Below are positions 1-64,000 of a DNA stretch of 64,000 nt, piece after piece. The position numbers were made by a program, and so were the translations under genes. The stretch spans positions 62,001 to 126,000 of the forward strand of contig NZ_PIPY01000005.1 of NCBI RefSeq assembly GCF_003987065.1. The letters are read 5' to 3'. Origin of the DNA: Pseudidiomarina insulisalsae. GTDB lineage: Bacteria > Pseudomonadota > Gammaproteobacteria > Enterobacterales > Alteromonadaceae. Under the pieces are notes generated by a model that was not told the DNA's origin, made no database searches, and was given only the letters and a program-made list of their open reading frames with translations. Within the stretch, counting starts at the first letter, position 1; every line of letters starts with the position of its first letter.

Positions 1-298
1 CACCAATACGGATCTCCTGACCGTTCTTCAATTCGACCAGCGAATATCGGCCAAGTTCACTGCTGATTTCATGTAACTGCTCAATATTTACAATCGCTGA
101 ACGGTGTACCCGGACAAAGAGCTCAGAATCAAGGCGCTCGGCCAGCGAACTCAAGGTTTCGCGGTGCAAAATCATGCCCTCCTGCAAATGAATCTCAACG
201 TAATTCGCGGCACCTTTAATCCAGATAATGTCTTCCACGGCAATGAAGCGAATACGCCCGATGGACTTTACCGGAATAAAATTCACTGAAGTTGTCAT
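1..298 (-). CDS. LytTR-type DNA-binding regulator (C-terminus cut by window edge)
   Basis: The visible protein begins MTTSVNFIPVKSIGRIRF and continues with elements typical of LytTR DNA-binding domains: an EDIIWIKGAANYVEIH segment, LHRETLSSLAERL, and FVRVHRSAIVNI. The ATG at 298 has a strong ribosome binding site (GAGGTGG) just upstream, so the LytTR domain starts almost at the N-terminus and no receiver domain precedes it. It is therefore a stand-alone LytTR protein or one with a domain after the LytTR fold, which lies outside the window. LytTR proteins bind short direct repeats in promoters. The phased CTTAA repeats at 371-410, about 75 bp upstream of this start, are a natural candidate for its own operator (inference). 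The gene is divergent from the S9 peptidase. Confidence 0.85.
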   Translation of the reverse strand, partial: MTTSVNFIPVKSIGRIRFIAVEDIIWIKGAANYVEIHLQEGMILHRETLSSLAERLDSELFVRVHRSAIVNIEQLHEISSELGRYSLVELKNGQEIRIG

Positions 299-370
299 AA
301 CCCACCTCGTTTTAGTTTTACTCTGCTCAGTTGCGGTGGAAAAACTATGGCAAGGCTCTGCTACAAACTC

Positions 371-410
371 TACTTAAGCCTTCTTAAAGGTTCTTAAAGA
401 GCCTTAAAAA
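371..410. promoter_or_regulatory. Four CTTAA direct repeats phased at 10 bp
   Basis: Four consecutive 10-bp blocks read TACTTAAGCC, TTCTTAAAGG, TTCTTAAAGA and GCCTTAAAAA. The TTAA core recurs at 373, 383, 393 and 403, exactly one helical turn apart, so all copies face the same side of the DNA. The block lies in the divergent intergenic region between the LytTR gene and the S9 peptidase. It could be an operator for the LytTR protein or another regulator of either gene; only the repeat pattern itself is observed. Confidence 0.5.
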
Positions 411-529
411 CCAAACAAAACAGTACGTTATGTATTTCAAAAGAATAAAAATCTTTCCCTTTTTTAAGAAAAACTTCTATGGTTAACAGGTCGATTTAGC
501 AACGGATACCACATAATCAGGAGAATCTT

Positions 530-2512
530 ATGGTGATTTCCCGTGTTAGCAGCGCCATGCTGCTTGGTCTGGGCTGCCTGCTGGCCGCACCGACTCAGGC
601 ACTGGCAGTGCAGGAAACAATGGCGACTCCAACGGTAGATGCCGATGTCCGCACGCTTAATAATGGCAATTTGGTACTGGATAATATTCCGCCCATTCCC
701 GCCCGCATTGGCGAGCAATTGAACCGTTTTCAGAACGTGCGCTCGGCTTCTTTTCGCAACTTTACCGCTGATGGTGACGCTATTTATATCAGCACCCGGT
801 TTGGCGATGTGGCACAAATACACAAAGTCAGCGAAGCAGGGGGTTATCGCCAGCAACTGACGTTTTTTGATGAGCCGGTCGGTGGTCTGGCGCGCAAGCC
901 AGAAAGTAATACCATGATTTTCAGTATGGATGCCGGCGGTAATGAGTTTAGCCAGCTGTTCCTGCTTGACCCGGACTCAGGTGACTACCACATGATCAGT
1001 GACGGCGAGTCGCGAAACGGTGCTGTGGTGTGGAGTCAGGACGGTGCGAAGATTGCTTATCAAAGTACCCGTCGTGATGGCCGCTCCAACGATATCTGGG
1101 TGATGGACCCGCAGCAGCCGGAGCAGGCGCAACTGGCGCTGGCTGCCCCTGATGGCAGTTGGTGGGGACCGGTGGACTGGCATCCTGATGGCGACACCTT
1201 GCTGGTGGTACAGTACACCAGCATTACCGATGTCAAAATTCATCAGCTCGATTTACAAGAGGGTGAACTTACTCTGCTTGAAGGCAGTGATGTTGGCAGT
1301 AATGCCAACTTCCCGCTGGGCTATCGTAAAGACGGCAAAGGTTATTTCTTTACCACCGATCAATTTTCTGACTTTACCCAGTTAGCGTTTCGCAACACTG
1401 ACACCGGTGAAGTAAGGGTGATCACCAAAGACATTAACTGGAACGTCGATAATTTTGCCCTCAGTGATGACGGTAAACAGGCGGCATTTACCATTAATGA
1501 AGAAGGGATGAGTCAGCTGTACCGCCTGGATCCGATGAGCTTTAAGGTAACCCGGGTCAAAGGGCTGCCCATTGGTGTGGTCGGTGGTTTAACTTTTAAC
1601 CCGGCCGGAGATCAGCTGGCGCTTAGCATCAACACGCCCAAATCACCTACCGATGTGTACTTACTGGATAGTGAGAACAGCCTCAAGCGCTGGACCTTCA
1701 GTGAAGTGGGCGGGCTGAATACGGACAACTTTGTTGAACCTGAGCTGGTGCGTTTTAGCAGCTTCGATGGCCTGGAAGTTCCCGCTTTCGTCTATAAACC
1801 TAAAAGCGAAGGGCCGCACCCGGTGATTATTTCTATTCATGGTGGGCCAGAGTCGCAGTACCGCCCTTATTTCAGTAGTACCGTGCAATTATGGTTACAG
1901 GAGCTGGGCGCCGCGGTGATTGCGCCTAATGTACGTGGCTCTGCCGGATACGGTAAAGAGTATGTCAGCCTCGATAATGGTTTTAATCGCGAAGATTCGG
2001 TCAAAGATATTGGTGCCTTGCTGGACTGGATAGCGACGCAACCTGATCTTGATGCTGATCGGGTCGCGGTCATCGGCGGCAGTTATGGTGGTTATATGGT
2101 GCTGGCCAGCGCGGTACACTACAGTGATCGTTTGCAAGCGGCCGTTGATATTGTCGGTATTTCAAATTTTGTGACCTTCCTGACCAATACTGAAAGCTAT
2201 CGCCGTGATTTGCGCCGCGCGGAATACGGTGATGAGCGCGACCCTGAAATGCGCGCTCACTTAGAAGCGATTAGCCCAAGTAACCAGGTGGACAAAATTG
2301 ATGTGCCGATGTTTGTGGTGCAGGGCGAGAATGATCCACGCGTCCCAGTGACTGAAGCGGAACAGATTGTCGCTGCCCTGAAAGCTAAAAATAAACCGGT
2401 TTGGTACATGAACGCCCTTAACGAGGGACACGGTTACCGCAAAAAAGAGAACCGCGATATTTATGAGCAGGCCACGGTACTATTTTTTGAGCAGCACTTG
2501 CTGCCCGAGTAA
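530..2512 (+). CDS. S9 family prolyl oligopeptidase-like serine peptidase, exported
   Basis: A 660-residue protein with a signal peptide (MVISRVSSAMLLGLGCLLAA, cleavage likely after ALA), an N-terminal beta-propeller-like half with TolB-type repeats (around residues 60-390) and a C-terminal alpha/beta-hydrolase half. The catalytic serine lies in GGSYGGYM (Ser518), the aspartate in GENDPRVP (Asp602) and the histidine in EGHGYRKKEN (His634). These are the hallmarks of S9C acyl-aminoacyl or dipeptidyl peptidases, which cleave short peptides. Export points to periplasmic or secreted peptide degradation. An adjacent TonB receptor, a POT transporter and gamma-glutamyltransferase fit a peptide-using organism. 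A Shine-Dalgarno (AGGAGA) precedes the ATG, and a terminator follows immediately. Confidence 0.92.
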   Translation: MVISRVSSAMLLGLGCLLAAPTQALAVQETMATPTVDADVRTLNNGNLVLDNIPPIPARIGEQLNRFQNVRSASFRNFTADGDAIYISTRFGDVAQIHKVSEAGGYRQQLTFFDEPVGGLARKPESNTMIFSMDAGGNEFSQLFLLDPDSGDYHMISDGESRNGAVVWSQDGAKIAYQSTRRDGRSNDIWVMDPQQPEQAQLALAAPDGSWWGPVDWHPDGDTLLVVQYTSITDVKIHQLDLQEGELTLLEGSDVGSNANFPLGYRKDGKGYFFTTDQFSDFTQLAFRNTDTGEVRVITKDINWNVDNFALSDDGKQAAFTINEEGMSQLYRLDPMSFKVTRVKGLPIGVVGGLTFNPAGDQLALSINTPKSPTDVYLLDSENSLKRWTFSEVGGLNTDNFVEPELVRFSSFDGLEVPAFVYKPKSEGPHPVIISIHGGPESQYRPYFSSTVQLWLQELGAAVIAPNVRGSAGYGKEYVSLDNGFNREDSVKDIGALLDWIATQPDLDADRVAVIGGSYGGYMVLASAVHYSDRLQAAVDIVGISNFVTFLTNTESYRRDLRRAEYGDERDPEMRAHLEAISPSNQVDKIDVPMFVVQGENDPRVPVTEAEQIVAALKAKNKPVWYMNALNEGHGYRKKENRDIYEQATVLFFEQHLLPE

Positions 2513-2530
2513 CACCTGCCTGGAAAATAA

Positions 2531-2566
2531 AAAGCCCCGAACCACCGTTCGGGGCTTTCTTTTTTT
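2531..2566. terminator. Intrinsic terminator between convergent peptidase and TonB receptor
   Basis: An 11-bp stem, AAAGCCCCGAA pairing with TTCGGGGCTTT, with a short CCACC-containing loop is followed by a T-run on the + strand. A-residues precede it, so it can act in both directions. It sits between the S9 peptidase stop and the stop of the convergent TonB receptor. Confidence 0.9.
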
Positions 2567-2577
2567 ACGCTAAGGGC

Positions 2578-5463
2578 TTAGAACTTGTATTCGAAGCCAG
2601 CGAAGAAATACCGACCCAGGGCATCGTAGAACGATGGGAAGGTATTACCATTGTCACCACGACGGTTAGCAACCAGTGGCGCGTCGTTATCAAATACATT
2701 GTTGACGCCGACATTGATACGACCGCCTTCGAACATCAGGAACTGCGCAGTCAGATCAACGTAATTTTCCGCGCTGAGATCCTGCTCGCCAAGGACATCT
2801 TCAACGCCGCCCTGATAACGCCAGTTGGCTGAGAAAGTGACCTCCCACGGCGTGACCCAGGTCGAACGCAGGTTGTGCTGCCATTCCGGATTCGGTGCGC
2901 CGCAGCTTGAGCCCCACTTGCCGGCACACTCGATCAGTTCAGAGCCTGGCTGTGGTAGCTCATCAAAGTTCATGAAATAGCTGCCGACCAGGTTAAACTT
3001 CAGGCGTCCGAGATCGTCCATCCGTACCTGGTAGTTCGAGTTGATATCGATACCGGTTCGACGTAAATAACCGATGTTGACGTTGGTAGCCAGAATATAA
3101 CCTTCGGAACCTTGCCACAGCGAGCCGTTCTGGTTGCGGTTGATCAGGCTGCAGTAGGTGTTATCACCACTAGTCAAACACTGATTAAGCGAGTAAATAG
3201 GGTCAACCAGGCCTACGGCATCTTCGACGTCAATATCGTAATAGTCGACCGATACGTCAAAGTCATTGTCCCAGTGCGGACGCCAGACAAAACCAAGCGA
3301 CTTGGTTTCTGATGTTTCCGGTGCAAGCTGCGGATTGCCGCCTTGCATGTAGTTGTACTGGCCTGCCGGATTGTCAAAAATCTGACCGTATTGTTCTTCC
3401 GTCACACCGGTACGCGCGCATTCTTCAAAGCTGGCTGAGGGGTTTGCACCGGCGCATGGGTCTTCTTCCATGTCAAACAGGTTCAGACCCTGCGGTCGGA
3501 ATAGCTCACGAATGTTGGCATGACGCATCGCGCTTTGAAAGCTGGCGCGAATTTTAAAGCTGTCGGTGACGTCCCAGCCAAGCGCCAGCTTATAAGTATC
3601 GGTGGTCTGTCCGGTGGAGTAGTCCGAATAACGATAACCCAGGTCAAGCACCATGCTATCGGCAAAGGCGGTATCGGCAACCAGCGGTAATTGCACCTCT
3701 GTGTAAATTTCATCAACACTGAGATCACCATTCACTGGCACGCTCGGGCCACCCTGACCGGCACCATCGCCGCTTTGGAACGCCGAGTCAGGCTGATAGC
3801 GCAACGCTTCGCTACGGTGTGTGTAGCCGAATAATACGGAAGGCCCCATGTATGCCCATGGTGACTTAAATTCGCTCATGCTCAGATCACCGACGGTGTA
3901 AGCATTGAACTCACGCAGCTGAGTTTCGCCTTTGGCGTAAAGTGGTAGGGTCAGGTAGGCCAGTTGTTCGTCGGTAATACCGTTGGGCTGGAACACATTC
4001 CACGGCACACAAGATGGATCGAGCCCCTCAAGGGCTGAACGACAGACGGCCTCGCCGGTTTGTGGATCTTCAACAATATCGAGCGCCCGACGAATGGCGG
4101 TATTACTCAAATCGTTCTGGTAAACCTCGGTATAGGCGACATCGCCGGCGTTGAAAGAGAGATCGTAGGTCCAGTCACGACTGATCTCACCCCGTACACC
4201 TGCGACAATGCGATGTGAAATATGTTGTAAGTCGGCGTAGCGCGGTCCGCCTTCAACGTTACGCTTGGCGAAGGTAGCGGTGTAACTGTCGTCAGGACCA
4301 TAGCCACGGTCAGTGCACATGGCCTGATACTGAGCTTCGGACAATAACGGATTCGAGCAGTTAAAATTAACATCAAGGAAGAATGAACCTGACTGGGCAA
4401 TCTGCGCCAAACTGTGGTCTTTCATATAACCCACTTCAGCAAAAAACTCTGCGTGTTCATTAACGTAGTATTTAGCAAAGCCGCCTAAAGTGGTGCGCGT
4501 ATCAGGCCGCTGAAAATAGTTGAGTGGGGCGTAATTGTAGACGCGGCCGTCGTAGGGGATAAAGTCGCCGCCGTCGTGCACATAGGCGTCGCTACCGACC
4601 AACCATAATCCGTCAGGAATGGTGGCTGATCCCGAGCAGCTCCAATCGCCCGGGGTACCAGCGAGCGCACAGGCACTGCTGGTGCGATTGTTCTGGGTAA
4701 TCCCCTGAATATCACGGTAGGTGGCGTAAACGGTCACGTTGCCGTTGCCATCGGTAGAGTTGGCGCCCATGATTAGCGAGTAATCATTCATGTGGCCGTC
4801 GGTCACATTACTCTCTGGTAGCGGAAAACCCGCGTCTTTATTGGCTTGCGCGGCAGCGCTGTTGTTATTGTTGTTGTGCTGATAAAAGCTGTTCTGATAG
4901 CCGAACTTCACGCCTTCAAATTCGTCTTCCATGATGAAGTTCACCACGCCGGCAATCGCGTCAGAGCCATAGGTGGCTGAGGCGCCACCGGTCAGAAGTT
5001 CAACATTTTTGACCAGTGCCGCGGGAATCTGATTTAAGTCGGCCGCGACACCCGCCTGTACCGGCGACCCCATGACCATGCGGCGGCCATTGATAAGCGT
5101 CAAAGTTCGAAATGAACCTAAGCCGCGCAGTGACACTGTGGCGGTGCCGGTGGCTCCATTGGTATCGGTCGAGGCCTGGCCGGGAAATACCTGCGGTAAG
5201 TCGTTGACCAGATCTTCGGTACGAACCGTGCCCGAGAAATCAAATTCTTCAGCAGTGACCTGCGATACCGGGCTTGAGCTGACCACGTTGGTCGACTGCG
5301 GAATACGTGAACCGGTGACCTGAACACGTTCTTGCGCGGGCGCTTCGGCTGTCGCTTCAGCGTCGCTACTGTCCTGCGCTGCAGCTACGGCCGGCCACGC
5401 ACTTAACAGCGCGACAGCTAAGGCTGCCTGCACTGAATGTGCAAGGTAAGATTTTTGCATCAT
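2578..5463 (-). CDS. TonB-dependent outer-membrane receptor 1
   Basis: A 961-residue protein with a signal peptide ending near AVAAAQD, then a short acidic linker and the QVTGSRIPQST segment common before the plug in Alteromonadales receptors. The plug domain (about residues 60-180) contains VSLRGLGSFRTLTLINGRR and GSDAIAGVVNF. The rest is a 22-strand-type barrel with a TonB-dependent receptor C-terminus (FAGFEYKF, terminal Phe). Such receptors import substrates across the outer membrane using ExbBD-TonB energy. The substrate cannot be read from sequence, but the convergent exported S9 peptidase suggests peptides. A poly-Asn stretch lies near residue 200. The ATG at 5463 (or 5460) follows a GGGAG ribosome binding site that can be folded into a leader hairpin (see 5473-5529). 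Codon use is ordinary for the region, unlike receptor 2. Confidence 0.93.
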   Translation of the reverse strand: MMQKSYLAHSVQAALAVALLSAWPAVAAAQDSSDAEATAEAPAQERVQVTGSRIPQSTNVVSSSPVSQVTAEEFDFSGTVRTEDLVNDLPQVFPGQASTDTNGATGTATVSLRGLGSFRTLTLINGRRMVMGSPVQAGVAADLNQIPAALVKNVELLTGGASATYGSDAIAGVVNFIMEDEFEGVKFGYQNSFYQHNNNNNSAAAQANKDAGFPLPESNVTDGHMNDYSLIMGANSTDGNGNVTVYATYRDIQGITQNNRTSSACALAGTPGDWSCSGSATIPDGLWLVGSDAYVHDGGDFIPYDGRVYNYAPLNYFQRPDTRTTLGGFAKYYVNEHAEFFAEVGYMKDHSLAQIAQSGSFFLDVNFNCSNPLLSEAQYQAMCTDRGYGPDDSYTATFAKRNVEGGPRYADLQHISHRIVAGVRGEISRDWTYDLSFNAGDVAYTEVYQNDLSNTAIRRALDIVEDPQTGEAVCRSALEGLDPSCVPWNVFQPNGITDEQLAYLTLPLYAKGETQLREFNAYTVGDLSMSEFKSPWAYMGPSVLFGYTHRSEALRYQPDSAFQSGDGAGQGGPSVPVNGDLSVDEIYTEVQLPLVADTAFADSMVLDLGYRYSDYSTGQTTDTYKLALGWDVTDSFKIRASFQSAMRHANIRELFRPQGLNLFDMEEDPCAGANPSASFEECARTGVTEEQYGQIFDNPAGQYNYMQGGNPQLAPETSETKSLGFVWRPHWDNDFDVSVDYYDIDVEDAVGLVDPIYSLNQCLTSGDNTYCSLINRNQNGSLWQGSEGYILATNVNIGYLRRTGIDINSNYQVRMDDLGRLKFNLVGSYFMNFDELPQPGSELIECAGKWGSSCGAPNPEWQHNLRSTWVTPWEVTFSANWRYQGGVEDVLGEQDLSAENYVDLTAQFLMFEGGRINVGVNNVFDNDAPLVANRRGDNGNTFPSFYDALGRYFFAGFEYKF

Positions 5464-5902
5464 TGCATAACTCCCTAGATAGTTTGTTGTAAGTTGCCTT
5501 GCGTTAGCAAAGCCACAGGCAAACTAGGGCGTTATGAACTGAGCCGGAAAGTTAAGTGATAAAGCGTGCGTTTGAAGGGAATAACGCTCCGCCTTTGTGT
5601 AATGGGTTTATTCTGAGCAAGCTTTCGTTGTTCTTTTTGGGTTGATGTTCTGTTTTTTATTTGTTGCTGGAGTCGGCTTTGGTAATTTTTTCTATAGTAG
5701 AAAGAGCAAAAAACGCAATGAATGCTCATTTTTTAGCTGTTTGCGTGTTGCCGAATAGGAGTTTTTTGATTAGTATCGGGCTAAGACAAGCTATAAAACG
5801 TTTAGTTCATCACGTTTTTTGGCCAGTCTGTAACTAGCATTTAGTCGATCTATTTGCCTGTTCTAACTAGTTATCACTATTAAAGTGATCCAGGGAGAAG
5901 AT
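5464..5902. other. Divergent intergenic region between the two TonB receptors
   Basis: This AT-rich region of about 440 bp separates two divergently transcribed receptor genes and must hold both promoters. Apart from the leader hairpin near its left end and the GGGAGA ribosome binding site for receptor 2 near 5893, no clear -35/-10 pair, Fur box or gene could be identified. Small open frames on the minus strand (for example 5532-5729) lack ribosome binding sites and recognisable protein features. Confidence 0.6.
5473..5529 (-). promoter_or_regulatory. Leader hairpin overlapping the ribosome binding site of TonB receptor 1
   Basis: On the minus strand the 5' leader can pair CCCT and AGTTTG (5529-5520) with CAAACT and AGGG (5486-5473), leaving a 4-nt bulge. 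Inside is a second stem-loop, GCTTTGC-TAAC-GCAAGGC. The right-hand AGGG is part of the Shine-Dalgarno of the receptor gene, so folding would mask it. The fold is worked out by eye. No match to a known riboswitch was recognised. Confidence 0.35.
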
Positions 5903-8569
5903 ATGTATACTAATAACAAATTAGCTAAGTCGATCCGCTTGGCTTTAATGTTTGGTGGTGCTTCTTTAGCAATGTCTGGTGTTGCCGCTGCGCAAGACCA
6001 GCAAGCGAACGAAGATCAAGCTGAACAAGCTCAAGAGCGCATTCAGGTAACCGGTTCACGTATTAAACGTACCGATATGGAAGGCGCAAGTCCGGTAGAA
6101 GTTATTTCTGCTGAAGACTTTGAAGAACAAGGTCGTGTATCCGTAGCAGAAGCTCTTCAAACGATCACCTCTAACAGCTTTGGTTCTTTTATTCCAAGCT
6201 CTGGTAGCTCAGCACAATCCCAAGCCACTGTAAGCTTACTTGGTGCTGGCGCAGACCGTACTCTTATCTTGATTGACGGCAAGCGTATGGCTGGCTCTCC
6301 ATCTCTTGGAGGTAGTGCAGTCAACTTGAACTCAATCCCGATGGCAGCTATTGAGCGCATCGAAGTACTGAAAGATGGAGCATCTGCAATCTACGGTTCT
6401 GATGCGATCGCTGGCGTAATCAATATCATCCTGAAAGATGATTACGAAGGCGCTTCAGTCTCGTTGAGCATTGGCCGACCAGAAGCTGATGGCGCTGACA
6501 CGAAGCAGTTGTCTTTCACCACTGGCGTATCAAACAGCCAAGGTAGCATCACGTTCGTATACGATCATCAGGAACGTGGCGCGATTTTTGATTCACAACG
6601 TTCGTACACCGCAGCTTCAATGGAAGACTTAAACGGTGACGGTGTTATCTCTATCTATGACGAAACTGTTGGTATTTCATTCTACGGCGCAACTCTGGAA
6701 AACCCTAACACAGGCGGTTTAGCTGCATCAGCTATCTGTGATGACCTGACTGCTAACGTTGACGGTTTCGTAGGCGTACTTGACCAAGGTTCTGCTCTTG
6801 GTGGTATCGGTGGCGGTACAGTTTGTGGTTTCGCATACGCAAACGTATCAGCAAACAACGCATCAACTAACCGTGATGCAATCATGACCAGCGCTAACTA
6901 CTACATCAACAACGACGTAGAATTGTATGCACGTGGTATGTTCAGCCGTAATGATTCATTCGGTCGTTATGCTCCACCTGCGGCGCCTTACCCAGATATC
7001 CCCGCTGACAGCCCACACAACCCGTTTGGTGAGCCTGTAGACGGTTACTGGCGTTGGACTGGCATCGGTGCGCGTGACGGCGAAGTATCTGACTATCAGC
7101 AAGACTATTTGATCGGCTTGCGCGGTACTTTAGATAACGGCGCTGAGTGGGACGTTTCTTACCACAAAGCAATTCTTGATTATCGTCAAGTAGGCCGTTA
7201 CTACCTGAGCTATGCTGGTCTTGCGTACAACAACCTGTACGGTATCGACCTTGGTTCAGAGCAAGGCATCAACAACATGCGTGCGACGACCTACACCGAA
7301 GACCAAAACGAATTTGACCACGTCTCTGGTGGTATCGCGTTTGATGCTGGTGAACTTCCTGGCGGTCTGATTCAACACTACGTTGGTGCTGAATACTTCC
7401 AACAGGACTACGATTCAAAGTATGACGCGCAATCAGAAGCTGGCTTGATCGGTGGTTCTGCTGGTAACTCAGCAGCTGGTACCCGTGATACTCGCGCTTA
7501 CTTCTACGAAGTTGCATTGCCTTTCACCGCTGAACTGACTGTAAGCGGCGCATACCGTTACGATAACTACAGCGACTTCGGTGGCAAAGGTACGCCAAGT
7601 ATCAAAGCTGAATACCGTCCACATCAAGATTGGTTGTTCCGTGCTTCTTACTCAGAAGGTTTCCGTGCACCGTCTCTGTCTGAACTGTTGTCTGAAACTT
7701 CATTCAGCGCAACTTTCGCGACTGACTATGTTGCATGTCGTGACCAAGGCATCGCAGCTTCAGAATGTCCTTCACGTCAGTTTGATAACCTGATCGAAAG
7801 TAACCCGAACTTAGGTCCAGAAGAGTCAACTTACATGAACGTTGGTTTCGTATACTCAGGTATCGAAAACTTCACAGCACGTATTGACTACTTTGACTTA
7901 GAAGTTGAAAACGTTATCTCTAGCATCACTGTACAGTCGCTAATTAACGCGGAATTTGGCGGTTTGTTAGACGAACTGGAAGCGCAATACCCGGGTGTTA
8001 ACCTGGACCGTGGTCCTTCTGGTAAAGTAGTTGGTGACGTGATTACTCGTTCAGCGAACGGTGGTATCCTGACTCGTCAAGGTCTTGATGTTGACTTCAC
8101 TTATAACTTCGAAACTGACTTCGGTCGCTTCAACCTGAAGAGCATCACTACTTACCTGCTTGAAGCTGGTGGAGATGTTTACTTTGGCGGTCCGATGCAG
8201 GACTTTACTGGTGCGCCGGGAACACCAGATTGGCGTTCACAGTTCGTAATTAACTACAACTGGGGTGATTTCTCAGCGAACTGGACAACTGATGCAATCG
8301 CAAGCACTGCAGAAGACTCGTACCTGGATACCTCTTCAGGTGACCCTGATCAGTTCCGTTACATCTTTGAGAATCATAATGGTACTTATGTAACTCATAA
8401 CCTTAACCTGAATCTTTCTACTGGGTATGGTCGCTTTACCTTAGGCGCTCGTAACCTATTTGACAAAGGTGTTATCTATGATGACGAAGGTTTTTGGGTT
8501 GATGATACCTTATATAACTCTGGCCACATCGGTCGTGAGTTCTACTTCAGTTACACTTTGAATTTCTAA
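5903..8569 (+). CDS. TonB-dependent outer-membrane receptor 2, probably very highly expressed
   Basis: The ATG at 5903 follows a GGGAGA ribosome binding site at 6-nt spacing and gives MYTNNKLAKSIRLALMF with a clean signal peptide ending VAAAQD. An upstream GTG at 5885 is less likely. The mature protein has a QVTGSRIKRTDMEGASP lead-in, a plug (about residues 45-170, with LILIDGKRM and GSDAIAGVINI) and a barrel ending in FSYTLNF. The substrate is unknown. Codon choice differs strikingly from the neighbours, strongly favouring CGT, GGT, AAC, GAC, GTA and GCA/GCT, the pattern of abundant proteins. A strong terminator lies directly downstream. This suggests one of the dominant outer-membrane proteins of the cell. 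A methyltransferase gene follows in the same direction. Confidence 0.93.
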   Translation: MYTNNKLAKSIRLALMFGGASLAMSGVAAAQDQQANEDQAEQAQERIQVTGSRIKRTDMEGASPVEVISAEDFEEQGRVSVAEALQTITSNSFGSFIPSSGSSAQSQATVSLLGAGADRTLILIDGKRMAGSPSLGGSAVNLNSIPMAAIERIEVLKDGASAIYGSDAIAGVINIILKDDYEGASVSLSIGRPEADGADTKQLSFTTGVSNSQGSITFVYDHQERGAIFDSQRSYTAASMEDLNGDGVISIYDETVGISFYGATLENPNTGGLAASAICDDLTANVDGFVGVLDQGSALGGIGGGTVCGFAYANVSANNASTNRDAIMTSANYYINNDVELYARGMFSRNDSFGRYAPPAAPYPDIPADSPHNPFGEPVDGYWRWTGIGARDGEVSDYQQDYLIGLRGTLDNGAEWDVSYHKAILDYRQVGRYYLSYAGLAYNNLYGIDLGSEQGINNMRATTYTEDQNEFDHVSGGIAFDAGELPGGLIQHYVGAEYFQQDYDSKYDAQSEAGLIGGSAGNSAAGTRDTRAYFYEVALPFTAELTVSGAYRYDNYSDFGGKGTPSIKAEYRPHQDWLFRASYSEGFRAPSLSELLSETSFSATFATDYVACRDQGIAASECPSRQFDNLIESNPNLGPEESTYMNVGFVYSGIENFTARIDYFDLEVENVISSITVQSLINAEFGGLLDELEAQYPGVNLDRGPSGKVVGDVITRSANGGILTRQGLDVDFTYNFETDFGRFNLKSITTYLLEAGGDVYFGGPMQDFTGAPGTPDWRSQFVINYNWGDFSANWTTDAIASTAEDSYLDTSSGDPDQFRYIFENHNGTYVTHNLNLNLSTGYGRFTLGARNLFDKGVIYDDEGFWVDDTLYNSGHIGREFYFSYTLNF

Positions 8570-8603
8570 GCGAAGTATCAAGGTTAAGTAATTTGATAAT
8601 GAT

Positions 8604-8633
8604 AAAGGAGCCGCTTCGCGGCTCCTTTTTTTT
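8604..8633 (+). terminator. Intrinsic terminator after TonB receptor 2
   Basis: A perfect 10-bp stem, AAGGAGCCGC with GCGGCTCCTT, a three-base TTC loop and a run of eight T. It ends the receptor transcript and shows that the methyltransferase cannot start upstream of it. Confidence 0.95.
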
Positions 8634-8646
8634 AAGGGGACGGAAA

Positions 8647-9528
8647 GTGGATTCCTGGAATAGTTATTGGCAGCAAGGAAATGAAGACTGCTTGCCGGTC
8701 AGCAACGACAGAGGCATACAAAAAAAAATCGAAACCTTTTGGCAAGATACTGTGGTTAACAGCTTAAAGCCGAAAAAAGGCAGCGTATTGACAATTCTTG
8801 ATATTGCATGCGGTCATGGTTATGCCACTAAACAGTTAGCAGAGGCCCTGCAGCAAGAGCCTTCCATGTTCTATGCTCTGGACTTGGCTCGGGTTAGCTT
8901 CAATCTTCCAGCAGCTTCCCCGCACAAATTAGAGGTATTATCCGAGACACCGCTGCAGGCGTTCAACCAAGAAGTTGACTTGGTGGTCAGCAATTTTGGT
9001 ATCGAATATCTGCCGTTAGATGTTTCGTTGAATCAAATAGACGAGATCCTGATATCCGGAGGTAAGCTTGCTTTCAACTTACACCACCCTGACTCGTTGA
9101 TTTCCAAAAATAGTGGTAATGAACAAAGCGCGCTCCTAAGTTGGTTTAATGATGAACAGTTAACTGAACTGGAGGTGCGCTTGACGGATAGCTTCACGAT
9201 GCGAGTCGCGCAAAGCTACCTATTACGTTTGCAACAACTGAATAATGCCGCTCAAGGGTTTTTGGCTAACTCGGGCCTGCCTGACACAATCGTGCAAAGC
9301 TTAGGAGTCGCGCAACGGCAAAACAAAGGAACTCAATTTGAGAGAATCAAAATGATCTACCGCGACTATGTGGTGCGGCTAGAAGAGCAAAAACGGGCTG
9401 CGTTCGTAGCACAAGAGTTAGCACTGCGCCTTGAGCAAAACTCAGATTATGCGATACAGCTTGCGGCACTTCTACATCACAATGAATACGGTATTATTTC
9501 GCAGACGCTTATTGCAACTAAGAAGTAA
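8647..9528 (+). CDS. Class I SAM-dependent methyltransferase, substrate unknown
   Basis: The open frame extends upstream through the terminator hairpin, so the start is placed at GTG 8647, which has AAGGGGA seven bases upstream; this gives 293 residues (VDSWNSYWQQGNEDCL). Motif I is LDIACGHGYAT (about residues 50-60), an acidic DLAR follows the second strand, and DLVVSNFGIEYLPL is the motif IV region, the Rossmann fold of class I methyltransferases. The C-terminal 130 residues are helical, Gln/Leu-rich and not recognised. The gene is separated from TonB receptor 2 only by a terminator and is more AT-rich than most of the window. No substrate can be assigned; candidates include a small molecule or a protein linked to the receptor (speculation). 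Confidence 0.75.
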   Translation: MDSWNSYWQQGNEDCLPVSNDRGIQKKIETFWQDTVVNSLKPKKGSVLTILDIACGHGYATKQLAEALQQEPSMFYALDLARVSFNLPAASPHKLEVLSETPLQAFNQEVDLVVSNFGIEYLPLDVSLNQIDEILISGGKLAFNLHHPDSLISKNSGNEQSALLSWFNDEQLTELEVRLTDSFTMRVAQSYLLRLQQLNNAAQGFLANSGLPDTIVQSLGVAQRQNKGTQFERIKMIYRDYVVRLEEQKRAAFVAQELALRLEQNSDYAIQLAALLHHNEYGIISQTLIATKK

Positions 9529-9532
9529 GCGT

Positions 9533-9609
9533 TGGCGTCCCCGGCAGGAGTCGAACCTGCGACCTGCCCCTTAGGAGGGGGCTGCTCTATCCAACTAAGC
9601 TACGGGGAC
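9533..9609 (-). tRNA. tRNA-Arg(CCT)
   Basis: Read on the minus strand, a 77-nt cloverleaf begins GTCCCCG and ends CGGGGACGCCA with encoded CCA. The acceptor stem is GTCCCCG/CGGGGAC, the anticodon stem GCCCC/GGGGC with loop CTCCTAA, giving anticodon CCT for the AGG codon. The T-loop is TTCGACTC. Its first base lies directly after the T-run of the rpsT terminator. Confidence 0.95.
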
Positions 9610-9638
9610 AAAAAAGCCGGCAAAAAAGCCGGCTTTTT
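9610..9638 (-). terminator. rpsT intrinsic terminator, abutting tRNA-Arg
   Basis: A GCCGGC/GCCGGC stem with a six-base loop is flanked by A5 and T5 runs, so on the minus strand it is a stem followed by TTTTTT. It ends rpsT transcription right before the 5' end of tRNA-Arg. A TAATAT on the minus strand (9639-9644) could be a -10 whose transcript starts inside the hairpin and so would not terminate (inference). Confidence 0.88.
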
Positions 9639-9672
9639 ATATTAGAAATGCCCAGCACTCCAATCGGAACGA

Positions 9673-9933
9673 TTACAGCGCTTGGATTTTCGCGTTCAAA
9701 CGGCTCTTATGACGAGCAGCCTTGTTCTTGCCGATAAGACCTTTGGTCGCGTAACGGTCAAGAACAGGTTGAAGGCTAGTAAATGCCTGCTGAGCAGCCG
9801 CTTTGTCGCCCGCTTCAATAGCAGCAATTACTTTTTTCATTTGGGTACGCATCATTGAGCGACGGCTCGCGTTGTGGCGACGGTTCTTTTCCGCTTGTAC
9901 CGCACGCTTTTTCGCAGACTTAATGTTAGCCAA
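9673..9933 (-). CDS. rpsT: 30S ribosomal protein S20
   Basis: An 86-residue, very basic protein ([20 protein letters not shown] at the N-terminus, [15 protein letters not shown] at the end), full length for S20, which binds 16S rRNA in the small subunit. The start codon is TTG at 9933 with AGGAG six bases upstream. E. coli rpsT also starts with TTG, and this weak start is tied to its autogenous control, so the same may hold here. It is transcribed alone, away from murJ, the usual gammaproteobacterial arrangement. Codon use is typical of a highly expressed gene. Confidence 0.98.
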
Positions 9934-9984
9934 GGTGAACTCCTAAAATTCGTTATCTGTGTGCAATGGTTTAATAGGGCGGGG

Positions 9985-10013
9985 AATATGCCTGTTTTCC
10001 GACTGAAAGTCAA
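9985..10013 (-). promoter_or_regulatory. rpsT promoter
   Basis: On the minus strand TTGACT (10013-10008) and CATATT (9990-9985) are separated by exactly 17 bp, about 50 bp upstream of the rpsT start codon. The left arm of the four-helix-bundle element begins only three bases upstream of this -35 box. Confidence 0.75.
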
Positions 10014-10016
10014 GTA

Positions 10017-10046
10017 CGTTATCGGATATTAGATACTGGTTATTGG
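10017..10046 (+). repeat. Left heptad arm of the gene-bearing element
   Basis: CG followed by four 7-bp units, 30 nt in all. It lies three bases upstream of the rpsT -35 box, so the element sits at the edge of that promoter. Confidence 0.85.
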
Positions 10047-10086
10047 AAAAACAAGGCTATGCTATTGACTGCTAAGGAGAGCTTCC

Positions 10087-10440
10087 ATGTATCAAAATCT
10101 AAAAGTTTATCAACTCGCTCTGGATTTATGTGTAGAGGTCTATAAGATTACCGAACACTTCCCGGCCAGTGAGACATTTGGCCTGGTCGCCCAGATACGC
10201 AGAGCTGTAGTCTCTATGCCAAGCAATATAGCGGAAGGAGCAAGCCGAGGAAGTTTCAGGGAGCAGGTGCGCTTTTATTATATTGCACGAGGGTCGCTGG
10301 CTGAGGTTGAAACACAGCTTGAGCTTTGCATTCGTTTGGGGTTTATCAAATGTCGCTTGCACAGTCGCACACAACAAGTATACAAACTATTAAACGCACT
10401 CATAAAGAGCACAAAGCTGCGGTTTTCTGCGAATAACTAA
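10087..10440 (+). CDS. Four-helix-bundle protein (S23/Avd-like family)
   Basis: A 117-residue protein beginning MYQNLKVYQLALDLCVEVY. It contains the conserved signature of the 23S rRNA intervening-sequence (S23) or four-helix-bundle family: LVAQIRRAVVSMPSNIAEG (about residues 34-52), then a basic/aromatic helix FREQVRFYYIARGSLAE and a last helix with QVYKLLNALIKS. Family members form small oligomeric helical barrels; some, such as Avd of diversity-generating retroelements, bind nucleic acid and partner proteins. Function here is unknown. The gene has a good ribosome binding site (AAGGAGA), is the only gene of the inverted-repeat element at 10017-10459, and ends inside its right arm. No reverse transcriptase or rRNA gene is nearby. 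It is an insertion between rpsT and murJ, which are normally neighbours. Confidence 0.88.
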   Translation: MYQNLKVYQLALDLCVEVYKITEHFPASETFGLVAQIRRAVVSMPSNIAEGASRGSFREQVRFYYIARGSLAEVETQLELCIRLGFIKCRLHSRTQQVYKLLNALIKSTKLRFSANN

Positions 10441-10459
10441 TATCTAATATCGAATAACG
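10430..10459 (-). repeat. Right heptad arm of the gene-bearing element
   Basis: On the + strand, C then the 7-mers GAATAAC, TAATATC, TAATATC, GAATAAC and a final G. The TAA stop of the four-helix-bundle gene is the TAA of the second unit. Five bases further on is the GGGG ribosome binding site of murJ. Confidence 0.85.
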
Positions 10460-10473
10460 CTTTTGGGGTTCAT

Positions 10474-12018
10474 GTGTCTAAATCACTTGCTAAATCGGGG
10501 ATTATTGTCAGCGCCATGACGCTGATCTCGCGCGTGCTGGGACTAGTGCGCGATGTGGTGATTGCCAATTTAATGGGCGCGGGCGCGGCGGCGGACGTAT
10601 TCTTCTTTGCCAATAAAATTCCCAACTTTTTACGCCGTCTGTTTGCTGAAGGGGCGTTTGCGCAAGCGTTTGTGCCGGTACTGACGGAATATCGGCGGGG
10701 ACAGGACCTCGATGCGCAGCGGCTGCTGATTGCACGGGTGTCGGGCACGCTAGGTACCTTGGTAACGATAGTGACGCTGATTGGCGTGATTGGCTCGCCA
10801 CTGATTGCAGCGTTATTTGGTATGGGCTGGTTTGTGGACTGGCTCAGCGACGGACCGCAGGGGCACAAGTTTGTGCTGGCTTCTGACTTGCTGCGTATCA
10901 CTTTTCCCTATCTTTGGTTTATTACTTTTACCGCGCTTGCCGGTGCGGTGCTGAATACCCTGGGCAAGTTTGCGGTCGCGGCGTTTACGCCGGTCTTTCT
11001 GAACATTGCGATTATTGTTTTTGCGCTCTGGTTAGGGCCACAGCTTGAGCAGCCGGAATACGCGTTGGCGTGGGGCGTATTTGTGGGTGGTCTGGTACAG
11101 TTCTTGTTCCAGATTCCGTTTATGAAGCGCGCCGGACTGTTGGTGCGACCGCAGTGGGGCTGGCATGACCCCGGTGTCACGAAAATCCGCAAGCTGATGA
11201 TCCCGGCCTTGTTCGGGGTATCGGTGAGCCAGATTAACTTGTTGCTCGACACCTTTATTGCCTCTTTTTTGATGTCCGGCTCTATCAGTTGGCTGTATTA
11301 CTCTGATCGCTTACTGGAATTCCCGTTGGGGCTGTTTGGTATTGCTATTGCGACAGTGATTCTGCCGGCACTTTCGTCGCGCCATGTGGATAAATCAAGC
11401 GACGAGTTTAGCCGTACGTTGGATTGGGGTATTCGGAAAGTCGTGTTGTTAGGATTGCCGGCCATGGCGGGGTTAATTGTATTGGCTGAGCCGATGCTGA
11501 TGGTGCTGTTTATGCGCGGCGAATTCCTCCCTGAAGACGCGCGCCTGGCGTCGTACAGTCTGTTTGCTTATGGCTCGGGTCTGTTGAGTTTTATGCTGGT
11601 GAAAGTGTTAGCTACCGGCTTTTATTCGCGCCAGGACACTAAGCGGCCAGTGAAATACGGCATTATCGCTATGGTTTCTAATATGGTATTTAACGTGATT
11701 TTTGCCATTCCTTTTGGCTATGTCGGCCTGGCGATAGCCACCTCGCTTTCGGCGGCGGTGAATGCCTTTTTATTGGGTTATAACCTCTGGCGTGACGGCG
11801 TACTGAAGCGTTATCCGGGTACCTTAACCTACCTGAGCAAAGTACTGCTGGCAGTGCTAGCCATGATTGCCGTGGTGCTATGGTTTGCGCCCGAGCGCTC
11901 CTGGTGGTTGTCGGTGGAGTTTATGCAGCGGGTCTGGCAACTTGCCGGTTTGATAGGCGCAGGGGCGGGCACTTTTCTGGTGGGGCTGCTACTGTTGCGG
12001 GTTCCTCTACGCACTTAA
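10474..12018 (+). CDS. murJ: Lipid II flippase MurJ
   Basis: A 514-residue polytopic membrane protein of the MVF (MOP superfamily) exporters, starting SKSLAKSGIIVSAMTLISRV and containing the family segments GLVRDVVIANLMGAGAAADVF and PNFLRRLFAEGAFAQAFVP. About 14 transmembrane helices are expected. It flips the peptidoglycan precursor lipid II across the inner membrane. The GTG at 10474 is chosen because it is in frame with the conserved start and follows GGGG at 10465-10468; the ATG at 10472 is out of frame. Its upstream region has been replaced by the right arm of the four-helix-bundle element, which ends 14 bases before the start codon. An 8-bp hairpin lies just after the stop. Confidence 0.97.
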   Translation: MSKSLAKSGIIVSAMTLISRVLGLVRDVVIANLMGAGAAADVFFFANKIPNFLRRLFAEGAFAQAFVPVLTEYRRGQDLDAQRLLIARVSGTLGTLVTIVTLIGVIGSPLIAALFGMGWFVDWLSDGPQGHKFVLASDLLRITFPYLWFITFTALAGAVLNTLGKFAVAAFTPVFLNIAIIVFALWLGPQLEQPEYALAWGVFVGGLVQFLFQIPFMKRAGLLVRPQWGWHDPGVTKIRKLMIPALFGVSVSQINLLLDTFIASFLMSGSISWLYYSDRLLEFPLGLFGIAIATVILPALSSRHVDKSSDEFSRTLDWGIRKVVLLGLPAMAGLIVLAEPMLMVLFMRGEFLPEDARLASYSLFAYGSGLLSFMLVKVLATGFYSRQDTKRPVKYGIIAMVSNMVFNVIFAIPFGYVGLAIATSLSAAVNAFLLGYNLWRDGVLKRYPGTLTYLSKVLLAVLAMIAVVLWFAPERSWWLSVEFMQRVWQLAGLIGAGAGTFLVGLLLLRVPLRT

Positions 12019-12029
12019 ACCTAAGGGCT

Positions 12030-12059
12030 AGCCGCAGTGAGTTAAGCGTTGCTGCGGCT
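12030..12059. other. Hairpin downstream of murJ
   Basis: AGCCGCAG and CTGCGGCT form a perfect 8-bp stem with a 14-nt loop, 12 bases after the murJ stop. No T-run follows, so it is not a standard intrinsic terminator. It may stabilise the mRNA 3' end or attenuate transcription. Confidence 0.4.
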
Positions 12060-12078
12060 GGTGAGGCTGCTTCAAGCC

Positions 12079-12087
12079 TGATATAAT
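12079..12087 (+). promoter_or_regulatory. Extended -10 promoter for ribF
   Basis: TGATATAAT is a perfect extended -10 element (TGnTATAAT) 40 bp upstream of the ribF ATG, with a GC-rich discriminator (CGCGC). No good -35 hexamer is visible at the right distance, as expected for extended -10 promoters. Confidence 0.65.
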
Positions 12088-12126
12088 CGCGCTTTTCTTA
12101 ACCGGTTAACCAAGCGTCTTTAAGCT

Positions 12127-13059
12127 ATGCAACTCATTCGTGGAATTCATAACATTCGGCGCGAGCATCGCGGCTGCGTTCTGACCATAGGCAATTTCGA
12201 TGGCGTGCATTTGGGTCATCAGGCTGTGTTGGCGCAGGTGAAAGCGCAGGCGTTGGCACGTAACGTGCCGGCCACGGTGATGACCTTTGAGCCGCAACCG
12301 CAGGAACTGTTTCAGCCCGAGCGCGCTCCGGCGCGACTCACGAACTTCCGCGAGAAGCATTTAGCGCTGCGCGCGCAAGAGATTGATCGCCACATTGTGA
12401 TTGAATTCAACCGCAAGTTTGCTAACTTGCCGGCACGCCAGTTTATCGACCAGGTACTGGTGGAACAGTTGGGTGTTGAGTTCCTGGTAGTGGGCGATGA
12501 TTTTCGTTTTGGCCATAATCGCGAAGGCGACTTTGCCATGCTGCAACGCGCCGGTGCTGAGCTTGGTTTTGAGGTGGTCGACACGCATAGTTTTCGGCAG
12601 CAACAGAAACGCGTCAGTAGCACAGCCATTCGCGAAGCTTTGAAAACAGGCGACTTTGACCAGGCGGCAGCCATGCTGGGACGTCCGTTTGCCTTTCAGG
12701 GGCGCGTGGTACATGGCGAAAAAAAGGGGCGTACCATTGACTTTCCTACCGCAAATATTCAGTTAAAACGTCTGCAATCGCCGTTGCAGGGCGTATTTGC
12801 GGTGCAGGTTGAAAGCAATGATGGCAAAATGCACGCAGGGGTTGCTAATATTGGACGCAGGCCGACAGTAAATGGCCAGCAGATGCAGCTCGAAGTACAT
12901 ATTTTTGACTATCAGGGCGATTTGTACGGACAACAGCTGCGGGTAATTCCGACGCACTTTATTCGCGCCGAGCAAAAGTTCAGCGATTTCACAGAACTGA
13001 AGTCGCAAATCGCCGCCGACGCGGCAAAAGCAAAAACGCTATTGGATATTAGATATTAG
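12127..13059 (+). CDS. ribF: Bifunctional riboflavin kinase / FAD synthetase
   Basis: A 310-residue protein. The N-terminal half is a nucleotidyltransferase domain with GNFDGVHLGHQAVL (about residues 22-35) and SSTAIREAL; the C-terminal half is a riboflavin kinase domain with GRVVHGEKKGRTIDFPTANI (about 190-210). It phosphorylates riboflavin to FMN and adenylates FMN to FAD in the cytoplasm. It opens the ribF-ileS-lspA-fkpB-ispH series conserved in gammaproteobacteria. The last residues, LDIRY, and the stop codon are encoded by the left arm of a heptad repeat element, so the native C-terminus has been rewritten by the repeat. Confidence 0.97.
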   Translation: MQLIRGIHNIRREHRGCVLTIGNFDGVHLGHQAVLAQVKAQALARNVPATVMTFEPQPQELFQPERAPARLTNFREKHLALRAQEIDRHIVIEFNRKFANLPARQFIDQVLVEQLGVEFLVVGDDFRFGHNREGDFAMLQRAGAELGFEVVDTHSFRQQQKRVSSTAIREALKTGDFDQAAAMLGRPFAFQGRVVHGEKKGRTIDFPTANIQLKRLQSPLQGVFAVQVESNDGKMHAGVANIGRRPTVNGQQMQLEVHIFDYQGDLYGQQLRVIPTHFIRAEQKFSDFTELKSQIAADAAKAKTLLDIRY

Positions 13060-13121
13060 ATATTGGATATTAGTTAGTTGAATGCTCATTTCTAATATCC
13101 AATATCCTGTAACCAACAACG
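13037..13121. repeat. Heptad inverted-repeat element between ribF and ileS
   Basis: The left arm (13037-13073) is 37 nt: CG plus five units (CTATTGG, ATATTAG, ATATTAG, ATATTGG, ATATTAG). The right arm (13092-13121) is 30 nt, the reverse complement of CG plus TTGTTGG, TTACAGG, ATATTGG, ATATTAG. An 18-nt loop separates them. The left arm overlaps the ribF 3' end. Transcribed RNA would form a long imperfect hairpin inside the operon. Confidence 0.85.
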
Positions 13122-13170
13122 AATTTGAATTTAAGAGGCTATAAAAGTCCTCGAAAAAGGAACCGAAATA

Positions 13171-16023
13171 ATGACCGACTATAAACACACGCTGAATTTA
13201 CCGGAAACCGAATTTCCGATGCGTGGCAACCTCGCACAACGCGAGCCGCAAATGTTGCAGCAGTGGTATGCCGATGATCTGTACGGCAAAGTGCGCGCGG
13301 CGAAAGCGGGCAAGCCAGTGTTTATTTTGCACGACGGACCTCCGTATGCGAACGGTCAGATTCATATTGGCCACGCGGTCAACAAAATACTGAAAGATGT
13401 GATCGTTAAGGCGAAGACCTTAAGCGACTTCGATGCGCCATACGTGCCGGGTTGGGACTGCCACGGCCTGCCGATTGAGCTGCAGGTTGAGAAGAAACAC
13501 GGCAAGCCAGGTAAAAAGCTGACCATTGCAGATTTTCGCGAGAAGTGTCGTGACTATGCCATGGGTCAGGTGGAGCAGCAGCGCGAAGACTTTAAGCGGC
13601 TGGGCGTATTCGGTGACTGGGATAATCCTTATCTGACCATGAATCCCAAGCAGGAAGCCGATAGTATTCGTGCCTTGGGTAAAATTATTGCCAATGGGCA
13701 CATGCAACAGGGCTTTAAGCCAGTGCACTGGTGTACCGACTGTGGCTCGGCGTTGGCAGAAGCCGAGGTTGAGTACCAGGACAAGCGCTCACCCGCTATT
13801 GATGTCAGTTTTGCCGCTGTGGATGAAGCGACGTTAGTTGCTGCGTTTAATCACCCTGAAGGTCACGCCGGTGAAGGCGAGGTCAGCGTGGTGATCTGGA
13901 CCACCACCCCGTGGACCATTCCGGCCAACCGCGCAATTTCATTACATCCGTCACTGAACTACGCCTTGGTTCAGGTGGAAGCTACTGACGAGCAGCCAGC
14001 GCAACGACTCATTATGGCGGATGAGCTGGTGAAGTCAGCCATGGCGCGCTGGAACATTGATGATTATCACAAACTCGGCTTCGCGCAGGGTTTGGATCTT
14101 GAAAACATGAAGGTTCAGCATCCGTTATTTGCTGATGTGCAGGTACCGCTGATTCTGGGTGAACACGTAACCACCGAGTCGGGCACCGGCTGTGTGCATA
14201 CTGCGCCAGGCCACGGTGTGGACGACTTCCTGGTAGGACAGCGCTACGGTATTGAGGTTTATAATCCGGTTGCCGATAACGGTGTCTATAAAGATGACAC
14301 GCCGATGTTTGCCGGTCAGCATGTTATGAAAGCGAACGCCAACATCGTTGAAGCGTTGAAAGACGCCGGCCGTCTGGTTCACCACGAGGCCTATAATCAC
14401 TCGTACCCGCATTGCTGGCGTCATAAGACACCGATTATTTTCCGTGCTACGCCACAGTGGTTTATCAGCATGGACAAGCAAGGCCTGCGGGCCAAAGCGT
14501 TAGAAGAGATTAAGCAGGTACGCTGGGTTCCTGAGTGGGGTCAAAGCCGTATTGAAAGTATGGTTGAAGGCCGTCCGGACTGGTGTATCTCGCGGCAACG
14601 TACCTGGGGTAACCCGATTGCCGTTTTCGTACGTCGTGATAATGATGAGTTGCACCCACGTACGCTCGAGTTGCTCGAGGAAGTTGCGCAGCGGGTGGAG
14701 AAAAAAGGTGTTCAGGCTTGGTTTGATCTGGACGCGGAAGAGCTGTTAGGCGATGAAGCCAAAGATTATCGTAAAGTCACCGATACCCTGGACGTCTGGT
14801 TTGACTCGGGCGTGACCCACGAAGCTGTGCTGAATCAGACAGCGGGATTGCAGTGGCCGGCTGATCTGTATCTGGAAGGCTCGGATCAACACCGTGGCTG
14901 GTTCCAGTCGTCGCTGTTAACCGGTGTCGCGATGTACAAGAAAGCACCTTACAAGCAAGTGTTGACTCATGGCTTCACTGTTGATGGTCAGGGCCGGAAG
15001 ATGTCCAAGTCGATCGGTAACGTCGTCGCACCGCAAGAAGTAATGAATAAGCTGGGTGGCGATATTCTGCGCTTGTGGGTCGCCGCGACTGACTATTCCG
15101 GCGAAATGACGGTTTCTGATGAAATTCTGAAGCGCTCGGCCGATAGCTATCGCCGTCTTCGTAACACTGCACGCTTCCTGCTGGCCAATATCAATGCGTT
15201 TGATCCGGCACAGCACGCCGTCGCGGCCGACGACATGGTCGCCATGGACCGCTGGATTGTGGCGCGTGCGGTGGACCTGCAAAAGCAATTGTTTGAAGCT
15301 TATGACAACTACCAGTTCCACATTGTGGTGCAGCGTTTGATGCACTTCTGCTCGATTGAACTTGGCAGTTTCTACCTTGACGTTATTAAAGATCGTCAGT
15401 ACACCGCCAAGCGTGACAGCCGCGCGCAGCGTTCTTGTCAGACCGCACTGTATCATATTGCAGAATTGCTGGTGCGCTGGCTGGCTCCAATCTGTAGCTT
15501 TACCGCGCAGGAGATCTGGAGTGCGCTTCCGCCACATAACATGGCTGGCGAGAAACGCAGTGAGTACGTGTTTACTGACGTTTGGTACCACGATGCTGAT
15601 ACCATTTCAGTCCGCGACACCGACAATGCATTCTGGCAAGATTTATTAGAAGTGCGTGATGCGGTGAACCGTGCGCTGGAACAAGCTCGCCGTGACGACC
15701 TGATTGGTGGCTCATTGCAGGCAGAAATTACTCTGTATGCCACCACGGAGTTATCGACCAAGTTGCAGCGTCTGGGTGACGAGTTACGTTTTGTGCTACT
15801 GACCTCAGAAGTTCAGGTCGAGACGGTTGACGAGGCACCCAGTAACGTGGTGGAAACTGAAGTGAAAGGCTTATGGGTCAGTGTTGCCAAGTCACCGAAC
15901 GAGAAGTGTGAGCGCTGCTGGCACCATCGTCCTGAAGTGGGCACCATCGACGCGCATCCGGGCTTGTGCCAACGTTGCGTCACCAATGTAGACGGAGAAG
16001 GTGAGGAGCGCCATTTTGCCTAA
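13171..16023 (+). CDS. ileS: Isoleucyl-tRNA synthetase
   Basis: A 950-residue class I aminoacyl-tRNA synthetase. The HIGH motif appears as [16 protein letters not shown] (about residues 57-72), the editing domain carries the T-rich [15 protein letters not shown] segment, and the KMSKS motif is [11 protein letters not shown] (about 609-619). A C-terminal zinc-binding segment has CERCWHH and CQRC, as in the bacterial eubacterial-type enzyme. It charges tRNA-Ile and edits valine. A GAAAAAGGAACC ribosome binding region precedes the ATG. lspA starts inside its last codons, indicating translational coupling. Confidence 0.98.
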
Positions 16024-16531
16024 GCAACCCAAGCCAGATTTTAAAAAGCGTTTCAGCGGGCTGCAGTTTCTGTGGCTCACGCTGATTCTGATCATTATCG
16101 ATCAGGCAAGTAAGCAATGGGTGATCAGTGTTTTCGATTTATACGAAAGCATTGAAATTATGCCGTACCTTAACTTTACCTACGTACAGAACTTCGGTGC
16201 CGCATTCAGTTTCTTAAGTGATCAGAGTGGTTGGCAACGCTGGTTGTTTACCGGTTTGGCATTTGCTGTCAGTGTCATTCTGCTGATCTGGTTGCGCCGT
16301 AATCCGGTCGGTTTGTGGCGTCAGAACCTGGCGTTCGCGCTCATTCTTGCCGGTGCGATCGGCAACGTGATTGACCGCCTGATGTACGGTTATGTGATTG
16401 ATTTTATTGATGTTTACGTCAACGACTGGCACTGGCCGGCATTTAATGTGGCCGACATGGCGATTACCGTCGGCGCCGTATTGATGTTATTGGAAGCTTT
16501 CTTTGAACAACGTCAGGAGCAACGCGCATGA
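16016..16531 (+). CDS. lspA: Lipoprotein signal peptidase (signal peptidase II)
   Basis: An inner-membrane aspartic protease that removes signal peptides from lipoproteins such as Pal and MlaA encoded here. Four transmembrane segments are visible. The catalytic aspartates are in [18 protein letters not shown] and FNVADMAI. The TTG at 16016 is preferred because GAGGAG lies seven bases upstream, giving [15 protein letters not shown] and 171 residues; a GTG at 16001 would overlap ileS more and precede the ribosome binding site. The gene overlaps the ileS stop by 8 nt and the fkpB start by 4 nt. Confidence 0.96.
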
Positions 16532-16965
16532 TCAGCCGTCTACCGATCGAGCATGGTCGGGAAGTGATTTTGCACTTTACGATTAAACTGACTGATGACT
16601 CAGTGGCAGATAGTACCAAAATGTCCGGTAAGCCTGCTAAATTTCGCATGGGCGATGGTTCGCTGACGGAAAACTTTGAAAGCTGTCTGGTCGGCTTAAA
16701 AGCTGGCGACCAGCGCGAGTTTGAGCTGGCGCCTGAAGATGCATTTGGTGAGCCGAACAAAGAGAACTATTATCAGGTAGAGACGCAAAAGTTTGCTGAA
16801 CGTCCGGAAGTGGGACAGATTTTTACGTTTCCACAACCTGATGGAACTGAACTGCCGGGCATTGTGCGTGCTATTAACGAGCAGTTTGTGACCATTGATT
16901 TTAATCATCCGCTGGCAGGTCAACGGGTTCGCTTTGCCGTCGAAATCATCGAAGTAAACCCATAG
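16528..16965 (+). CDS. fkpB: FKBP-type peptidyl-prolyl cis-trans isomerase (SlpA/FkpB)
   Basis: A 145-residue SlyD-like FKBP. The start is [20 protein letters not shown]; the insert-in-flap region contains LKAGDQREFELAPEDAFGEPN, followed by TIDFNHPLAGQRVRFAVEI, a hallmark of the SlyD/SlpA group. It catalyses proline isomerisation and has chaperone activity in the cytoplasm. It overlaps lspA by ATGA, the gene order found in other gammaproteobacteria, and is followed by a heptad repeat element that separates it from ispH. Confidence 0.95.
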   Translation: MISRLPIEHGREVILHFTIKLTDDSVADSTKMSGKPAKFRMGDGSLTENFESCLVGLKAGDQREFELAPEDAFGEPNKENYYQVETQKFAERPEVGQIFTFPQPDGTELPGIVRAINEQFVTIDFNHPLAGQRVRFAVEIIEVNP

Positions 16966-16977
16966 TAAGAGCAAGAG

Positions 16978-17056
16978 CGTTATCAGATAGTGGATATTAG
17001 TTATTGGTTTTACCAGTATCCAGTATCCAGTATCCAGTATCGAGTAACGAGTAACG
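16978..17056. repeat. Heptad inverted-repeat element between fkpB and ispH
   Basis: Left arm 16978-17007, 30 nt: CG, TTATCAG, ATAGTGG, ATATTAG, TTATTGG. Loop TTTTA. Right arm 17013-17056, 44 nt: C, four perfect CAGTATC units, two perfect GAGTAAC units, G. The four identical CAGTATC units indicate recent 7-bp expansion. The element ends four bases before the ispH ribosome binding site. Confidence 0.88.
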
Positions 17057-17071
17057 TTGTTGGAGTTGTTT

Positions 17072-18013
17072 ATGAAAATTGTGCTTGCGAATCCTCGTGG
17101 TTTTTGTGCCGGTGTTGACCGTGCCATTACCATCGTTGAGCGTGCGCTGGAGATTTTTGAGCCACCTATTTACGTGCGTCATGAAGTGGTGCACAACAAG
17201 TATGTGGTCGACTCGCTGCGTAAGGCTGGGGCAGTTTTTGTAGATGAACTCGAAGAAGTGCCTGACGATAGTATCGTTATCTTCTCTGCCCACGGTGTGT
17301 CGCAAGCTGTGCGTCAGGAAGCGAAAGACCGCGGTTTAAAAGTATTTGATGCGACCTGTCCGTTGGTGACCAAGGTGCATATGGAAGTGACCCGCGCCAG
17401 TCGTAAGGGGCAGGAGTGTGTGCTGATTGGGCATGCCGGGCATCCGGAAGTTGAAGGCACCATGGGGCAGTATTCCAGTGCGCAAGGCGGTATTTATCTG
17501 GTTGAGTCTGTGGCTGATGTTGCAGAGCTTGAGGTAAAAAATCCGCAGCAACTGCATTATATGAGCCAGACCACCTTGTCCGTGGACGATACTGCTGACG
17601 TTATCGACGCGCTACGGGCGAAATTTCCTGAAATTCAGGGGCCGCGTAAGGATGACATTTGTTACGCCACGCAGAACCGCCAGGATGCCGTGCGTGAACT
17701 TGCCGCCGAAGTCGATTTACTGCTGGTAGTGGGCGCACGCAACAGCTCGAACTCAAACCGTTTACGTGAGTTGGCCGAGAAAATGGGCACCCCGGCCTAT
17801 TTGATTGATGATGCCAGTTGCATAGAACGTAGCTGGCTCGATAAAGTACAGCGCGTAGGTGTAACGGCTGGCGCCTCGGCGCCGGAAATTCTGGTGCAGA
17901 ACGTTATTAAGCAATTGCAGGAATGGGGGGGTGAGAGCGTTGACGAGCGAACCGGCCGCGAGGAGAATATTACCTTCTCGATTCCACCTGAGTTACGTGT
18001 GGTCGAGTTGTAA
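17072..18013 (+). CDS. ispH: 4-hydroxy-3-methylbut-2-enyl diphosphate reductase
   Basis: A 313-residue [4Fe-4S] enzyme making IPP and DMAPP in the last step of the MEP isoprenoid pathway. Cluster cysteines appear in [14 protein letters not shown] (about Cys12), [11 protein letters not shown] (about 96) and the later [11 protein letters not shown] (about 198). Substrate-binding motifs [21 protein letters not shown] and [12 protein letters not shown] are present. The ATG at 17072 is chosen because TTGGAG lies six bases upstream; an in-frame TTG at 17057 would start at the repeat edge. It closes the ribF-ileS-lspA-fkpB series. Confidence 0.97.
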
Positions 18014-18031
18014 ATGAAGGTTAGTGACCGA

Positions 18032-18053
18032 GGGAGCGATGCTTAACGCTCCC
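18032..18053. other. Hairpin between convergent ispH and pilE
   Basis: GGGAGCG and CGCTCCC form a perfect 7-bp stem with an 8-nt loop containing the pilE stop codon. Neither strand has a following T-run, so it is only a possible weak bidirectional stop. Confidence 0.4.
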
Positions 18054-18429
18054 AGCATTCCGCCGGTGTTTTCCGATCATTCTGATTGATCGAAATAGTG
18101 GTACAACCGGTGTCATTGACCTGCCCACCTGTGGCTGTCGCCGTCAATGTGTAAGTTTCCGCACCAATATTCGATACTGAAAAATTATAATAATCGCTAT
18201 TGAGCGTAATACCTAAGGTTGCGATATCAGCGTAGCTGTTATTTTTCAGGCGGTATTCCTCTTGCGCCATTTGCAGCGTCAGTAATTGCCCCATGGCATC
18301 AGCCCGGCGCGCCTCACGTACATAGTCGACGAAATTGGGATAGGCAGCACTTGCAATAATGCCGATGATCACCACCACAATCATCAGTTCAATAAGCGTC
18401 ATGCCGCTTTGTTTTAAATTTGCTTGCAT
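18043..18429 (-). CDS. pilE: Type IV pilin-like protein PilE
   Basis: A 128-residue prepilin. The leader MQANLKQSG is cut by PilD before MTLIELM, with the conserved Glu at +5 and a hydrophobic N-terminal helix (VVVIIGIIASAAYPNF). The C-terminal part has two cysteines (CTTIS and ECWER) that could form the D-loop disulfide. The short globular domain matches PilE-type minor pilins. In Pseudomonas pilE ends the fimU-pilVWXY1Y2E cluster next to ispH; here it is also next to ispH but inverted relative to the other minor pilin genes. It has its own upstream region (18430-18540), shared with the divergent fimT-like gene. Confidence 0.92.
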   Translation of the reverse strand: MQANLKQSGMTLIELMIVVVIIGIIASAAYPNFVDYVREARRADAMGQLLTLQMAQEEYRLKNNSYADIATLGITLNSDYYNFSVSNIGAETYTLTATATGGQVNDTGCTTISINQNDRKTPAECWER

Positions 18430-18540
18430 TTACTTGCCTTGTCGTCAATGATGAATTTTTGAACTACACTACTAAACGTTTATAAACAATCAGTGTCTAA
18501 ATTATAACTAAATAGATACGCTATTTTTGGCCAATACGCA

Positions 18541-19098
18541 ATGCGACGTAAACTTATAAATCCATGGAAGGCAATGCAACGTGGCTTCACTCTTCTTGAG
18601 TTGTTGATAACGTTAGTCATTCTGTCCATTATTCTTGGTGCTGGCGTACCGCTGATGCTTGGCATGGCTGAGTCCATGCGGCTGCAAGGCGCAGCGCAGG
18701 ACACTTATGCCTTGCTGCAATACGCTCGCTCGGATGCTCTGCGTACGACTGAGGAGCGATTTGTGGTGTGGGACGCCAGTGGTGGCAATTGGTGTGCCGC
18801 AGTCGCTGAAACCAGTGATTGCGATTGTTTAACCGAAGATTGCAGTATCAATAATGTCCTACGACAGGTTAACAGTAGTGATTACCCCAATGTAAATGTC
18901 AATGCGGCGTTTGCTAACGGTAACTATACTAGGTTTGACGGTTTGCGTGGACTGGCACGGGGAAACGCCGGTTCGGTAGGCTATCAATTAGTTGATGATG
19001 GCACCGTTGACGCTGAGTTGCGTGTTGTCGTAAGTGTACTTGGCCGTCTGCGTTATTGTAAGGCATCAGGTAATATTGGGGATTATCCGTCATGTTAA
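18541..19098 (+). CDS. FimT/GspH-type minor pilin
   Basis: A 185-residue prepilin with cleavage after MQRG and mature start FTLLELLITLVILSII (Glu at +5). The globular part matches the GspH/FimT pattern (YALLQYARSDALRTTEERFVV, cysteines in the SGGNWCAAV and DCDCLTEDC segments). Minor pilins of this type prime type IV pilus assembly. The ATG at 18541 gives a 15-residue leader. An internal ATG at 18574 has GGAAGG just upstream but gives a leader of only four residues. First gene of the minor pilin operon; its stop overlaps the pilW start. Confidence 0.88.
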   Translation: MRRKLINPWKAMQRGFTLLELLITLVILSIILGAGVPLMLGMAESMRLQGAAQDTYALLQYARSDALRTTEERFVVWDASGGNWCAAVAETSDCDCLTEDCSINNVLRQVNSSDYPNVNVNAAFANGNYTRFDGLRGLARGNAGSVGYQLVDDGTVDAELRVVVSVLGRLRYCKASGNIGDYPSC

Positions 19099-19703
19099 GG
19101 CAACAAGGTCTGTCTTTAATTGAACTGATGCTTACCATCACATTAGGGTTAATGCTGATGGCTGCGCTGACTGCTGTTTTTTCCAATACGCTCGGGGTGA
19201 ATGCCCGTAGCTTGCAGCTCAGTCAGATGCATGAAGAGTCGACCGTGGTCATGGATTTAATGGTTGGAGACCTGCGGCGTACCGGTTACCGGGGCGATGC
19301 AGCTGAGTTAGTCTATGATCCGGCCAGTGCCAGCACTGAGTTTAATGACTCCATAACGATATCCAACTTTCCTGGCGAGACAGCTAATAGTTGCATACTG
19401 TTTCGCTATGATGCTGACGCTGACGGAGTTTATGATGGTGCAGACGAAGCTTTTGGCTATCGGCTTGCTGACGGTCAGATAGAAATGCGTCAGGGCGAAG
19501 CGGGCTGTGGTGTAGCAGGCTGGCAGGCTATCACAATGCCGAATATGTTAACCGTCAACAGACTGGAGTTTACCCTGACTGAACAGATGCTCGATTTAGT
19601 CAACGAGCAAAGGGTCTCAGTGGTGCTGGAAGTGGCCATGCCTGATGACGCAGAAATCACACGGACGTTAACGAGTGAGGTGGTGATTCGCAATGCGTTT
19701 TGA
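19092..19703 (+). CDS. pilW: PilW-type minor pilin
   Basis: A 203-residue prepilin with the leader MLRQQG and mature start LSLIELMLTITLGLMLMAAL, then NTLGVNARSLQLSQMHEES and a DLRRTGYRGDA segment typical of PilW. The body has the acidic FRYDADADGVYDGADEAFGY segment. It helps prime type IV pilus assembly at the inner membrane. It overlaps fimT by 7 nt and pilX by 11 nt, so the operon is translationally coupled. Confidence 0.9.
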   Translation: MLRQQGLSLIELMLTITLGLMLMAALTAVFSNTLGVNARSLQLSQMHEESTVVMDLMVGDLRRTGYRGDAAELVYDPASASTEFNDSITISNFPGETANSCILFRYDADADGVYDGADEAFGYRLADGQIEMRQGEAGCGVAGWQAITMPNMLTVNRLEFTLTEQMLDLVNEQRVSVVLEVAMPDDAEITRTLTSEVVIRNAF

Positions 19704-20808
19704 AACAGTTAAAGGTAAGCAAGGTTTTGCAACGGTTACGCTAACCGTAATGCTACTTGCAATCATCATTATCGTGACGCTTTATACTGCTCGGTTTAAG
19801 GCGCAAGAACAACGTATCATGCGCAACCACATGTCAATGCTGGAAGCGCGAACGGTAGCTGATGCTGCCCTTGAACAAACAATTATGGAGCTTGATAAAG
19901 ACCGCAGTAACCTTGACCGCACCATTACCAGCTCCATTGACGGTGCGAACTATACCGCGACGATTACCAGCGTGACCTACCCCAATACACCAAGAGGAAA
20001 TGTCGACGTCGTCGAGCTTGAAGTTGTCGCTAATTCGGCAGACGGCTCGGCGACCCAACGAGCAGCTCAGCAACTGATCGTCATGTCCCTGTTACGAGGC
20101 GGCCCTAACGTGCCACTGGCGATACGCGGCGGCATAAATGTTTCTGGTAGCTTTCAGGTGGTAGCGAATCCTAATGGTGGTGGCGACGGTGTGCCACTGT
20201 CAATCTGGACTGATAACACAGTGAATATGGGCGGTGCCGGGACAACGTGCGGGCAGTGGGAGTTTGATCACGGGGTTTGTGAGTCGCAGTCGTTTAGTTC
20301 CCGAGGCGACAAAGGGGTCGATATTCTGGACAACGATCCGGACTTTCCGGACGACATGCTGAATTATCTGTTTGGTGTACCAGAGGATAGTTGGCAACAA
20401 CTTCGTGATATGGCCAACCTGGTGACTTCGAATTGTTCTTCGTTAGGCCCGGATACCACCGGCCTGATCTGGGTCGAAGGTAACTGCGATATGCCCAATG
20501 GCGATGTTGGCACAGAAGATGACCCCGCACTCATAGTGGTACAGGACGGCGACTTTAAAATGAATGGCAGCGTGCAACTATACGGCATGTTGTTTCAGTT
20601 CAATACGCCCGGTAATACAACCGATTATAAAATCACGTTAAATGGCGGCGCTTTTGTAAATGGCTCGGTAATGGCCAGTCAAAACCCGGACTTATCAAAT
20701 GGTAACCTGACAGTTCGTTACAATGTAGATGCGATGCGACAGGTCGTCACCGGCGATGCTTTTCGCCGGCTCTATCGGGTAGGAGGCAGTTGGCATGATT
20801 TCAATTAG
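19693..20808 (+). CDS. PilX-type minor pilin
   Basis: A 371-residue protein with leader MRFETVKGKQG and mature start FATVTLTVMLLAIIIIVTLYTARF. It lacks the +5 Glu, as PilX/GspK-type pilins do. The helix NHMSMLEARTVADAALEQTI is characteristic of PilX N-terminal domains. It is longer than Pseudomonas PilX (about 195 residues); residues 130-371 hold Gly/Asn-rich beta-type sequence (GGINVSGSFQVVANPNGGGDG, then GNCDMPNGDVGTEDDPALIVVQDG), reminiscent of PilX-like proteins of other marine bacteria. Overlaps pilW and the following pilV-like gene. Confidence 0.82.
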   Translation: MRFETVKGKQGFATVTLTVMLLAIIIIVTLYTARFKAQEQRIMRNHMSMLEARTVADAALEQTIMELDKDRSNLDRTITSSIDGANYTATITSVTYPNTPRGNVDVVELEVVANSADGSATQRAAQQLIVMSLLRGGPNVPLAIRGGINVSGSFQVVANPNGGGDGVPLSIWTDNTVNMGGAGTTCGQWEFDHGVCESQSFSSRGDKGVDILDNDPDFPDDMLNYLFGVPEDSWQQLRDMANLVTSNCSSLGPDTTGLIWVEGNCDMPNGDVGTEDDPALIVVQDGDFKMNGSVQLYGMLFQFNTPGNTTDYKITLNGGAFVNGSVMASQNPDLSNGNLTVRYNVDAMRQVVTGDAFRRLYRVGGSWHDFN

Positions 20809-22738
20809 AAAAGGTCGCGGCTTTACTTTCGTCGAGGTACTGGTCGCATTGGTTATTATAGCCGTTGGCGTGGCCGGGCTGGTAAGTTTGCAGCGCATGT
20901 TTTTGCAGTCTTCGACACGCGCGAGTGAGCGCACGGCGGCAATGGAGATGGCACAGGATAAAATTGAAGAGCTGCGCTTTACCCGTTTCAGCAACCTCGC
21001 CGCGGGCACTGATACCGAACAGCGTGCTGACAAAACCTTCAATTTGAGCTGGGACGTGGTCAGTCAATATCTGGTGGGCTCAGGTTGGGTACCTGCCGGT
21101 AGCCCGAGCGAGCCTGACCCATTGCCACCTGAACCTGATGCAAAGGCAGTGACTATTACCGTGGCCTGGACTGAGCGTGGGGGTGGCTCTGAAACGCTGG
21201 CAATGGAGGCATGGTTTAATAACATTGAGTCGCGTGACGGTGGATTGGTTGTTACACAACCAGGTGCCCGGGCTCAGCCGAAGGTAACCTACAACCCCGG
21301 TGCGGCTCCGGAAGTTATAGCCTTACGGCTGACGGATGATGCGAACGCGGATGCATACCAGGTCAAAGAAACCACCAAGCCCACACCGCAGGTACAAAAA
21401 CAGGGTGATAAGCTACAGGTGACCTTCAATACTGTTACCTACAATGAGGTGTCAAAGACACAGCGGATTGAAGACTTTGTAACCGTCAATTGTAGTTGTC
21501 GTTTTGATGGTCCCGGAACCAGCGGTAAAACTCCGGCGCGTCTTATTCTGGAAGGCGATCGTTTAGTACTTGACCCCTACGGTTCGCAACCCACGCAAAA
21601 AATGGTAGGTGTTTCCGCTGATACCAATCAGTCTGAATTGTGCAGCTTATGCTGCCGTGATCATCATGATAATTACGACATGGTTGAGTCTGGCAATACT
21701 TACCGGAGTACTGAACTTCGCACTGACACCGGTAATCATCACCACTTCAAAAATGTTAATGGTGCGCTAGTGACGGCTGGTCAGGGCGACGTTTATGAAG
21801 AGTCCTGCCGCATGCGTCGCGTAGACGGTTACTACGTCACTTATCCTGATTGGGACTTGAAAGCCGTCAGCATTATGTCATCTGAATATTTACTTAATGC
21901 GGCCACCGGCGCCAGTTACCGTAATTACGTGCGTGACGTGGTTCACGCCCTGGTTACGGGAGCAACGATACCCGCGCAACCGGCGGGACGCGATGATGAA
22001 TTTATTCCAGGCGCATATCAGTTGATCGGCCGGGGGGTGTATTTAGACCGTATGAGTACAAGCCATATGGCTGCAGTGCAGGCTGCGATTGACTCCGGTC
22101 GTGCCGACTGGTTGTCGATGGTGCCTTTCTACGAGGTGAATCTCACCTTGCTTGGTAACTGGAGTTCACAAAATACTAATGTGGCAACGGTCACCAATGA
22201 AGAAATTCAGACTATTGTCGACCCCGAGAACAATTACTACGGTACTTATAGTCGCGGACGTTTACAGGCGCTTAACTCAGGTACCACGACCATTGATTTC
22301 CAGGTCAGTGCGGGTAATGCCAGTATTTTAGGCAACGGTGCTGTACATACCGACGAACTGGGTATTGAGTATACCAGTGATATGGATGTAACCGTCGTTG
22401 GCCAGGCAGATGACGATGTTGCTCTTTATTCGGTGACCGGGAACATTAACTGCTTATTCTGGAAACAAACAGGTAAGACAGGTAGCTGGGAGGCGTGTAA
22501 ATCAAGCGATTTCAGAGATGTCACGGTAACAACGTCAGATCTTAATGTTACTTGTCAGATAGAGACAATTGGTAATACGAATACAGTGGGTTATTCTTGC
22601 CCGGGTATACGTGCCGGAACCAGTTTGACCGTTTATTTTGCTTCAGCGAATCCTAGCACCACATTTACTCCGGCGTCGGTGAGTGTGAGTAGCATTAGCG
22701 AAAACGTGGTCGCCCATACGGAAATGCGTATTAACTGA
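20795..22738 (+). CDS. PilV-type minor pilin with a large C-terminal extension
   Basis: A 647-residue prepilin. The leader MISIRKGRG and mature start FTFVEVLVALVIIAVGVAGL (Glu at +5), plus the MEMAQDKIEELR helix, are PilV features. Pilins of this class are normally under 200 residues; here about 490 residues follow. The extension has VNCSCRF (Cys233, Cys235), then CSLCCRDHHD (Cys283, 286, 287; His290, 291), possibly metal-binding, and further cysteines near 337 and 550. Its last part (WSSQNTNVATVTNEEIQTI, LQALNSGTTTIDFQVSAG) looks like a bacterial Ig-like (Big_2) repeat. No pilY1 gene is present in the cluster, so this protein may be the pilus-tip adhesin (inference). Overlaps the pilX-like gene by 14 nt. 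Confidence 0.85.
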   Translation: MISIRKGRGFTFVEVLVALVIIAVGVAGLVSLQRMFLQSSTRASERTAAMEMAQDKIEELRFTRFSNLAAGTDTEQRADKTFNLSWDVVSQYLVGSGWVPAGSPSEPDPLPPEPDAKAVTITVAWTERGGGSETLAMEAWFNNIESRDGGLVVTQPGARAQPKVTYNPGAAPEVIALRLTDDANADAYQVKETTKPTPQVQKQGDKLQVTFNTVTYNEVSKTQRIEDFVTVNCSCRFDGPGTSGKTPARLILEGDRLVLDPYGSQPTQKMVGVSADTNQSELCSLCCRDHHDNYDMVESGNTYRSTELRTDTGNHHHFKNVNGALVTAGQGDVYEESCRMRRVDGYYVTYPDWDLKAVSIMSSEYLLNAATGASYRNYVRDVVHALVTGATIPAQPAGRDDEFIPGAYQLIGRGVYLDRMSTSHMAAVQAAIDSGRADWLSMVPFYEVNLTLLGNWSSQNTNVATVTNEEIQTIVDPENNYYGTYSRGRLQALNSGTTTIDFQVSAGNASILGNGAVHTDELGIEYTSDMDVTVVGQADDDVALYSVTGNINCLFWKQTGKTGSWEACKSSDFRDVTVTTSDLNVTCQIETIGNTNTVGYSCPGIRAGTSLTVYFASANPSTTFTPASVSVSSISENVVAHTEMRIN

Positions 22739-22757
22739 TCACTTTCGCTGCCATCTT

Positions 22758-22801
22758 GTGGTACTATCGACGCAGATATTCATGTTTGCTTCGGTAGTAC
22801 C
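22758..22801 (+). promoter_or_regulatory. Inverted repeat and extended -10 upstream of ccmA
   Basis: GGTACTATCG (22760-22769) and CGGTAGTACC (22792-22801) pair over 10 bp with one wobble, around a 22-nt spacer. TGGTACTAT (22758-22766) is a fair extended -10, so the left half-site would overlap the promoter and the right half-site would lie just before the ccmA start. It may be an operator or a leader hairpin. Confidence 0.35.
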
Positions 22802-22812
22802 GCCTATACATC

Positions 22813-23448
22813 ATGTCGACACTTCTTAGCGTATCGCAACTTGCCTCGCAACGTGCCGGGCGTACACTTTTTGCGGACTTAAGGTTTGCAGTAAAATCTG
22901 GCGATCTTCTGCATATTGAGGGGGTCAATGGTGCCGGTAAATCGACCCTGTTACGCGCACTCGTGGGTTTGGTGGAATTACAGGAAGGCACCGTCGAATT
23001 TTTCCCCGAACAGAACGAGCTTGCTGAAAACTGGCGTGCTCACGTCTTGTTTATGGGTCATAAAGCAGCGGTAAAAACCGAGCTCACTGCGATTGAAAAT
23101 GTCGAATTGTTGGCTGAACTTGGTGGCGTGAGTAATGTTGATACCTGGGACTTACTGGAAACGGTCGGCTTAATCGGGCTGGAAGATCTGCCTGCGGGGC
23201 AGCTGTCCGCTGGCCAACAACGGCGCATTGCTCTAACGCGCTTATGGTTTAGCGAAGCCCCGCTCTGGATTCTGGATGAGCCATTTACCGCGCTCGACAC
23301 CTTTGGTATTGAACTACTGCATACAAAGTTTGCTCAGCATATCGCCGGCGGCGGCGCGATTATTCTAACTTCTCACCAACCTCTATCCTGGCAGGGCGCC
23401 CAATTTAAACGCATTCGCATCACTGGAGCGGACGATGCAGGCTTCTAA
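22813..23448 (+). CDS. ccmA: Haem exporter ATP-binding protein CcmA
   Basis: A 211-residue ABC ATPase. Walker A is VNGAGKSTLL (about residues 36-45), the signature LSAGQQRRIALTRLW (about 133-147), Walker B LWILDEPFTALD, and the switch His is in LTSHQPL. With CcmB and CcmC it drives release of haem-loaded CcmE in system I cytochrome c maturation. First gene of an unbroken ccmABCDEFGHI operon; it overlaps ccmB by 14 nt. Confidence 0.97.
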   Translation: MSTLLSVSQLASQRAGRTLFADLRFAVKSGDLLHIEGVNGAGKSTLLRALVGLVELQEGTVEFFPEQNELAENWRAHVLFMGHKAAVKTELTAIENVELLAELGGVSNVDTWDLLETVGLIGLEDLPAGQLSAGQQRRIALTRLWFSEAPLWILDEPFTALDTFGIELLHTKFAQHIAGGGAIILTSHQPLSWQGAQFKRIRITGADDAGF

Positions 23449-24115
23449 CTGGCAAGCGCTTAAAGCCGTGATGCAGCGTGACTTGATGGTCGTGATGCGC
23501 AGACGCAGCGATGTCTTAAATCCTTTGTTATTTGTTTTAATGGTGGTCACCCTTTTTCCGCTGGCGGTCGGCCCAGGTCCAGATATCCTCGGGCGTATAG
23601 CCGCCGGAGTCATCTGGGTAGCCGCACTGCTTTCAGCGCTACTTGGTTCTGAGAGATTGTTCCGCGAAGACTATCTGGATGGCACACTCGAGCAAATGAC
23701 ATTGCAGCCGCAACCGCTGCCTCTGTTAGCTTTTGGAAAAATGGCTGTGCACTGGTTGCTAAGTGGACTCCCACTAGTGATCCTGGCGCCTCTATGCGCG
23801 TTATTATTAAAGCTGCCGATGGCTGGATGGTGGGCGTTGGTTGCCACGCTTTTAGTGGGCACCCCCATTTTAAGTGCTATCACTGCCATTGGTGCAGCAC
23901 TAACCGTAAGTCTCGGCCGCGGCGGCGCATTATTAAGCCTGCTATTGCTGCCACTATTTATACCTCTACTGATTTTTGCCAGCGGCGCCGTCGAGGCAGC
24001 GCTAGTGGGTACAGAAGCCTGGCCACAGGTGTTATTATTGGCAGGGCTAAGTTTATTAACCTTGCTGCTGGCCCCATTTGCGGTCGCAGCCTCAATTCGA
24101 GTGAGTGTGAATTAA
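23435..24115 (+). CDS. ccmB: Haem exporter permease CcmB
   Basis: A 226-residue membrane protein with about six hydrophobic helices. The N-terminus ALKAVMQRDLMVVMRRRSDV is followed by NPLLFVLMVVTLFPLAVGPG, and LLGSERLFREDYLDGTLEQM is a conserved cytoplasmic loop of the family. It is the membrane partner of CcmA in the CcmABCD complex. One base separates its stop from the ccmC ATG. Confidence 0.96.
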   Translation: MQASNWQALKAVMQRDLMVVMRRRSDVLNPLLFVLMVVTLFPLAVGPGPDILGRIAAGVIWVAALLSALLGSERLFREDYLDGTLEQMTLQPQPLPLLAFGKMAVHWLLSGLPLVILAPLCALLLKLPMAGWWALVATLLVGTPILSAITAIGAALTVSLGRGGALLSLLLLPLFIPLLIFASGAVEAALVGTEAWPQVLLLAGLSLLTLLLAPFAVAASIRVSVN

Positions 24116-24116
24116 C

Positions 24117-24890
24117 ATGTGGCGTTGGTTGCATCCGTACGCAAAACCTGAAGTTGTCTACCACTTACTGGGCCGCTGGTTACCCTGGGTAACTTTGGGT
24201 GCTGTTGCGACATTGAGCATTGGCTTGATTTGGGGGCTGGTGTTCGCACCTGCGGACTATCAGCAAGGCGACAGTTACCGCATTATTTTCGTCCACGTAC
24301 CGACCGCGATGCTGTCCATGAGTCTCTATCTGGCACTGGCAATCGCTGCTTTTATCGGTCGGGTCTGGCAGTTAAAAATGGCCGATTGGGCTCTGGCCGC
24401 TATCGCGCCGGTGGGCATGGTCTATACGTTCATTTCATTGTTTACCGGAGCCGTGTGGGGTAAGCCCATGTGGGGCACTTGGTGGGAGTGGGACGCGCGT
24501 CTTACCTCACAACTGATCCTGCTCTTCCTTTACATTGGTGTGCTGGCACTCTATCACGCATTTAGTGACAACCGCACCGGCGCCAAAGCCGCCGGTATTC
24601 TGGCGATGGTCGGCGTTATCAATATCCCGATTATCCGTTATTCAGTCGAGTGGTGGAACTCGTTGCATCAGGGCGCAACGCTGACGGTATTTGAACGTCC
24701 GCCCATGGCCGATAGTATGCTGTATCCGCTACTGATCTGTTTGCTGGCCTTTGCACTTCTCGCCGCAGCATTAGTTATGCAACGCATGCGTAACGAAATT
24801 TTACGACAAGAGCTGCGGCGTCCCTGGGTGAAAGCTCAATTTGCAGCAGAACTTACTGAAGCGAACAATGGTCAGAAGGGGCAAGCATAA
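24117..24890 (+). CDS. ccmC: Haem chaperone assembly protein CcmC
   Basis: A 257-residue, six-helix membrane protein of the haem-handling family. The periplasmic tryptophan-rich WWD motif reads GKPMWGTWWEWDARLTSQL, and the two flanking histidines lie in IIFVHVPTAML and SLHQGATL. CcmC loads haem onto CcmE. The start is the ATG just after the ccmB stop; ccmD begins in its stop codon. Confidence 0.97.
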   Translation: MWRWLHPYAKPEVVYHLLGRWLPWVTLGAVATLSIGLIWGLVFAPADYQQGDSYRIIFVHVPTAMLSMSLYLALAIAAFIGRVWQLKMADWALAAIAPVGMVYTFISLFTGAVWGKPMWGTWWEWDARLTSQLILLFLYIGVLALYHAFSDNRTGAKAAGILAMVGVINIPIIRYSVEWWNSLHQGATLTVFERPPMADSMLYPLLICLLAFALLAAALVMQRMRNEILRQELRRPWVKAQFAAELTEANNGQKGQA

Positions 24891-25090
24891 TGCAGTTTGA
24901 TAGTTGGCAAGCATTTATAAATATGGGCGGCTACGGCTTTTATGTGTGGCTGGCTTTTGGTGTGAGTTTTCTCGCATTGGCGTTGGTCGTAGTGCAAGGG
25001 TTGCAAGCGCGCCGCAAACTTCAGCAGGAGTTTGTCAAAGAGCAGCAACGGCAGCAACGGCTGGCGCGACGTAAACGAGAGGTAACCTAG
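24890..25090 (+). CDS. ccmD: Haem exporter protein CcmD
   Basis: A 66-residue protein with one transmembrane helix ([20 protein letters not shown]) and a basic Gln/Arg-rich cytoplasmic tail. The [12 protein letters not shown] segment is typical of CcmD. It holds CcmABC and CcmE together and allows release of holo-CcmE. Its ATG overlaps the ccmC stop by one base. Confidence 0.93.
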
Positions 25091-25092
25091 CA

Positions 25093-25587
25093 GTGGCAAT
25101 GAATCCCCGACGAAAACAGCGTTTGACCTGGACTCTTGGCCTCGTTGCCGGTGTCGCGGTGGCAATAAGTGTCATTCTGTATGCGCTGTCGAACAATATC
25201 GATCTGTTTTACACGCCTAGCGAAGTCATTGCCGGTAAAGGTAAAGATGAAGTGCGACCTGAAGTAGGTCAGCGTTTGCGCATTGGCGGTATGGTCGTTG
25301 AGGGGTCGGTGCGGCGCGATCCGGAAACCCTGGAGGTTGCCTTTCGGGTGACCGATACTGGCCCTGAAGTCACCATATTGTACACGGGTATTCTGCCGGA
25401 TCTGTTCCGTGAAGGGCAGGGAATTGTCGCACAAGGTGTTATGGTGGAACCGACGGTCATGCAAGCCAGTGAAGTACTGGCCAAGCACGATGAAGAGTAC
25501 ATGCCGCCGGAGCTGGCCGAGAAAATGAAAGGAATCAAGCACGTTAACCCCAACCAACCGGATGCGTTTAAGGGCTCTGATCAATGA
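25093..25587 (+). CDS. ccmE: Periplasmic haem chaperone CcmE
   Basis: A 164-residue protein with a short cytoplasmic N-terminus ([15 protein letters not shown]), one membrane anchor, and a periplasmic OB-fold domain. The covalent haem-binding His is in [13 protein letters not shown] (about residue 130). It carries haem from CcmABCD to CcmF. The GTG at 25093 has an AGAGGT nine bases upstream; an ATG at 25099 would give the more usual start MNPRRK and cannot be excluded. It overlaps ccmF by 4 nt. Confidence 0.96.
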
Positions 25588-27539
25588 TTGCTGAATTAGG
25601 CCAATTTGCCCTGGCGCTGGCGCTGGGCTTTTCATTATTGCTCGCAATTTATCCGTTATGGGGCGCCTATAAAGGGCATAGTGGGGCGATGCTGCTGGCG
25701 CGTCCGTTGGCATATGGACAGTTCGTGTTTACTGCAATTGCCTATGCGGCGCTGACCTGGGGTTTTGTGGTCAATGATTTCAGTATTGCCTATGTCGCGG
25801 CGAACTCGAATACGCAGTTGCCGCTGGCCTACCGCATTACTGCGGTGTGGGGCGCGCATGAGGGCTCGTTCCTGTTGTGGATGCTGATGCAGGCTGGCTG
25901 GATTGCCGCAGTCGCATTATTCTCACGGCGCATGCCGATTACTATGATGGCCCGCGTTCTCGCTATTTTGGGTCTTATCAGTATTGGTTTTTATCTGTTT
26001 ATGCTGACGGTATCGAATCCCTTTGATCGAACGCTGCCCTGGATTCCGGTGGATGGGCAAGACTTAAACCCGCTGCTGCAAGACCCGGGCATGATTATTC
26101 ATCCACCGTTGCTTTACATGGGGTATGTCGGCTTCTCAGTCGCCTTTGCCTTTGCTATTGCAGCGCTATTAACCGGCAAGCTGGACGCTGCCTGGGCACG
26201 GTGGTCACGGCCTTGGGCAACGGCGGCATGGTCGTTCCTGACGCTGGGTATCGCGATTGGTAGCTGGTGGGCTTATTACGAGCTTGGCTGGGGCGGCTGG
26301 TGGTTCTGGGACCCGGTCGAAAATGCCAGCTTTATGCCTTGGTTGGTGGGTACGGCCCTCATTCACAGTTTGGCGGTTACAGAAAAACGTGGTGCCTTTA
26401 AATCCTGGACCGTACTTTTAGCAATTTCGGCGTTTAGTCTGAGTTTGCTCGGTACCTTCCTGGTGCGCTCGGGCGTAATTGTCTCGGTGCACGCCTTCGC
26501 CACTGATCCGGCGCGTGGTTTATTTATTCTCGGCTTGCTGGCGGCCGTCATTGGCGGCTCGCTGCTGCTATTTGCCCTGCGTGGCGGTGTGGTGCAAAGC
26601 CACACTAAATATGAAGCTGTATCGCGCGAAGTCATGCTGCTTGGCAATAATATTCTGCTGATTGCCGCCACCATTGTGGTGTTGCTCGGTACCTTATTGC
26701 CACTGGTACATAAGGAGCTGGGACTGGGTTCTATCTCGATTGGCGTGCCTTTCTTTAATCAGATGTTTACCTGGCTGATCGTACCTTTTGTACTGTTGAT
26801 GGGGATGGGGCCATTAATGCGGTGGCGCCGGCAGGAGCTGAAGCCACTGCGCAACAGTCTGGCGTTGGCCTTGATGCTGGCCATTGGTCTCGGTTACGCG
26901 TTGCCGGCCATTTTTGCTGAGCAGGTTAAAGCAATGGCAGTGCTGGGTGTCATCATGAGTGCCTGGATTACGCTAACCTTGGTTACTGAATTGCGTCTGC
27001 GCGTTCAGCAGCGCAAGCAGGGCCTGGCGGGACTGAGTAAACTGGGACGTAGCCACTGGGGTATGGTGCTTGGCCATCTTGGCTTTGCCGTCACCCTGAT
27101 AGGTATTGCAGCGGTCAGTCAGTATGAGGTTGAACGCGACGTGCGCCTGGCACCGGGTGATAGTGTGACAGTACAGGGCTACCGGTTCCAGTTTGACGTG
27201 CTCAGTCAGCAGCAGGGACCAAACTATATTACCGATCATGCAGAGTTTTCGGTTTATTCAGGCGATCGCAAAATTACCGATTTGGTGACCGAAAAGCGTT
27301 TTTATACGGTGCAACGCATGAGTATGACAGAAGTCGGGCTTGATGCTGGCTTTACCCGCGATCTGTATGTCGCGTTGGGCGAGCCTTTAGACAACAGCGA
27401 TGCCTGGGCGGTGCGCATTTACATTAAACCCTTCGTGCGCTGGATTTGGCTGGGTGCCTTGCTAATGGCCCTGGGCGGGGCATTGGCAATGAGTGATAAA
27501 CGTTATCGTGCGTTTAAGAAACAACGAGGTGATGCATGA
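25584..27539 (+). CDS. ccmF: Cytochrome c haem lyase subunit CcmF
   Basis: A 651-residue polytopic membrane protein, full length for CcmF. The WWD domain reads [19 protein letters not shown] (about residues 230-250). Nearby [16 protein letters not shown] carries a haem-ligand-type His, and a large periplasmic domain precedes the last helix. With CcmH and CcmI it transfers haem from CcmE to the CXXCH motif of apocytochromes, such as the cytochrome c at 52691-53014. ATGA overlaps at both ends couple it to ccmE and ccmG. Confidence 0.97.
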
Positions 27540-28102
27540 GTAAGGGCTGGCGTTGGGCTGTATTGCTATTACCGTTTCTGGCATTTGTGCTACTGGTGGT
27601 TTTCCTGCTGCGTGGTTTATTTTCCGACCCGACCGAACTTAGTTCGGCGCTGGTGGGTAAGCCTGTTCCGCAGTTTACTGTGCCCGATCTTTATCAACCG
27701 GAACGCACCTATACCCACGACATACTGAAAGGCCAGCCTCTGTTGCTCAATGTTTGGGCGACCTGGTGTCCCACTTGTCGTGCAGAACATGAGTACCTGA
27801 ATAAGTTAGCAGCCGAAGGCGTTGCCATTATTGGCCTGAATTATAAAGATGACTCCCGCGATAAAGCGGTGGCCTGGCTTAACACATTAGGTGACCCCTA
27901 TCAGGTAAATTTATTCGATGCCGACGGCAGCGTTGCGCTTGAATTCGGTGTCTATGGCGCCCCCGAAACCTTTCTGATCGATGCGAGCGGCACCGTCCGT
28001 TATCGCCATGTTGGCGACGTTAATGAACGGGTCTGGCAGGGCGAACTGGGGCAACGCTACCGGGCGCTACTCGACGGCGCGACACAGGAGACGAACAAAT
28101 GA
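27536..28102 (+). CDS. ccmG: Thiol:disulfide oxidoreductase CcmG/DsbE
   Basis: A 188-residue membrane-anchored thioredoxin-fold protein: one N-terminal helix, then a periplasmic domain with the active site WATWCPTCRAEH (Cys at about 80 and 83) and the cis-Pro region GVYGAPETFLID. It keeps apocytochrome and CcmH cysteines reduced for haem attachment. Overlaps ccmF and ccmH by 4 nt each. Confidence 0.96.
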   Translation: MSKGWRWAVLLLPFLAFVLLVVFLLRGLFSDPTELSSALVGKPVPQFTVPDLYQPERTYTHDILKGQPLLLNVWATWCPTCRAEHEYLNKLAAEGVAIIGLNYKDDSRDKAVAWLNTLGDPYQVNLFDADGSVALEFGVYGAPETFLIDASGTVRYRHVGDVNERVWQGELGQRYRALLDGATQETNK

Positions 28103-28599
28103 TTCATGCGCTGTCGCGTTGTCTGGCGTTGGCCAGTATGTTGTTTTTGATTAGTTTCGCGGTAACTGTTCCGTCTGCAGGAGCACAAAGTCTGCAGGAA
28201 TATGAGTTTGATGAACCGGCGCAGGAAGCACTGTTTCACGACTTGATTGATGAGTTGCGTTGCCCGAAATGTCAGAATCAGAGTATCGCAGACTCGAATG
28301 CTGAGCTGGCCAAAGACTTACGTGATCGTACCTATGTAATGGTCAAGCAGGGTGCGAGTAAACAGGAAGTCATTGATTATATGGTCGCACGTTATGGCGA
28401 CTTTGTTCACTACCAACCGCCGATGACGTTTGTTACCAGCATTCTCTGGTGGGGCCCTTTAACAGTGTTGGCCGTTGGTGCTTTGGTGATTTTATATCGT
28501 GTGCGCAGGCAGAAAGTTGAGGAAATTGAACTCGACGCAGGCGAGCAAGCGCGACTGGAAGAACTGCGCCGCGAAGGCGAAAAGGAGCAAAACCGATGA
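28099..28599 (+). CDS. ccmH: Cytochrome c maturation protein CcmH (CcmL/NrfF type)
   Basis: A 166-residue protein with a signal peptide (ending near AGAQS), the family motif LRCPKCQNQSIADS carrying the redox CXXC, a three-helix domain with MVARYGDFVHYQPP, and one C-terminal membrane helix. It acts with CcmG in apocytochrome reduction. As in many bacteria outside the enterics, CcmH and CcmI are separate genes here. It overlaps both neighbours by ATGA. Confidence 0.96.
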   Translation: MIHALSRCLALASMLFLISFAVTVPSAGAQSLQEYEFDEPAQEALFHDLIDELRCPKCQNQSIADSNAELAKDLRDRTYVMVKQGASKQEVIDYMVARYGDFVHYQPPMTFVTSILWWGPLTVLAVGALVILYRVRRQKVEEIELDAGEQARLEELRREGEKEQNR

Positions 28600-29819
28600 A
28601 TGTGCTACTGCTGGTTGGAATGGCCGTACTGGCGTTGTTAGCCGTTGCTCTGGTGGCATTTTTTGGTGTCCGGCAACGGGCACAGCGCCGCACCCGGCTT
28701 GATGTGAACCGCGAGCTTTACCAGCAGCGGCAGCAGGAGTTAAAGCAGGAGTACGCCGACGGCTTGTTAAGCGAAAAGGCATTTCAGGCTGCTCTGCGCG
28801 AATTGGACAAGCGCTTCGTCAACGAGAATGCCGAGCTGGAACAACTTGAAGAGCATGCGATTGGCCGGGGTATCTGGTTGCCGGCGGTTTTTATCGTGAT
28901 CTTCGCTGCGGTAGGCTACGCTTTGTTCGGTAGTTGGGAGCAGCAACGTTTCGCCGATCAGGCGCGGCAGCAACTCCCCGAGTTAGCGCAACAGGTGCTG
29001 AATAATCAGCAGGCAGCTCCCACCGAGGAGGAGCTGAAACTGTTCGCGCTCGGTTTGCGGCAGCGATTGCAGCAAGACGGTGGTGACGGTTTGACCTGGA
29101 TGCTCTATGCGCGCGCAACGACCGCACTACAGCGTTACGAACAGGCGTTAGAAGCATACGGCCACGCTTATCAGCTTGAACCCGAGCGCCCTGGTATTCT
29201 ACTTGGCTATGCACAGTTACTGATCAACTTAGGCGGTGCCGAGCAGTTGCAGCGCGCGGCGCGATTGCTATCTGAATTGCTGGCGCTGGAGCCACGCAAT
29301 ATTGATGCGCTGTCGTTAACCGGCGCAGTGGCCTATCAACGAGGTGACTGGCAACAAGCGGTGGAGGCCTGGCGTTTGCTAAGCCGCGTCATGAGCGCCG
29401 ACGATCCCCGTTACGTTGCCGTGCAAGAGGCACTGGCGGATGCCCGGGCACAGCTGGAAGCAACCCAACAGCAGTTGCGGGTGCGCGTAGAGCTGGCCGA
29501 TGCGTTACGCGCGCAGTTGCCCGAAGATGCCACTTTATTCGTATTTGTCAAAGCCGTTGATGGCGCGCCGATGCCGGCGGCTGTGGTGCGGCAACCGGTC
29601 AATGACTTTCCGGTTGAAGTCGTATTGTCTGACGCGCAGGCCATGCTGCCCGATTACAAAATGAGTCAGTTGAACCAATGGCTGGTTGAAGCACGTATTT
29701 CAACTGATGATCGTATTGAAATAGCTGCCGGTGACCTGGGTGCTGAGGCGAAAATAGTTACGCCTGCGCCCGATGCTGAAGTCACCCTGACGATTTCGTT
29801 GCAGCTGACACCCAACTGA
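28596..29819 (+). CDS. ccmI: Cytochrome c maturation protein CcmI
   Basis: A 407-residue protein with an N-terminal membrane helix, a cytoplasmic loop (NRELYQQRQQELKQEYADGL), a second membrane helix near residue 100, and a periplasmic TPR domain (LYARATTALQRYEQALEAYGHAY and following repeats to about residue 270). The C-terminal beta domain (ATLFVFVKAVDGAPMPAAV) is typical. It binds apocytochrome C-termini and hands them to CcmFH. Last gene of the ccm operon. Confidence 0.95.
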   Translation: MNVLLLVGMAVLALLAVALVAFFGVRQRAQRRTRLDVNRELYQQRQQELKQEYADGLLSEKAFQAALRELDKRFVNENAELEQLEEHAIGRGIWLPAVFIVIFAAVGYALFGSWEQQRFADQARQQLPELAQQVLNNQQAAPTEEELKLFALGLRQRLQQDGGDGLTWMLYARATTALQRYEQALEAYGHAYQLEPERPGILLGYAQLLINLGGAEQLQRAARLLSELLALEPRNIDALSLTGAVAYQRGDWQQAVEAWRLLSRVMSADDPRYVAVQEALADARAQLEATQQQLRVRVELADALRAQLPEDATLFVFVKAVDGAPMPAAVVRQPVNDFPVEVVLSDAQAMLPDYKMSQLNQWLVEARISTDDRIEIAAGDLGAEAKIVTPAPDAEVTLTISLQLTPN

Positions 29820-29833
29820 GCAAGGAGAAGCCA

Positions 29834-30580
29834 TTGAAGAATTCAATTCTAGCAGTAGTGCTTGCGGTGGTCGGACTAAGTGGCTGTGCGTCGGCGCCCG
29901 ACGACAACTACACTGACCCCCGCGACCCGTTTGAGGACGTAAACCGTGACCTGTGGGACTTTAATCAGGCATTTGACGAGAATGTGATTTGGCCGGTCGC
30001 GCGTACCTACGGCAAAATCCCACAGCCAGTGCGTACTGGTTTATTGAACGCCGCCGAGAACCTCGAGGAACCATCGTATTTAGTGAATAATGTACTGCAA
30101 GGCAAGTTCAAAGATGCCGGCGTGTCGTTCTGGCGGTTTTTAATCAATAGTACCGTGGGCGTCGTGGGCATTTTTGATGTTGCCACGCCGATGGGATTGA
30201 CGGTTCGTGAAGAAGCTTTTGGCGAGACGCTGGCCAGCTGGGGCGTAGGTAACGGGCCTTATCTGATGTTACCAGTGGTGGGACCCACCGTGCCCGTTGA
30301 CCGGGGGGGTGATATTGTCGATGGACTGTATTTTCCGCTGGATGATCTCAGCACGCCGACCAGCATCGCTCGTTTCACCATTAAAGCGCTTGAGCTGCGC
30401 TTGAGCTTGCAGGAGCAGGAACGCTTAATGGAGAACGCGCTCGACCCGTACAGCTTCGTGCGCGAAGCTTACTTCCAGCGCTGGCGCGACGACGTGTATG
30501 AAGGCAACCCGCCTGCTGAAGCCACCAACGAAGGTGAGCCAGAAGATCTGGGCGATGATTTCTATGAGCAATTTGATTGA
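29834..30580 (+). CDS. mlaA: Outer-membrane lipoprotein MlaA (VacJ)
   Basis: A 248-residue lipoprotein: signal sequence with lipobox LSGC (lipidated Cys18), then DPFEDVNRDLWDFNQAFDENV, SYLVNNVLQGKFKDAGVSFW and GNGPYLMLPVVGP, all MlaA signatures. It sits in the outer membrane with porins and removes misplaced phospholipids from the outer leaflet through MlaC to the MlaFEDB transporter. The start is TTG 29834 with AAGGAGA six bases upstream. The rest of the mla system is not in the window. It follows the ccm operon by 14 bases and may be cotranscribed. Confidence 0.95.
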   Translation: MKNSILAVVLAVVGLSGCASAPDDNYTDPRDPFEDVNRDLWDFNQAFDENVIWPVARTYGKIPQPVRTGLLNAAENLEEPSYLVNNVLQGKFKDAGVSFWRFLINSTVGVVGIFDVATPMGLTVREEAFGETLASWGVGNGPYLMLPVVGPTVPVDRGGDIVDGLYFPLDDLSTPTSIARFTIKALELRLSLQEQERLMENALDPYSFVREAYFQRWRDDVYEGNPPAEATNEGEPEDLGDDFYEQFD

Positions 30581-30602
30581 TGTATAAAAAGGACAAGATG
30601 AC

Positions 30603-31487
30603 ATGGTGAAAAAAGTCGTCATTCCCGTTGCCGGGCTCGGTACACGGATGTTACCCGCGACCAAGGCGATTCCAAAAGAGATGCTGCCGCTGGTCGACCG
30701 CCCACTCATTCAATTTATTGTTGAAGAGTGCGCGGCGGCCGGGCTGACCGATATTATTCTGGTGACTCACTCGAGTAAAAACTCAATTGAAAACCATTTT
30801 GATACCAGTTTTGAACTGGAAACCACCCTCGAGCAACGCGTGAAGCGTCAGTTATTGGCCGAAGTTCAGGCAATTACACCGCCGGGCGTGACCATAATGC
30901 ATGTGCGCCAGGGCGTGGCGAAAGGCCTTGGCCACGCAGTGCTATGCGCCCGGCCTTTAATTGATGATCAGCCATTTGCCGTAGTGTTACCTGACGTGCT
31001 GGTGGATAGTGCCAGCTGTGACATGAAGCGCGACAATCTGGCGGAGATGGTGCGCAACTTTAGAGAATCCGGTACCGCACAGGTCATGGTTGAGAAAGTT
31101 CCGGCAGATAAAGTCGATCAGTACGGTATTGCCGATATTGCTGGCAGTGACCTGGCCCCTGGTCAGCAAGCGCCGATCAAGCAGTTGGTCGAGAAGCCGC
31201 CAGTAGGCAAAGCGCCTTCAGATTTAGCCGTGGTTGGCCGCTACGTTTTTCCGGCAGAGCTGTGGGAACTGCTTAAACGCACTCCGGTAGGCGCAGGCAA
31301 TGAGATTCAGTTGACGGACGCGATGGCAATGTTGCTGGAGCAGCAAGCCGTGCATGCCTATTACATGAAAGGTCGGAGCAATGATTGCGGTAACAAACTC
31401 GGCTATGCGCAAGCGTTCGTTGAACGCGCCCTGCGTCATCCCGAGCTTGGCCCGGCCATGAAAGACTGGCTCAAATCGGTCGTTTAA
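30603..31487 (+). CDS. galU: UTP-glucose-1-phosphate uridylyltransferase
   Basis: A 294-residue nucleotidyltransferase with the signature [20 protein letters not shown] (residues 6-25) and the later VEKP and [10 protein letters not shown] motifs. It makes UDP-glucose for lipopolysaccharide, capsule and glycogen-type sugars in the cytoplasm. It is 22 bases downstream of mlaA and is followed by an intrinsic terminator that probably closes a ccm-mlaA-galU transcript or a shorter one. Confidence 0.97.
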
Positions 31488-31496
31488 TTCTTGCCC

Positions 31497-31521
31497 AAGG
31501 AGGGTTCATCCCTCCTTTTCT
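31497..31521 (+). terminator. Intrinsic terminator after galU
   Basis: AAGGAGGG and CCCTCCTT form a perfect 8-bp stem with a TTCAT loop; T residues follow (TTC TTC). It lies 9 bases after the galU stop. Confidence 0.85.
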
Positions 31522-31621
31522 TCCTGCGTTTGGTCGCTTTCTATTTCCTTTTTCCCGCGAAATATGTAGGGTAATACGGTTTTTCAAACACTATAACGAT
31601 AACGAGTGAAGGCGAATAGGT

Positions 31622-33172
31622 ATGGAACCTAAGACTAACTTACAACAGGACAATGGCTTTTTCGGTCAACCGGCCGGACTACAGACCTTGTTCTTTACTG
31701 AAATGTGGGAGCGCATGAGCTATTACGGCATGCGCGCGCTACTTGTTCTATTTATGACCGCAGCTATCCAGGAAGGTGGTTTGGGGATCACCGTAGCTGC
31801 CGCAACCGCTATTTACGGCCTCTACACCGGCGCGGTTTACTTCATGGGGCTGCCAGGTGGTTGGATTGCCGACCGTCTGATTGGTGGTCAGCGCGCGACC
31901 TGGTATGGCGGTATTGTGATCATGTGTGGTCACATTGTACTGGCGATTCCCTCGGATGTGACCTTCTTCCTGGGCCTGATTTTAGTGGTTCTGGGTACCG
32001 GCATGCTGAAGCCAAACATCAGCGCGCTGGTGGGTCAGCTTTATGATGACGGTGATGACCGCCGTGATGCCGGTTATACCCTTTACTACATGGGTATTAA
32101 CATCGGCTCACTGATTGGTTACCTGGTCACTGGTTACCTGATGGAAAACGTGGGTTGGCACTGGGCCTTTGGTGCTGCTGCCGTGGGCATGTTCTTTGGT
32201 TTGGTGCAGTACCGTGTCACCCTTCCTAAACTGGGTACCGTGGGTGCCGAAGCGCCAAAACCACTGTCACCACGCGGTCGTCAGCTGAGCTGGACCATTA
32301 TCGTTGGCTTTTTAGTCGCCTTAGGCTTTGTGTTTGTCGGCGCCACCACCGGTGCGATTGTTATCAATCCGATTGCCATTGCACAGTATGTAGCGCTGGC
32401 CGCGACCATTGTTTTCTTTGTTTATTACGGCAGTATCTTCATCTTCGGCAACCTAACCAAAAATGAAGCGAAGCGCCTGGGCGCATTGTTCCTGGTGTGT
32501 ATTGCTTCGATCTGCTTCTGGGCAGGGTTTGAGCAGGCCGGCTCGTCACTGAACCTGTTTGCCCGCGACCTGACGGATCGTATGGTTGGTTCCTTTGAAA
32601 TTCCAACCACCTGGTTCCAGATGCTGAACTCGGGCTTCCTGATTGCCTTGTCGCCTTTCTTCGCGGCACTGTGGGTCAACCTGACCAAGCGCATGATCAA
32701 CCCGTCTTACGGCTTTAAGAGCGCGTTAGGTCTGATCATTATGGCCAGCGGCTTTATTGTTATGTTTTTTGCTTCGCAGGTGGCAGCATCAGGCATGAAA
32801 GTGTCTCCGAACTGGCTGGTTGCGGTGTACTTCCTGCATACCGTCGGTGAGCTTTGCTTGAGCCCGGTTGCACTGAGTGCGGTCAGTAAATTGTCGCCAC
32901 GCCGTATGGCCGGCCAGATGATGGGTATCTTCGTACTGACTTACTCAATTGGTAGCCTGATGGCCGGTCTGATTGCCGGTAACCTGGACCCGGAGAATAC
33001 AGAAACTATGCCGGATATGTACCTGCAAATCACCATGTTTGGTATCGGTGTTGGCGTGATTGTGTTCTTACTGGCACTGAAAACCCGTAAATGGGAAGCG
33101 CTGGCAGGACAGCCTGATCCTGAGCACGTCGCAATCAATGCGAACGAGCCGGTAAAACAAGAGAAACTCTGA
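31622..33172 (+). CDS. Proton-dependent oligopeptide transporter (POT family)
   Basis: A 516-residue major facilitator protein with 12-14 membrane helices. The proton-coupling motif ExxERxxYYG appears as TEMWERMSYYGM (about residues 22-33), and the PTR2 signature regions GGWIADRLIGGQR and VLGTGMLKPNISALVG follow. It imports di- and tripeptides with protons across the inner membrane, equivalent to DtpA/YdgR proteins. Together with the S9 peptidase, the TonB receptors and ggt it supports peptide use. It converges with, and directly abuts, the LysR regulator. Confidence 0.95.
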   Translation: MEPKTNLQQDNGFFGQPAGLQTLFFTEMWERMSYYGMRALLVLFMTAAIQEGGLGITVAAATAIYGLYTGAVYFMGLPGGWIADRLIGGQRATWYGGIVIMCGHIVLAIPSDVTFFLGLILVVLGTGMLKPNISALVGQLYDDGDDRRDAGYTLYYMGINIGSLIGYLVTGYLMENVGWHWAFGAAAVGMFFGLVQYRVTLPKLGTVGAEAPKPLSPRGRQLSWTIIVGFLVALGFVFVGATTGAIVINPIAIAQYVALAATIVFFVYYGSIFIFGNLTKNEAKRLGALFLVCIASICFWAGFEQAGSSLNLFARDLTDRMVGSFEIPTTWFQMLNSGFLIALSPFFAALWVNLTKRMINPSYGFKSALGLIIMASGFIVMFFASQVAASGMKVSPNWLVAVYFLHTVGELCLSPVALSAVSKLSPRRMAGQMMGIFVLTYSIGSLMAGLIAGNLDPENTETMPDMYLQITMFGIGVGVIVFLLALKTRKWEALAGQPDPEHVAINANEPVKQEKL

Positions 33173-34075
33173 TTATCTGAAAGGACCTGAGTTGGTGAGT
33201 TCGCTCACCAACATATCGTATAACAACCGGGCGCAAGGCCCGGTTTTTTCGTCTTTAGGCAACACCAGATAGGTCGCGCCGCTGCGATGTGAACCCCCGG
33301 CGAGCTGAAGCTCGGTAAGCTGCGTCGACTGCTGAATGGTAAATGGCGGCAACCAGCAAAAGCCGATACCGGCCTCCACCAACTGCAGCGCTTCATTAAA
33401 GTTATTCACGGTCCAGCGTTGCTCGGCGCGCAGCCAGCCTTGCTGCTCCAGCGGCTTTTGCGCGGTATCACGAATGACAATTTGCAAGTGCTGACTTAAT
33501 TCATCAGGGCTCAGTGGCTGATTTCGCTGGGCCAGAGGATGGTTGTTGCTCACTACCAGGTGCAACTGAAAATTCGCGATAGGCTCACCCACGTAACCTT
33601 TTGGCACCTGATGGGTAATTACAATATCGGCACGTTTATGAATAATGGTCTCTAACGAGCCGGTGAGCACCGTGTCTTCCATGATCAGCCGGCTGCCGCG
33701 GCTATGCAGCTGAAACTCTTTTAACACCGGCAGCAGCAGGTTGCGGTCAAACACCATCTCGATGGCAAGTTTAATTTCAGGCTCCCAGCCTTGCTTGAGG
33801 TTCTCTGCCAACTGCTCAAGTTCAGTTACCAGTACCGTTAACTGCCGTGAGCGACGTAACATCACCTCGCCAATGTCCGTCAGCTCAGCCTTGCGGCCTT
33901 GCACTTGCAACAGCTTCACACCGAGCGTGTCCTGTAATTTGGCGACCGCGTGGTTCATTGAGCTCTGACTTTTATTCAGCGCCTGAGCCGCCTGGGCATA
34001 GCCACCAAAATCGACCACTGCCTGTAAAATACGCCATTGTTCAATCGTGGTGCGGGGCCGGTAACTGCTTGTCAT
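33173..34075 (-). CDS. LysR family transcriptional regulator
   Basis: A 300-residue protein with an N-terminal winged helix-turn-helix (TIEQWRILQAVVDFGGYAQA, then NKSQSSMNHAVAKLQDTLGV; residues about 8-65) and a periplasmic-binding-protein-like effector domain. The target is unknown. It lies 12 bases downstream of cmoB, with AGGAG near the cmoB stop, so it may be cotranscribed with cmoAB. Its stop abuts that of the convergent POT transporter gene, a possible but unproven target. Confidence 0.93.
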   Translation of the reverse strand: MTSSYRPRTTIEQWRILQAVVDFGGYAQAAQALNKSQSSMNHAVAKLQDTLGVKLLQVQGRKAELTDIGEVMLRRSRQLTVLVTELEQLAENLKQGWEPEIKLAIEMVFDRNLLLPVLKEFQLHSRGSRLIMEDTVLTGSLETIIHKRADIVITHQVPKGYVGEPIANFQLHLVVSNNHPLAQRNQPLSPDELSQHLQIVIRDTAQKPLEQQGWLRAEQRWTVNNFNEALQLVEAGIGFCWLPPFTIQQSTQLTELQLAGGSHRSGATYLVLPKDEKTGPCARLLYDMLVSELTNSGPFR

Positions 34076-34087
34076 GGCTGCTGACTC

Positions 34088-35059
34088 CTAGCGCTTGGCG
34101 ATAATCACGGCGCGACGCGGAGCAGGGTACCCCTCCAGCGTTTTAGCGTGATCATCAGGATCAAGAAAGTCCACCAGTGACTGGCCCGTCATCCACTGCG
34201 TGGCGCGCTGCTCATCGAGCGTGGTTACGTTCTCATCAACCACGCGGGCATCGCTGAAGCCACAGCGCTCAAGCCAATGCAGCAGGGCTGCGGTGCTGGG
34301 AATAAACCAGACGTTACGCATTTTGGCGTACGTCTGCCCGGGCACCAGCACGGTCGTCGTATCGCCTTCCACAACCAGCGTTTCCAGCACCAGCTGTCCG
34401 CCTTCACGCAACTGCGCCTTTAACTGGGTAAGAAAATCAACCGGCGAGCGGCGGTGGTACAGTACACCCATACTGAACACCGTATCGAAAGCACCCAGCT
34501 CGGGCAGGTCTTCCACGCCGAGTGGGAACAGATGGGCGCGACGCTGTAGTTCGGCGGACATAAAGTGGCGCACGGCAAAAAATTGCGCCATAAACAGTTG
34601 TCCGGGATCAACCCCCCAGACCTGATCCGCGCCGCTTTCAAGCATGCGCCATAAGTGATAACCGCTACCACAGCCGACATCCAGCACCTGCTGTCCGGTC
34701 AGGTCGCCCAAATGGGGCGCGACCCGCTGCCATTTAAAGTCAGAACGCCACTCGGTATCAATGGTCACGCCATGCAAATGAAATGGTCCCTTGCGCCAGG
34801 GTGTCAGCTGCTGCAACAGCCCACGGATACGATTTTGCTCTCCGTCGCTGACATCACTGCTAGTAACCGTTACCGTGTCACCTAAATCAACCTGTTCAGG
34901 CGGCAGCGTCGGCAGTTGGGCAACACAGCGCAGCCACTTGGGCAGCTCGCCATGTTGTTGGTCACGTTGCCATTGCTCAAGCTGTCGTGGCAAGTCGGTC
35001 AGCCAGTGGCGCAGGGGCGACCGCGCCACCGCAATCAAATCATCTTTAAATAAATCCAT
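34088..35059 (-). CDS. cmoB: tRNA U34 carboxymethyltransferase CmoB
   Basis: A 323-residue class I methyltransferase-fold enzyme. Motif I is [15 protein letters not shown] (about residues 120-134), preceded by the family segment [20 protein letters not shown] that binds carboxy-SAM. It transfers a carboxymethyl group to 5-hydroxyuridine 34 of tRNA using carboxy-SAM from CmoA, giving cmo5U and broad wobble decoding. A heptad element of about 90 bp separates it from cmoA, its usual operon partner. Confidence 0.97.
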
Positions 35060-35072
35060 AGAAAATCCAAAG

Positions 35073-35164
35073 CGTTATTAGTTATTGGTTATTAGATATT
35101 GGAAAACCAATAACCAATAACCAGTATCCAATAACCAATATCCAATATCTAATATCCACTAACG
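35073..35164. repeat. Heptad inverted-repeat element between cmoA and cmoB
   Basis: Left arm 35073-35102, 30 nt: CG, TTATTAG, TTATTGG, TTATTAG, ATATTGG. Loop AAAA. Right arm 35107-35164, 58 nt, eight units. The ends extend as AGCG and CGCT, making the outer palindrome perfect. It is the longest arm in the window, 30 plus four units. Transcripts of cmoAB would carry a long hairpin that can pair in several 7-nt registers. Confidence 0.9.
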
Positions 35165-35174
35165 CTCTCGTAGT

Positions 35175-35921
35175 TTAGTCTTTTACCGCTATGAGGGCGG
35201 CGAAGTTGTAGCATTGAAACCATACCTGTGTTGATGTGAAACCTACATCGGCTAGCCGTTGCTGGTGCGTTTCCAGACTGTCGATGCGCATCACGTTTTC
35301 AATGGCCGCGCGTTTCTGGCTGATTTCCAGCTCGCTGTAGCCGTTGGCGCGCTTGAATTCGTGGTGCAACTCAATGAGTACCTCATCCATGGCCGCGTCT
35401 TCGCTTTTGAATTTTTCCGCCAGCAGCAAGGCACCGCCCGGACGCAGGCCGTCGTAGATGCGTTGCAGCAGGTCGCGGCGCTGCTCTTGTGGTACGAACT
35501 GCAGGGTGAAATTCATGGTCACCACCGATGCTTGTTCGATACTGGTCTCACGTACGTCGGCACAGCGAACTTCGACCGGGACAGCGCTGCGAAAGCCTTG
35601 CAAGTGCAGGCGGCAGCGCTCGACCATGGCGGTCGAGTTATCAATGGCGATAATGTTTACAGAGTTATGGTCGCCAAGGTTCTGACGCATGGCCATGGTG
35701 GCGGCGCCCAGTGAGCAACCGAGATCGTAAAGGTTGCTGTTGGCCTGAGCATAGCGGTGGGTTAACTGACCAATGCCGTGCAAAATACTCTGATAGCCCG
35801 GTACCGAACGATTGATCATGTCCGGGAAAACCTCAACCACGCGCTGGTCAAACACGAAGTCACTGACCTGCGTTAACGGCTCGGCAAAAATTGCGTCGGG
35901 CTTACTGTCATAGCTGCTCAT
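35175..35921 (-). CDS. cmoA: Carboxy-SAM synthase CmoA
   Basis: A methyltransferase-fold enzyme of 248 residues that makes carboxy-SAM from SAM and prephenate. Motif I is LYDLGCSLGAATMAM; the segment VFDQRVVEVFPDMINRSVPGY is the family hallmark. The ATG at 35921 (MSSYDSKPDAIF) is preferred over GTG 35930 because the latter lies only two bases from the AGGA ribosome binding site. It is the first gene of the cmoA-cmoB-LysR series and is divergent from aspS. Confidence 0.96.
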   Translation of the reverse strand: MSSYDSKPDAIFAEPLTQVSDFVFDQRVVEVFPDMINRSVPGYQSILHGIGQLTHRYAQANSNLYDLGCSLGAATMAMRQNLGDHNSVNIIAIDNSTAMVERCRLHLQGFRSAVPVEVRCADVRETSIEQASVVTMNFTLQFVPQEQRRDLLQRIYDGLRPGGALLLAEKFKSEDAAMDEVLIELHHEFKRANGYSELEISQKRAAIENVMRIDSLETHQQRLADVGFTSTQVWFQCYNFAALIAVKD

Positions 35922-36019
35922 CTGTTTCACGTCCTAGTCTTGCATCAGGAGGTATGGCTGTTGCGCATAGTTTAACGCACCGCAGGGCAAAACTTGAGGT
36001 TTTTATTGAGGTGGCGCTA

Positions 36020-36047
36020 CTGACAATTCCTGTCAGTCCGTTATAAT
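36020..36047 (+). promoter_or_regulatory. aspS promoter
   Basis: CTGACA (36020-36025) and a perfect TATAAT (36042-36047) are separated by 16 bp, about 40 bp upstream of the aspS ATG. Confidence 0.85.
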
Positions 36048-36089
36048 GTGGCGCTTTGTAAAATTCTAACTTGTGGTAGGGAAGCTCCC

Positions 36090-37868
36090 ATGCGTAGCCA
36101 TTATTGCGGACAGCTCGAAAAGAGCCTTGTTGAACAACAGGTGACCCTGTGTGGATGGGTCAATAAACGTCGGGACCTCGGCGGTTTGATTTTCATCGAT
36201 ATGCGCGACCGTACCGGTCTGGTGCAGGTGGTATTCGATCCGGACCAGGCTGAGTTGTTTGATACTGCCAATAAGTTGCGTCAGGAGTTCTGTATCCGCC
36301 TGAAAGGCACGGTACGCGCGCGACCAGAGAGCCAGGTAAATGCCAACATGGCCACGGGTGAGATTGAAGTCATGGCGAATGAGCTCGAGATTCTGAGTCG
36401 TTCAGAGCCGCTGCCAATTGACTTTAACCAACACGTCAGCGAAGAAGCGCGGTTACGCTTCCGCTATCTGGACTTGCGCCGTCCCAATATGAACCACAAT
36501 TTGCAGTTCCGCGCCTGGGTGACCAGCGCAGTGCGTCGTTTTATGGACGAGGCGGGCTTTCTTGACATCGAAACGCCTATGCTGACGCGCGCCACACCTG
36601 AAGGTGCCCGCGATTATCTGGTACCAAGCCGTACGTATAAAGGCAAATTTTTTGCCTTACCACAGTCGCCACAGCTGTTTAAACAGTTGCTGATGATGTC
36701 GGGTTTTGATCGTTACTATCAAATCGTCAAATGCTTCCGTGACGAAGATTTACGTGCCGATCGTCAGCCTGAATTTACCCAGATTGATATTGAAACTTCG
36801 TTTATGAGCGCCGAGCAGGTCATGGCTGTCACCGAAGAGATGGTGCGTAAGTTATTCCATGAAATGCTGGGGCTTGATTTAGGCGACTTCCCACGCATGA
36901 GCTGGCACGAGGCTATGCAGCGCTACGGCAGTGATAAACCCGATCTGCGTAACCCGCTGGAACTGGTTGATGTTGCCGATGTGCTTAAAGATGTTGAGTT
37001 TAAAGTTTTTGCCGGTCCTGCGAACGACCCCAAAGGTCGGGTTGCCGCGCTGAAGGTGCCAGGTAAAGCGGCGGATATTTCACGTAAAAATATCGACGAG
37101 TACACCAGCTTTGTCGGCATTTATGGCGCCAAAGGTTTAGCCTGGATGAAGGTCAACGATATTGGCGCAGGTCGTGACGGTTTGCAGTCACCAGTACTGA
37201 AGTTCATTCCGGATGCTGCTTTGCAAACCATTCTGGAGCGCACCGATGCCGCCGATGGCGATATTATTTTCTTTGGTGCTGATAATGCCACCGTGGTGGC
37301 CGAAGCTATGGGCGCGTTGCGTCTGAAAGTAGGCGAAGAGCATGGTTTTGTCAGTAATGAGTGGCGCCCGTTATGGGTCGTCGACTTCCCGATGTTCGAA
37401 GAGCAGGACGGCCAGTTAACTGCAATTCATCACCCGTTCACAGCGCCGGTCGGCGTGACGCCGGAAGAGTTAAAAGCAAACCCTGCGGGAACCCTCTCGA
37501 ATGCTTACGATATGGTACTCAATGGTGTTGAAGTGGGTGGCGGTTCTGTCCGTATTCATGACAATGCCATGCAACAGGCAGTATTTGAAATTCTCGGCAT
37601 CAGCAAAGAAGAAGCGAAAGAGAAATTTGGCTTCCTGCTGGAAGCGCTGAAGTATGGCACTCCGCCACACGCAGGTCTGGCGTTTGGTTTGGATCGCCTG
37701 GTGATGTTAATGGTCGGTGCCAGCTCGATTCGTGAAGTGATTGCCTTCCCGAAAACCACGACTGCTGCCTGTGTGCTAACCGATGCGCCTGGCCTTGCTA
37801 ATCCTGGTGCATTGCAGGAGTTAGGGGTTGAGGTTAAGGTAGCTGAGGACGCTAACGACAACGACTAA
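36090..37868 (+). CDS. aspS: Aspartyl-tRNA synthetase
   Basis: A 592-residue class II synthetase of the bacterial type: N-terminal OB-fold anticodon domain ([20 protein letters not shown]), motif 2 [18 protein letters not shown], the inserted GAD domain in the middle, and motif 3 [15 protein letters not shown]. The ATG at 36090 (MRSHYCGQ) follows TAGGGAAG at 6-nt spacing and matches the usual start; an in-frame upstream start at 36048 overlaps the promoter. It charges tRNA-Asp. First gene of an aspS-yebC-ruvC-ruvA-ruvB series. Confidence 0.98.
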
Positions 37869-37882
37869 CGAGGAGCGACACA

Positions 37883-38629
37883 ATGGCAGGTCATTCCAAA
37901 TGGGCCAACATTAAACATCGCAAAGCCGCGCAGGACGCTAAGCGCGGCAAAATATTCACTCGTCTCATTCGCGAAATTGTGGTCGCTGCCCGCCAGGGTG
38001 GCGGCGACCCTGATACCAACCCACGCTTACGTGCGGCAATTGACAAAGCGCTGTCGAACAATATGAAAAAGGACACCATTGATACCGCAGTAAAGCGCGG
38101 CAGTGGTGATCTGGAAGGCGATAACGTCGAAGAATTAAGTTATGAAGGCTATGGCCCCGGCGGCGTGGCAATTCTGGTTGAAACCATGACCGACAATCGC
38201 AACCGTACGGTTTCTGAGGTGCGGTACGCCTTTAGTAAACATGACGGTAACCTCGGCACCGATGGTTCGGTGGCCTACCTGTTCAACAAACGTGGCGTGT
38301 TGAGCTTCTCTGCAGAGGTCGATGAGGACAGTCTTATGGAAGCTGCGCTGGAAGCGGGCGCTGAAGACATTGTCACCAACGATGACGGCAGCTTCGATGT
38401 CTACACCACGCCGAATACTTTTGGCGCGGTAAAAGATGGTCTGCTTGCTGCAGGGTTCGAGCCTGCGCATGCCGAGGTCGGGCTGATTCCGGAAACGCGC
38501 TCGCAACTAGAAGAAAATGACGCCGAGAAATTCCTCAAGCTGATTGATGCTCTGGAAGAGCTCGATGACGTGCAGGAAGTCTATCATAATGCAGATATTG
38601 CCGATGACGTGCTGGAGCGTATTGGTTAA
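37883..38629 (+). CDS. yebC: YebC/PmpR family regulator
   Basis: A 248-residue protein with the conserved start [20 protein letters not shown] and family motif [18 protein letters not shown] [15 protein letters not shown]. Members are described as transcriptional regulators and, more recently, as translation factors acting on proline-rich stalls. It sits between aspS and ruvC as in E. coli, and ruvC starts in its stop codon. Confidence 0.96.
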
Positions 38630-39144
38630 TGGCTATTATTCTGGGCATCGACCCAGGGTCGCGGATGACCGGCTACGGTATCATTCGCCAACAAGGCAAT
38701 CAGCTTACCTATCTGGCCAGCGGCTGCATCAATGCTGCCGGAACCGCGCGACAACCGTTGAGCCTTGCCGAAAAGCTCAAGGTCATTCATGATGGAGTAA
38801 GTGAGCTTATTGCTCAGTTCCAGCCGGACGAGTTTGCGATTGAACAAGTTTTTATGGCGCGTAACCCTGACTCGGCGCTTAAGCTGGGTCAGGCGCGCGG
38901 CGCCGCGATTGTAGCTGCCGCGCAAGCCGGTTTGCCGGTTGCCGAGTACGCCGCCCGTCTGGTGAAACAGGCCGTGGTGGGCACCGGCGCCGCCGATAAA
39001 GCTCAGGTACAGCATATGGTGATTGCCATGCTCAAGCTGACCCACCGACCGCAGGCAGACGCCGCCGATGCACTGGCCGTTGCGATGTGTCATGCACATA
39101 ACCGAAAACAAGCCATCTTAATGGCTGCAAGGAGAGGACGTTGA
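38629..39144 (+). CDS. ruvC: Holliday junction resolvase RuvC
   Basis: A 171-residue RNase H-fold endonuclease. Catalytic carboxylates are in [13 protein letters not shown] (Asp7), [12 protein letters not shown] (about Glu66), and [15 protein letters not shown] (about Asp138 and 141). It cleaves Holliday junctions handed over by RuvAB. The ATG overlaps the yebC stop by one base, and ruvA begins within its stop. Confidence 0.97.
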
Positions 39145-39761
39145 TTGGTCGTTTAACGGGTACGTTAATAAGCAAGCAGCCGCCAGAAATTATGATTGAC
39201 GTGCAGGGTGTTGGTTACGAGGTGCAGATGCCCATGACCTGCCTGTATGAGCTGTCCGACGTGGGTGAGACGGTGACGGTGATCACCCATTTTGTGGTGC
39301 GCGAGGACGCGCAATTATTGTATGGCTTCAATACCTTCGCCGAACGTTCGTTATTCCGGCAACTGATCAAAGCACAAGGTGTCGGCCCTAAATTAGCCCT
39401 GACCATTATGTCGGGCATGACCGCGCATCAATTCGTGCAGGCCGTCACCCACGATGACGTGTCGAGTCTGATAAAACTACCCGGCGTAGGGCGCAAGACT
39501 GCTGAGCGGCTGGTGGTAGAGATGCGCGACCGCTTAAAACAATGGGGCAGTGCCACCCCGGCGACCGACGCAGCGCCGATGGATACCAGTGATTTGCAAC
39601 CGACGCTCGCAGCCAGTTCGCCACGAGACGACGCGCTGGACGCATTGCTGGCGTTAGGCTACAAGCCGGCACAAGCGGAAAAAGCAGTAGCACAGGCGGT
39701 GAAGGGCAATACCAGTGCATCAAGCGAAGAACTCATCCGCACAGCACTGAAAAACATGTAA
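39141..39761 (+). CDS. ruvA: Holliday junction branch migration protein RuvA
   Basis: A 206-residue protein with N-terminal OB domain ([20 protein letters not shown]), tandem helix-hairpin-helix motifs ([14 protein letters not shown] and [16 protein letters not shown]) and a C-terminal RuvB-binding domain ([21 protein letters not shown]). It starts with TTG 39141 after AAGGAGAGG, overlapping ruvC by 4 nt. It tetramerises on Holliday junctions and recruits RuvB. ruvB normally follows directly; here 171 bp of repeat elements intervene. Confidence 0.97.
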
Positions 39762-39770
39762 AAACAAATG

Positions 39771-39916
39771 CGTTATTGGTTATTAGATACTAGATATGTA
39801 AAAGCAAGAGCGTTATTGGTTACTAGATATTAGTTATTTAAAGCCAATAACCAATATCTGATAACTAACAACGTAGTTGTCTTTAACCAATAACCAATAT
39901 CTGATAACTAACAACG
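39771..39916. repeat. Double heptad element between ruvA and ruvB
   Basis: Two left arms (starting 39771 and 39811, each CG plus about four units, the last unit decayed) are followed by two right arms (39844-39873 and 39887-39916). The right arms are identical 30-mers and share a further TAGTTG after the arm, repeating with period 43. The left arms repeat with period 40. Each half-set was therefore duplicated separately, giving left-left-right-right order. Confidence 0.88.
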
Positions 39917-39932
39917 TAGTTGCATTTAACGA

Positions 39933-40949
39933 ATGATTGAACCGGATCGTATAAATCAGCCGCAGCAGCAAGGTGAAGATGAACTCATCGACCGCGCTAT
40001 CCGGCCAAAAAAGTTAGCTGACTATACCGGTCAGCAGCATGTCGTTGAGCAGATGGAGATCTTTATCCAGGCGGCGCGGCAGCGGCAGGAAGCGCTCGAT
40101 CACTTGCTGATTTTCGGGCCACCGGGGCTGGGTAAGACCACCTTGGCGAATATTGTTGCCAATGAGCTTGAGGTCAATATTCGTCAGACCTCGGGACCGG
40201 TGCTGGAAAAAGCGGGCGATCTGGCCGCGTTGCTGACCAATCTGGAAGCGCACGACGTGCTGTTTATTGACGAGATTCATCGACTGAGCCCGGTGGTCGA
40301 AGAAATTCTGTACCCGGCGATGGAAGATTATCAGCTTGATATCATGATTGGTGAGGGGCCCGCAGCGCGTTCGATTAAACTGGATTTGCCACCTTTTACC
40401 CTGATTGGGGCCACGACCCGTGCTGGCGCGTTAACCTCGCCACTGCGTGATCGCTTTGGTATTGTCCAGCGCCTTGAGTTTTATAATGTTGACGAGCTGA
40501 CTACCATTATTCAGCGCTCTGCGAACTATCTGAACCTTAATCTTGATGATCAGGGCGCCCGGGAGATTGCCCGGCGTTCGCGCGGCACGCCGCGTATTGC
40601 CAATCGCCTGTTACGCCGGGTGCGTGACTATGCTGAAGTGCGTAATGACGGCAAGATCGATCAACCTGTCGCCGCGGCCGCACTGAAAATGGTCGATGTC
40701 GACGAGGCTGGCTTTGATTACATGGACCGCAAACTATTGTTGGCCATTATTGAAAAGTTTATGGGCGGTCCGGTAGGGCTGGACAATCTGGCGGCGGCAA
40801 TTGGTGAAGAGAAAGATACAATTGAAGACGTGTTAGAGCCTTATTTGATTCAGCAGGGCTTTTTGCAGCGTACGCCGCGAGGTCGTATTGCAACCCCACA
40901 CGCCTACACCCATTTCGGACTGCAGAAGAGCAAAAGCGATAATAGTTAA
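39933..40949 (+). CDS. ruvB: Holliday junction helicase RuvB
   Basis: A 338-residue AAA+ motor. Walker A is [12 protein letters not shown] (about residues 60-71), Walker [10 protein letters not shown], sensor [18 protein letters not shown], and a C-terminal winged helix with [12 protein letters not shown]. RuvB hexamers drive branch migration with RuvA. The spacer from ruvA is filled by the double heptad element. The last codons (SDNS and stop) run into the left arm of another element, so the extreme C-terminus is repeat-derived. Confidence 0.97.
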
Positions 40950-41009
40950 TAGATACTGGATATTGGTCGAAGAAAACAACCAATATCCAGTATCCAATAA
41001 CTAAGAACG
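40937..41009. repeat. Heptad inverted-repeat element overlapping the ruvB end
   Basis: Left arm 40937-40966, 30 nt: CG, ATAATAG, TTAATAG, ATACTGG, ATATTGG. Loop of 13 nt. Right arm 40980-41009, 30 nt. The left arm supplies the ruvB stop codon (40947-40949). Confidence 0.85.
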
Positions 41010-41025
41010 TCGTTGAATTTCAGAT

Positions 41026-41052
41026 AAAAAAAAGCCCGCAGGGAAGCGGGCT
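41026..41052 (-). terminator. Terminator of the candidate small RNA
   Basis: Stem AGCCCGC/GCGGGCT with a six-base loop; on the minus strand it is followed by eight T (A-run 41026-41033). On the + strand it lacks a T-run, so it does not serve ruvB well. Confidence 0.85.
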
Positions 41053-41135
41053 AAAAACTACAGAACAACAAGGAAGTTAAATCCAGGGAACAATAACAGG
41101 AAGAAGTGACAACCGGTCTCTTCGTAACTGATATG
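41026..41135 (-). ncRNA. Candidate small RNA upstream of ybgC, antisense orientation
   Basis: A strong promoter at 41169-41142 and an intrinsic terminator at 41052-41026, both on the minus strand, bound a transcript of about 110 nt. No open frame with a ribosome binding site is present. The RNA would be rich in U and C and carry four UUCC motifs (minus-strand complements of GGAA at 41042, 41072, 41087 and 41099), the last in the terminator loop. UUCC can pair with Shine-Dalgarno AGGAA sequences, suggesting a base-pairing regulator (inference). No known RNA family was recognised. Confidence 0.6.
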
Positions 41136-41410
41136 CCGCGCATTATACGGAGGTCGGACAAGCCTTCAACCGAGAAAAATTGTGTTTCACATAAGAAAAA
41201 CTAATATCAAACTGTAACCTTTGCATAAAAAATCACCGCTATAAAATTGGTAAGACCAAAATAAATAAGTAAATACAACGATTTAATACATGGCGGTCAA
41301 ATTTTTTAAATAAAAAAATGTCTGGCTATATTTTACTCATGCAAAAAATTTACATAAACTTTTAGCTGCTGCAGCTTGCAGGTTGATAAAATTAAAGGAA
41401 AGCTAGTGCA
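41136..41410. other. Intergenic region upstream of the tol-pal operon
   Basis: AT-rich sequence holding the small RNA promoter on the minus strand and, presumably, the ybgC-tol-pal promoter on the plus strand, although no convincing -35/-10 pair for the latter was found. An AAAGGAAAG ribosome binding region precedes ybgC. No gene is apparent. Confidence 0.55.
41142..41169 (-). promoter_or_regulatory. Promoter of the candidate small RNA
   Basis: On the minus strand TTGAAG (41169-41164), a 16-bp spacer and a perfect TATAAT (41147-41142), followed by a GC-rich discriminator GCGCGGC like those of stable RNA genes. No gene other than the predicted small RNA lies downstream. Confidence 0.7.
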
Positions 41411-41836
41411 ATGACCGATACAAGTCCTTTTAACTGGCCGATCCGGGTCTATTACGAAGACACAGATGCCGGCGGTATCGTATATTATGCCAACTATCTC
41501 AAATTCCTTGAGCGTGCCCGTACGGAATGGTTACGCTCCTATGGCATTGAGCAGGATACCTGGCTACGCCATCGTCTGGGCTTCGTGGTCAGGCAGGTGC
41601 AAATGGATTTATTGCGGCCCGCGCGGTTTAATGATGAACTGCGCGTGACAGTTGTGGTCGAACGATTGAAACGCGCATCTGTCGAATTTACACAACAAGT
41701 GCTGGATCAACACGGCACGGTTTTATGCCAGGCCCGAATTAAAGCGGCCTGCGTTCATTTAGGGGAAGACGGTGACGCTGTTAAGGCGGTGCCGATGCCA
41801 ACAGAAATAATAGAGGTACTTAAGCGTGCAAGCTGA
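41411..41836 (+). CDS. ybgC: Tol-Pal associated acyl-CoA thioesterase YbgC
   Basis: A 141-residue hot-dog fold thioesterase. The active-site motif is YYEDTDAGGIVYYANYLKF (catalytic Asp), followed by ERARTEWLR. It hydrolyses short acyl-CoAs and is linked to phospholipid metabolism in the Tol-Pal cluster. First gene of the ybgC-tolQRAB-pal-cpoB operon; it overlaps tolQ by 11 nt. Confidence 0.96.
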   Translation: MTDTSPFNWPIRVYYEDTDAGGIVYYANYLKFLERARTEWLRSYGIEQDTWLRHRLGFVVRQVQMDLLRPARFNDELRVTVVVERLKRASVEFTQQVLDQHGTVLCQARIKAACVHLGEDGDAVKAVPMPTEIIEVLKRAS

Positions 41837-42524
41837 TATGTCGATCACAGCGTTGATTCTGGAAGCAAGTTTTGTCGTACAGCTGGTCATGTTGCTGTTG
41901 CTTGCGTTCTCGGTGGTGGGCTGGATGATGATTTTTCAGCGCAAGAAAATTATTCAAACCGCCAGCCAGCAGGCCTCGGCGTTTGAAGATCGTTTCTGGT
42001 CGGGCGTTGATCTTGCCCGCTTGTATCAGGAAATCGGTGCCCGCGCGCAAAACGCCAGTGGCATGGAAAAACTATTTTACGCGGGCTTCAAAGAGTTTGC
42101 GCGGCTGCGCAGTAATGCTGCCTTAACTCAGCAGCAAGTGCTGGAAGCCTCTTATCGGGCCATGCGTGTGGTGCACTCCCGTGAAGTTGATCGCTTGGAA
42201 CATAACCTGAGTTGGCTTGCGACGATAGGCTCTATCAGTCCTTATGTCGGTCTGTTCGGCACGGTCTGGGGTATTATGAATGCCTTTATTGGTCTGGGTG
42301 CTGTGCAACAGGCAACACTTGCGATGGTCGCGCCCGGTATTGCCGAGGCCTTGATTGCTACTGCGATGGGCCTGTTTGCCGCGATTCCGGCGGTCATTGC
42401 CTACAATCGTTTTGCCAACCGGGTGGAGAAAGTTGATAACCAGTACCTGAACTTTATGGATGAGTTGCTGGCAATTTTACAGCGTCAGGGCGCGCAACAG
42501 AAAGCTGCGAGTACTGCCTCATGA
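41826..42524 (+). CDS. tolQ: Tol-Pal proton channel protein TolQ
   Basis: A 232-residue inner-membrane protein of the MotA/TolQ/ExbB family with three membrane helices; the conserved block LATIGSISPYVGLFGTVWGIM (about residues 130-150) and GIAEALIATAMGLFAAIPAV form the proton channel with TolR. The GTG at 41826 is preferred, with GAGG nine bases upstream; an ATG at 41838 is also possible. TolQR energise TolA during outer-membrane constriction at division. Confidence 0.97.
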   Translation: MQADMSITALILEASFVVQLVMLLLLAFSVVGWMMIFQRKKIIQTASQQASAFEDRFWSGVDLARLYQEIGARAQNASGMEKLFYAGFKEFARLRSNAALTQQQVLEASYRAMRVVHSREVDRLEHNLSWLATIGSISPYVGLFGTVWGIMNAFIGLGAVQQATLAMVAPGIAEALIATAMGLFAAIPAVIAYNRFANRVEKVDNQYLNFMDELLAILQRQGAQQKAASTAS

Positions 42525-42964
42525 TGATGCTGACGTCGAATCGCAAACGGCGTAAGCCGGTTTCCGAGATCAACGTCGTACCCTACATCGACGTGATGTT
42601 GGTATTGCTAATTATTTTTATGGTGACAGCGCCGTTAATTACTCAGGGCGTGCAGGTGGACTTGCCAAATGCGCAGGCCGAACCTCTGGATAAAGAGAGT
42701 AAGCCGCCCGTCATAGTGTCGGTGAACCGTGACGGTCAGTACTTTATTAATTCCATTAATAATGTGGGCGACCCAAACGAGCCGCTGGCGCTGGAAACAT
42801 TAGCCGCACGAATCCAGGCGCAGCTGATTAATGATCCGCAGACGCGCTTTATGGTCAATGGCGATGAGGGCGTTTCTTACAATCAGGTAGTCCAGCTGAT
42901 GGTACTTTTACAGCAGTTAGGCATTGAGTCAGTGGGCTTGATGACCGAAGATACCAACACTTAA
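42521..42964 (+). CDS. tolR: Tol-Pal protein TolR
   Basis: A 147-residue ExbD/TolR family protein. A basic N-terminus (NRKRRKPVSEINVVPYIDV) leads into one membrane helix that carries the proton-binding Asp (YIDVMLVLLIIFMV, about residue 25), then a periplasmic domain. Overlaps the tolQ stop by 4 nt. Confidence 0.96.
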   Translation: MMMLTSNRKRRKPVSEINVVPYIDVMLVLLIIFMVTAPLITQGVQVDLPNAQAEPLDKESKPPVIVSVNRDGQYFINSINNVGDPNEPLALETLAARIQAQLINDPQTRFMVNGDEGVSYNQVVQLMVLLQQLGIESVGLMTEDTNT

Positions 42965-42975
42965 GTGAGGCACAT

Positions 42976-43899
42976 GTGAAGATAGGTAAGTTTACATGGC
43001 CCAGTGAATTAACGATACCCCTGCTGCTTTCAGTTGCGCTGCACCTGGGCATTGTGGTGATTTTATTTGCGGGCTCTAAATTTTCGCCCAGCGTACCAGA
43101 GGCGATGGAAGTTCAGCTCGACGCGCCGCTGTCTGAAGAGGTCATGCCGGAAGAAGAAATTGTGCAAGCCGCGACCGTCGATAAAGCGAAAGTTGAACAA
43201 CAACTGGAAGCCATTCGCGCCGCAGAGCAGCAGCGTAAGGATGAAATTGCCGAGTTAGAGCGGCGCGCGGCAGAAGCAAAACGTCAGCGCGAGGCTGAAC
43301 AACAACGTCAGCGCGAGCTTGAAGCTGAGCAACGGGCTGAGCGTGAGCGCCTGGCGCGCGAGAAAGAAGCCGCTTTAAAGGAGCAGCGCGAGGCAGAGCG
43401 TAAAGCAGCCGAAGCGGAGAAAAAGCGTAAAGCTGAGGAAGAGGCGGCGCGCAAGGCTGAAGCAGAACGTAAGCGCCGTGAAGAAGAAGCGCGGCGTCTG
43501 GAGGAAGAGCGTAAGCGCAAAGAGCAGGAAGCGCGTGAGCGCGCCGAGCGTGAGCGTCAGTTGCAAGAAGAGCTGGAACGGGAACGTCAGGCACGGGCAG
43601 CAGCACGTAGCCGTCAGGTGCAAAGCGAGTTAGGGAAATATACGAACCTGATCAAAGCGACTATTCAGCGTAATCTGATTGCTGATCCGTCGATGCAGGG
43701 TAAGTCGTGTACCGTGAATATCCGCCTGGCGCCAAGTGGCTTTGTTATCTCGGTGAACCGGATCAGTGGTGATGCGGGCGTGTGTAAAGCAACCGAGAAT
43801 GCGGTATTAAAAGCAGGTACACTGCCGGTATCGGAAGATCCTGAAGTGTTCGCAAAGATGAAGGATATTAACTTAACCTTTGCGCCGGAATTCAATTAA
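42976..43899 (+). CDS. tolA: Tol-Pal bridge protein TolA
   Basis: A 307-residue protein: one N-terminal membrane helix ([20 protein letters not shown]), a long charged helix rich in Glu, Arg, Lys and Ala (residues about 75-215) spanning the periplasm, and a C-terminal globular domain ([15 protein letters not shown], then [14 protein letters not shown]) that binds TolB, Pal or colicins and phages. The two cysteines of the C-terminal domain could form a disulfide. GTG start at 42976. The coiled segment creates long false reading frames on the other strand. Confidence 0.95.
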
Positions 43900-43925
43900 C
43901 TTACGAAATAGCAACGACAATTAAT

Positions 43926-45281
43926 ATGATGAAAAAGCTAGCTTTTATTTTGGTCACTACAGTGCTGTTGGCGGTTATGTATCGCCCGGCTAACGCGTCA
44001 CTTGAGATTGTCATTACCGACGGTATCGACAGCGCCCGACCCATTGCCGTGGTGCCGTTTCGCTGGTTAGGTGATGGCCCGGCGCCCGAGGGGTTAACCC
44101 AGGTGATTGCGGCGGACTTAATGCGTAGCGGAAAATTTAATCCGGTACCGGTCAACGCCATGCCGCAAATGCCGAGTACAGAAGAGGAAATTGATTACCC
44201 GAGCTGGGCAAGTCTTGGTATTGAGGCGTTGCTGGTAGGTACCATAGAGCCGTATGCTGTTGACCGCTATACCGTATCCTTTCAGATTGTCGATGTACTG
44301 CGTGGACAAATCACCAGCGGCTCGCGGATGCTGCGCGGCGGTGAGTTAGTAAGTGCTCAGGATCATATTCTGGATGCGCGTCGCAGCGTGATTAATGGTG
44401 ATCAGTTTCGTCAATACGCGCATCGTATTTCGGATGTATTTTACGAAACCATGACCGGTCAACGGGGGGCCTTTATGACCCGCATTGCCTATGTCACGGT
44501 CAACCATGACAACGAAAAGCCTTACGAACTGGTTGTTGCTGATTACGATGGTTATGACGAGAAAGTGCTGCTGCGTAGCCCAGAGCCGTTAATGTCCCCG
44601 TCGTGGTCTCCCGATGGTAATAAGCTGGCCTATGTAAGCTTCGAGAACAAACGTCCGGAAATTTTCGTACAGGACATTTACACAACCCGTCGTGAAAAAA
44701 TGACCTCTTTCCCGGGTATCAATAGTAGCCCGGTCTGGGCTCCGGACGGGAAAACACTGGCAATGGTATTGTCAAAAGATGGCAACCCTGAACTCTATAC
44801 TATGAATGTCGCAACCAAGCAGGTGACACGCGTTACCCGCCACCATGCGATCGATACCGAACCCAGCTGGTCACCGGACGGGAAATCGCTGATCTTCACC
44901 TCAGAAAGGGGTGGCAGACCGCAATTATATAGCGTAAATTTAGATTCAGGTCAGGTGCGTCGGTTAACCTTTGAGGGCGAGCAGAACCTCGGTGGTACTT
45001 ATACGCCTGATGGCCAGCAGGTAGTCATGGTAAATCGCACGCAAGGCAACTATCATATTGCCAAGCAAGATTACCCAAGTGGTGCAATGCAAATTCTGAC
45101 TCAGACTTCATTGGATGAGTCACCAAGCCTTGCGCCAAATGGAAGCATGGTGATTTACAGCACCACGCACAATAACCAGCAAGTGTTGGCTTTGGTTTCG
45201 GTGGATGGGCGCTTTAAGGCTCGTTTGCCAGCCCGTGAGGGTGAAGTTAAATCACCAGCATGGTCACCATTTTTACGTTAA
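43926..45281 (+). CDS. tolB: Tol-Pal periplasmic beta-propeller protein TolB
   Basis: A 451-residue periplasmic protein with a signal peptide ending near RPANAS, an N-terminal alpha/beta domain, and a six-bladed beta-propeller with [30 protein letters not shown] and [16 protein letters not shown] repeats. It shuttles between Pal and TolA. The ATG at 43926 or 43929 can serve as start. 26 bases downstream of tolA. Confidence 0.97.
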
Positions 45282-45325
45282 TTTGAACCCTAAAATTAGA
45301 AAACTTTGAACTAAGGATCGCGGAC

Positions 45326-45865
45326 ATGAACGCAAATCAGTTACTTAAGAGCCTGCTTATCGCTGTACCAATGATGACATTGGCAGCGTGTACCACGAGC
45401 CCGGGTGCCGACGACGCAGCTGGTCAGCAGACCAACCAGCAGCAACAACAGCAGCAGGAAGGTACAGGAGTTGAAGTGGACGCAGCTGAGCGTACCAAGA
45501 CTCCAGAAGAAGTTCGTGCAGAAAAAATGGAAACTCTGCGTCAGGAAAATATTGTTTACTTCGCATTTGATGACTCACGTGTGAGCTCTGACTACGCAGG
45601 TATGCTGGCAGATCACGCTGAGTTCTTAGTCCAGAACCCGAATGTAACCCTTACCATTGAAGGCCATGCAGACGAGCGCGGTACGCCTGAGTACAATATC
45701 GCTTTGGGTGAGCGTCGTGCGAAAGCCGTTGCGCAATACCTGCAGAACCTGGGTGTCAGCGCAAGCCAAATCGCGACGGTTTCTTACGGCGAAGAGAAGC
45801 CATTAGTGAACGCGTCAACTCCGACTGCGTACGCGAAAAACCGTCGTGCCGTTCTGGTTTATTAA
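45326..45865 (+). CDS. pal: Peptidoglycan-associated lipoprotein Pal
   Basis: A 179-residue outer-membrane lipoprotein with lipobox LAAC (lipidated Cys22), a Gln-rich linker (about residues 37-45) and an OmpA-like peptidoglycan-binding domain (VYFAFDDSRV, then TIEGHADERGTPEYNIALGE and RRAKAVAQYL). It anchors the outer membrane to peptidoglycan and binds TolB. The CAG/CAA run encoding the Gln linker may vary in length between strains. Good ribosome binding site (AAGGA). Confidence 0.97.
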   Translation: MNANQLLKSLLIAVPMMTLAACTTSPGADDAAGQQTNQQQQQQQEGTGVEVDAAERTKTPEEVRAEKMETLRQENIVYFAFDDSRVSSDYAGMLADHAEFLVQNPNVTLTIEGHADERGTPEYNIALGERRAKAVAQYLQNLGVSASQIATVSYGEEKPLVNASTPTAYAKNRRAVLVY

Positions 45866-45875
45866 TAACGGTTAA

Positions 45876-46643
45876 ATGCAGCGATATACGGTTAAGCCCA
45901 TGCAAAAACTAACTCTAGTGCTAGCCTTTTTGATTCCCGGTGTCGTGTTTGCACAGGCACCGGTATCGAAACTTGGTAGTGGCAGTGTCGAAGAGCGTCT
46001 GGAGCAGCTTGAGCGCGTCATGGACGCGCGCAATGCCGCGCAAATGGCGCTGCTTGATCAGATGGCAACGTTGCAAGACGAGGTCGCCGACTTGCGCGGT
46101 AAGACTGAAGAGCATGCCTATCAGCTCGAGCAGATTTTGCAGCGGCAACGTGAAATTTATCAGGAAATTGATCGCCGTCTGAGTGCCACTCCGGTGACGA
46201 CGGCGCAGCAACAAGCAACTCCGCAGGCTAGCCCGGAAGCTGGGTCGGCGGTCGGTTACTCCTCTAACCTCAGTGAGAATGATGCTTACGACAAAGCCAT
46301 TCGCCTGGTCATGGAAGATCGTCGCTATGATGCGGCGATTCCTGAATTCCGTAGCTTTATCGAACAATACCCTGATTCAACCTACGTGCCGAACGCACAC
46401 TACTGGCTGGGACAGTTGCTTTACGCTGAAGGTAAGTATGATGAAGCGAAAAGTGAATTCAGTGCCGTGGTTGAACGCTATCCCGACAGTAATAAGCGCG
46501 GTGACAGCATTCTCAAATTAGGTATTGTTGCGCAACAGCAAGGCGAAAAGCAGCTCGCGCGTAGCTATTTTGAGAAAGTCATTAACGAGTATCCGAACAG
46601 TACACCTGCCGGTCTTGCCGAAAAGCGCCTGGCAAACTTGTAA
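45876..46643 (+). CDS. cpoB: Cell division coordinator CpoB (YbgF)
   Basis: A 255-residue periplasmic protein: signal peptide (QKLTLVLAFLIPGVVFAQA), an N-terminal trimerising coiled coil (residues about 40-100), and three C-terminal TPR repeats (AYDKAIRLVMEDRRYDAAIP, HYWLGQLLYAEGKYDEAKSE and so on). It links Tol-Pal constriction with PBP1B-LpoB peptidoglycan synthesis. The ATG at 45900 would give a more normal signal peptide than the one at 45876; both have weak ribosome binding sites. Last gene of the operon. Confidence 0.94.
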   Translation: MQRYTVKPMQKLTLVLAFLIPGVVFAQAPVSKLGSGSVEERLEQLERVMDARNAAQMALLDQMATLQDEVADLRGKTEEHAYQLEQILQRQREIYQEIDRRLSATPVTTAQQQATPQASPEAGSAVGYSSNLSENDAYDKAIRLVMEDRRYDAAIPEFRSFIEQYPDSTYVPNAHYWLGQLLYAEGKYDEAKSEFSAVVERYPDSNKRGDSILKLGIVAQQQGEKQLARSYFEKVINEYPNSTPAGLAEKRLANL

Positions 46644-46712
46644 ACACCGTGTAAGTTTTTACGGGATGTGTTCGCAAATTGAGCAAACGAACCGTATATC
46701 TGCAAATTGCAG

Positions 46713-46740
46713 TTGCAACGAGCGGCATTTTAAGTAAACT
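46713..46740 (+). promoter_or_regulatory. Promoter of the tRNA-Lys pair
   Basis: TTGCAA (46713-46718), 16-bp spacer and TAAACT (46735-46740), followed by a GC-rich discriminator (ATGCCGCCG) typical of stringently controlled tRNA promoters, 40 bases upstream of the first tRNA. Confidence 0.6.
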
Positions 46741-46780
46741 ATGCCGCCGTTGCCGCTGATAAGCAGCAACCGATGAGATT

Positions 46781-46856
46781 GGGTCGTTAGCTCAGTTGGT
46801 AGAGCAGTTGACTTTTAATCAATTGGTCGCAGGTTCGAATCCTGCACGACCCACCA
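46781..46856 (+). tRNA. tRNA-Lys(TTT), copy 1
   Basis: A 76-nt cloverleaf from GGGTCGT to ACGACCCACCA with encoded CCA. Anticodon stem TTGAC/.. with loop CTTTTAA gives anticodon TTT; T-loop TTCGAAT. Identical in sequence to the second copy. Confidence 0.97.
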
Positions 46857-46886
46857 ATCTTCTCATCATCCCCTCAGTTTTATCGT

Positions 46887-46962
46887 GGGTCGTTAGCTCA
46901 GTTGGTAGAGCAGTTGACTTTTAATCAATTGGTCGCAGGTTCGAATCCTGCACGACCCACCA
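46887..46962 (+). tRNA. tRNA-Lys(TTT), copy 2
   Basis: Identical to copy 1 over all 76 nt and separated from it by 30 nt, so the pair is a tandem duplication, probably transcribed together. A T-run follows at 46965-46970 without a hairpin. Confidence 0.97.
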
Positions 46963-47031
46963 CGTTTTTTACCCCAGTTCGATTTTCCAGTATACTTATA
47001 CCAACTTAACTGCATGTGGTGACGTAGTACG

Positions 47032-48084
47032 ATGAATATCACTGAAGAGATTCAGGCGCGCGTGATCGATAACCTTGATTATGCGTTTCCAGCCAAACCC
47101 AAGCCGCTGAGCGAGCCCGAGCGCGCCGCTTATATAGCGCGCATTGAGCAGTTGCTGAAAGAAAAGAACGCGGTTTTGGTCGCGCATTATTATACGGACC
47201 CGGAAATTCAGGCATTGGCTGAAGCGACCGGTGGATGTGTGTCTGACTCGCTGGAAATGGCGCGTTTTGGTGCCAATCATGAAGCGGATACGCTGATTGT
47301 TGCCGGCGTCAAATTTATGGGCGAGACGGCGAAAATTCTTACGCCAAACAAAACTGTACTCATGCCGACGCTTGAAGCGACCTGTTCGCTGGATATCGGC
47401 TGCCCTATCGAAGAGTTCTCAGCTTTTTGTGATGAACACCCCGATCGCACTGTTGTCGTCTATGCCAATACTTCAGCGGCCGTGAAAGCCCGTGCCGACT
47501 GGGTCGTGACCTCAAGCATTGCGCTGGACATTGTTGACCACCTGGATGCCAACGGCGAGAAAATTCTGTGGGGGCCCGATAAGCACCTGGGGAACTACAT
47601 TCAGAAGCAGACGGGCGCTGACATGATTATGTGGCAGGGCGCCTGCGTGGTGCATGACGAGTTTAAAACCAAGGCGCTTGAAGATTTAAAACGGGTTTAT
47701 CCGGAAGCTGCCATTTTGGTGCATCCTGAGTCACCGGCGCAGGTTGTCGAAATGGCCGATGCGGTAGGTTCGACCTCGCAGTTGATTAAAGCCAGCCAGG
47801 AACTGCCGAATGAAACCTTCATTGTGGCAACCGACCGTGGCATCTTCTATAAGATGCAGCAGCTATCGCCGGAGAAACATTTTATCGAGGCACCGACCGC
47901 TGGCAGTGGCGCCACCTGTCGCAGCTGCGCGCACTGTCCGTGGATGGCAATGAACGGCCTTGTGGCTATCGCAGAGGCCTTGGAACACGGTGGTGCAAGC
48001 CATGAGATTCATGTTGACCCGCAACTCGCTGAGCGCGCTATGAAGCCGTTACAGCGCATGCTGAACTTTAAAAAGAACAGCTAA
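47032..48084 (+). CDS. nadA: Quinolinate synthase NadA
   Basis: A 350-residue [4Fe-4S] enzyme that condenses iminoaspartate and dihydroxyacetone phosphate to quinolinate for NAD synthesis. Conserved motifs are [53 protein letters not shown] and [16 protein letters not shown]; the last three hold cluster cysteines. Single gene downstream of the tRNA-Lys pair; its end overlaps by 4 nt the convergent epimerase gene. Confidence 0.97.
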
Positions 48085-48902
48085 CGAGGTTCATAGGTAG
48101 GATGCAGCAACTGATAGCCGCTTGCTTTAAGCAGGCGGTTATCAATGCGCTTACTACCCCGGCGGCCAATCTCATCTGAACGCGCTAACGTCTGCAAGTC
48201 TACCCCCAAACGATTCGCTAAACGTCCATAGGCTTCTTCCTGCTTTAAAGGCTCATCATCAGACACCAGAAACAGTGGTTGTTGCTTCTCCGGATGCTGG
48301 ATCAGGTAACTGAGAAAGCCAGCCACGTCATCTGCATGAATACGGTTGGTCCATGCCGGCGTAATGGTAGCTTCACCCGATATAAGCAGTTCAGCCAATC
48401 GCGAACGGTTCGGACCGTAAATACCTGAACAGCGCAAAACTGAGACTGTATCGGCGGCGCTGCGAATCACTTCTTCTGCCTGCAGCAGCATCTTGCCCTG
48501 ATGATCGCCTGGGTCAGCGACGGTCGTTTCATCAATCCATTCACCGTCGCACGCATCGTAAACGCCGGTGCTCGAAACATACAGAATGCGCGGATTAAGC
48601 CCGCTGCTATGCAAATGGTGCTGCAATAGCCTGCACGGCAGCACATAGCCATTAAAATAGGCATCATCCTTGGAACGGTTGGGTGTCAGTGTGATGACGA
48701 TGACGTCAACACTGGCGTCGATGAACTGTTCCAGATCGCTGGCATTGGTGGCGTCGCCAGCAACCAACTCAATATGGATCGGACTGGATTTCTCCTGTGG
48801 ATGACGGCACAGCCCGCGCATCTCAGTAAAACCCGCAAAACTCAGCGCCAGACTGGTGCGCTCGGCGATATCGCCATAGCCAATAAATGCAACTGTTGTC
48901 AT
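48081..48902 (-). CDS. NAD(P)-dependent epimerase/reductase-like protein (YeeZ type)
   Basis: A 273-residue extended SDR-fold protein. The nucleotide-binding start is [17 protein letters not shown]; downstream are [20 protein letters not shown] and [16 protein letters not shown], the latter carrying the GIYGP motif of YeeZ-like proteins. The precise substrate is unknown. The ATG at 48902 overlaps the upstream ZIP transporter stop as ATGA, so the two are cotranscribed. Confidence 0.88.
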
Positions 48903-49675
48903 GCTGCTAACCACACGTCAAGGAATAACATAACCACCAAACCTACCATGAGGCCAGCCGTCGCGCGATGATGATGGCCGCGACGATGGGTTTCCGGAAT
49001 GATCTCGTGACTGATGACAAACAGCATAGCACCTGCAGCGAAAACCAGCCCCCAAGGTAAGAGAACTTGCGAAAGATTAACAAAAATACCGCCGACCAGG
49101 CCGCCAAGCGGCTCAATAAGACCAGTCAGTGCAGCGACCAGAAAGCTTTTCATATGGCTGTAGCCAACCGCGACTAGTCCCACTGCAACCGCTAACCCTT
49201 CCGGCATATTCTGCAGACCAATACCTAAGGCCAGTGAGAACGCTGAGTCGGACTGGCCGCTGCCGTAGGCCACGCCGACGGCAAGACCCTCGGGAAAGTT
49301 ATGAATCGCAATGGCGAATACAAAAAGCCATACGCCAGCCACTTTATCTGAAACTCGCCCTTCATGCCCGGAGATAAAGTGGCGATGGGGGATGAGGCGG
49401 TCCATAGCATAGATCGCCAAGGCACCCAATAAAATTCCGACAACCGCAATCAGAGCGGGTATGGGGCCCACGCCGTAGAGCTCGGTAGAGATATCAATTG
49501 AGGGGATAATCAGTGAAAAGAACGACGCAGCCAGCATCACACCTGCAGCGAAGCCTAACAAAGTGTCATTAAATGGCTCTGAGGTTTTACGCCCGAATAA
49601 AATCGGCAACGCGCCCACCGCGGTGAGTGAACCGGTAAGGAAACTTGCTACAAGTGCGCTAATGACGAGATCCAT
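48899..49675 (-). CDS. ZIP family metal transporter
   Basis: A 258-residue protein with about eight membrane helices. The helix IV motif is HNFPEGLAVGVAYGS and helix V contains NMPEGLAVAVGL, the paired metal-binding signatures of ZIP transporters. A His-containing loop (HRHFISGHEG) lies between helices III and IV. It probably takes up zinc or another divalent metal across the inner membrane. First gene of a two-gene operon with the YeeZ-like protein. Confidence 0.93.
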   Translation of the reverse strand: MDLVISALVASFLTGSLTAVGALPILFGRKTSEPFNDTLLGFAAGVMLAASFFSLIIPSIDISTELYGVGPIPALIAVVGILLGALAIYAMDRLIPHRHFISGHEGRVSDKVAGVWLFVFAIAIHNFPEGLAVGVAYGSGQSDSAFSLALGIGLQNMPEGLAVAVGLVAVGYSHMKSFLVAALTGLIEPLGGLVGGIFVNLSQVLLPWGLVFAAGAMLFVISHEIIPETHRRGHHHRATAGLMVGLVVMLFLDVWLAA

Positions 49676-49805
49676 GAAGTCCTCAATGCGTTAGTTGAAT
49701 AGCCCTAGCTTAACGTGTTAAGTCACAGATGTAGAGTTAGTTTTTACGTTCAGTTTCATCGAAAAAATCGCCTCAACTAGGTGCGTGACAGTCAGGTCTT
49801 TGCGC

Positions 49806-50843
49806 TTATTTTTTATCATCTGTAATTGTCACCCCGATCGGGATTAACGGAAAGGCATCCTCACTGACGTGGTGTCCTTCGCGGGCGCGTTCAAAGTCTT
49901 TGCGGGTTTCACGCAGACTTTCGGCGGCGAGCTGAAAGGTGCCCCAGTGCATGGCGTAAGAACGTTTGGCGCCAAGATCAAGGTGCATCAGCACTGCTTC
50001 TTCGGGGTTCACGTGTTGTGGTTTCATGAACCAGCGTGGCAAATAGGCACCGATCGGGATCAAAGCATCGTCAATGTCCGGAAAGCGCTGACCAATTTCT
50101 TTGAATTGATAGGGGTTATAGCCGCTGTCTCCGGCGAACCAAACCTCCCAATCACCAATACGCAGGTGCCAGCTGGTCCACAGCGTATCGTTTTTATCGA
50201 ACAGGCTGCGCGCCGACCAGTGCTGGCTGGGCGTTGCTGTTGCCTGTAATGTGTTGAAGCTGCGTGCGTCCCACCAGTCAAATTCATGTACCCGTTGGGC
50301 GCTGATGCCTTGTTCAACAAACCATTCGGTCAGGCCAAGAGGTACGAAGTAGTCCACCTGATTACCAAGTTTGAGAATGGTTTCCTGATCAAGATGGTCG
50401 TAATGATTATGACTGATAATCACCACATCGATAGGCGGCAGTTCAGCTACCGTTAAAGGGGCGGGCGTGAGACGTTTGGGGCCGGTAAAACTTAGTGGTG
50501 AGGCGCGCTCACTGAGAATAGGATCCGTCAGCACGTTCATACCGCGATATTGCAGCAAAAAGGTCGCGTGCCCTAACCAGGTCAGCTGTGGTTGCTCAGC
50601 AGGTACAAGTAAGCGTTGCAGAGCAAGATCTGTCATCGGCACCAGGTTAGGATTGGCCGCCAGCTCAGCAGCCTGGTCGGCCCACTTATCTTCACCAAAC
50701 CAGCGCATGACAAAAAAGTCGATGGCATTGGTGTCTTTGGGCGTGACATAAGGGTTACGGTCAGCAAAGCGACCGGGGGAGCTACATGAGCTCACCCCGA
50801 TGGCAATAGCGAGAACAATAATAGTGATGACGATCCAGCGCAC
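49806..50843 (-). CDS. MBL-fold hydrolase lipoprotein (NAPE-PLD/UlaG-like)
   Basis: The start is placed at GTG 50843, preceded by AAAGGAGGTTC. This gives a 345-residue lipoprotein with signal VRWIVITIIVLAIAIGVSSC (lipidated Cys20). The metallo-beta-lactamase motif is ISHNHYDHLDQETI (about residues 145-158), later WFAGDSGYNPYQF and AMHWGTFQLA. The family hydrolyses phospholipid-type phosphodiesters (N-acyl-phosphatidylethanolamine phospholipase D) or lactones. Substrate not assignable. 250 residues of the MBL domain appear intact. Upstream of ggt in the reverse direction, unlinked in function as far as can be seen. Confidence 0.9.
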   Translation of the reverse strand: MRWIVITIIVLAIAIGVSSCSSPGRFADRNPYVTPKDTNAIDFFVMRWFGEDKWADQAAELAANPNLVPMTDLALQRLLVPAEQPQLTWLGHATFLLQYRGMNVLTDPILSERASPLSFTGPKRLTPAPLTVAELPPIDVVIISHNHYDHLDQETILKLGNQVDYFVPLGLTEWFVEQGISAQRVHEFDWWDARSFNTLQATATPSQHWSARSLFDKNDTLWTSWHLRIGDWEVWFAGDSGYNPYQFKEIGQRFPDIDDALIPIGAYLPRWFMKPQHVNPEEAVLMHLDLGAKRSYAMHWGTFQLAAESLRETRKDFERAREGHHVSEDAFPLIPIGVTITDDKK

Positions 50844-50888
50844 ATGAACCTCCTTTTGAAGGAGATACGAGGCAATCACGCCAACGGA

Positions 50889-52592
50889 TTAAAATCCGGC
50901 GGCGTGTCCGTCCTTACGGCTCTCTGAGGCCCCGTAATAAACATTTTCCTTATGGTCTTTCCAGATGGCCTGATAGCCACCATAAGGGCCGACAGCTTCT
51001 TGCAGGGTATGTCCCATTTTGATTAACTCGCGCCGGGTATGCTTCGAGAAGCCGTTTTCAAGGCTCACGACGCCGCCATCGGTCATCTGCTCGCCGGTGG
51101 GCTGACTCGAGCCGGTATGCAAAATCCGTGGCGCGTCGCCTGCCTCTTGCAGGTTCATACCAAAATCAATCATATTGATCAGAATCTGAGCGTGCATCTG
51201 TGGTTGTGTGGCGCCGCCCATTACGCCATAACTCATGACCGGCTTACCGTCTTTGGTGACGAACGCCGGAATAATGGTATGGAAGGGACGCTTTGCTGGT
51301 GCGTAAACATTGGCATGGCCTTCTTCCAGCGCAAATAATTCGCCGCGATTTTGTAATACGAAGCCAAGTCCATCCGGTGTCACGCCTGACCCCATACCAC
51401 GGTAATTACTCTGGATCAGCGAGACCATATTGCCTTGTTGATCGGCTGTGGTCAGATAGATAGTGTCGCCTTCTGTCGGTGGGTTACCCGGCTCATATGC
51501 ATCCGCAGCTTGCTCTGGATCAATCAACTGCGCGCGCTGTTTGGCATAGCCCTTATCTAACAGTCCCTCGACCGGTGCCGCAGCGAATTCAGGGTCGGCG
51601 TAATATTTGGCCCGATCCTCAAAGGCCAGTTTCTTGGCTTCGACAAAATGATGAATGTACTCCGGACTATCGTAACCCATCGCGGCCAGGTCAAAGTTCT
51701 CAAGAATATTGAGAATTTGCTGCGCGGCAATACCCTGAGTATTCGGCGGCAGTTCCCACAGGTCGTAACCACGGTAATTGCTGGAAACCGGTTCCACCCA
51801 AGTCGAGGTATGCTGCGCCAGGTCATCGTAGGATAAAAAGCCGCCGTGCTCAGCGACGAAGTCGCCGATGGTGCGCGCAATTTCGCCGCGATAGAAGACG
51901 TCACGGCCGCCTTTGGCAATTTTTTCTAAGGTATTGGCGAGATCCGGGTTCTTAAAGCGTTCGCCTTTTTGCGGAGGCTGGCCGTCCGCCATAAACACCT
52001 TGGCAAAGCCAGGTTGGTCGGCCAGTACTGCGGCATTGCGCTCAAAATAGTAGGCAATCACTTCGGTCACGGGAAAGCCTTTGCGGGCATATGCGATGGC
52101 AGGGGCTAGCACTTGTTCCATCGGCAATTGGCCGAACTTCTCATGCAGCTCGAACCAGCCATCGACGGCACCAGGCACTGACAGAGGCAATACGCCACGC
52201 GCCGGAATACTGTCGAAGCCGTTGTCCTGAAAATAGGCAAGGCTCAAGCTTTGTGGCGAGCGGCCTGAGGCATTCAAGCCATAAAGTTGTTCGGTTTCAG
52301 CGTCCCAGACGATGGCAAACAGATCACCACCGATGCCGTTGCCGGTAGGTTCTACCAGACCCAGGACAGCATTCGCGGCAATCGCGGCATCAATGGCATT
52401 GCCGCCTTGTTGCATAATGTCGAGTGCCACTTGCGTGGCTAACGGCTGGCTGGTGGCCGCCATGGCATCGGGCGCCATAACTTCAGAGCGGGTAGCAAAG
52501 TGATGCCCGGTAATACGGTCCGCGGCAGCAGCAAAAGAACTGGTGAGTGCCAGTCCGGTTGCCAGGGTAAAAGTAAGTAATGAGGATTTCAT
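50889..52592 (-). CDS. ggt: Gamma-glutamyltransferase
   Basis: A 567-residue periplasmic Ntn hydrolase with signal peptide ending SSFAAAADR. The autoprocessing nucleophile is Thr377 in EGDTIYLTTADQQGNMVSL, preceding the small subunit; GMGSGVTPDGLGFVLQNRG and MGGATQPQMHAQILIN are conserved substrate-binding segments. It cleaves glutathione and other gamma-glutamyl compounds, releasing glutamate and a dipeptide for uptake. This again fits peptide scavenging. Monocistronic as far as seen. Confidence 0.96.
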   Translation of the reverse strand: MKSSLLTFTLATGLALTSSFAAAADRITGHHFATRSEVMAPDAMAATSQPLATQVALDIMQQGGNAIDAAIAANAVLGLVEPTGNGIGGDLFAIVWDAETEQLYGLNASGRSPQSLSLAYFQDNGFDSIPARGVLPLSVPGAVDGWFELHEKFGQLPMEQVLAPAIAYARKGFPVTEVIAYYFERNAAVLADQPGFAKVFMADGQPPQKGERFKNPDLANTLEKIAKGGRDVFYRGEIARTIGDFVAEHGGFLSYDDLAQHTSTWVEPVSSNYRGYDLWELPPNTQGIAAQQILNILENFDLAAMGYDSPEYIHHFVEAKKLAFEDRAKYYADPEFAAAPVEGLLDKGYAKQRAQLIDPEQAADAYEPGNPPTEGDTIYLTTADQQGNMVSLIQSNYRGMGSGVTPDGLGFVLQNRGELFALEEGHANVYAPAKRPFHTIIPAFVTKDGKPVMSYGVMGGATQPQMHAQILINMIDFGMNLQEAGDAPRILHTGSSQPTGEQMTDGGVVSLENGFSKHTRRELIKMGHTLQEAVGPYGGYQAIWKDHKENVYYGASESRKDGHAAGF

Positions 52593-52690
52593 GCTCGCCT
52601 CCTGTTAAGTGAATAGCTCCACTATAACTGGAGGACAGAGGCGTTGGCCAGCTTCGCGACCAACGCCATGCAGGGCTCGACGACTGGGGC

Positions 52691-53014
52691 TTATTTAAGA
52701 CCAAGAATCCATTCGGCCAGAATAGTGACCTGTTCATCGGTCAGCTGGGGTTGAGCAGGCATGGGTACCTGACCCCATTTACCGACGCCGCCATTTTTGA
52801 TGCTGTCCTTAATTTTTGCCATTGCCTCAGGGTCATCGGCATATTTTTCCGCAACATCTTTATATGCCGGACCGACAATCTTATTATCGACCCCGTGACA
52901 AGCCGTGCAGGCTAGTTCCTGCGCCAGTTTTTGGCCTTCTTGATTCGCCACAGCGGCATGTGCGAAAAATAGGCTGGCCACGACAAATGTTAAACTCACT
53001 ACCTTCTTAATCAT
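52691..53014 (-). CDS. Small periplasmic cytochrome c (c5/c551 type)
   Basis: A 107-residue protein with signal peptide (ending near AHAAVAN) and one haem-binding CTACH motif near residue 37. The distal Met ligand lies in QVPMPAQPQLTDE, which fits small class I cytochromes of the c5/c551 type. It carries electrons in the periplasm and is a client of the ccm cluster in this window. Good ribosome binding site (AAGGAG). Confidence 0.93.
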   Translation of the reverse strand: MIKKVVSLTFVVASLFFAHAAVANQEGQKLAQELACTACHGVDNKIVGPAYKDVAEKYADDPEAMAKIKDSIKNGGVGKWGQVPMPAQPQLTDEQVTILAEWILGLK

Positions 53015-53152
53015 GAGTGACTCCTTATTGACGAGATCTTATTGTCAGCATAGCGAAAGTTGACAGAATCACCAGTTTATACGTAAGAAAGACTTGGTTG
53101 GATTGACCTGAAGCAAGGAGAGCGCAGATAAGTGTTTTTTGGCCTTAATAGC

Positions 53153-53181
53153 AAAAAACCGCCACAAGGGCGGTTTTTTTT
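53153..53181 (-). terminator. Terminator after tRNA-Ser
   Basis: AAACCGCC and GGCGGTTT pair around a short ACAAG loop, flanked by A and T runs, and lie four bases after the tRNA-Ser CCA end on the minus strand. Confidence 0.88.
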
Positions 53182-53185
53182 AATC

Positions 53186-53276
53186 TGGCGGAGAGAGAGG
53201 GATTCGAACCCTCGATACGGGGTTACCGTATACACACTTTCCAGGCGTGCTCCTTCAGCCACTCGGACACCTCTCC
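53186..53276 (-). tRNA. tRNA-Ser(GGA)
   Basis: A 91-nt class II tRNA on the minus strand from GGAGAGG to CTCTCCGCCA with encoded CCA. The anticodon loop CTGGAAA gives anticodon GGA. The long variable arm ATACGG..CCGTAT is typical of serine tRNAs. Confidence 0.96.
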
Positions 53277-53437
53277 GTAAAGCGGGCGCTATAATAGGCG
53301 ATAGGTAGGGCAAAAACAAGAGCCAGGGTGTAAACAAGGAGCCCGTGCGCTGGCTTTTTGTTCGACTCAAGTCGAATAGGAAAGTTACGGCAAAGAGCTA
53401 CAGTAGGGGGAAATGTCGTCAGCAAAGGACAAGGACT

Positions 53438-55318
53438 ATGAACACCTACCCCCACGAATATGAGTCTTCCTTACAACAGCCGCAGAAATTCTGGCAGCAG
53501 CAGGCGCAACGGCTGCATTGGTTTACTGAGCCGACAGAAATCTTGCGGCCACGTGCTGACGGTACTGCTGACTGGTTCGTGGATGGCGAGCTGAATATGG
53601 CATTTTGTGCGCTTGACTATCATGTCGATAATGGCCGCGCTGACCAGACGGCGCTTATTTATGACTCGCCCGTGACCGGGCAGAAGCAGGCTTATACCTA
53701 CCGCCAGTTACGTGATGAGGTGGCGCGCTTCGCCGGCCTTTTGAAAAAACAGCACGTTAAGAAAGGCGACCGGGTTATTATTTACATGCCGATGATTCCC
53801 CAGGCGGCGATTGCCATGCTTGCCTGCGCGCGGCTTGGCGCAGTGCACTCGGTGGTCTTTGGTGGTTTTGCGGCCAATGAGTTGGCGATACGCATTGACG
53901 ATGCCGAACCGAAGTTGCTGATCACCGCCTCGTGTGGCATTGAAGTGGATAAAGTGATTCCATACAAGCCTCTGGTGGATAAGGCACTTGAGCTGGCAGC
54001 CAAACCGCCGCAACACGTATTGGTCTGGCAACGCGAGCAGTGTCAGGCGGAACTGCAACTGCCACGGGACTGCGACTGGCAGCAAGCTCTGGCAGGGGTG
54101 ACGCCGGCCGAGTGCGCAACCATGCAGGCCACCGATCCACTCTATATTTTGTATACCTCAGGAACCACAGGGAAGCCCAAAGGGGTCGTGCGTGACACCG
54201 GCGGTTATGCGACCGCTTTGTTGTATTCCATGCGCACTGTTTACGGCATACAGCCGGGTCAGGTGATGTTCGTTGCTTCCGATGTTGGCTGGGTGGTCGG
54301 TCATTCTTATATTGTGTACGGGCCACTGCTGGCTGGAGCGACCACGATTCTGTATGAAGGCAAGCCGGTGCGCACGCCTGACGCCGGTGCGTTCTGGCGA
54401 GTTTGTGAGGACTATCAGGTCAATGTACTATTCTCTGCGCCCACAGCATTTCGTGCAATTAAAAAAGAAGACCCACAGGCGCAGTTGCTCAAACACTATA
54501 ACCTGAGTCATCTGCAACGTATATACATGGCCGGTGAGCGGCTTGACCCGGCGACGTTGCAATGGACACAGGGCGTGACCGGCAAACCGGTGTATGACCA
54601 CTGGTGGCAGACCGAGTCAGGCTGGCCTATTTGTGCGAATCCTGTCGGTATTGCCGAGTACCCGGTGAAACCCGGGTCTTCGACGCTTCCGGTTCCAGGT
54701 TATGACGTTCGCATATTAGCTACGGACGGTAGCGAGCTGGGCGCGAACGAGCAGGGCGCTGTTGCCATTAAGCTGCCGCTGCCTCCGGGCTGCCTGACCT
54801 CCATCTGGCGCAACGAAGCAAGATTTAATGCGGGCTATTTGCGCGAATATGCCGGTTTCTACAGCAGTGGTGACGGCGGTTATAAAGATGATGATGGCTA
54901 CGTTTACATTATGGGGCGCACGGATGATGTCATTAACGTGGCAGGCCACCGGCTGTCTACCGGCGAAATGGAAGAGGTGTTAGCAATGGATCCTGCGGTG
55001 GCGGAGTGCGCGGTTATTGCCGTGGCCGATGATTTAAAAGGCCAGGTACCGCTGGGTCTGGTCATTGTTAAAGATGGCGTTGACATTGCGCCTGAGGATT
55101 TATCGCAGCGCCTTATACAGCGGGTGCGCGATGAAATTGGGGCGGTGGCCTGTTTAAGACAGGTGCATGTGGTAAGTAAGCTGCCGAAAACCCGCTCAGG
55201 CAAAATCTTACGGCGCCTGCTGCGCCAGTTGGCCGATGGCGAGCCGCAACTGTACGTGCCATCGACTATTGATGATCCGGGCTGCGTTGCCGAACTGCAA
55301 CAACAGCTTGGGCGTTAA
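53438..55318 (+). CDS. prpE: Propionyl-CoA synthetase PrpE
   Basis: A 626-residue AMP-forming acyl-CoA synthetase. The P-loop-like motif is LYILYTSGTTGKPKGVVRDT (about residues 232-251), with DHWWQTESGWPI (the PrpE variant of the acetyl-CoA synthetase motif) and a C-terminal catalytic Lys in KTRSGKILRRLL. Length and motifs favour PrpE over Acs. It activates propionate, with some use of acetate. The ATG at 53438 follows AAGGAC. No other prp genes are near. It converges on mscS with a 4-bp overlap. Confidence 0.9.
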   Translation: MNTYPHEYESSLQQPQKFWQQQAQRLHWFTEPTEILRPRADGTADWFVDGELNMAFCALDYHVDNGRADQTALIYDSPVTGQKQAYTYRQLRDEVARFAGLLKKQHVKKGDRVIIYMPMIPQAAIAMLACARLGAVHSVVFGGFAANELAIRIDDAEPKLLITASCGIEVDKVIPYKPLVDKALELAAKPPQHVLVWQREQCQAELQLPRDCDWQQALAGVTPAECATMQATDPLYILYTSGTTGKPKGVVRDTGGYATALLYSMRTVYGIQPGQVMFVASDVGWVVGHSYIVYGPLLAGATTILYEGKPVRTPDAGAFWRVCEDYQVNVLFSAPTAFRAIKKEDPQAQLLKHYNLSHLQRIYMAGERLDPATLQWTQGVTGKPVYDHWWQTESGWPICANPVGIAEYPVKPGSSTLPVPGYDVRILATDGSELGANEQGAVAIKLPLPPGCLTSIWRNEARFNAGYLREYAGFYSSGDGGYKDDDGYVYIMGRTDDVINVAGHRLSTGEMEEVLAMDPAVAECAVIAVADDLKGQVPLGLVIVKDGVDIAPEDLSQRLIQRVRDEIGAVACLRQVHVVSKLPKTRSGKILRRLLRQLADGEPQLYVPSTIDDPGCVAELQQQLGR

Positions 55319-56331
55319 AACTCCTCGGCGGCGTCGTTTTTCGAGGGCCGTTCGGGTTCTGGCTCGGGCTCGGGAGCCGATGCACTGTCTTTGCCCTGTA
55401 GCGTACGAATGGTGCCGTCGGCTTGCCAGCTCTTGATGTGCAGATCGCGTTGCGGGAATGGAATTTGGATATTGTTCTCTATTAACGCGGTGTGGATCTC
55501 CCATAAGAACGCTGCCTGGACTGCCCCGGGGCGGTTGACCGCGTCAGGGCGAAGCCAGACCACCAGCTCGAAATTAAGCGAACTCTCACCAAACTCAACT
55601 AACCAGACTTGCGGCGGCCGGTGTGAGGTATCAGTCAGCGTATGCGGCACGCGATCCGCAGCCTCCAGAACCGCGCGTTTCACCAGTTCTTTGTCGGTGC
55701 CATAGGCAACCCCAAACGGCACTTTAATGCGTCGGTAGGTGTCGCGCATGGTCCAATTGGTTACCCGACCACTGACAAACTCAGAGTTCGGAACAATGAT
55801 ATCGATATTGTCATTGGTGGTAATGATGGTGCTGCGGATATTGATTTCTTTCACCTCACCGGTCACCCCCGACTCAAGTTCAACGAAATCGCCCACTTTC
55901 AGGGTTTTTTCAAACAGCAGCATGATGCCGGAGGTAAAATTACTGATGAGGTTTTGCAGACCAAAACCGACACCAACACCCAGGGCACTGGCGAAGATCG
56001 CAAACTTCGTCATATCGATGCCGATAGACGAGATGGCGACCATAAAGCCGACCAGTAAAATAATGTAGTGGGTAATCCGCTTCAGTGCATAGACTGAAGA
56101 GGGCGCCATGGTATTGCGGAAATCGGTATAACGCTGAAGTGCCTGTTGTACTACCCGCGAGATAATAAGCGCGGCAATAATGATAGCGACGAAACGAAAA
56201 ATAGAGCCATAGGTAATGGCCGTTTCACCAACGGTAAATATCTCTTTTTCCAGCCAGCGGAAGGCTTCAGAAATGGCAGTCACCACCTGGTCGATGGTGC
56301 TGCGGTCTGCTGCAGTGGTCTGTTCGCTCAC
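55315..56331 (-). CDS. MscS family mechanosensitive channel
   Basis: A 338-residue protein with an N-terminal extension, three membrane helices, and the pore helix and beta domain of MscS: ASALGVGVGFGLQNLISNF (TM3, Gly/Ala-rich), then LKVGDFVELES and VPNSEFVSGRVTNW. The C-terminus has an EPEPEPE tail. It opens under membrane tension to release solutes on osmotic downshock. GTG start at 56331 overlapping the bacterioferritin stop; last gene of a bfd-bfr-bfr-mscS series. Confidence 0.93.
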   Translation of the reverse strand: MSEQTTAADRSTIDQVVTAISEAFRWLEKEIFTVGETAITYGSIFRFVAIIIAALIISRVVQQALQRYTDFRNTMAPSSVYALKRITHYIILLVGFMVAISSIGIDMTKFAIFASALGVGVGFGLQNLISNFTSGIMLLFEKTLKVGDFVELESGVTGEVKEINIRSTIITTNDNIDIIVPNSEFVSGRVTNWTMRDTYRRIKVPFGVAYGTDKELVKRAVLEAADRVPHTLTDTSHRPPQVWLVEFGESSLNFELVVWLRPDAVNRPGAVQAAFLWEIHTALIENNIQIPFPQRDLHIKSWQADGTIRTLQGKDSASAPEPEPEPERPSKNDAAEEF

Positions 56332-56798
56332 ATTTGTGCCTGTAAGTATAGCTCCAGTCCTATACGGTCAATCAGTTCAAGCTGTTGCCGCAACCAGTAA
56401 GCGTGATCTTCTTCTGTGTCTTTAAGAATTCCGACCAGCATGTCACGGGTGACAAAGTCGTCCGCTCCTTCACAGAAATCGATAACTTCGCGCAGGGTTT
56501 TTGCGTTATTACGTTCTAACGCAAGATCGTTGCTGAGCATGGTTGGCACATCATCAGCAATACTATGTTCCTGGCGTCGATCCATGTCCGGGCGTCCGCC
56601 AAGAAACAGCATGCGACGGATGAGCAGGTCGGCATGCGCCCGCTCATGTTCAATCTCCAGGTTGATATGCTCGTACAGCTTATTAAGGCCCATGTCTTCA
56701 TAGCGACGCGAATGGGCGGTGTACTGATCAATCGAGGTCAGTTCAAAGGCTAACAGGCGATTTAATTGTGCAACAACTTCACTATTTTCCAGACTCAT
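56328..56798 (-). CDS. Bacterioferritin subunit with intact ferroxidase site
   Basis: A 156-residue bacterioferritin-fold protein starting MSLENSEVVAQLNRLL at ATG 56798 with AAGGAGGG upstream. Ferroxidase ligands are all present: Glu19 (FELTSID), Glu52 and His55 (EHERAHAD), Glu95 (LALERN), and Glu129 with His132 (EEDH). The haem-ligating Met of E. coli Bfr (Met52) is replaced by Arg53. It is therefore the iron-oxidising, non-haem subunit of a two-subunit bacterioferritin, storing iron together with the product of the preceding gene, one base away. Confidence 0.92.
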   Translation of the reverse strand: MSLENSEVVAQLNRLLAFELTSIDQYTAHSRRYEDMGLNKLYEHINLEIEHERAHADLLIRRMLFLGGRPDMDRRQEHSIADDVPTMLSNDLALERNNAKTLREVIDFCEGADDFVTRDMLVGILKDTEEDHAYWLRQQLELIDRIGLELYLQAQM

Positions 56799-56799
56799 C

Positions 56800-57276
56800 T
56801 TAGCCCTCCTTGTGCAGCTTGGTTTGCAGGTAGGTATTGGCACCTAAGTGGGTCATCAGGTCGAGCTGAGTTTCCAGCCAGTCGAGGTGCTCTTCCTGTT
56901 GTTCAAGAATGGTTTTCAGCATTTTACGGCTGACATAGTCCTGCTGCTGCTCGCATACATTAATGGCCTCTCGCAGCGCTTTCACGTCAGCAAGCTGAAC
57001 CTTGTGATCAAGCTCAAGCATTTCGCGGGGCTCTTCACCGATGTAGAGTTTGCTCAGATCTTGCAGGTTGGGAATGCCACCAAGAAATAATAACCGCTCG
57101 ATGATGTCATCGGCGTGTTTCATTTCTTCAATAGAGGCTTTGTAAATAACCTGATTCAGAACCGGGAAGCCCCAGTTTTTGTACATGCGGGCATGTAAAA
57201 AATACTGGTTAATAGCGGTGAGTTTACGCGTGAGAATACGATTGAGTTCTTGTAAAACTTTGGGTTCGCCTTTCAT
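56800..57276 (-). CDS. bfr: Bacterioferritin subunit with haem ligand but degenerate ferroxidase site
   Basis: A 158-residue bacterioferritin. The numbering matches E. coli Bfr: the haem ligand Met52 is present in EEMKHADD, with Glu51 and His54. Three ferroxidase residues are lost: Lys18 in place of Glu18, Gln94 in place of Glu94 and Gln127 in place of Glu127. This matches the haem-binding subunit of heteromeric bacterioferritins, which lets electrons from Bfd reach the core. ATG 57276 after AGGAG; 36 bases from bfd. Confidence 0.93.
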   Translation of the reverse strand: MKGEPKVLQELNRILTRKLTAINQYFLHARMYKNWGFPVLNQVIYKASIEEMKHADDIIERLLFLGGIPNLQDLSKLYIGEEPREMLELDHKVQLADVKALREAINVCEQQQDYVSRKMLKTILEQQEEHLDWLETQLDLMTHLGANTYLQTKLHKEG

Positions 57277-57312
57277 GGCCTACTCCTAAGCTTGGTGCAT
57301 TTTGTACCTAGC

Positions 57313-57537
57313 TTAAGTGTAGCATACCGTTGTTGGCAATAAGGATTCTTCCAAAAAGCGCGCGTTACGTTCTTTTACTGCGTCGGCCAGTACGTCTTTT
57401 GCACAGCTTTTACAGCAACCGCATTGCGACGCAACGCCATACTGCTGGCGCAGTTCACGCATGCTGCTTACGCCTTCCTGATGGACAGCGCGGTGGATAG
57501 TTTTGTCGGTTACACCTTTACAAAGACAAACGTACAT
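57313..57537 (-). CDS. bfd: Bacterioferritin-associated ferredoxin
   Basis: A 74-residue [2Fe-2S] protein with the four cluster cysteines in MYVCLCKGV and QCGCCKSCAKDV (pattern CxC...CxxC). It binds haem-containing bacterioferritin and passes electrons to release iron when iron is scarce. It precedes the bfr pair in one operon and has a Fur-like box over its promoter, consistent with induction on iron limitation. Confidence 0.95.
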   Translation of the reverse strand: MYVCLCKGVTDKTIHRAVHQEGVSSMRELRQQYGVASQCGCCKSCAKDVLADAVKERNARFLEESLLPTTVCYT

Positions 57538-57564
57538 AGGAACCTCGTTTCGAACTCAGTTCAA

Positions 57565-57593
57565 ATACTAATACAAATGCGAACGATTCGCAA
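57565..57593 (-). promoter_or_regulatory. bfd promoter with Fur-like box
   Basis: On the minus strand TTGCGA, 17 bp, TAGTAT. The palindrome TGCGAACGATTCGCA (57578-57592) covers the -35 and spacer and shares AAATGCGAA(C/T)GATT with the fbpA site. The 7-1-7 arrangement fits a degenerate Fur box. Confidence 0.6.
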
Positions 57594-57620
57594 CAATATT
57601 TAGTTTGTCTTTGTCGTGCC

Positions 57621-58055
57621 TTACAACGAAATAATAATCAGGATCACGTGCAGTGCGACCACGGTAAAGGTTAACCGCGAACGCAGCTCCAGATACCAGA
57701 GCTCGTCGGGCAGGTGACGCTTCTCAAAGTTTAGCCAGAACAGGTGCATGAGCGCGAGGACGATCAGCATCGTTAGCGCTGATACCCAGATGCCGGCAAA
57801 AAAAACAATCAGGCCGACCACTGTGGGCACCATGCTCCACTTCAGTAAACGCATGGGGCTGCCTTCACTGTGAATGGCGACGCCCCACTGAACACCGCCG
57901 AGAAAACTTAAAATCAGCGCACTGTAGATGACGAATAAACGCAATGAGTGCTCAGCATAAACGTCCAGTAAACCACCTAAAGTAAAGGCGAGAAAGGGCA
58001 GCAAGCCCAGATAACCGAGCCGCTGCGCTGTACTGATTGCTTTTTCCTGCATCAT
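57621..58055 (-). CDS. DUF3429 family membrane protein
   Basis: A 144-residue protein with four to five hydrophobic helices, including LGYLGLLPFLAFTLGGLL and FLGGVQWGVAIHSEG. The GGVQWG segment is the recognisable core of DUF3429, a family of unknown function. It directly abuts the stop of the upstream sodium/calcium antiporter gene, so it is probably cotranscribed. Confidence 0.85.
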   Translation of the reverse strand: MMQEKAISTAQRLGYLGLLPFLAFTLGGLLDVYAEHSLRLFVIYSALILSFLGGVQWGVAIHSEGSPMRLLKWSMVPTVVGLIVFFAGIWVSALTMLIVLALMHLFWLNFEKRHLPDELWYLELRSRLTFTVVALHVILIIISL

Positions 58056-59021
58056 TTAGAAGCCTGTTTTCAGTAAGTAAATGGTATAGCCAGTATAACA
58101 AAGTAATAGTATTAAACCCTGAATTCGGTTCAGTCGGGTGGGGCGGCGCAGGCGGAAACTGAAAATAGCCAGCAAGAATGTGAGCACTGTCATGGTCAGC
58201 CAGTCGCGGTTTAACACCAGGGGCTCAAGACCAATTGGCTCAATCACACCGGCAATACCGACCACCGCTAATGAGTTAAACATGTTGGAGCCAATAACGT
58301 TGCCCACCGCCAGGTCATGTTCGTTTTTACGCACTGCAGCGATGGCTGATGCCAGCTCAGGCAATGAGGTACCGATCGCAACGACGGTCAGGCCGATCAC
58401 CAGGTCACTCACGCCGAGCGCGGTGGCGATATCGACCGCACCCCAAACCAGAACCCGGGAACTGATGACCAGTAACACCAGTCCGACGACCAGCCAGAAC
58501 AATGACTTTCCAAGCGGCATCTGATGTTCTTTGATTTCCTGATCAAACTCGCTGGCCAGCACGTCATCTTTGCTGCGCATGCCCTGATAAATACTCCAGC
58601 CGATATAAAGCGAGAAAATTGCCAGCAACATCCAGGCTTCGACGGCGGTCACGGTTAAATCGTAAAGCGGCCAGGCCATGAGGATGGTCACAGCCAGCAG
58701 CAGCGGCATTTCGCGGCGTAGCACCTGGCTGCTCACGGCAATCGGCGCCAGTACGGCGGTGATACCCAGAACCAGGGCAATATTAGTGATGTTTGAGCCA
58801 AAGGCATTCCCCAGGGCAAGGCCCGGATTGCCCTGTAATGAGGCCAGCGCAGAGACCACCATTTCAGGTGCCGAAGTGCCAAAACCGATAATGACCATAC
58901 CGATCAGCAGCGGTGGCATACCAAGGTGATTCGCAGTAGCTGCGGCGCCGTCGACGAACCGATCGGCACTCCAAACCAGTAATGCTAAGCCCAAAATGAC
59001 TGCAACAACAGCAAGTAACAT
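58056..59021 (-). CDS. Calcium/sodium antiporter (CaCA family, YrbG-like)
   Basis: A 321-residue membrane protein with two homologous halves. The alpha-repeat motifs are GFGTSAPEMVVSALASLQGN and AIGTSLPELASAIAAVRKN, each followed by GNAFGSNITN or GNVIGSNMFN. It exchanges sodium or protons for calcium at the inner membrane. The ATG at 59021 is preferred, with AAGGA eight bases upstream; a longer frame from 59051 lacks a ribosome binding site. Confidence 0.94.
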   Translation of the reverse strand: MLLAVVAVILGLALLVWSADRFVDGAAATANHLGMPPLLIGMVIIGFGTSAPEMVVSALASLQGNPGLALGNAFGSNITNIALVLGITAVLAPIAVSSQVLRREMPLLLAVTILMAWPLYDLTVTAVEAWMLLAIFSLYIGWSIYQGMRSKDDVLASEFDQEIKEHQMPLGKSLFWLVVGLVLLVISSRVLVWGAVDIATALGVSDLVIGLTVVAIGTSLPELASAIAAVRKNEHDLAVGNVIGSNMFNSLAVVGIAGVIEPIGLEPLVLNRDWLTMTVLTFLLAIFSFRLRRPTRLNRIQGLILLLCYTGYTIYLLKTGF

Positions 59022-59110
59022 GCAAAAATCCTTAGTAAAGTAGATTCCCAATGGACTACTATTGTAACGTTAAAGTCTGGTTTTTTGGAACTGCATCCTA
59101 AGGAGATTGC

Positions 59111-60079
59111 ATGTCAGCTCAGTCGAACGCGTCGCGTCCTGACTTTATTATCGATAGCTGGGACTTTTCATCCCATCCGGCGCAGCCTATCGAAACAGGA
59201 TTTCAAGGTGCGCCAAATCGTTGGTTTCATATTCAGCGCGACTTGCCGGGCATTGCCGAGTGGCTGGAAGCTTCTGAAATTCCTGCGCCCTTAATTGACG
59301 CGGTCCTTGAAGAGGACACCCGGCCAAGGTTTGAACGTATTAATGAAGGCTTTCTGCTTATTTTGCGCGGCGTCAACATGGCCGAGGGCGCACGCCCGGA
59401 AGATATGCTCAGCTTGCGTATCCTTTATTACAAAGGAGCTGTTTACAGTTTCCGTAAGCGTCCCGTTCGCTCTGTTGCGGTGATTCGTGAGCGCCTGCAA
59501 CGCCAGGACGGTCCGGAGACACTGCACGATTTTATTGTCATGCTGATCGAGGAGATGAATAACCGTCTGGAAGAGCTGCTAGATGTTATAGAGGCAGAAA
59601 TGGAGGGACTGGAAGATGATGAGCGTGAAAGCACGTCCGTGCGGCAACGGAAATTGACAGAACTGCATCGTCGTATGTTACGTCTGGTGCGTTTCGTTCG
59701 CCCTCAGTTAACAGCGATTGAACGGTTGGCGGTCGATGCTCCAAAGTGGTTAGAGGCGGAGAACGTACAATGGCTGGTGAATGAGCGCGACGCTATTCAA
59801 CGTGAGCTGGAGTCGCTTGAGATGCTGCTGGAACAGGTCTGGATGCTGCGTGAGCATTTACAACAGGAAGTAGCAGAAAAGATGAATCGCAATACTTACT
59901 GGTTGTCCGTAATTGCCGGCGTGTTCTTACCGATTACCTTTCTTACCGGTGTCTTTGGTATCAATATAGGCGGAATGCCAGGGGTCGAGAATGCGGATGC
60001 TTTCTGGATTTTTTGCGGCAGCCTGGCAGCGGTGGCGGTGGTCGAATTCTTACTATTACGCCGACTGCGTTTTTGGTAA
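59111..60079 (+). CDS. CorA-family zinc transporter (ZntB-like)
   Basis: A 322-residue protein with a large cytoplasmic N-terminal domain rich in helices (LEELLDVIEAEMEGLEDDE) and two C-terminal membrane helices. The signature between them is FGINIGGMPGVEN (GIN), as in ZntB, instead of the GMN of CorA. It probably moves zinc or other divalent ions across the inner membrane. Its 3' end overlaps the convergent fbpC by 24 bp. Confidence 0.88.
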   Translation: MSAQSNASRPDFIIDSWDFSSHPAQPIETGFQGAPNRWFHIQRDLPGIAEWLEASEIPAPLIDAVLEEDTRPRFERINEGFLLILRGVNMAEGARPEDMLSLRILYYKGAVYSFRKRPVRSVAVIRERLQRQDGPETLHDFIVMLIEEMNNRLEELLDVIEAEMEGLEDDERESTSVRQRKLTELHRRMLRLVRFVRPQLTAIERLAVDAPKWLEAENVQWLVNERDAIQRELESLEMLLEQVWMLREHLQQEVAEKMNRNTYWLSVIAGVFLPITFLTGVFGINIGGMPGVENADAFWIFCGSLAAVAVVEFLLLRRLRFW

Positions 60080-61171
60080 CACCGGACGGAACGAAGGCGC
60101 CTGGCTCGGTAAGCTGGGCAGTTCACAGCGGTCGGCCGCGAACACCACCAGGTGGTCGAAGTCAGGCCGCAGACCAATTTCGCTGCCGACCTCCAGTTGC
60201 TCATGGGATGGGCTGAGGGTTAACACCTCGACGCCACTGTCGAGCTCAACACTGTAAAGGTTATGCGCGCCACGGAAACCGCGCGCCTTAATGGTGCCGC
60301 GTAAACGCGACTCAGTGTCAGGCACCAAATCATCGGGGCGCACTAAAAAGCTAACCGGAGTACCACTTTCCACTTGCTCAAGACTTGGATGATCCAGCAT
60401 GCCCAGCGGTGAGGCCATGGAGCCGCTGGCGGTCACTGTGCCTTGTAACAACACACCGTGGCCAACAAAGTCGGCGACCATCTGATGGCGTGGTTGGTGA
60501 TACAGCTGATAAGGGGTTTCCCACTGCAGCAATTCGCCCTGATACATGACGCCCGCTTTGTCGGCCATAGCAAAGGCCTCCTGCTGATCGTGCGTAACCA
60601 GTAAGGCGGTAATTTGCTCGTTTTTCAGCAACTGCCGTACTTCCACCGCCAGTCGTTCACGCAATTCGGCATCAAGGCTCGAGAAGGGTTCGTCGAGCAG
60701 TAGCAGGCGCGGCCGCGGCGCCAGTGCCCGCGCCAGCGCGATGCGCTGTTGCTGGCCGCCGGAGAGCTCGTGCGGATAGCGCTTCTGATAGCCGGGTAGG
60801 CCAATACGACTTAGCAACTCATCAACCCGCTGCAATTTTTCCCGGGTGCTGGCATGGCGCATGCCAAAACTTATGTTTTCGGCCACCGTTAAGTGCGGGA
60901 ACAGGGCAAAGTCCTGAAACACCATACCGATACCGCGCTTTTCCGGCGCCTGGGTAAACGCGGGAGCGGAAACGGTTTGCCCGGCCAGGCTGATACTTCC
61001 TGATGCAACTTGCTGAAAACCAGCAATCGCTCTTAACAGCGTGGTTTTACCGCAACCGCTGGGTCCGAGCAGACAGCCAATCTCACCCGCTTCCAATTGG
61101 ACGGAAACGTTGCGGACAATGGCATTCTGGCCAAGGTGAACATGCAGGTGGTCAAGCTGTAACAGGGACAA
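60056..61171 (-). CDS. fbpC: Ferric iron ABC transporter ATP-binding protein
   Basis: A 371-residue ABC ATPase. Walker A is LGPSGCGKTTLLRAI (about residues 34-48), signature LSGGQQQRIALARAL, Walker B RLLLLDEPFSSLD, His loop LLVTHDQQEA. A C-terminal TOBE domain (about 280-350) follows. It energises uptake of ferric iron or another metal by the FbpAB proteins. It overlaps fbpB by 20 nt. Confidence 0.93.
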   Translation of the reverse strand: MSLLQLDHLHVHLGQNAIVRNVSVQLEAGEIGCLLGPSGCGKTTLLRAIAGFQQVASGSISLAGQTVSAPAFTQAPEKRGIGMVFQDFALFPHLTVAENISFGMRHASTREKLQRVDELLSRIGLPGYQKRYPHELSGGQQQRIALARALAPRPRLLLLDEPFSSLDAELRERLAVEVRQLLKNEQITALLVTHDQQEAFAMADKAGVMYQGELLQWETPYQLYHQPRHQMVADFVGHGVLLQGTVTASGSMASPLGMLDHPSLEQVESGTPVSFLVRPDDLVPDTESRLRGTIKARGFRGAHNLYSVELDSGVEVLTLSPSHEQLEVGSEIGLRPDFDHLVVFAADRCELPSLPSQAPSFRPVLPKTQSA

Positions 61172-62819
61172 AATCTTGCTCCTTGAGGGCGTTTTGCTGC
61201 GATTTTAACATAGCCCGCGACAGTAAAATAACCGGAATAAGACCCACCATGACCATCATTAACGCTGGTGGCCCTGCGTCGGCAAGACGCTCATCACCGG
61301 CCATTTCATAGGCGCGTACTGCCAGGGTATTAAAGTCAAAGGGCCGTAAAACCAAAGTTGCCGGTAGCTCTTTGAGCACGTCGACACCAACTAAAATCAC
61401 TGCGGTGAGTACACTCGGGCGCAGTAACGGTAAGTGAATCAGGCGCAAGACCTGCAACGGGCGGTAGCCGTGAATGCGAGCGGCTTCGTCCATACTCGGA
61501 CGAATTTCAGCAAGGCCGGCCTGCACGGTCTGAATGGCAACGCTCAAAAAGCGTACCGCGTAGGCAAAAAGCAGGGCAAACAAGGTGCCGGATAACAGTA
61601 GCCCCGGATTGTAGTCAAACCACTCAGTGGTGATCTGAATAATAACATTGTCAATTGACGTCAGCAGAACCAGTAAACCGACCGCAATCACAAGGCCGGG
61701 TATGGCATAGCCAAGCCCCGCAAAAGCAACACTGGTGCGAACCAATTTGGTAGGTAACTGACGTCGGCCGTAAGCTAACCATACCGCCAATGTGACAACC
61801 AGCAGGGCGGCGACCAGTGCCAGCGCAAAACTATTCCAGGTCAGTTGCCAGAAGTCGCTGTCGGTCCAGACTTGCCAGCGCTCCACGGACCAGGCAGCAA
61901 GCTGCAGTGCTGGCAGAAGAAAACCAAAAACCAGGGGTAACCAGCAGACCAGGCTGGCTAGCCAGGCTTTTCCGCCTTGCAGCTCGAAAGGCGCAGCAGG
62001 GCGTGGGTTACGTTGATCATAACGCGCCTGCTTGCGCGACCAGCGTTCCAGCAGAATCAGGGTAATCACTGCCGCCAGCAAGAGTCCGGCCAGCTGTAAT
62101 GCGCCGGTAAGGTCGCCCAGACCATACCAGGTACGAAAAATTCCGGTGGTGAAAGTGGTGACGCCAAAGTATTGCACCGTGCCGTAATCGGCCAGGGTTT
62201 CCATCAGTGCCAGCGTGGTACCGGTTACGATAGCCGGGCGTGCCAGCGGTAAGGCAATACGTAAAAAACACTGCCAGGGCGAAAGGCCCAGGCTGCGGCC
62301 TGCCTCAAGCGTCGTGGCTGACTGCTGTAAAAAGGTCGCGCGCGTGATCAGATAAACATAAGGGAACAGCACCAGACTAAGTACCGCTATGGCGCCGCCA
62401 ATACTGCGGATCTGCGGGAACCAGTAATCACCATAACTCCAGCCAAAGGTATCGCGCAGTAACGTCTGCACTGGTCCGCTATAGTCAAGCATCCCGGTAT
62501 AGGTATACGCGGTAATGTAGGCGGGCATAGCCAAAGGTAATAGCAGTGCCCAACTAAGAAGTTTCTGGCCGGGGAAACGGCAGCTGGTGGTCAGCCAGGC
62601 GGTGCTGACACCTAAAATGATCACGCCAACCGCAACACCTACCATCAAGATCAGCGAATGCTGAATATATTCGGGAATAACTGTCTGCCAGAGGTGCTGC
62701 AGCGTGGTGAAATCTCCACCAAAGAGCAACTGCAGCAAAGCGAAAACAATCACCATAAGCGGAAGCCCCAGCACTAAGGCTGAGGCTACCAGTGACAGTT
62801 GTCGCCAACGTTGCTGCAT
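61152..62819 (-). CDS. fbpB: Ferric iron ABC transporter permease
   Basis: A 555-residue protein with about 12 membrane helices in two homologous halves, as in FbpB/SfuB. Each half has an EAA loop: EAGRSLGLSPWQCFLRIALP and DEAARIHGYRPLQVLRLIHL. It forms the inner-membrane channel with FbpC. Its ATG overlaps the fbpA stop by one base. Confidence 0.93.
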   Translation of the reverse strand: MQQRWRQLSLVASALVLGLPLMVIVFALLQLLFGGDFTTLQHLWQTVIPEYIQHSLILMVGVAVGVIILGVSTAWLTTSCRFPGQKLLSWALLLPLAMPAYITAYTYTGMLDYSGPVQTLLRDTFGWSYGDYWFPQIRSIGGAIAVLSLVLFPYVYLITRATFLQQSATTLEAGRSLGLSPWQCFLRIALPLARPAIVTGTTLALMETLADYGTVQYFGVTTFTTGIFRTWYGLGDLTGALQLAGLLLAAVITLILLERWSRKQARYDQRNPRPAAPFELQGGKAWLASLVCWLPLVFGFLLPALQLAAWSVERWQVWTDSDFWQLTWNSFALALVAALLVVTLAVWLAYGRRQLPTKLVRTSVAFAGLGYAIPGLVIAVGLLVLLTSIDNVIIQITTEWFDYNPGLLLSGTLFALLFAYAVRFLSVAIQTVQAGLAEIRPSMDEAARIHGYRPLQVLRLIHLPLLRPSVLTAVILVGVDVLKELPATLVLRPFDFNTLAVRAYEMAGDERLADAGPPALMMVMVGLIPVILLSRAMLKSQQNALKEQDFVPVTA

Positions 62820-63847
62820 TAACGCCAGCCTGCGCGGTTCATTAATTTAACGGCTGCGGCGTTGTTCTCACCCAGGTAACGCATCTCGATATCATCCATT
62901 TTAAAGTCGCCCCAGGCTTGCAGGCGTTCGCTCCATTCGACGTCGCTGACAGCAGGGTATTCGTTATTGGTTGCAGCATACCATTTCTGTGCTTCATCAG
63001 ACAGCAAATAGGCGATTAGCTGCTGCGCTTCATCGGTGTTTTTCGCATACTTGGTCAGACCGATACCTGAAACGTTCACATGGGTACCAAAACTGTCCTG
63101 ATTCGGCCAGAAAATACCGACTTTACTTGCGGCTTCACGTTCGGCCGGGTCACTTGAAGCTTCCATCAGACCCAGATAGTAAGTGTTCGCGACGGCCAGA
63201 TCACAGACGCCGGCAGCGACTGCTTTAATCTGATCACGATCACCGCCAACTGGTGGCTTCGCCAGATTGCTGACCAGACCTTCAGCCCAGGCTTCAGTCT
63301 TTTCTTCGCCCCAGTGCTCAAGCAGAGCAGCAGTCAAAGACTGATTGTAAATATTGTCGGATGAACGAATACAGACATCGTTATCCCACTTAGGATCGGC
63401 TAAGTCCTGGTAGCCGCTCAGCTGACTGGGGTCGACACGCTCCTTAGCATAGAAAATGGGTCGTGCACGCAGACTCAGGCCGATCCACAGGTTATCAGCG
63501 CCATGCAAATGCGCAGGCACCGACTGCAGCACCTTGTCACTGGTTAACGGCTGAAAAATGCCAGCTTCCGCGGCGCGGTGCAGATTACCTGCATCCACTG
63601 TCAGGAACAAATCAGCCGGGCTATTAGCGCCTTCGTTCCGCAGGCGGGCTAGCAAAGCGTCACCATTACCGGTCAGTAAGCGTACTTCAATGCCGGTTTT
63701 TTCCGTAAACTGCTCTAATACTGGTTTGATAAGCGCTTCTTTTCGCGCAGAATAGACGTTAACAGTAGCTGCATGAGCTATGCTAGCTGATAGCGCAAAA
63801 GCAACAGCACTAAGAGATAACAGTTTTTTCACTTTAGGTAATCTCAT
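62819..63847 (-). CDS. fbpA: Ferric iron-binding periplasmic protein
   Basis: A 342-residue substrate-binding protein with a signal peptide (RLPKVKKLLSLSAVAFALSA, cleaved near AHA) and the start VNVYSARKEALIKPVLEQF typical of FbpA/FutA. The iron-binding Tyr pair is visible in VANTYYLGLMEASS. The ATG at 63847 is preferred, with GAGGT about 10 bases upstream; a frame from 63874 would place extra residues before the signal peptide. It opens the fbpABC operon behind a Fur-like box and promoter. Confidence 0.93.
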   Translation of the reverse strand: MRLPKVKKLLSLSAVAFALSASIAHAATVNVYSARKEALIKPVLEQFTEKTGIEVRLLTGNGDALLARLRNEGANSPADLFLTVDAGNLHRAAEAGIFQPLTSDKVLQSVPAHLHGADNLWIGLSLRARPIFYAKERVDPSQLSGYQDLADPKWDNDVCIRSSDNIYNQSLTAALLEHWGEEKTEAWAEGLVSNLAKPPVGGDRDQIKAVAAGVCDLAVANTYYLGLMEASSDPAEREAASKVGIFWPNQDSFGTHVNVSGIGLTKYAKNTDEAQQLIAYLLSDEAQKWYAATNNEYPAVSDVEWSERLQAWGDFKMDDIEMRYLGENNAAAVKLMNRAGWR

Positions 63848-63894
63848 AACTTGGTAACCTCGTAGTAGGGGCATACATCAAAATGTCTGTGCTT

Positions 63895-63922
63895 ATTGTA
63901 CCCAAATGCGAATGATTATCAA
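63895..63922 (-). promoter_or_regulatory. fbpA promoter with Fur box
   Basis: On the minus strand TTGATA (63922-63917), 16 bp, TACAAT (63900-63895). The sequence TGCGAATGATTATCA (63907-63921) matches the 7-1-7 Fur consensus TGATAATNATTATCA at 12 of 14 defined positions and covers the -35 and spacer, so bound Fur-Fe would block the promoter. Downstream to 64000 nothing further was recognised. Confidence 0.8.
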
Positions 63923-64000
63923 CTAGAAGAGTAGGTATCTCGTGAGAGGTAGCTCATACTCACGAAAGTGTGCCGTCACCAGATTTTACAGGGAGTAGCA

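Follow-up and report, generated by a model that had tools for sequence, protein, structure and literature searches.

Inverted heptanucleotide arms around bacterial S23 family genes, and gene-free hairpins that accompany the gene in one genus

Genes of the S23/IVP four-helix-bundle family (PF05635) are flanked, in many bacterial phyla, by short tandem arrays with a unit of seven or, in fewer loci, eight nucleotides, and where heptad arrays occupy both flanks they mostly stand in inverted orientation. In the genus that holds the gene described below, such arrays are abundant only in genomes with an S23 gene. The recurrence of this layout across phyla, together with the restriction of abundant arrays to gene-bearing genomes of the genus, suggests that the protein likely recognises the repeats. 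We propose that gene and arms constitute a hairpin element of the IVS type, whose S23 protein would likely bind the arms, with host enzymes predicted to help copy or keep gene-free hairpins; in our judgement the chances that this reading is right are about even.

The gene in question lies in a stretch of 64,000 nucleotides of Pseudidiomarina insulisalsae DNA (hereafter the window), the relevant features of which are collected in table 1. The original prediction described two 30-nt inverted arms around it that match at 25 of 30 positions, and a direct count of 10017-10046 against the reverse complement of 10430-10459 returns precisely this figure. In the repeat finder's output the pair comes first of 14, with arms of 48 nt that are 73% complementary and 373 nt apart, and the inverted match between the two 150-nt flanks of the gene (locus L001) is above that of all 100 dinucleotide shuffles. 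The placement of the gene between the arms calls for a small correction: it is flanked on both sides, but its last 11 bases are shared with the right arm, which thus supplies the stop codon. The open reading frame is intact (117 codons) and, by profile search, present as a single copy in the 2.56-Mb genome. Its neighbours are rpsT, on the opposite strand, and murJ, and it is not inside a 23S rRNA gene. The minimum-energy fold of the gene-bearing RNA pairs the two arms, although the RNA as a whole does not fold better than shuffles (z -1.1, 16 of the 100 shuffles being equally good).

Table 1. Gene-bearing and gene-free heptad elements of the window
Feature	Position	Strand	Basis
S23/IVP four-helix-bundle protein gene, 117 aa	10087..10440	+	PF05635 1.6e-33; TIGR02436 7.1e-34
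Left heptad arm, TAYTRGW units	10017..10047	+	sequence reading, repeat finder, pattern search
Right heptad arm, overlaps the gene's stop codon	10429..10459	-	sequence reading, repeat finder, pattern search
Left outer end AAAGTCAAGTACG, like the AAAAnCAAAAGCG end of gene-free elements	10006..10018	.	weak: 3 mismatches to CAARAGCG
Right outer end CGCTTTTG, exactly the consensus right end of gene-free elements	10458..10465	.	
Putative Shine-Dalgarno-like AAGGAG, 7 nt upstream of ATG	10074..10079	+	read from sequence
Gene-free heptad hairpin, ribF-ileS gap, overlaps the ribF stop codon	13040..13124	.	RNA fold z -4.0
Gene-free heptad hairpin, fkpB-ispH gap	16981..17053	.	RNA fold z -6.5
Gene-free heptad hairpin beside cmoB	35074..35163	.	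RNA fold z -6.6
Compound heptad element, ruvA-ruvB gap, tandem duplicated halves	39769..39930	.	left half alone z -1.5
Gene-free heptad hairpin, ruvB-ybgC gap	40940..41006	.	RNA fold z -7.9

The protein had been described as S23/Avd-like, of which the first half stands. It scores 115.6 bits on PF05635 (cut-off 33.8) and 116.3 bits on TIGR02436 (cut-off 24), but with 21 bits stays far below the cut-off of 80 set for the Avd model. The AF2 monomer model has four helices (pLDDT 94.8), and Foldseek matches it to the four-helix bundle 2gsc (6.4e-8, TM 0.87), which the window protein resembles as it does 2rld. Both structure entries hold 5 chains, and for 2gsc a ring with five members has been described (Lin 2006, cited through PMC4990558). 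Foldseek also returns Avd structures, namely 4dwl and the ribonucleoprotein chains 8ub7, 8ub8, 8ubb and 8ube, at E values of 0.06-0.7 and probabilities of 0.80-1.00; the fold is common to S23 and Avd. Profile search matched no catalytic domain in the window protein, and no Y1 domain. In four usable gene pairs of the genus dN/dS is 0.11-0.23 (two L177 pairs, misframed and with pN near 0.6, were left out, and three more were saturated at silent sites and gave no ratio), and by this sequence measure the gene is under purifying selection. S23/IVP genes are frequent among bacteria, three samples giving 35 of 196, 80 of 370 and 17 of 26 genomes with the gene, the last being the genus.

The heptad word of the arms is widespread in this genome (G000). 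Three consecutive TAYTRGW units, with up to 2 mismatches, are matched 35 times in the window and 0 times in each of 100 dinucleotide shuffles, and the heptad pattern has 204 matches genome-wide against 17 for its reversed control. Among 29 element places read in the window and in sampled stretches of the genome, 26 are two-armed, and all 26 present the TTGG-type arm first, the opposite order being found 0 times; the polarity claimed for the gene-bearing element is therefore that of its gene-free counterparts. The left-end motif CAARAGCG is found in 25 of the 29 places and the right-end motif CGCTYTTG in 21 (up to 2 mismatches; shuffled means 7.1 and 5.5, respectively). Gene-bearing and gene-free elements thus have a common polarity and, at least on the right, common outer ends. 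The idea that the gene-bearing element is the full-length form and the others its miniature copies agrees with the likeness in polarity, outer ends and heptads, but the left end of the gene element is a poor match. The element between ruvA and ruvB (39756-39934) is unusual in that its halves are duplicated in tandem on both sides, as 40-nt and 43-nt repeats.

An association of the family with heptad arms in other genomes had been put forward as a check, and it proved to reach far beyond what was proposed. In 58 of 80 named loci, these being the best 80 of 588 confirmed PF05635 relatives, from many phyla, 7- or 8-nt tandem repeats are present at no more than 200 nt from the S23 gene; the other 22 have no such tract by score, several of them resembling short degenerate heptads by eye. 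Throughout these best 80 of 588, the density of lag-7 tracts falls from 3.0 per kb in the 150 nt next to the gene to 0.09-0.16 per kb at distances above 300 nt, and that of lag-8 tracts from 1.04 per kb in the nearest 150 nt to 0-0.04 farther out, while each of lags 4-6 and 9-12 gives at most 3 tracts within 150 nt; in intergenic DNA only, the lag-7 figure is 4.8 near the gene versus 0.52 per kb. In the same best 80 of 588, a tract lies within 150 nt of 40 of the 80 S23 genes versus 37 of 323 other open reading frames of 100-300 aa from these loci (p 6e-13). Narrower samples give the same picture: a 7-nt tract occurs in 19 of 30 family-level PF05635 loci (the window's included, mostly 3.3 kb), with 30 tracts in all against 0-3 for the other lags from 4 to 12, and in 24 of 29 class-level loci, where lag 7 gives 59 tracts and lags 4-6 and 8-13 give 0-4.

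The arrays are also ordered around the gene. When lag-7 tracts are present on both flanks (named, family and class loci), 40 of 47 loci have them inverted, 6 direct and 1 ambiguous. A flank-match test that needs no tract detection, with dinucleotide shuffles made per locus, places the inverted match above all 100 shuffles in 60 of 80 named loci (best 80 of 588), in 20 of 26 at class level, in 11 of 23 at family level and in 13 of 15 within the genus; the corresponding counts for the direct match are 15 of 80 (again the best 80 of 588), 6 of 26, 5 of 23 and 0 of 15. The two arms further differ in composition, upstream lag-7 tracts having more G than C in 70 cases versus 11, and downstream tracts more C than G in 51 versus 8 (5 ties left out). 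The heptad word itself varies between genomes. Arm length has its mode at four whole heptads (52 of 139 tracts), with 32 tracts of three and 17 of five, in a count for which tracts under about 17 nt are below detection. From the family, class and genus sets, the comparisons of arm length, orientation, flank match, G/C content and near versus far heptads used only loci of about 3.2 kb or more.

Units of eight nucleotides flank the S23 gene in 13 of the 55 loci with a clear period (e.g., L093, L096, L098, L102, L107, L134, and L146), and in L095 the upstream units are 7 nt long and the downstream units 8 nt. We considered whether period is a trait of protein clades and rejected this: on the protein tree, from which 4 of the 80 proteins were dropped for stops or length and 21 loci for want of a clear period, there are 10 changes versus 11.8 after shuffling. 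Since the switches follow the tree hardly better than chance, a tight co-evolution of protein and repeat is not favoured.

Avd genes served as a control. The Avd model gave 41 matches, of which 30 loci were examined and only 7 exceed the cut-off. The 18 best Avd-like loci (29.8 bits or above) are free of 7- or 8-nt tracts next to the gene, the only finds being a poly-T run and, at distances over 400 nt, three lag-8 tracts, and the flanks of Avd-like loci exceed all 100 shuffles in 0 of 12 cases for the inverted match and 2 of 12 for the direct one. A tract does stand beside the gene in 7 of the 12 weakest loci of the model (21-28 bits), which we take to be S23-like. Avd-like loci are thus without arms despite the common fold, which argues that the arms go with S23 and not with helical barrels generally. 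A reverse transcriptase, the partner of Avd in diversity-generating retroelements, was sought as RVT_1 in the G000 genome and gave no match.

The distribution of gene and arrays within the genus provides additional clues. The S23 gene is found in 17 of 26 genomes, in one as a fragment; it adjoins murJ in 14 of the 17. The gene moves little: every one of the 17 carriers has it next to rpsT, whereas the gene-free copies turn over. Two heptad patterns, searched with up to 1 mismatch in all 26 genomes and summed, occur 5-297 times in the 17 carriers and 0-4 times in the 9 non-carriers, two of whose assemblies are only 77% and 86% complete. The value of 5 belongs to G573, whose gene has another word; the other 16 carriers have 22-297, and the non-carriers 4, 2, 1 and six times 0. 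The chance of such a full separation is about 3e-7 (1 in 3,124,550) with kinship ignored and with a threshold of 5 that was chosen after the counts were known. The reversed control is common in three carriers (19 versus 22 for the pattern in G572 and 32 versus 50 in G151, both with the first pattern, and 37 versus 45 in G576 with the second), which means that counts by pattern are too high for these words in the three genomes; in all 9 non-carriers the reversed controls are 0. The near-equal control of G576, for the pattern TTCGTTR, indicates a further word family among its repeats. Mapped on a MurJ tree, gene presence switches no fewer than 6 times; among independent pairs with good support the arrays go along with the gene in 4 of 4, a number too small for p 0.05.

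Orthologous gaps tell a similar story. Heptad tracts are present in the ribF-ileS gap of 12 of 16 carriers and 0 of 7 non-carriers, and in the fkpB-ispH gap of 10 of 15 carriers and 0 of 7 non-carriers, the two gaps together giving 22 of 31 for carriers and 0 of 14 for non-carriers. These counts leave out G573 (both gaps), G170 (second gap), G580 and G578; in G578 about 35 nt separate ribF from ileS and the fkpB and ispH matches overlap, so that there is no room for an element. In three non-carriers the computed fkpB-ispH gap is negative, the genes abutting or overlapping. A given orthologous gap often holds different heptad words in different species, which indicates that elements are replaced or rewritten and not just inherited. 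The ribF-ileS gaps of five genomes (G570, G102, G564, G131, and G566; loci L209-L211, L219, and L216) hold REP-like GC-rich palindromes of the GTAGCCCGC...GCGGGCTAC type where relatives have heptad hairpins. These palindromes are a second repeat class.

At the S23 gene itself the two arms change together: within the genus the median score of a locus's own pair is 37 versus 13 for cross pairs, and the own pair is the best in 10 of 15 loci. Locus L032 (in G151) has long direct arms, while the other three genus loci in the orientation set are inverted; L032 and L179 fail the inverted-flank test. A strict match of one word between gene and genome was also entertained, and finds no support in G131, G569 and G579, where the word at the gene differs from the commoner of the two tested words in the genome. 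In a looser sense far and near arrays do correspond. In 27 loci with both, far heptads match their own near heptads at 0.710, compared with 0.552 when loci are permuted (0 of 5000 permutations) and 0.586 for column-shuffled heptads of matched composition.

The co-occurrence of gene-free arms with the gene, also raised in the original prediction, therefore holds within the genus but is not clear in 14 genomes outside it. In these single-contig genomes of the family and class, sampled at 140 kb each (7 x 20 kb), lag-7 tracts number 7 in the 8 carriers and 2 in the 6 non-carriers; lag-9 tracts in the same-sized samples number 8 and 4, respectively, so these figures show no dispersal outside the genus. 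Genome-wide dispersal as a general rule was accordingly set aside, the eight outside carriers having no clear excess. Mass dispersal is thus demonstrated for this genus but not for carriers in general.

Several known systems bear on these elements. The inserts of 23S rRNA known as IVS, in Leptospira and Coxiella, are likewise hairpins closed by inverted arms at their ends, with an S23 gene in the loop, and the window gene occupies just such a loop. According to a section of PMC4990558, the Coxiella IVS has tandem heptamers (GACAGAT) directly before its S23 ORF, with RNase III cutting at the first repeat; the same paper describes S23 proteins as lacking a known function, and notes that a role in mobility had been suggested for the IVS ORF (citing Ralph and McClelland 1993). 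The site of the IVS is rRNA, whereas the window element lies between protein genes; 7-8 nt repeats round the S23 gene are common across phyla and not the oddity of a strain, and in this genus, as a further difference, gene-free hairpins accompany the gene. By analogy, the Coxiella insert reads like a further such element, whose landing site was rRNA. An exact-match search of the loci for three short words of 23S rRNA gave one match (L161), too narrow a test to place all the sampled S23 genes outside 23S rRNA.

A second parallel is the REPIN/RAYT system, in which, as outlined in parts of PMC3116915, one resident gene is accompanied by many gene-free intergenic inverted-repeat hairpins per genome. 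The 26 two-armed places among the 29 read in G000, and the 204 versus 17 matches, conform to this arrangement. In REPIN/RAYT, however, the protein is a Y1 transposase, while S23 is a helical bundle with no matched catalytic domain; the only Y1_Tnp match in the genome lies about 37 kb away and not beside the repeats, and the arms here are tandem heptads with a freely changing word.

Heptanucleotide repeats of bacteria have their own literature. GGGAATC repeats in Xanthomonas and GGGGAYT repeats in Nostoc form intergenic arrays with a four-unit preference and, in Xanthomonas, 70-75 convergent pairs (Rehm 2015; sections of PMC4692102), and TAACTGA repeats occur in Beggiatoaceae, cyanobacteria and Bacteroidetes (MacGregor 2015; sections of PMC4679880); the latter paper explicitly asks which protein binds the repeats. 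Explanations offered for the repeats in these two papers are polymerase slippage, quadruplexes or a so far unknown protein that binds them. The likeness to the arms described here extends to the intergenic position, the 7-nt unit, the preference for four units and the convergent pairs. In X. arboricola an S23 gene, a close match to the solved XCC0516, lies between GGGAATC-like units, seen by eye and below the score threshold. By term search, neither S23 nor 'four helix' occurs in the main texts of PMC4692102 and PMC4679880; we found no paper joining S23 genes and heptad repeats in the open-access literature, judged mostly by listings, and a table in PMC5524665 merely includes a four helix bundle protein.

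How might the hairpins be recognised and multiplied? If the window protein forms a five-subunit ring, as reported for its relative, such a ring would read about four to five heptads per arm. It would bind the arm in a word-specific manner, the target being the hairpin either as RNA or as single-stranded DNA. As the S23 protein matched no catalytic domain, host enzymes are proposed to cut and copy the hairpins; RNase III, or enzymes of replication or recombination, might fill this role, and binding by the ring may help the hairpin to be copied or kept by them. On such a scheme the dispersed copies would be lost as a consequence of losing the S23 gene, and not the other way round.

In an alternative scenario the hairpins serve the host as transcript ends, either two-way terminators or hairpins for RNase III or stability, with S23 genes there by chance and a protein that regulates or exploits the hairpins but does not spread them. 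The ends AAAAGCG ... CGCTTTT do give A- and T-runs on both sides, the elements sit in gaps at or just past stop codons, and four of the five gene-free window pieces that were folded do so far better than shuffles (z -4.0 to -7.9; the fifth, -1.5). Yet a consensus scan of the gene element (9900-10520) finds no terminator, non-carriers have no hairpins in the ribF-ileS and fkpB-ispH gaps, and the heptad arms of S23 genes across phyla would go unexplained, so that we consider this scenario unlikely. Distinctly unlikely, in our opinion, is that S23 genes are selfish or domesticated cargo of an ancient IVS-like insert, with heptads that arose by polymerase slippage in the stem and a protein that acts elsewhere, for example on ribosomal RNA. 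Slippage accounts for changes in array length, and parts of PMC4990558 report both S23 ORFs inside 23S rRNA inserts and a number of heptamers before the ORF that differs between Coxiella strains; but slippage alone does not give inverted arms with a common word, and it explains neither gene-free copies whose abundance follows the gene within the genus nor a unit length confined so sharply to 7-8 nt.

Two further possibilities invoke factors other than the S23 protein. Mobilisation of the hairpins by a host REP-type Y1 (HUH) transposase or a reverse transcriptase, with the S23 gene as a passenger, has a precedent in REPINs, which PMC3116915 presents as mobile hairpins with a Y1 transposase, and REP-like palindromes are present in some genomes of the genus, G000 itself having one Y1_Tnp match. 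Neither enzyme tracks the arrays, however, and both were rejected as the driver: 11 of 17 carriers have Y1_Tnp, as do 8 of 9 non-carriers, and the six carriers without it include the heptad-rich G563, G568, G070 and G577, while RVT_1 occurs in 4 of 17 carriers and 3 of 9 non-carriers, G000 not among them. We regard this as highly improbable. Hardly tenable is an action of the heptads as G-quadruplexes, as proposed for the GGGAATC repeats in Xanthomonas and Nostoc. The four-unit preference in Xanthomonas (in the relevant part of PMC4692102) does coincide with the four-heptad mode found here, and upstream arms are richer in G; but the window heptads TATTAGA and TATTGGT have no G-runs of three and the same layout, and the G-poor words AGTCGTT and GTTATTC have inverted arms just as G-rich ones do.

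The proposal of an arm-binding S23 protein can be extended to a stronger form, which we offer tentatively and rather doubt. S23 proteins might be bacteria-wide repeat-reading rings, each clamping or wrapping an arm of 7- (or 8-) nt units whose word can be rewritten. Ring and hairpin would then make up a mobile element that spreads gene-free copies with no transposase or reverse transcriptase of its own, and the 23S rRNA IVS and the heptanucleotide repeats would be two faces of one system. S23 structures have been solved since 2006-2007 while a function has been lacking, and the link described here supplies a candidate binder for heptad repeats. Two orphan puzzles, the S23 proteins and the heptanucleotide repeats of bacteria, are thereby joined into one question. 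Should the S23 protein indeed spread or keep the hairpins, this would be a case of DNA repeat multiplication without a transposase of its own.

S23 genes are also carried by 21 virus-labelled contigs (IMG/VR, L377-L397, some near-identical), with 7- or 8-nt arrays in 18 of the 21. Possibly this reflects transport by phages, or host DNA in provirus contigs. Elsewhere, contig C1 of G479, a genome of 1.5 Mb, weakly matched PF05635 in 11 places, often with identical scores, as if the gene itself had expanded.
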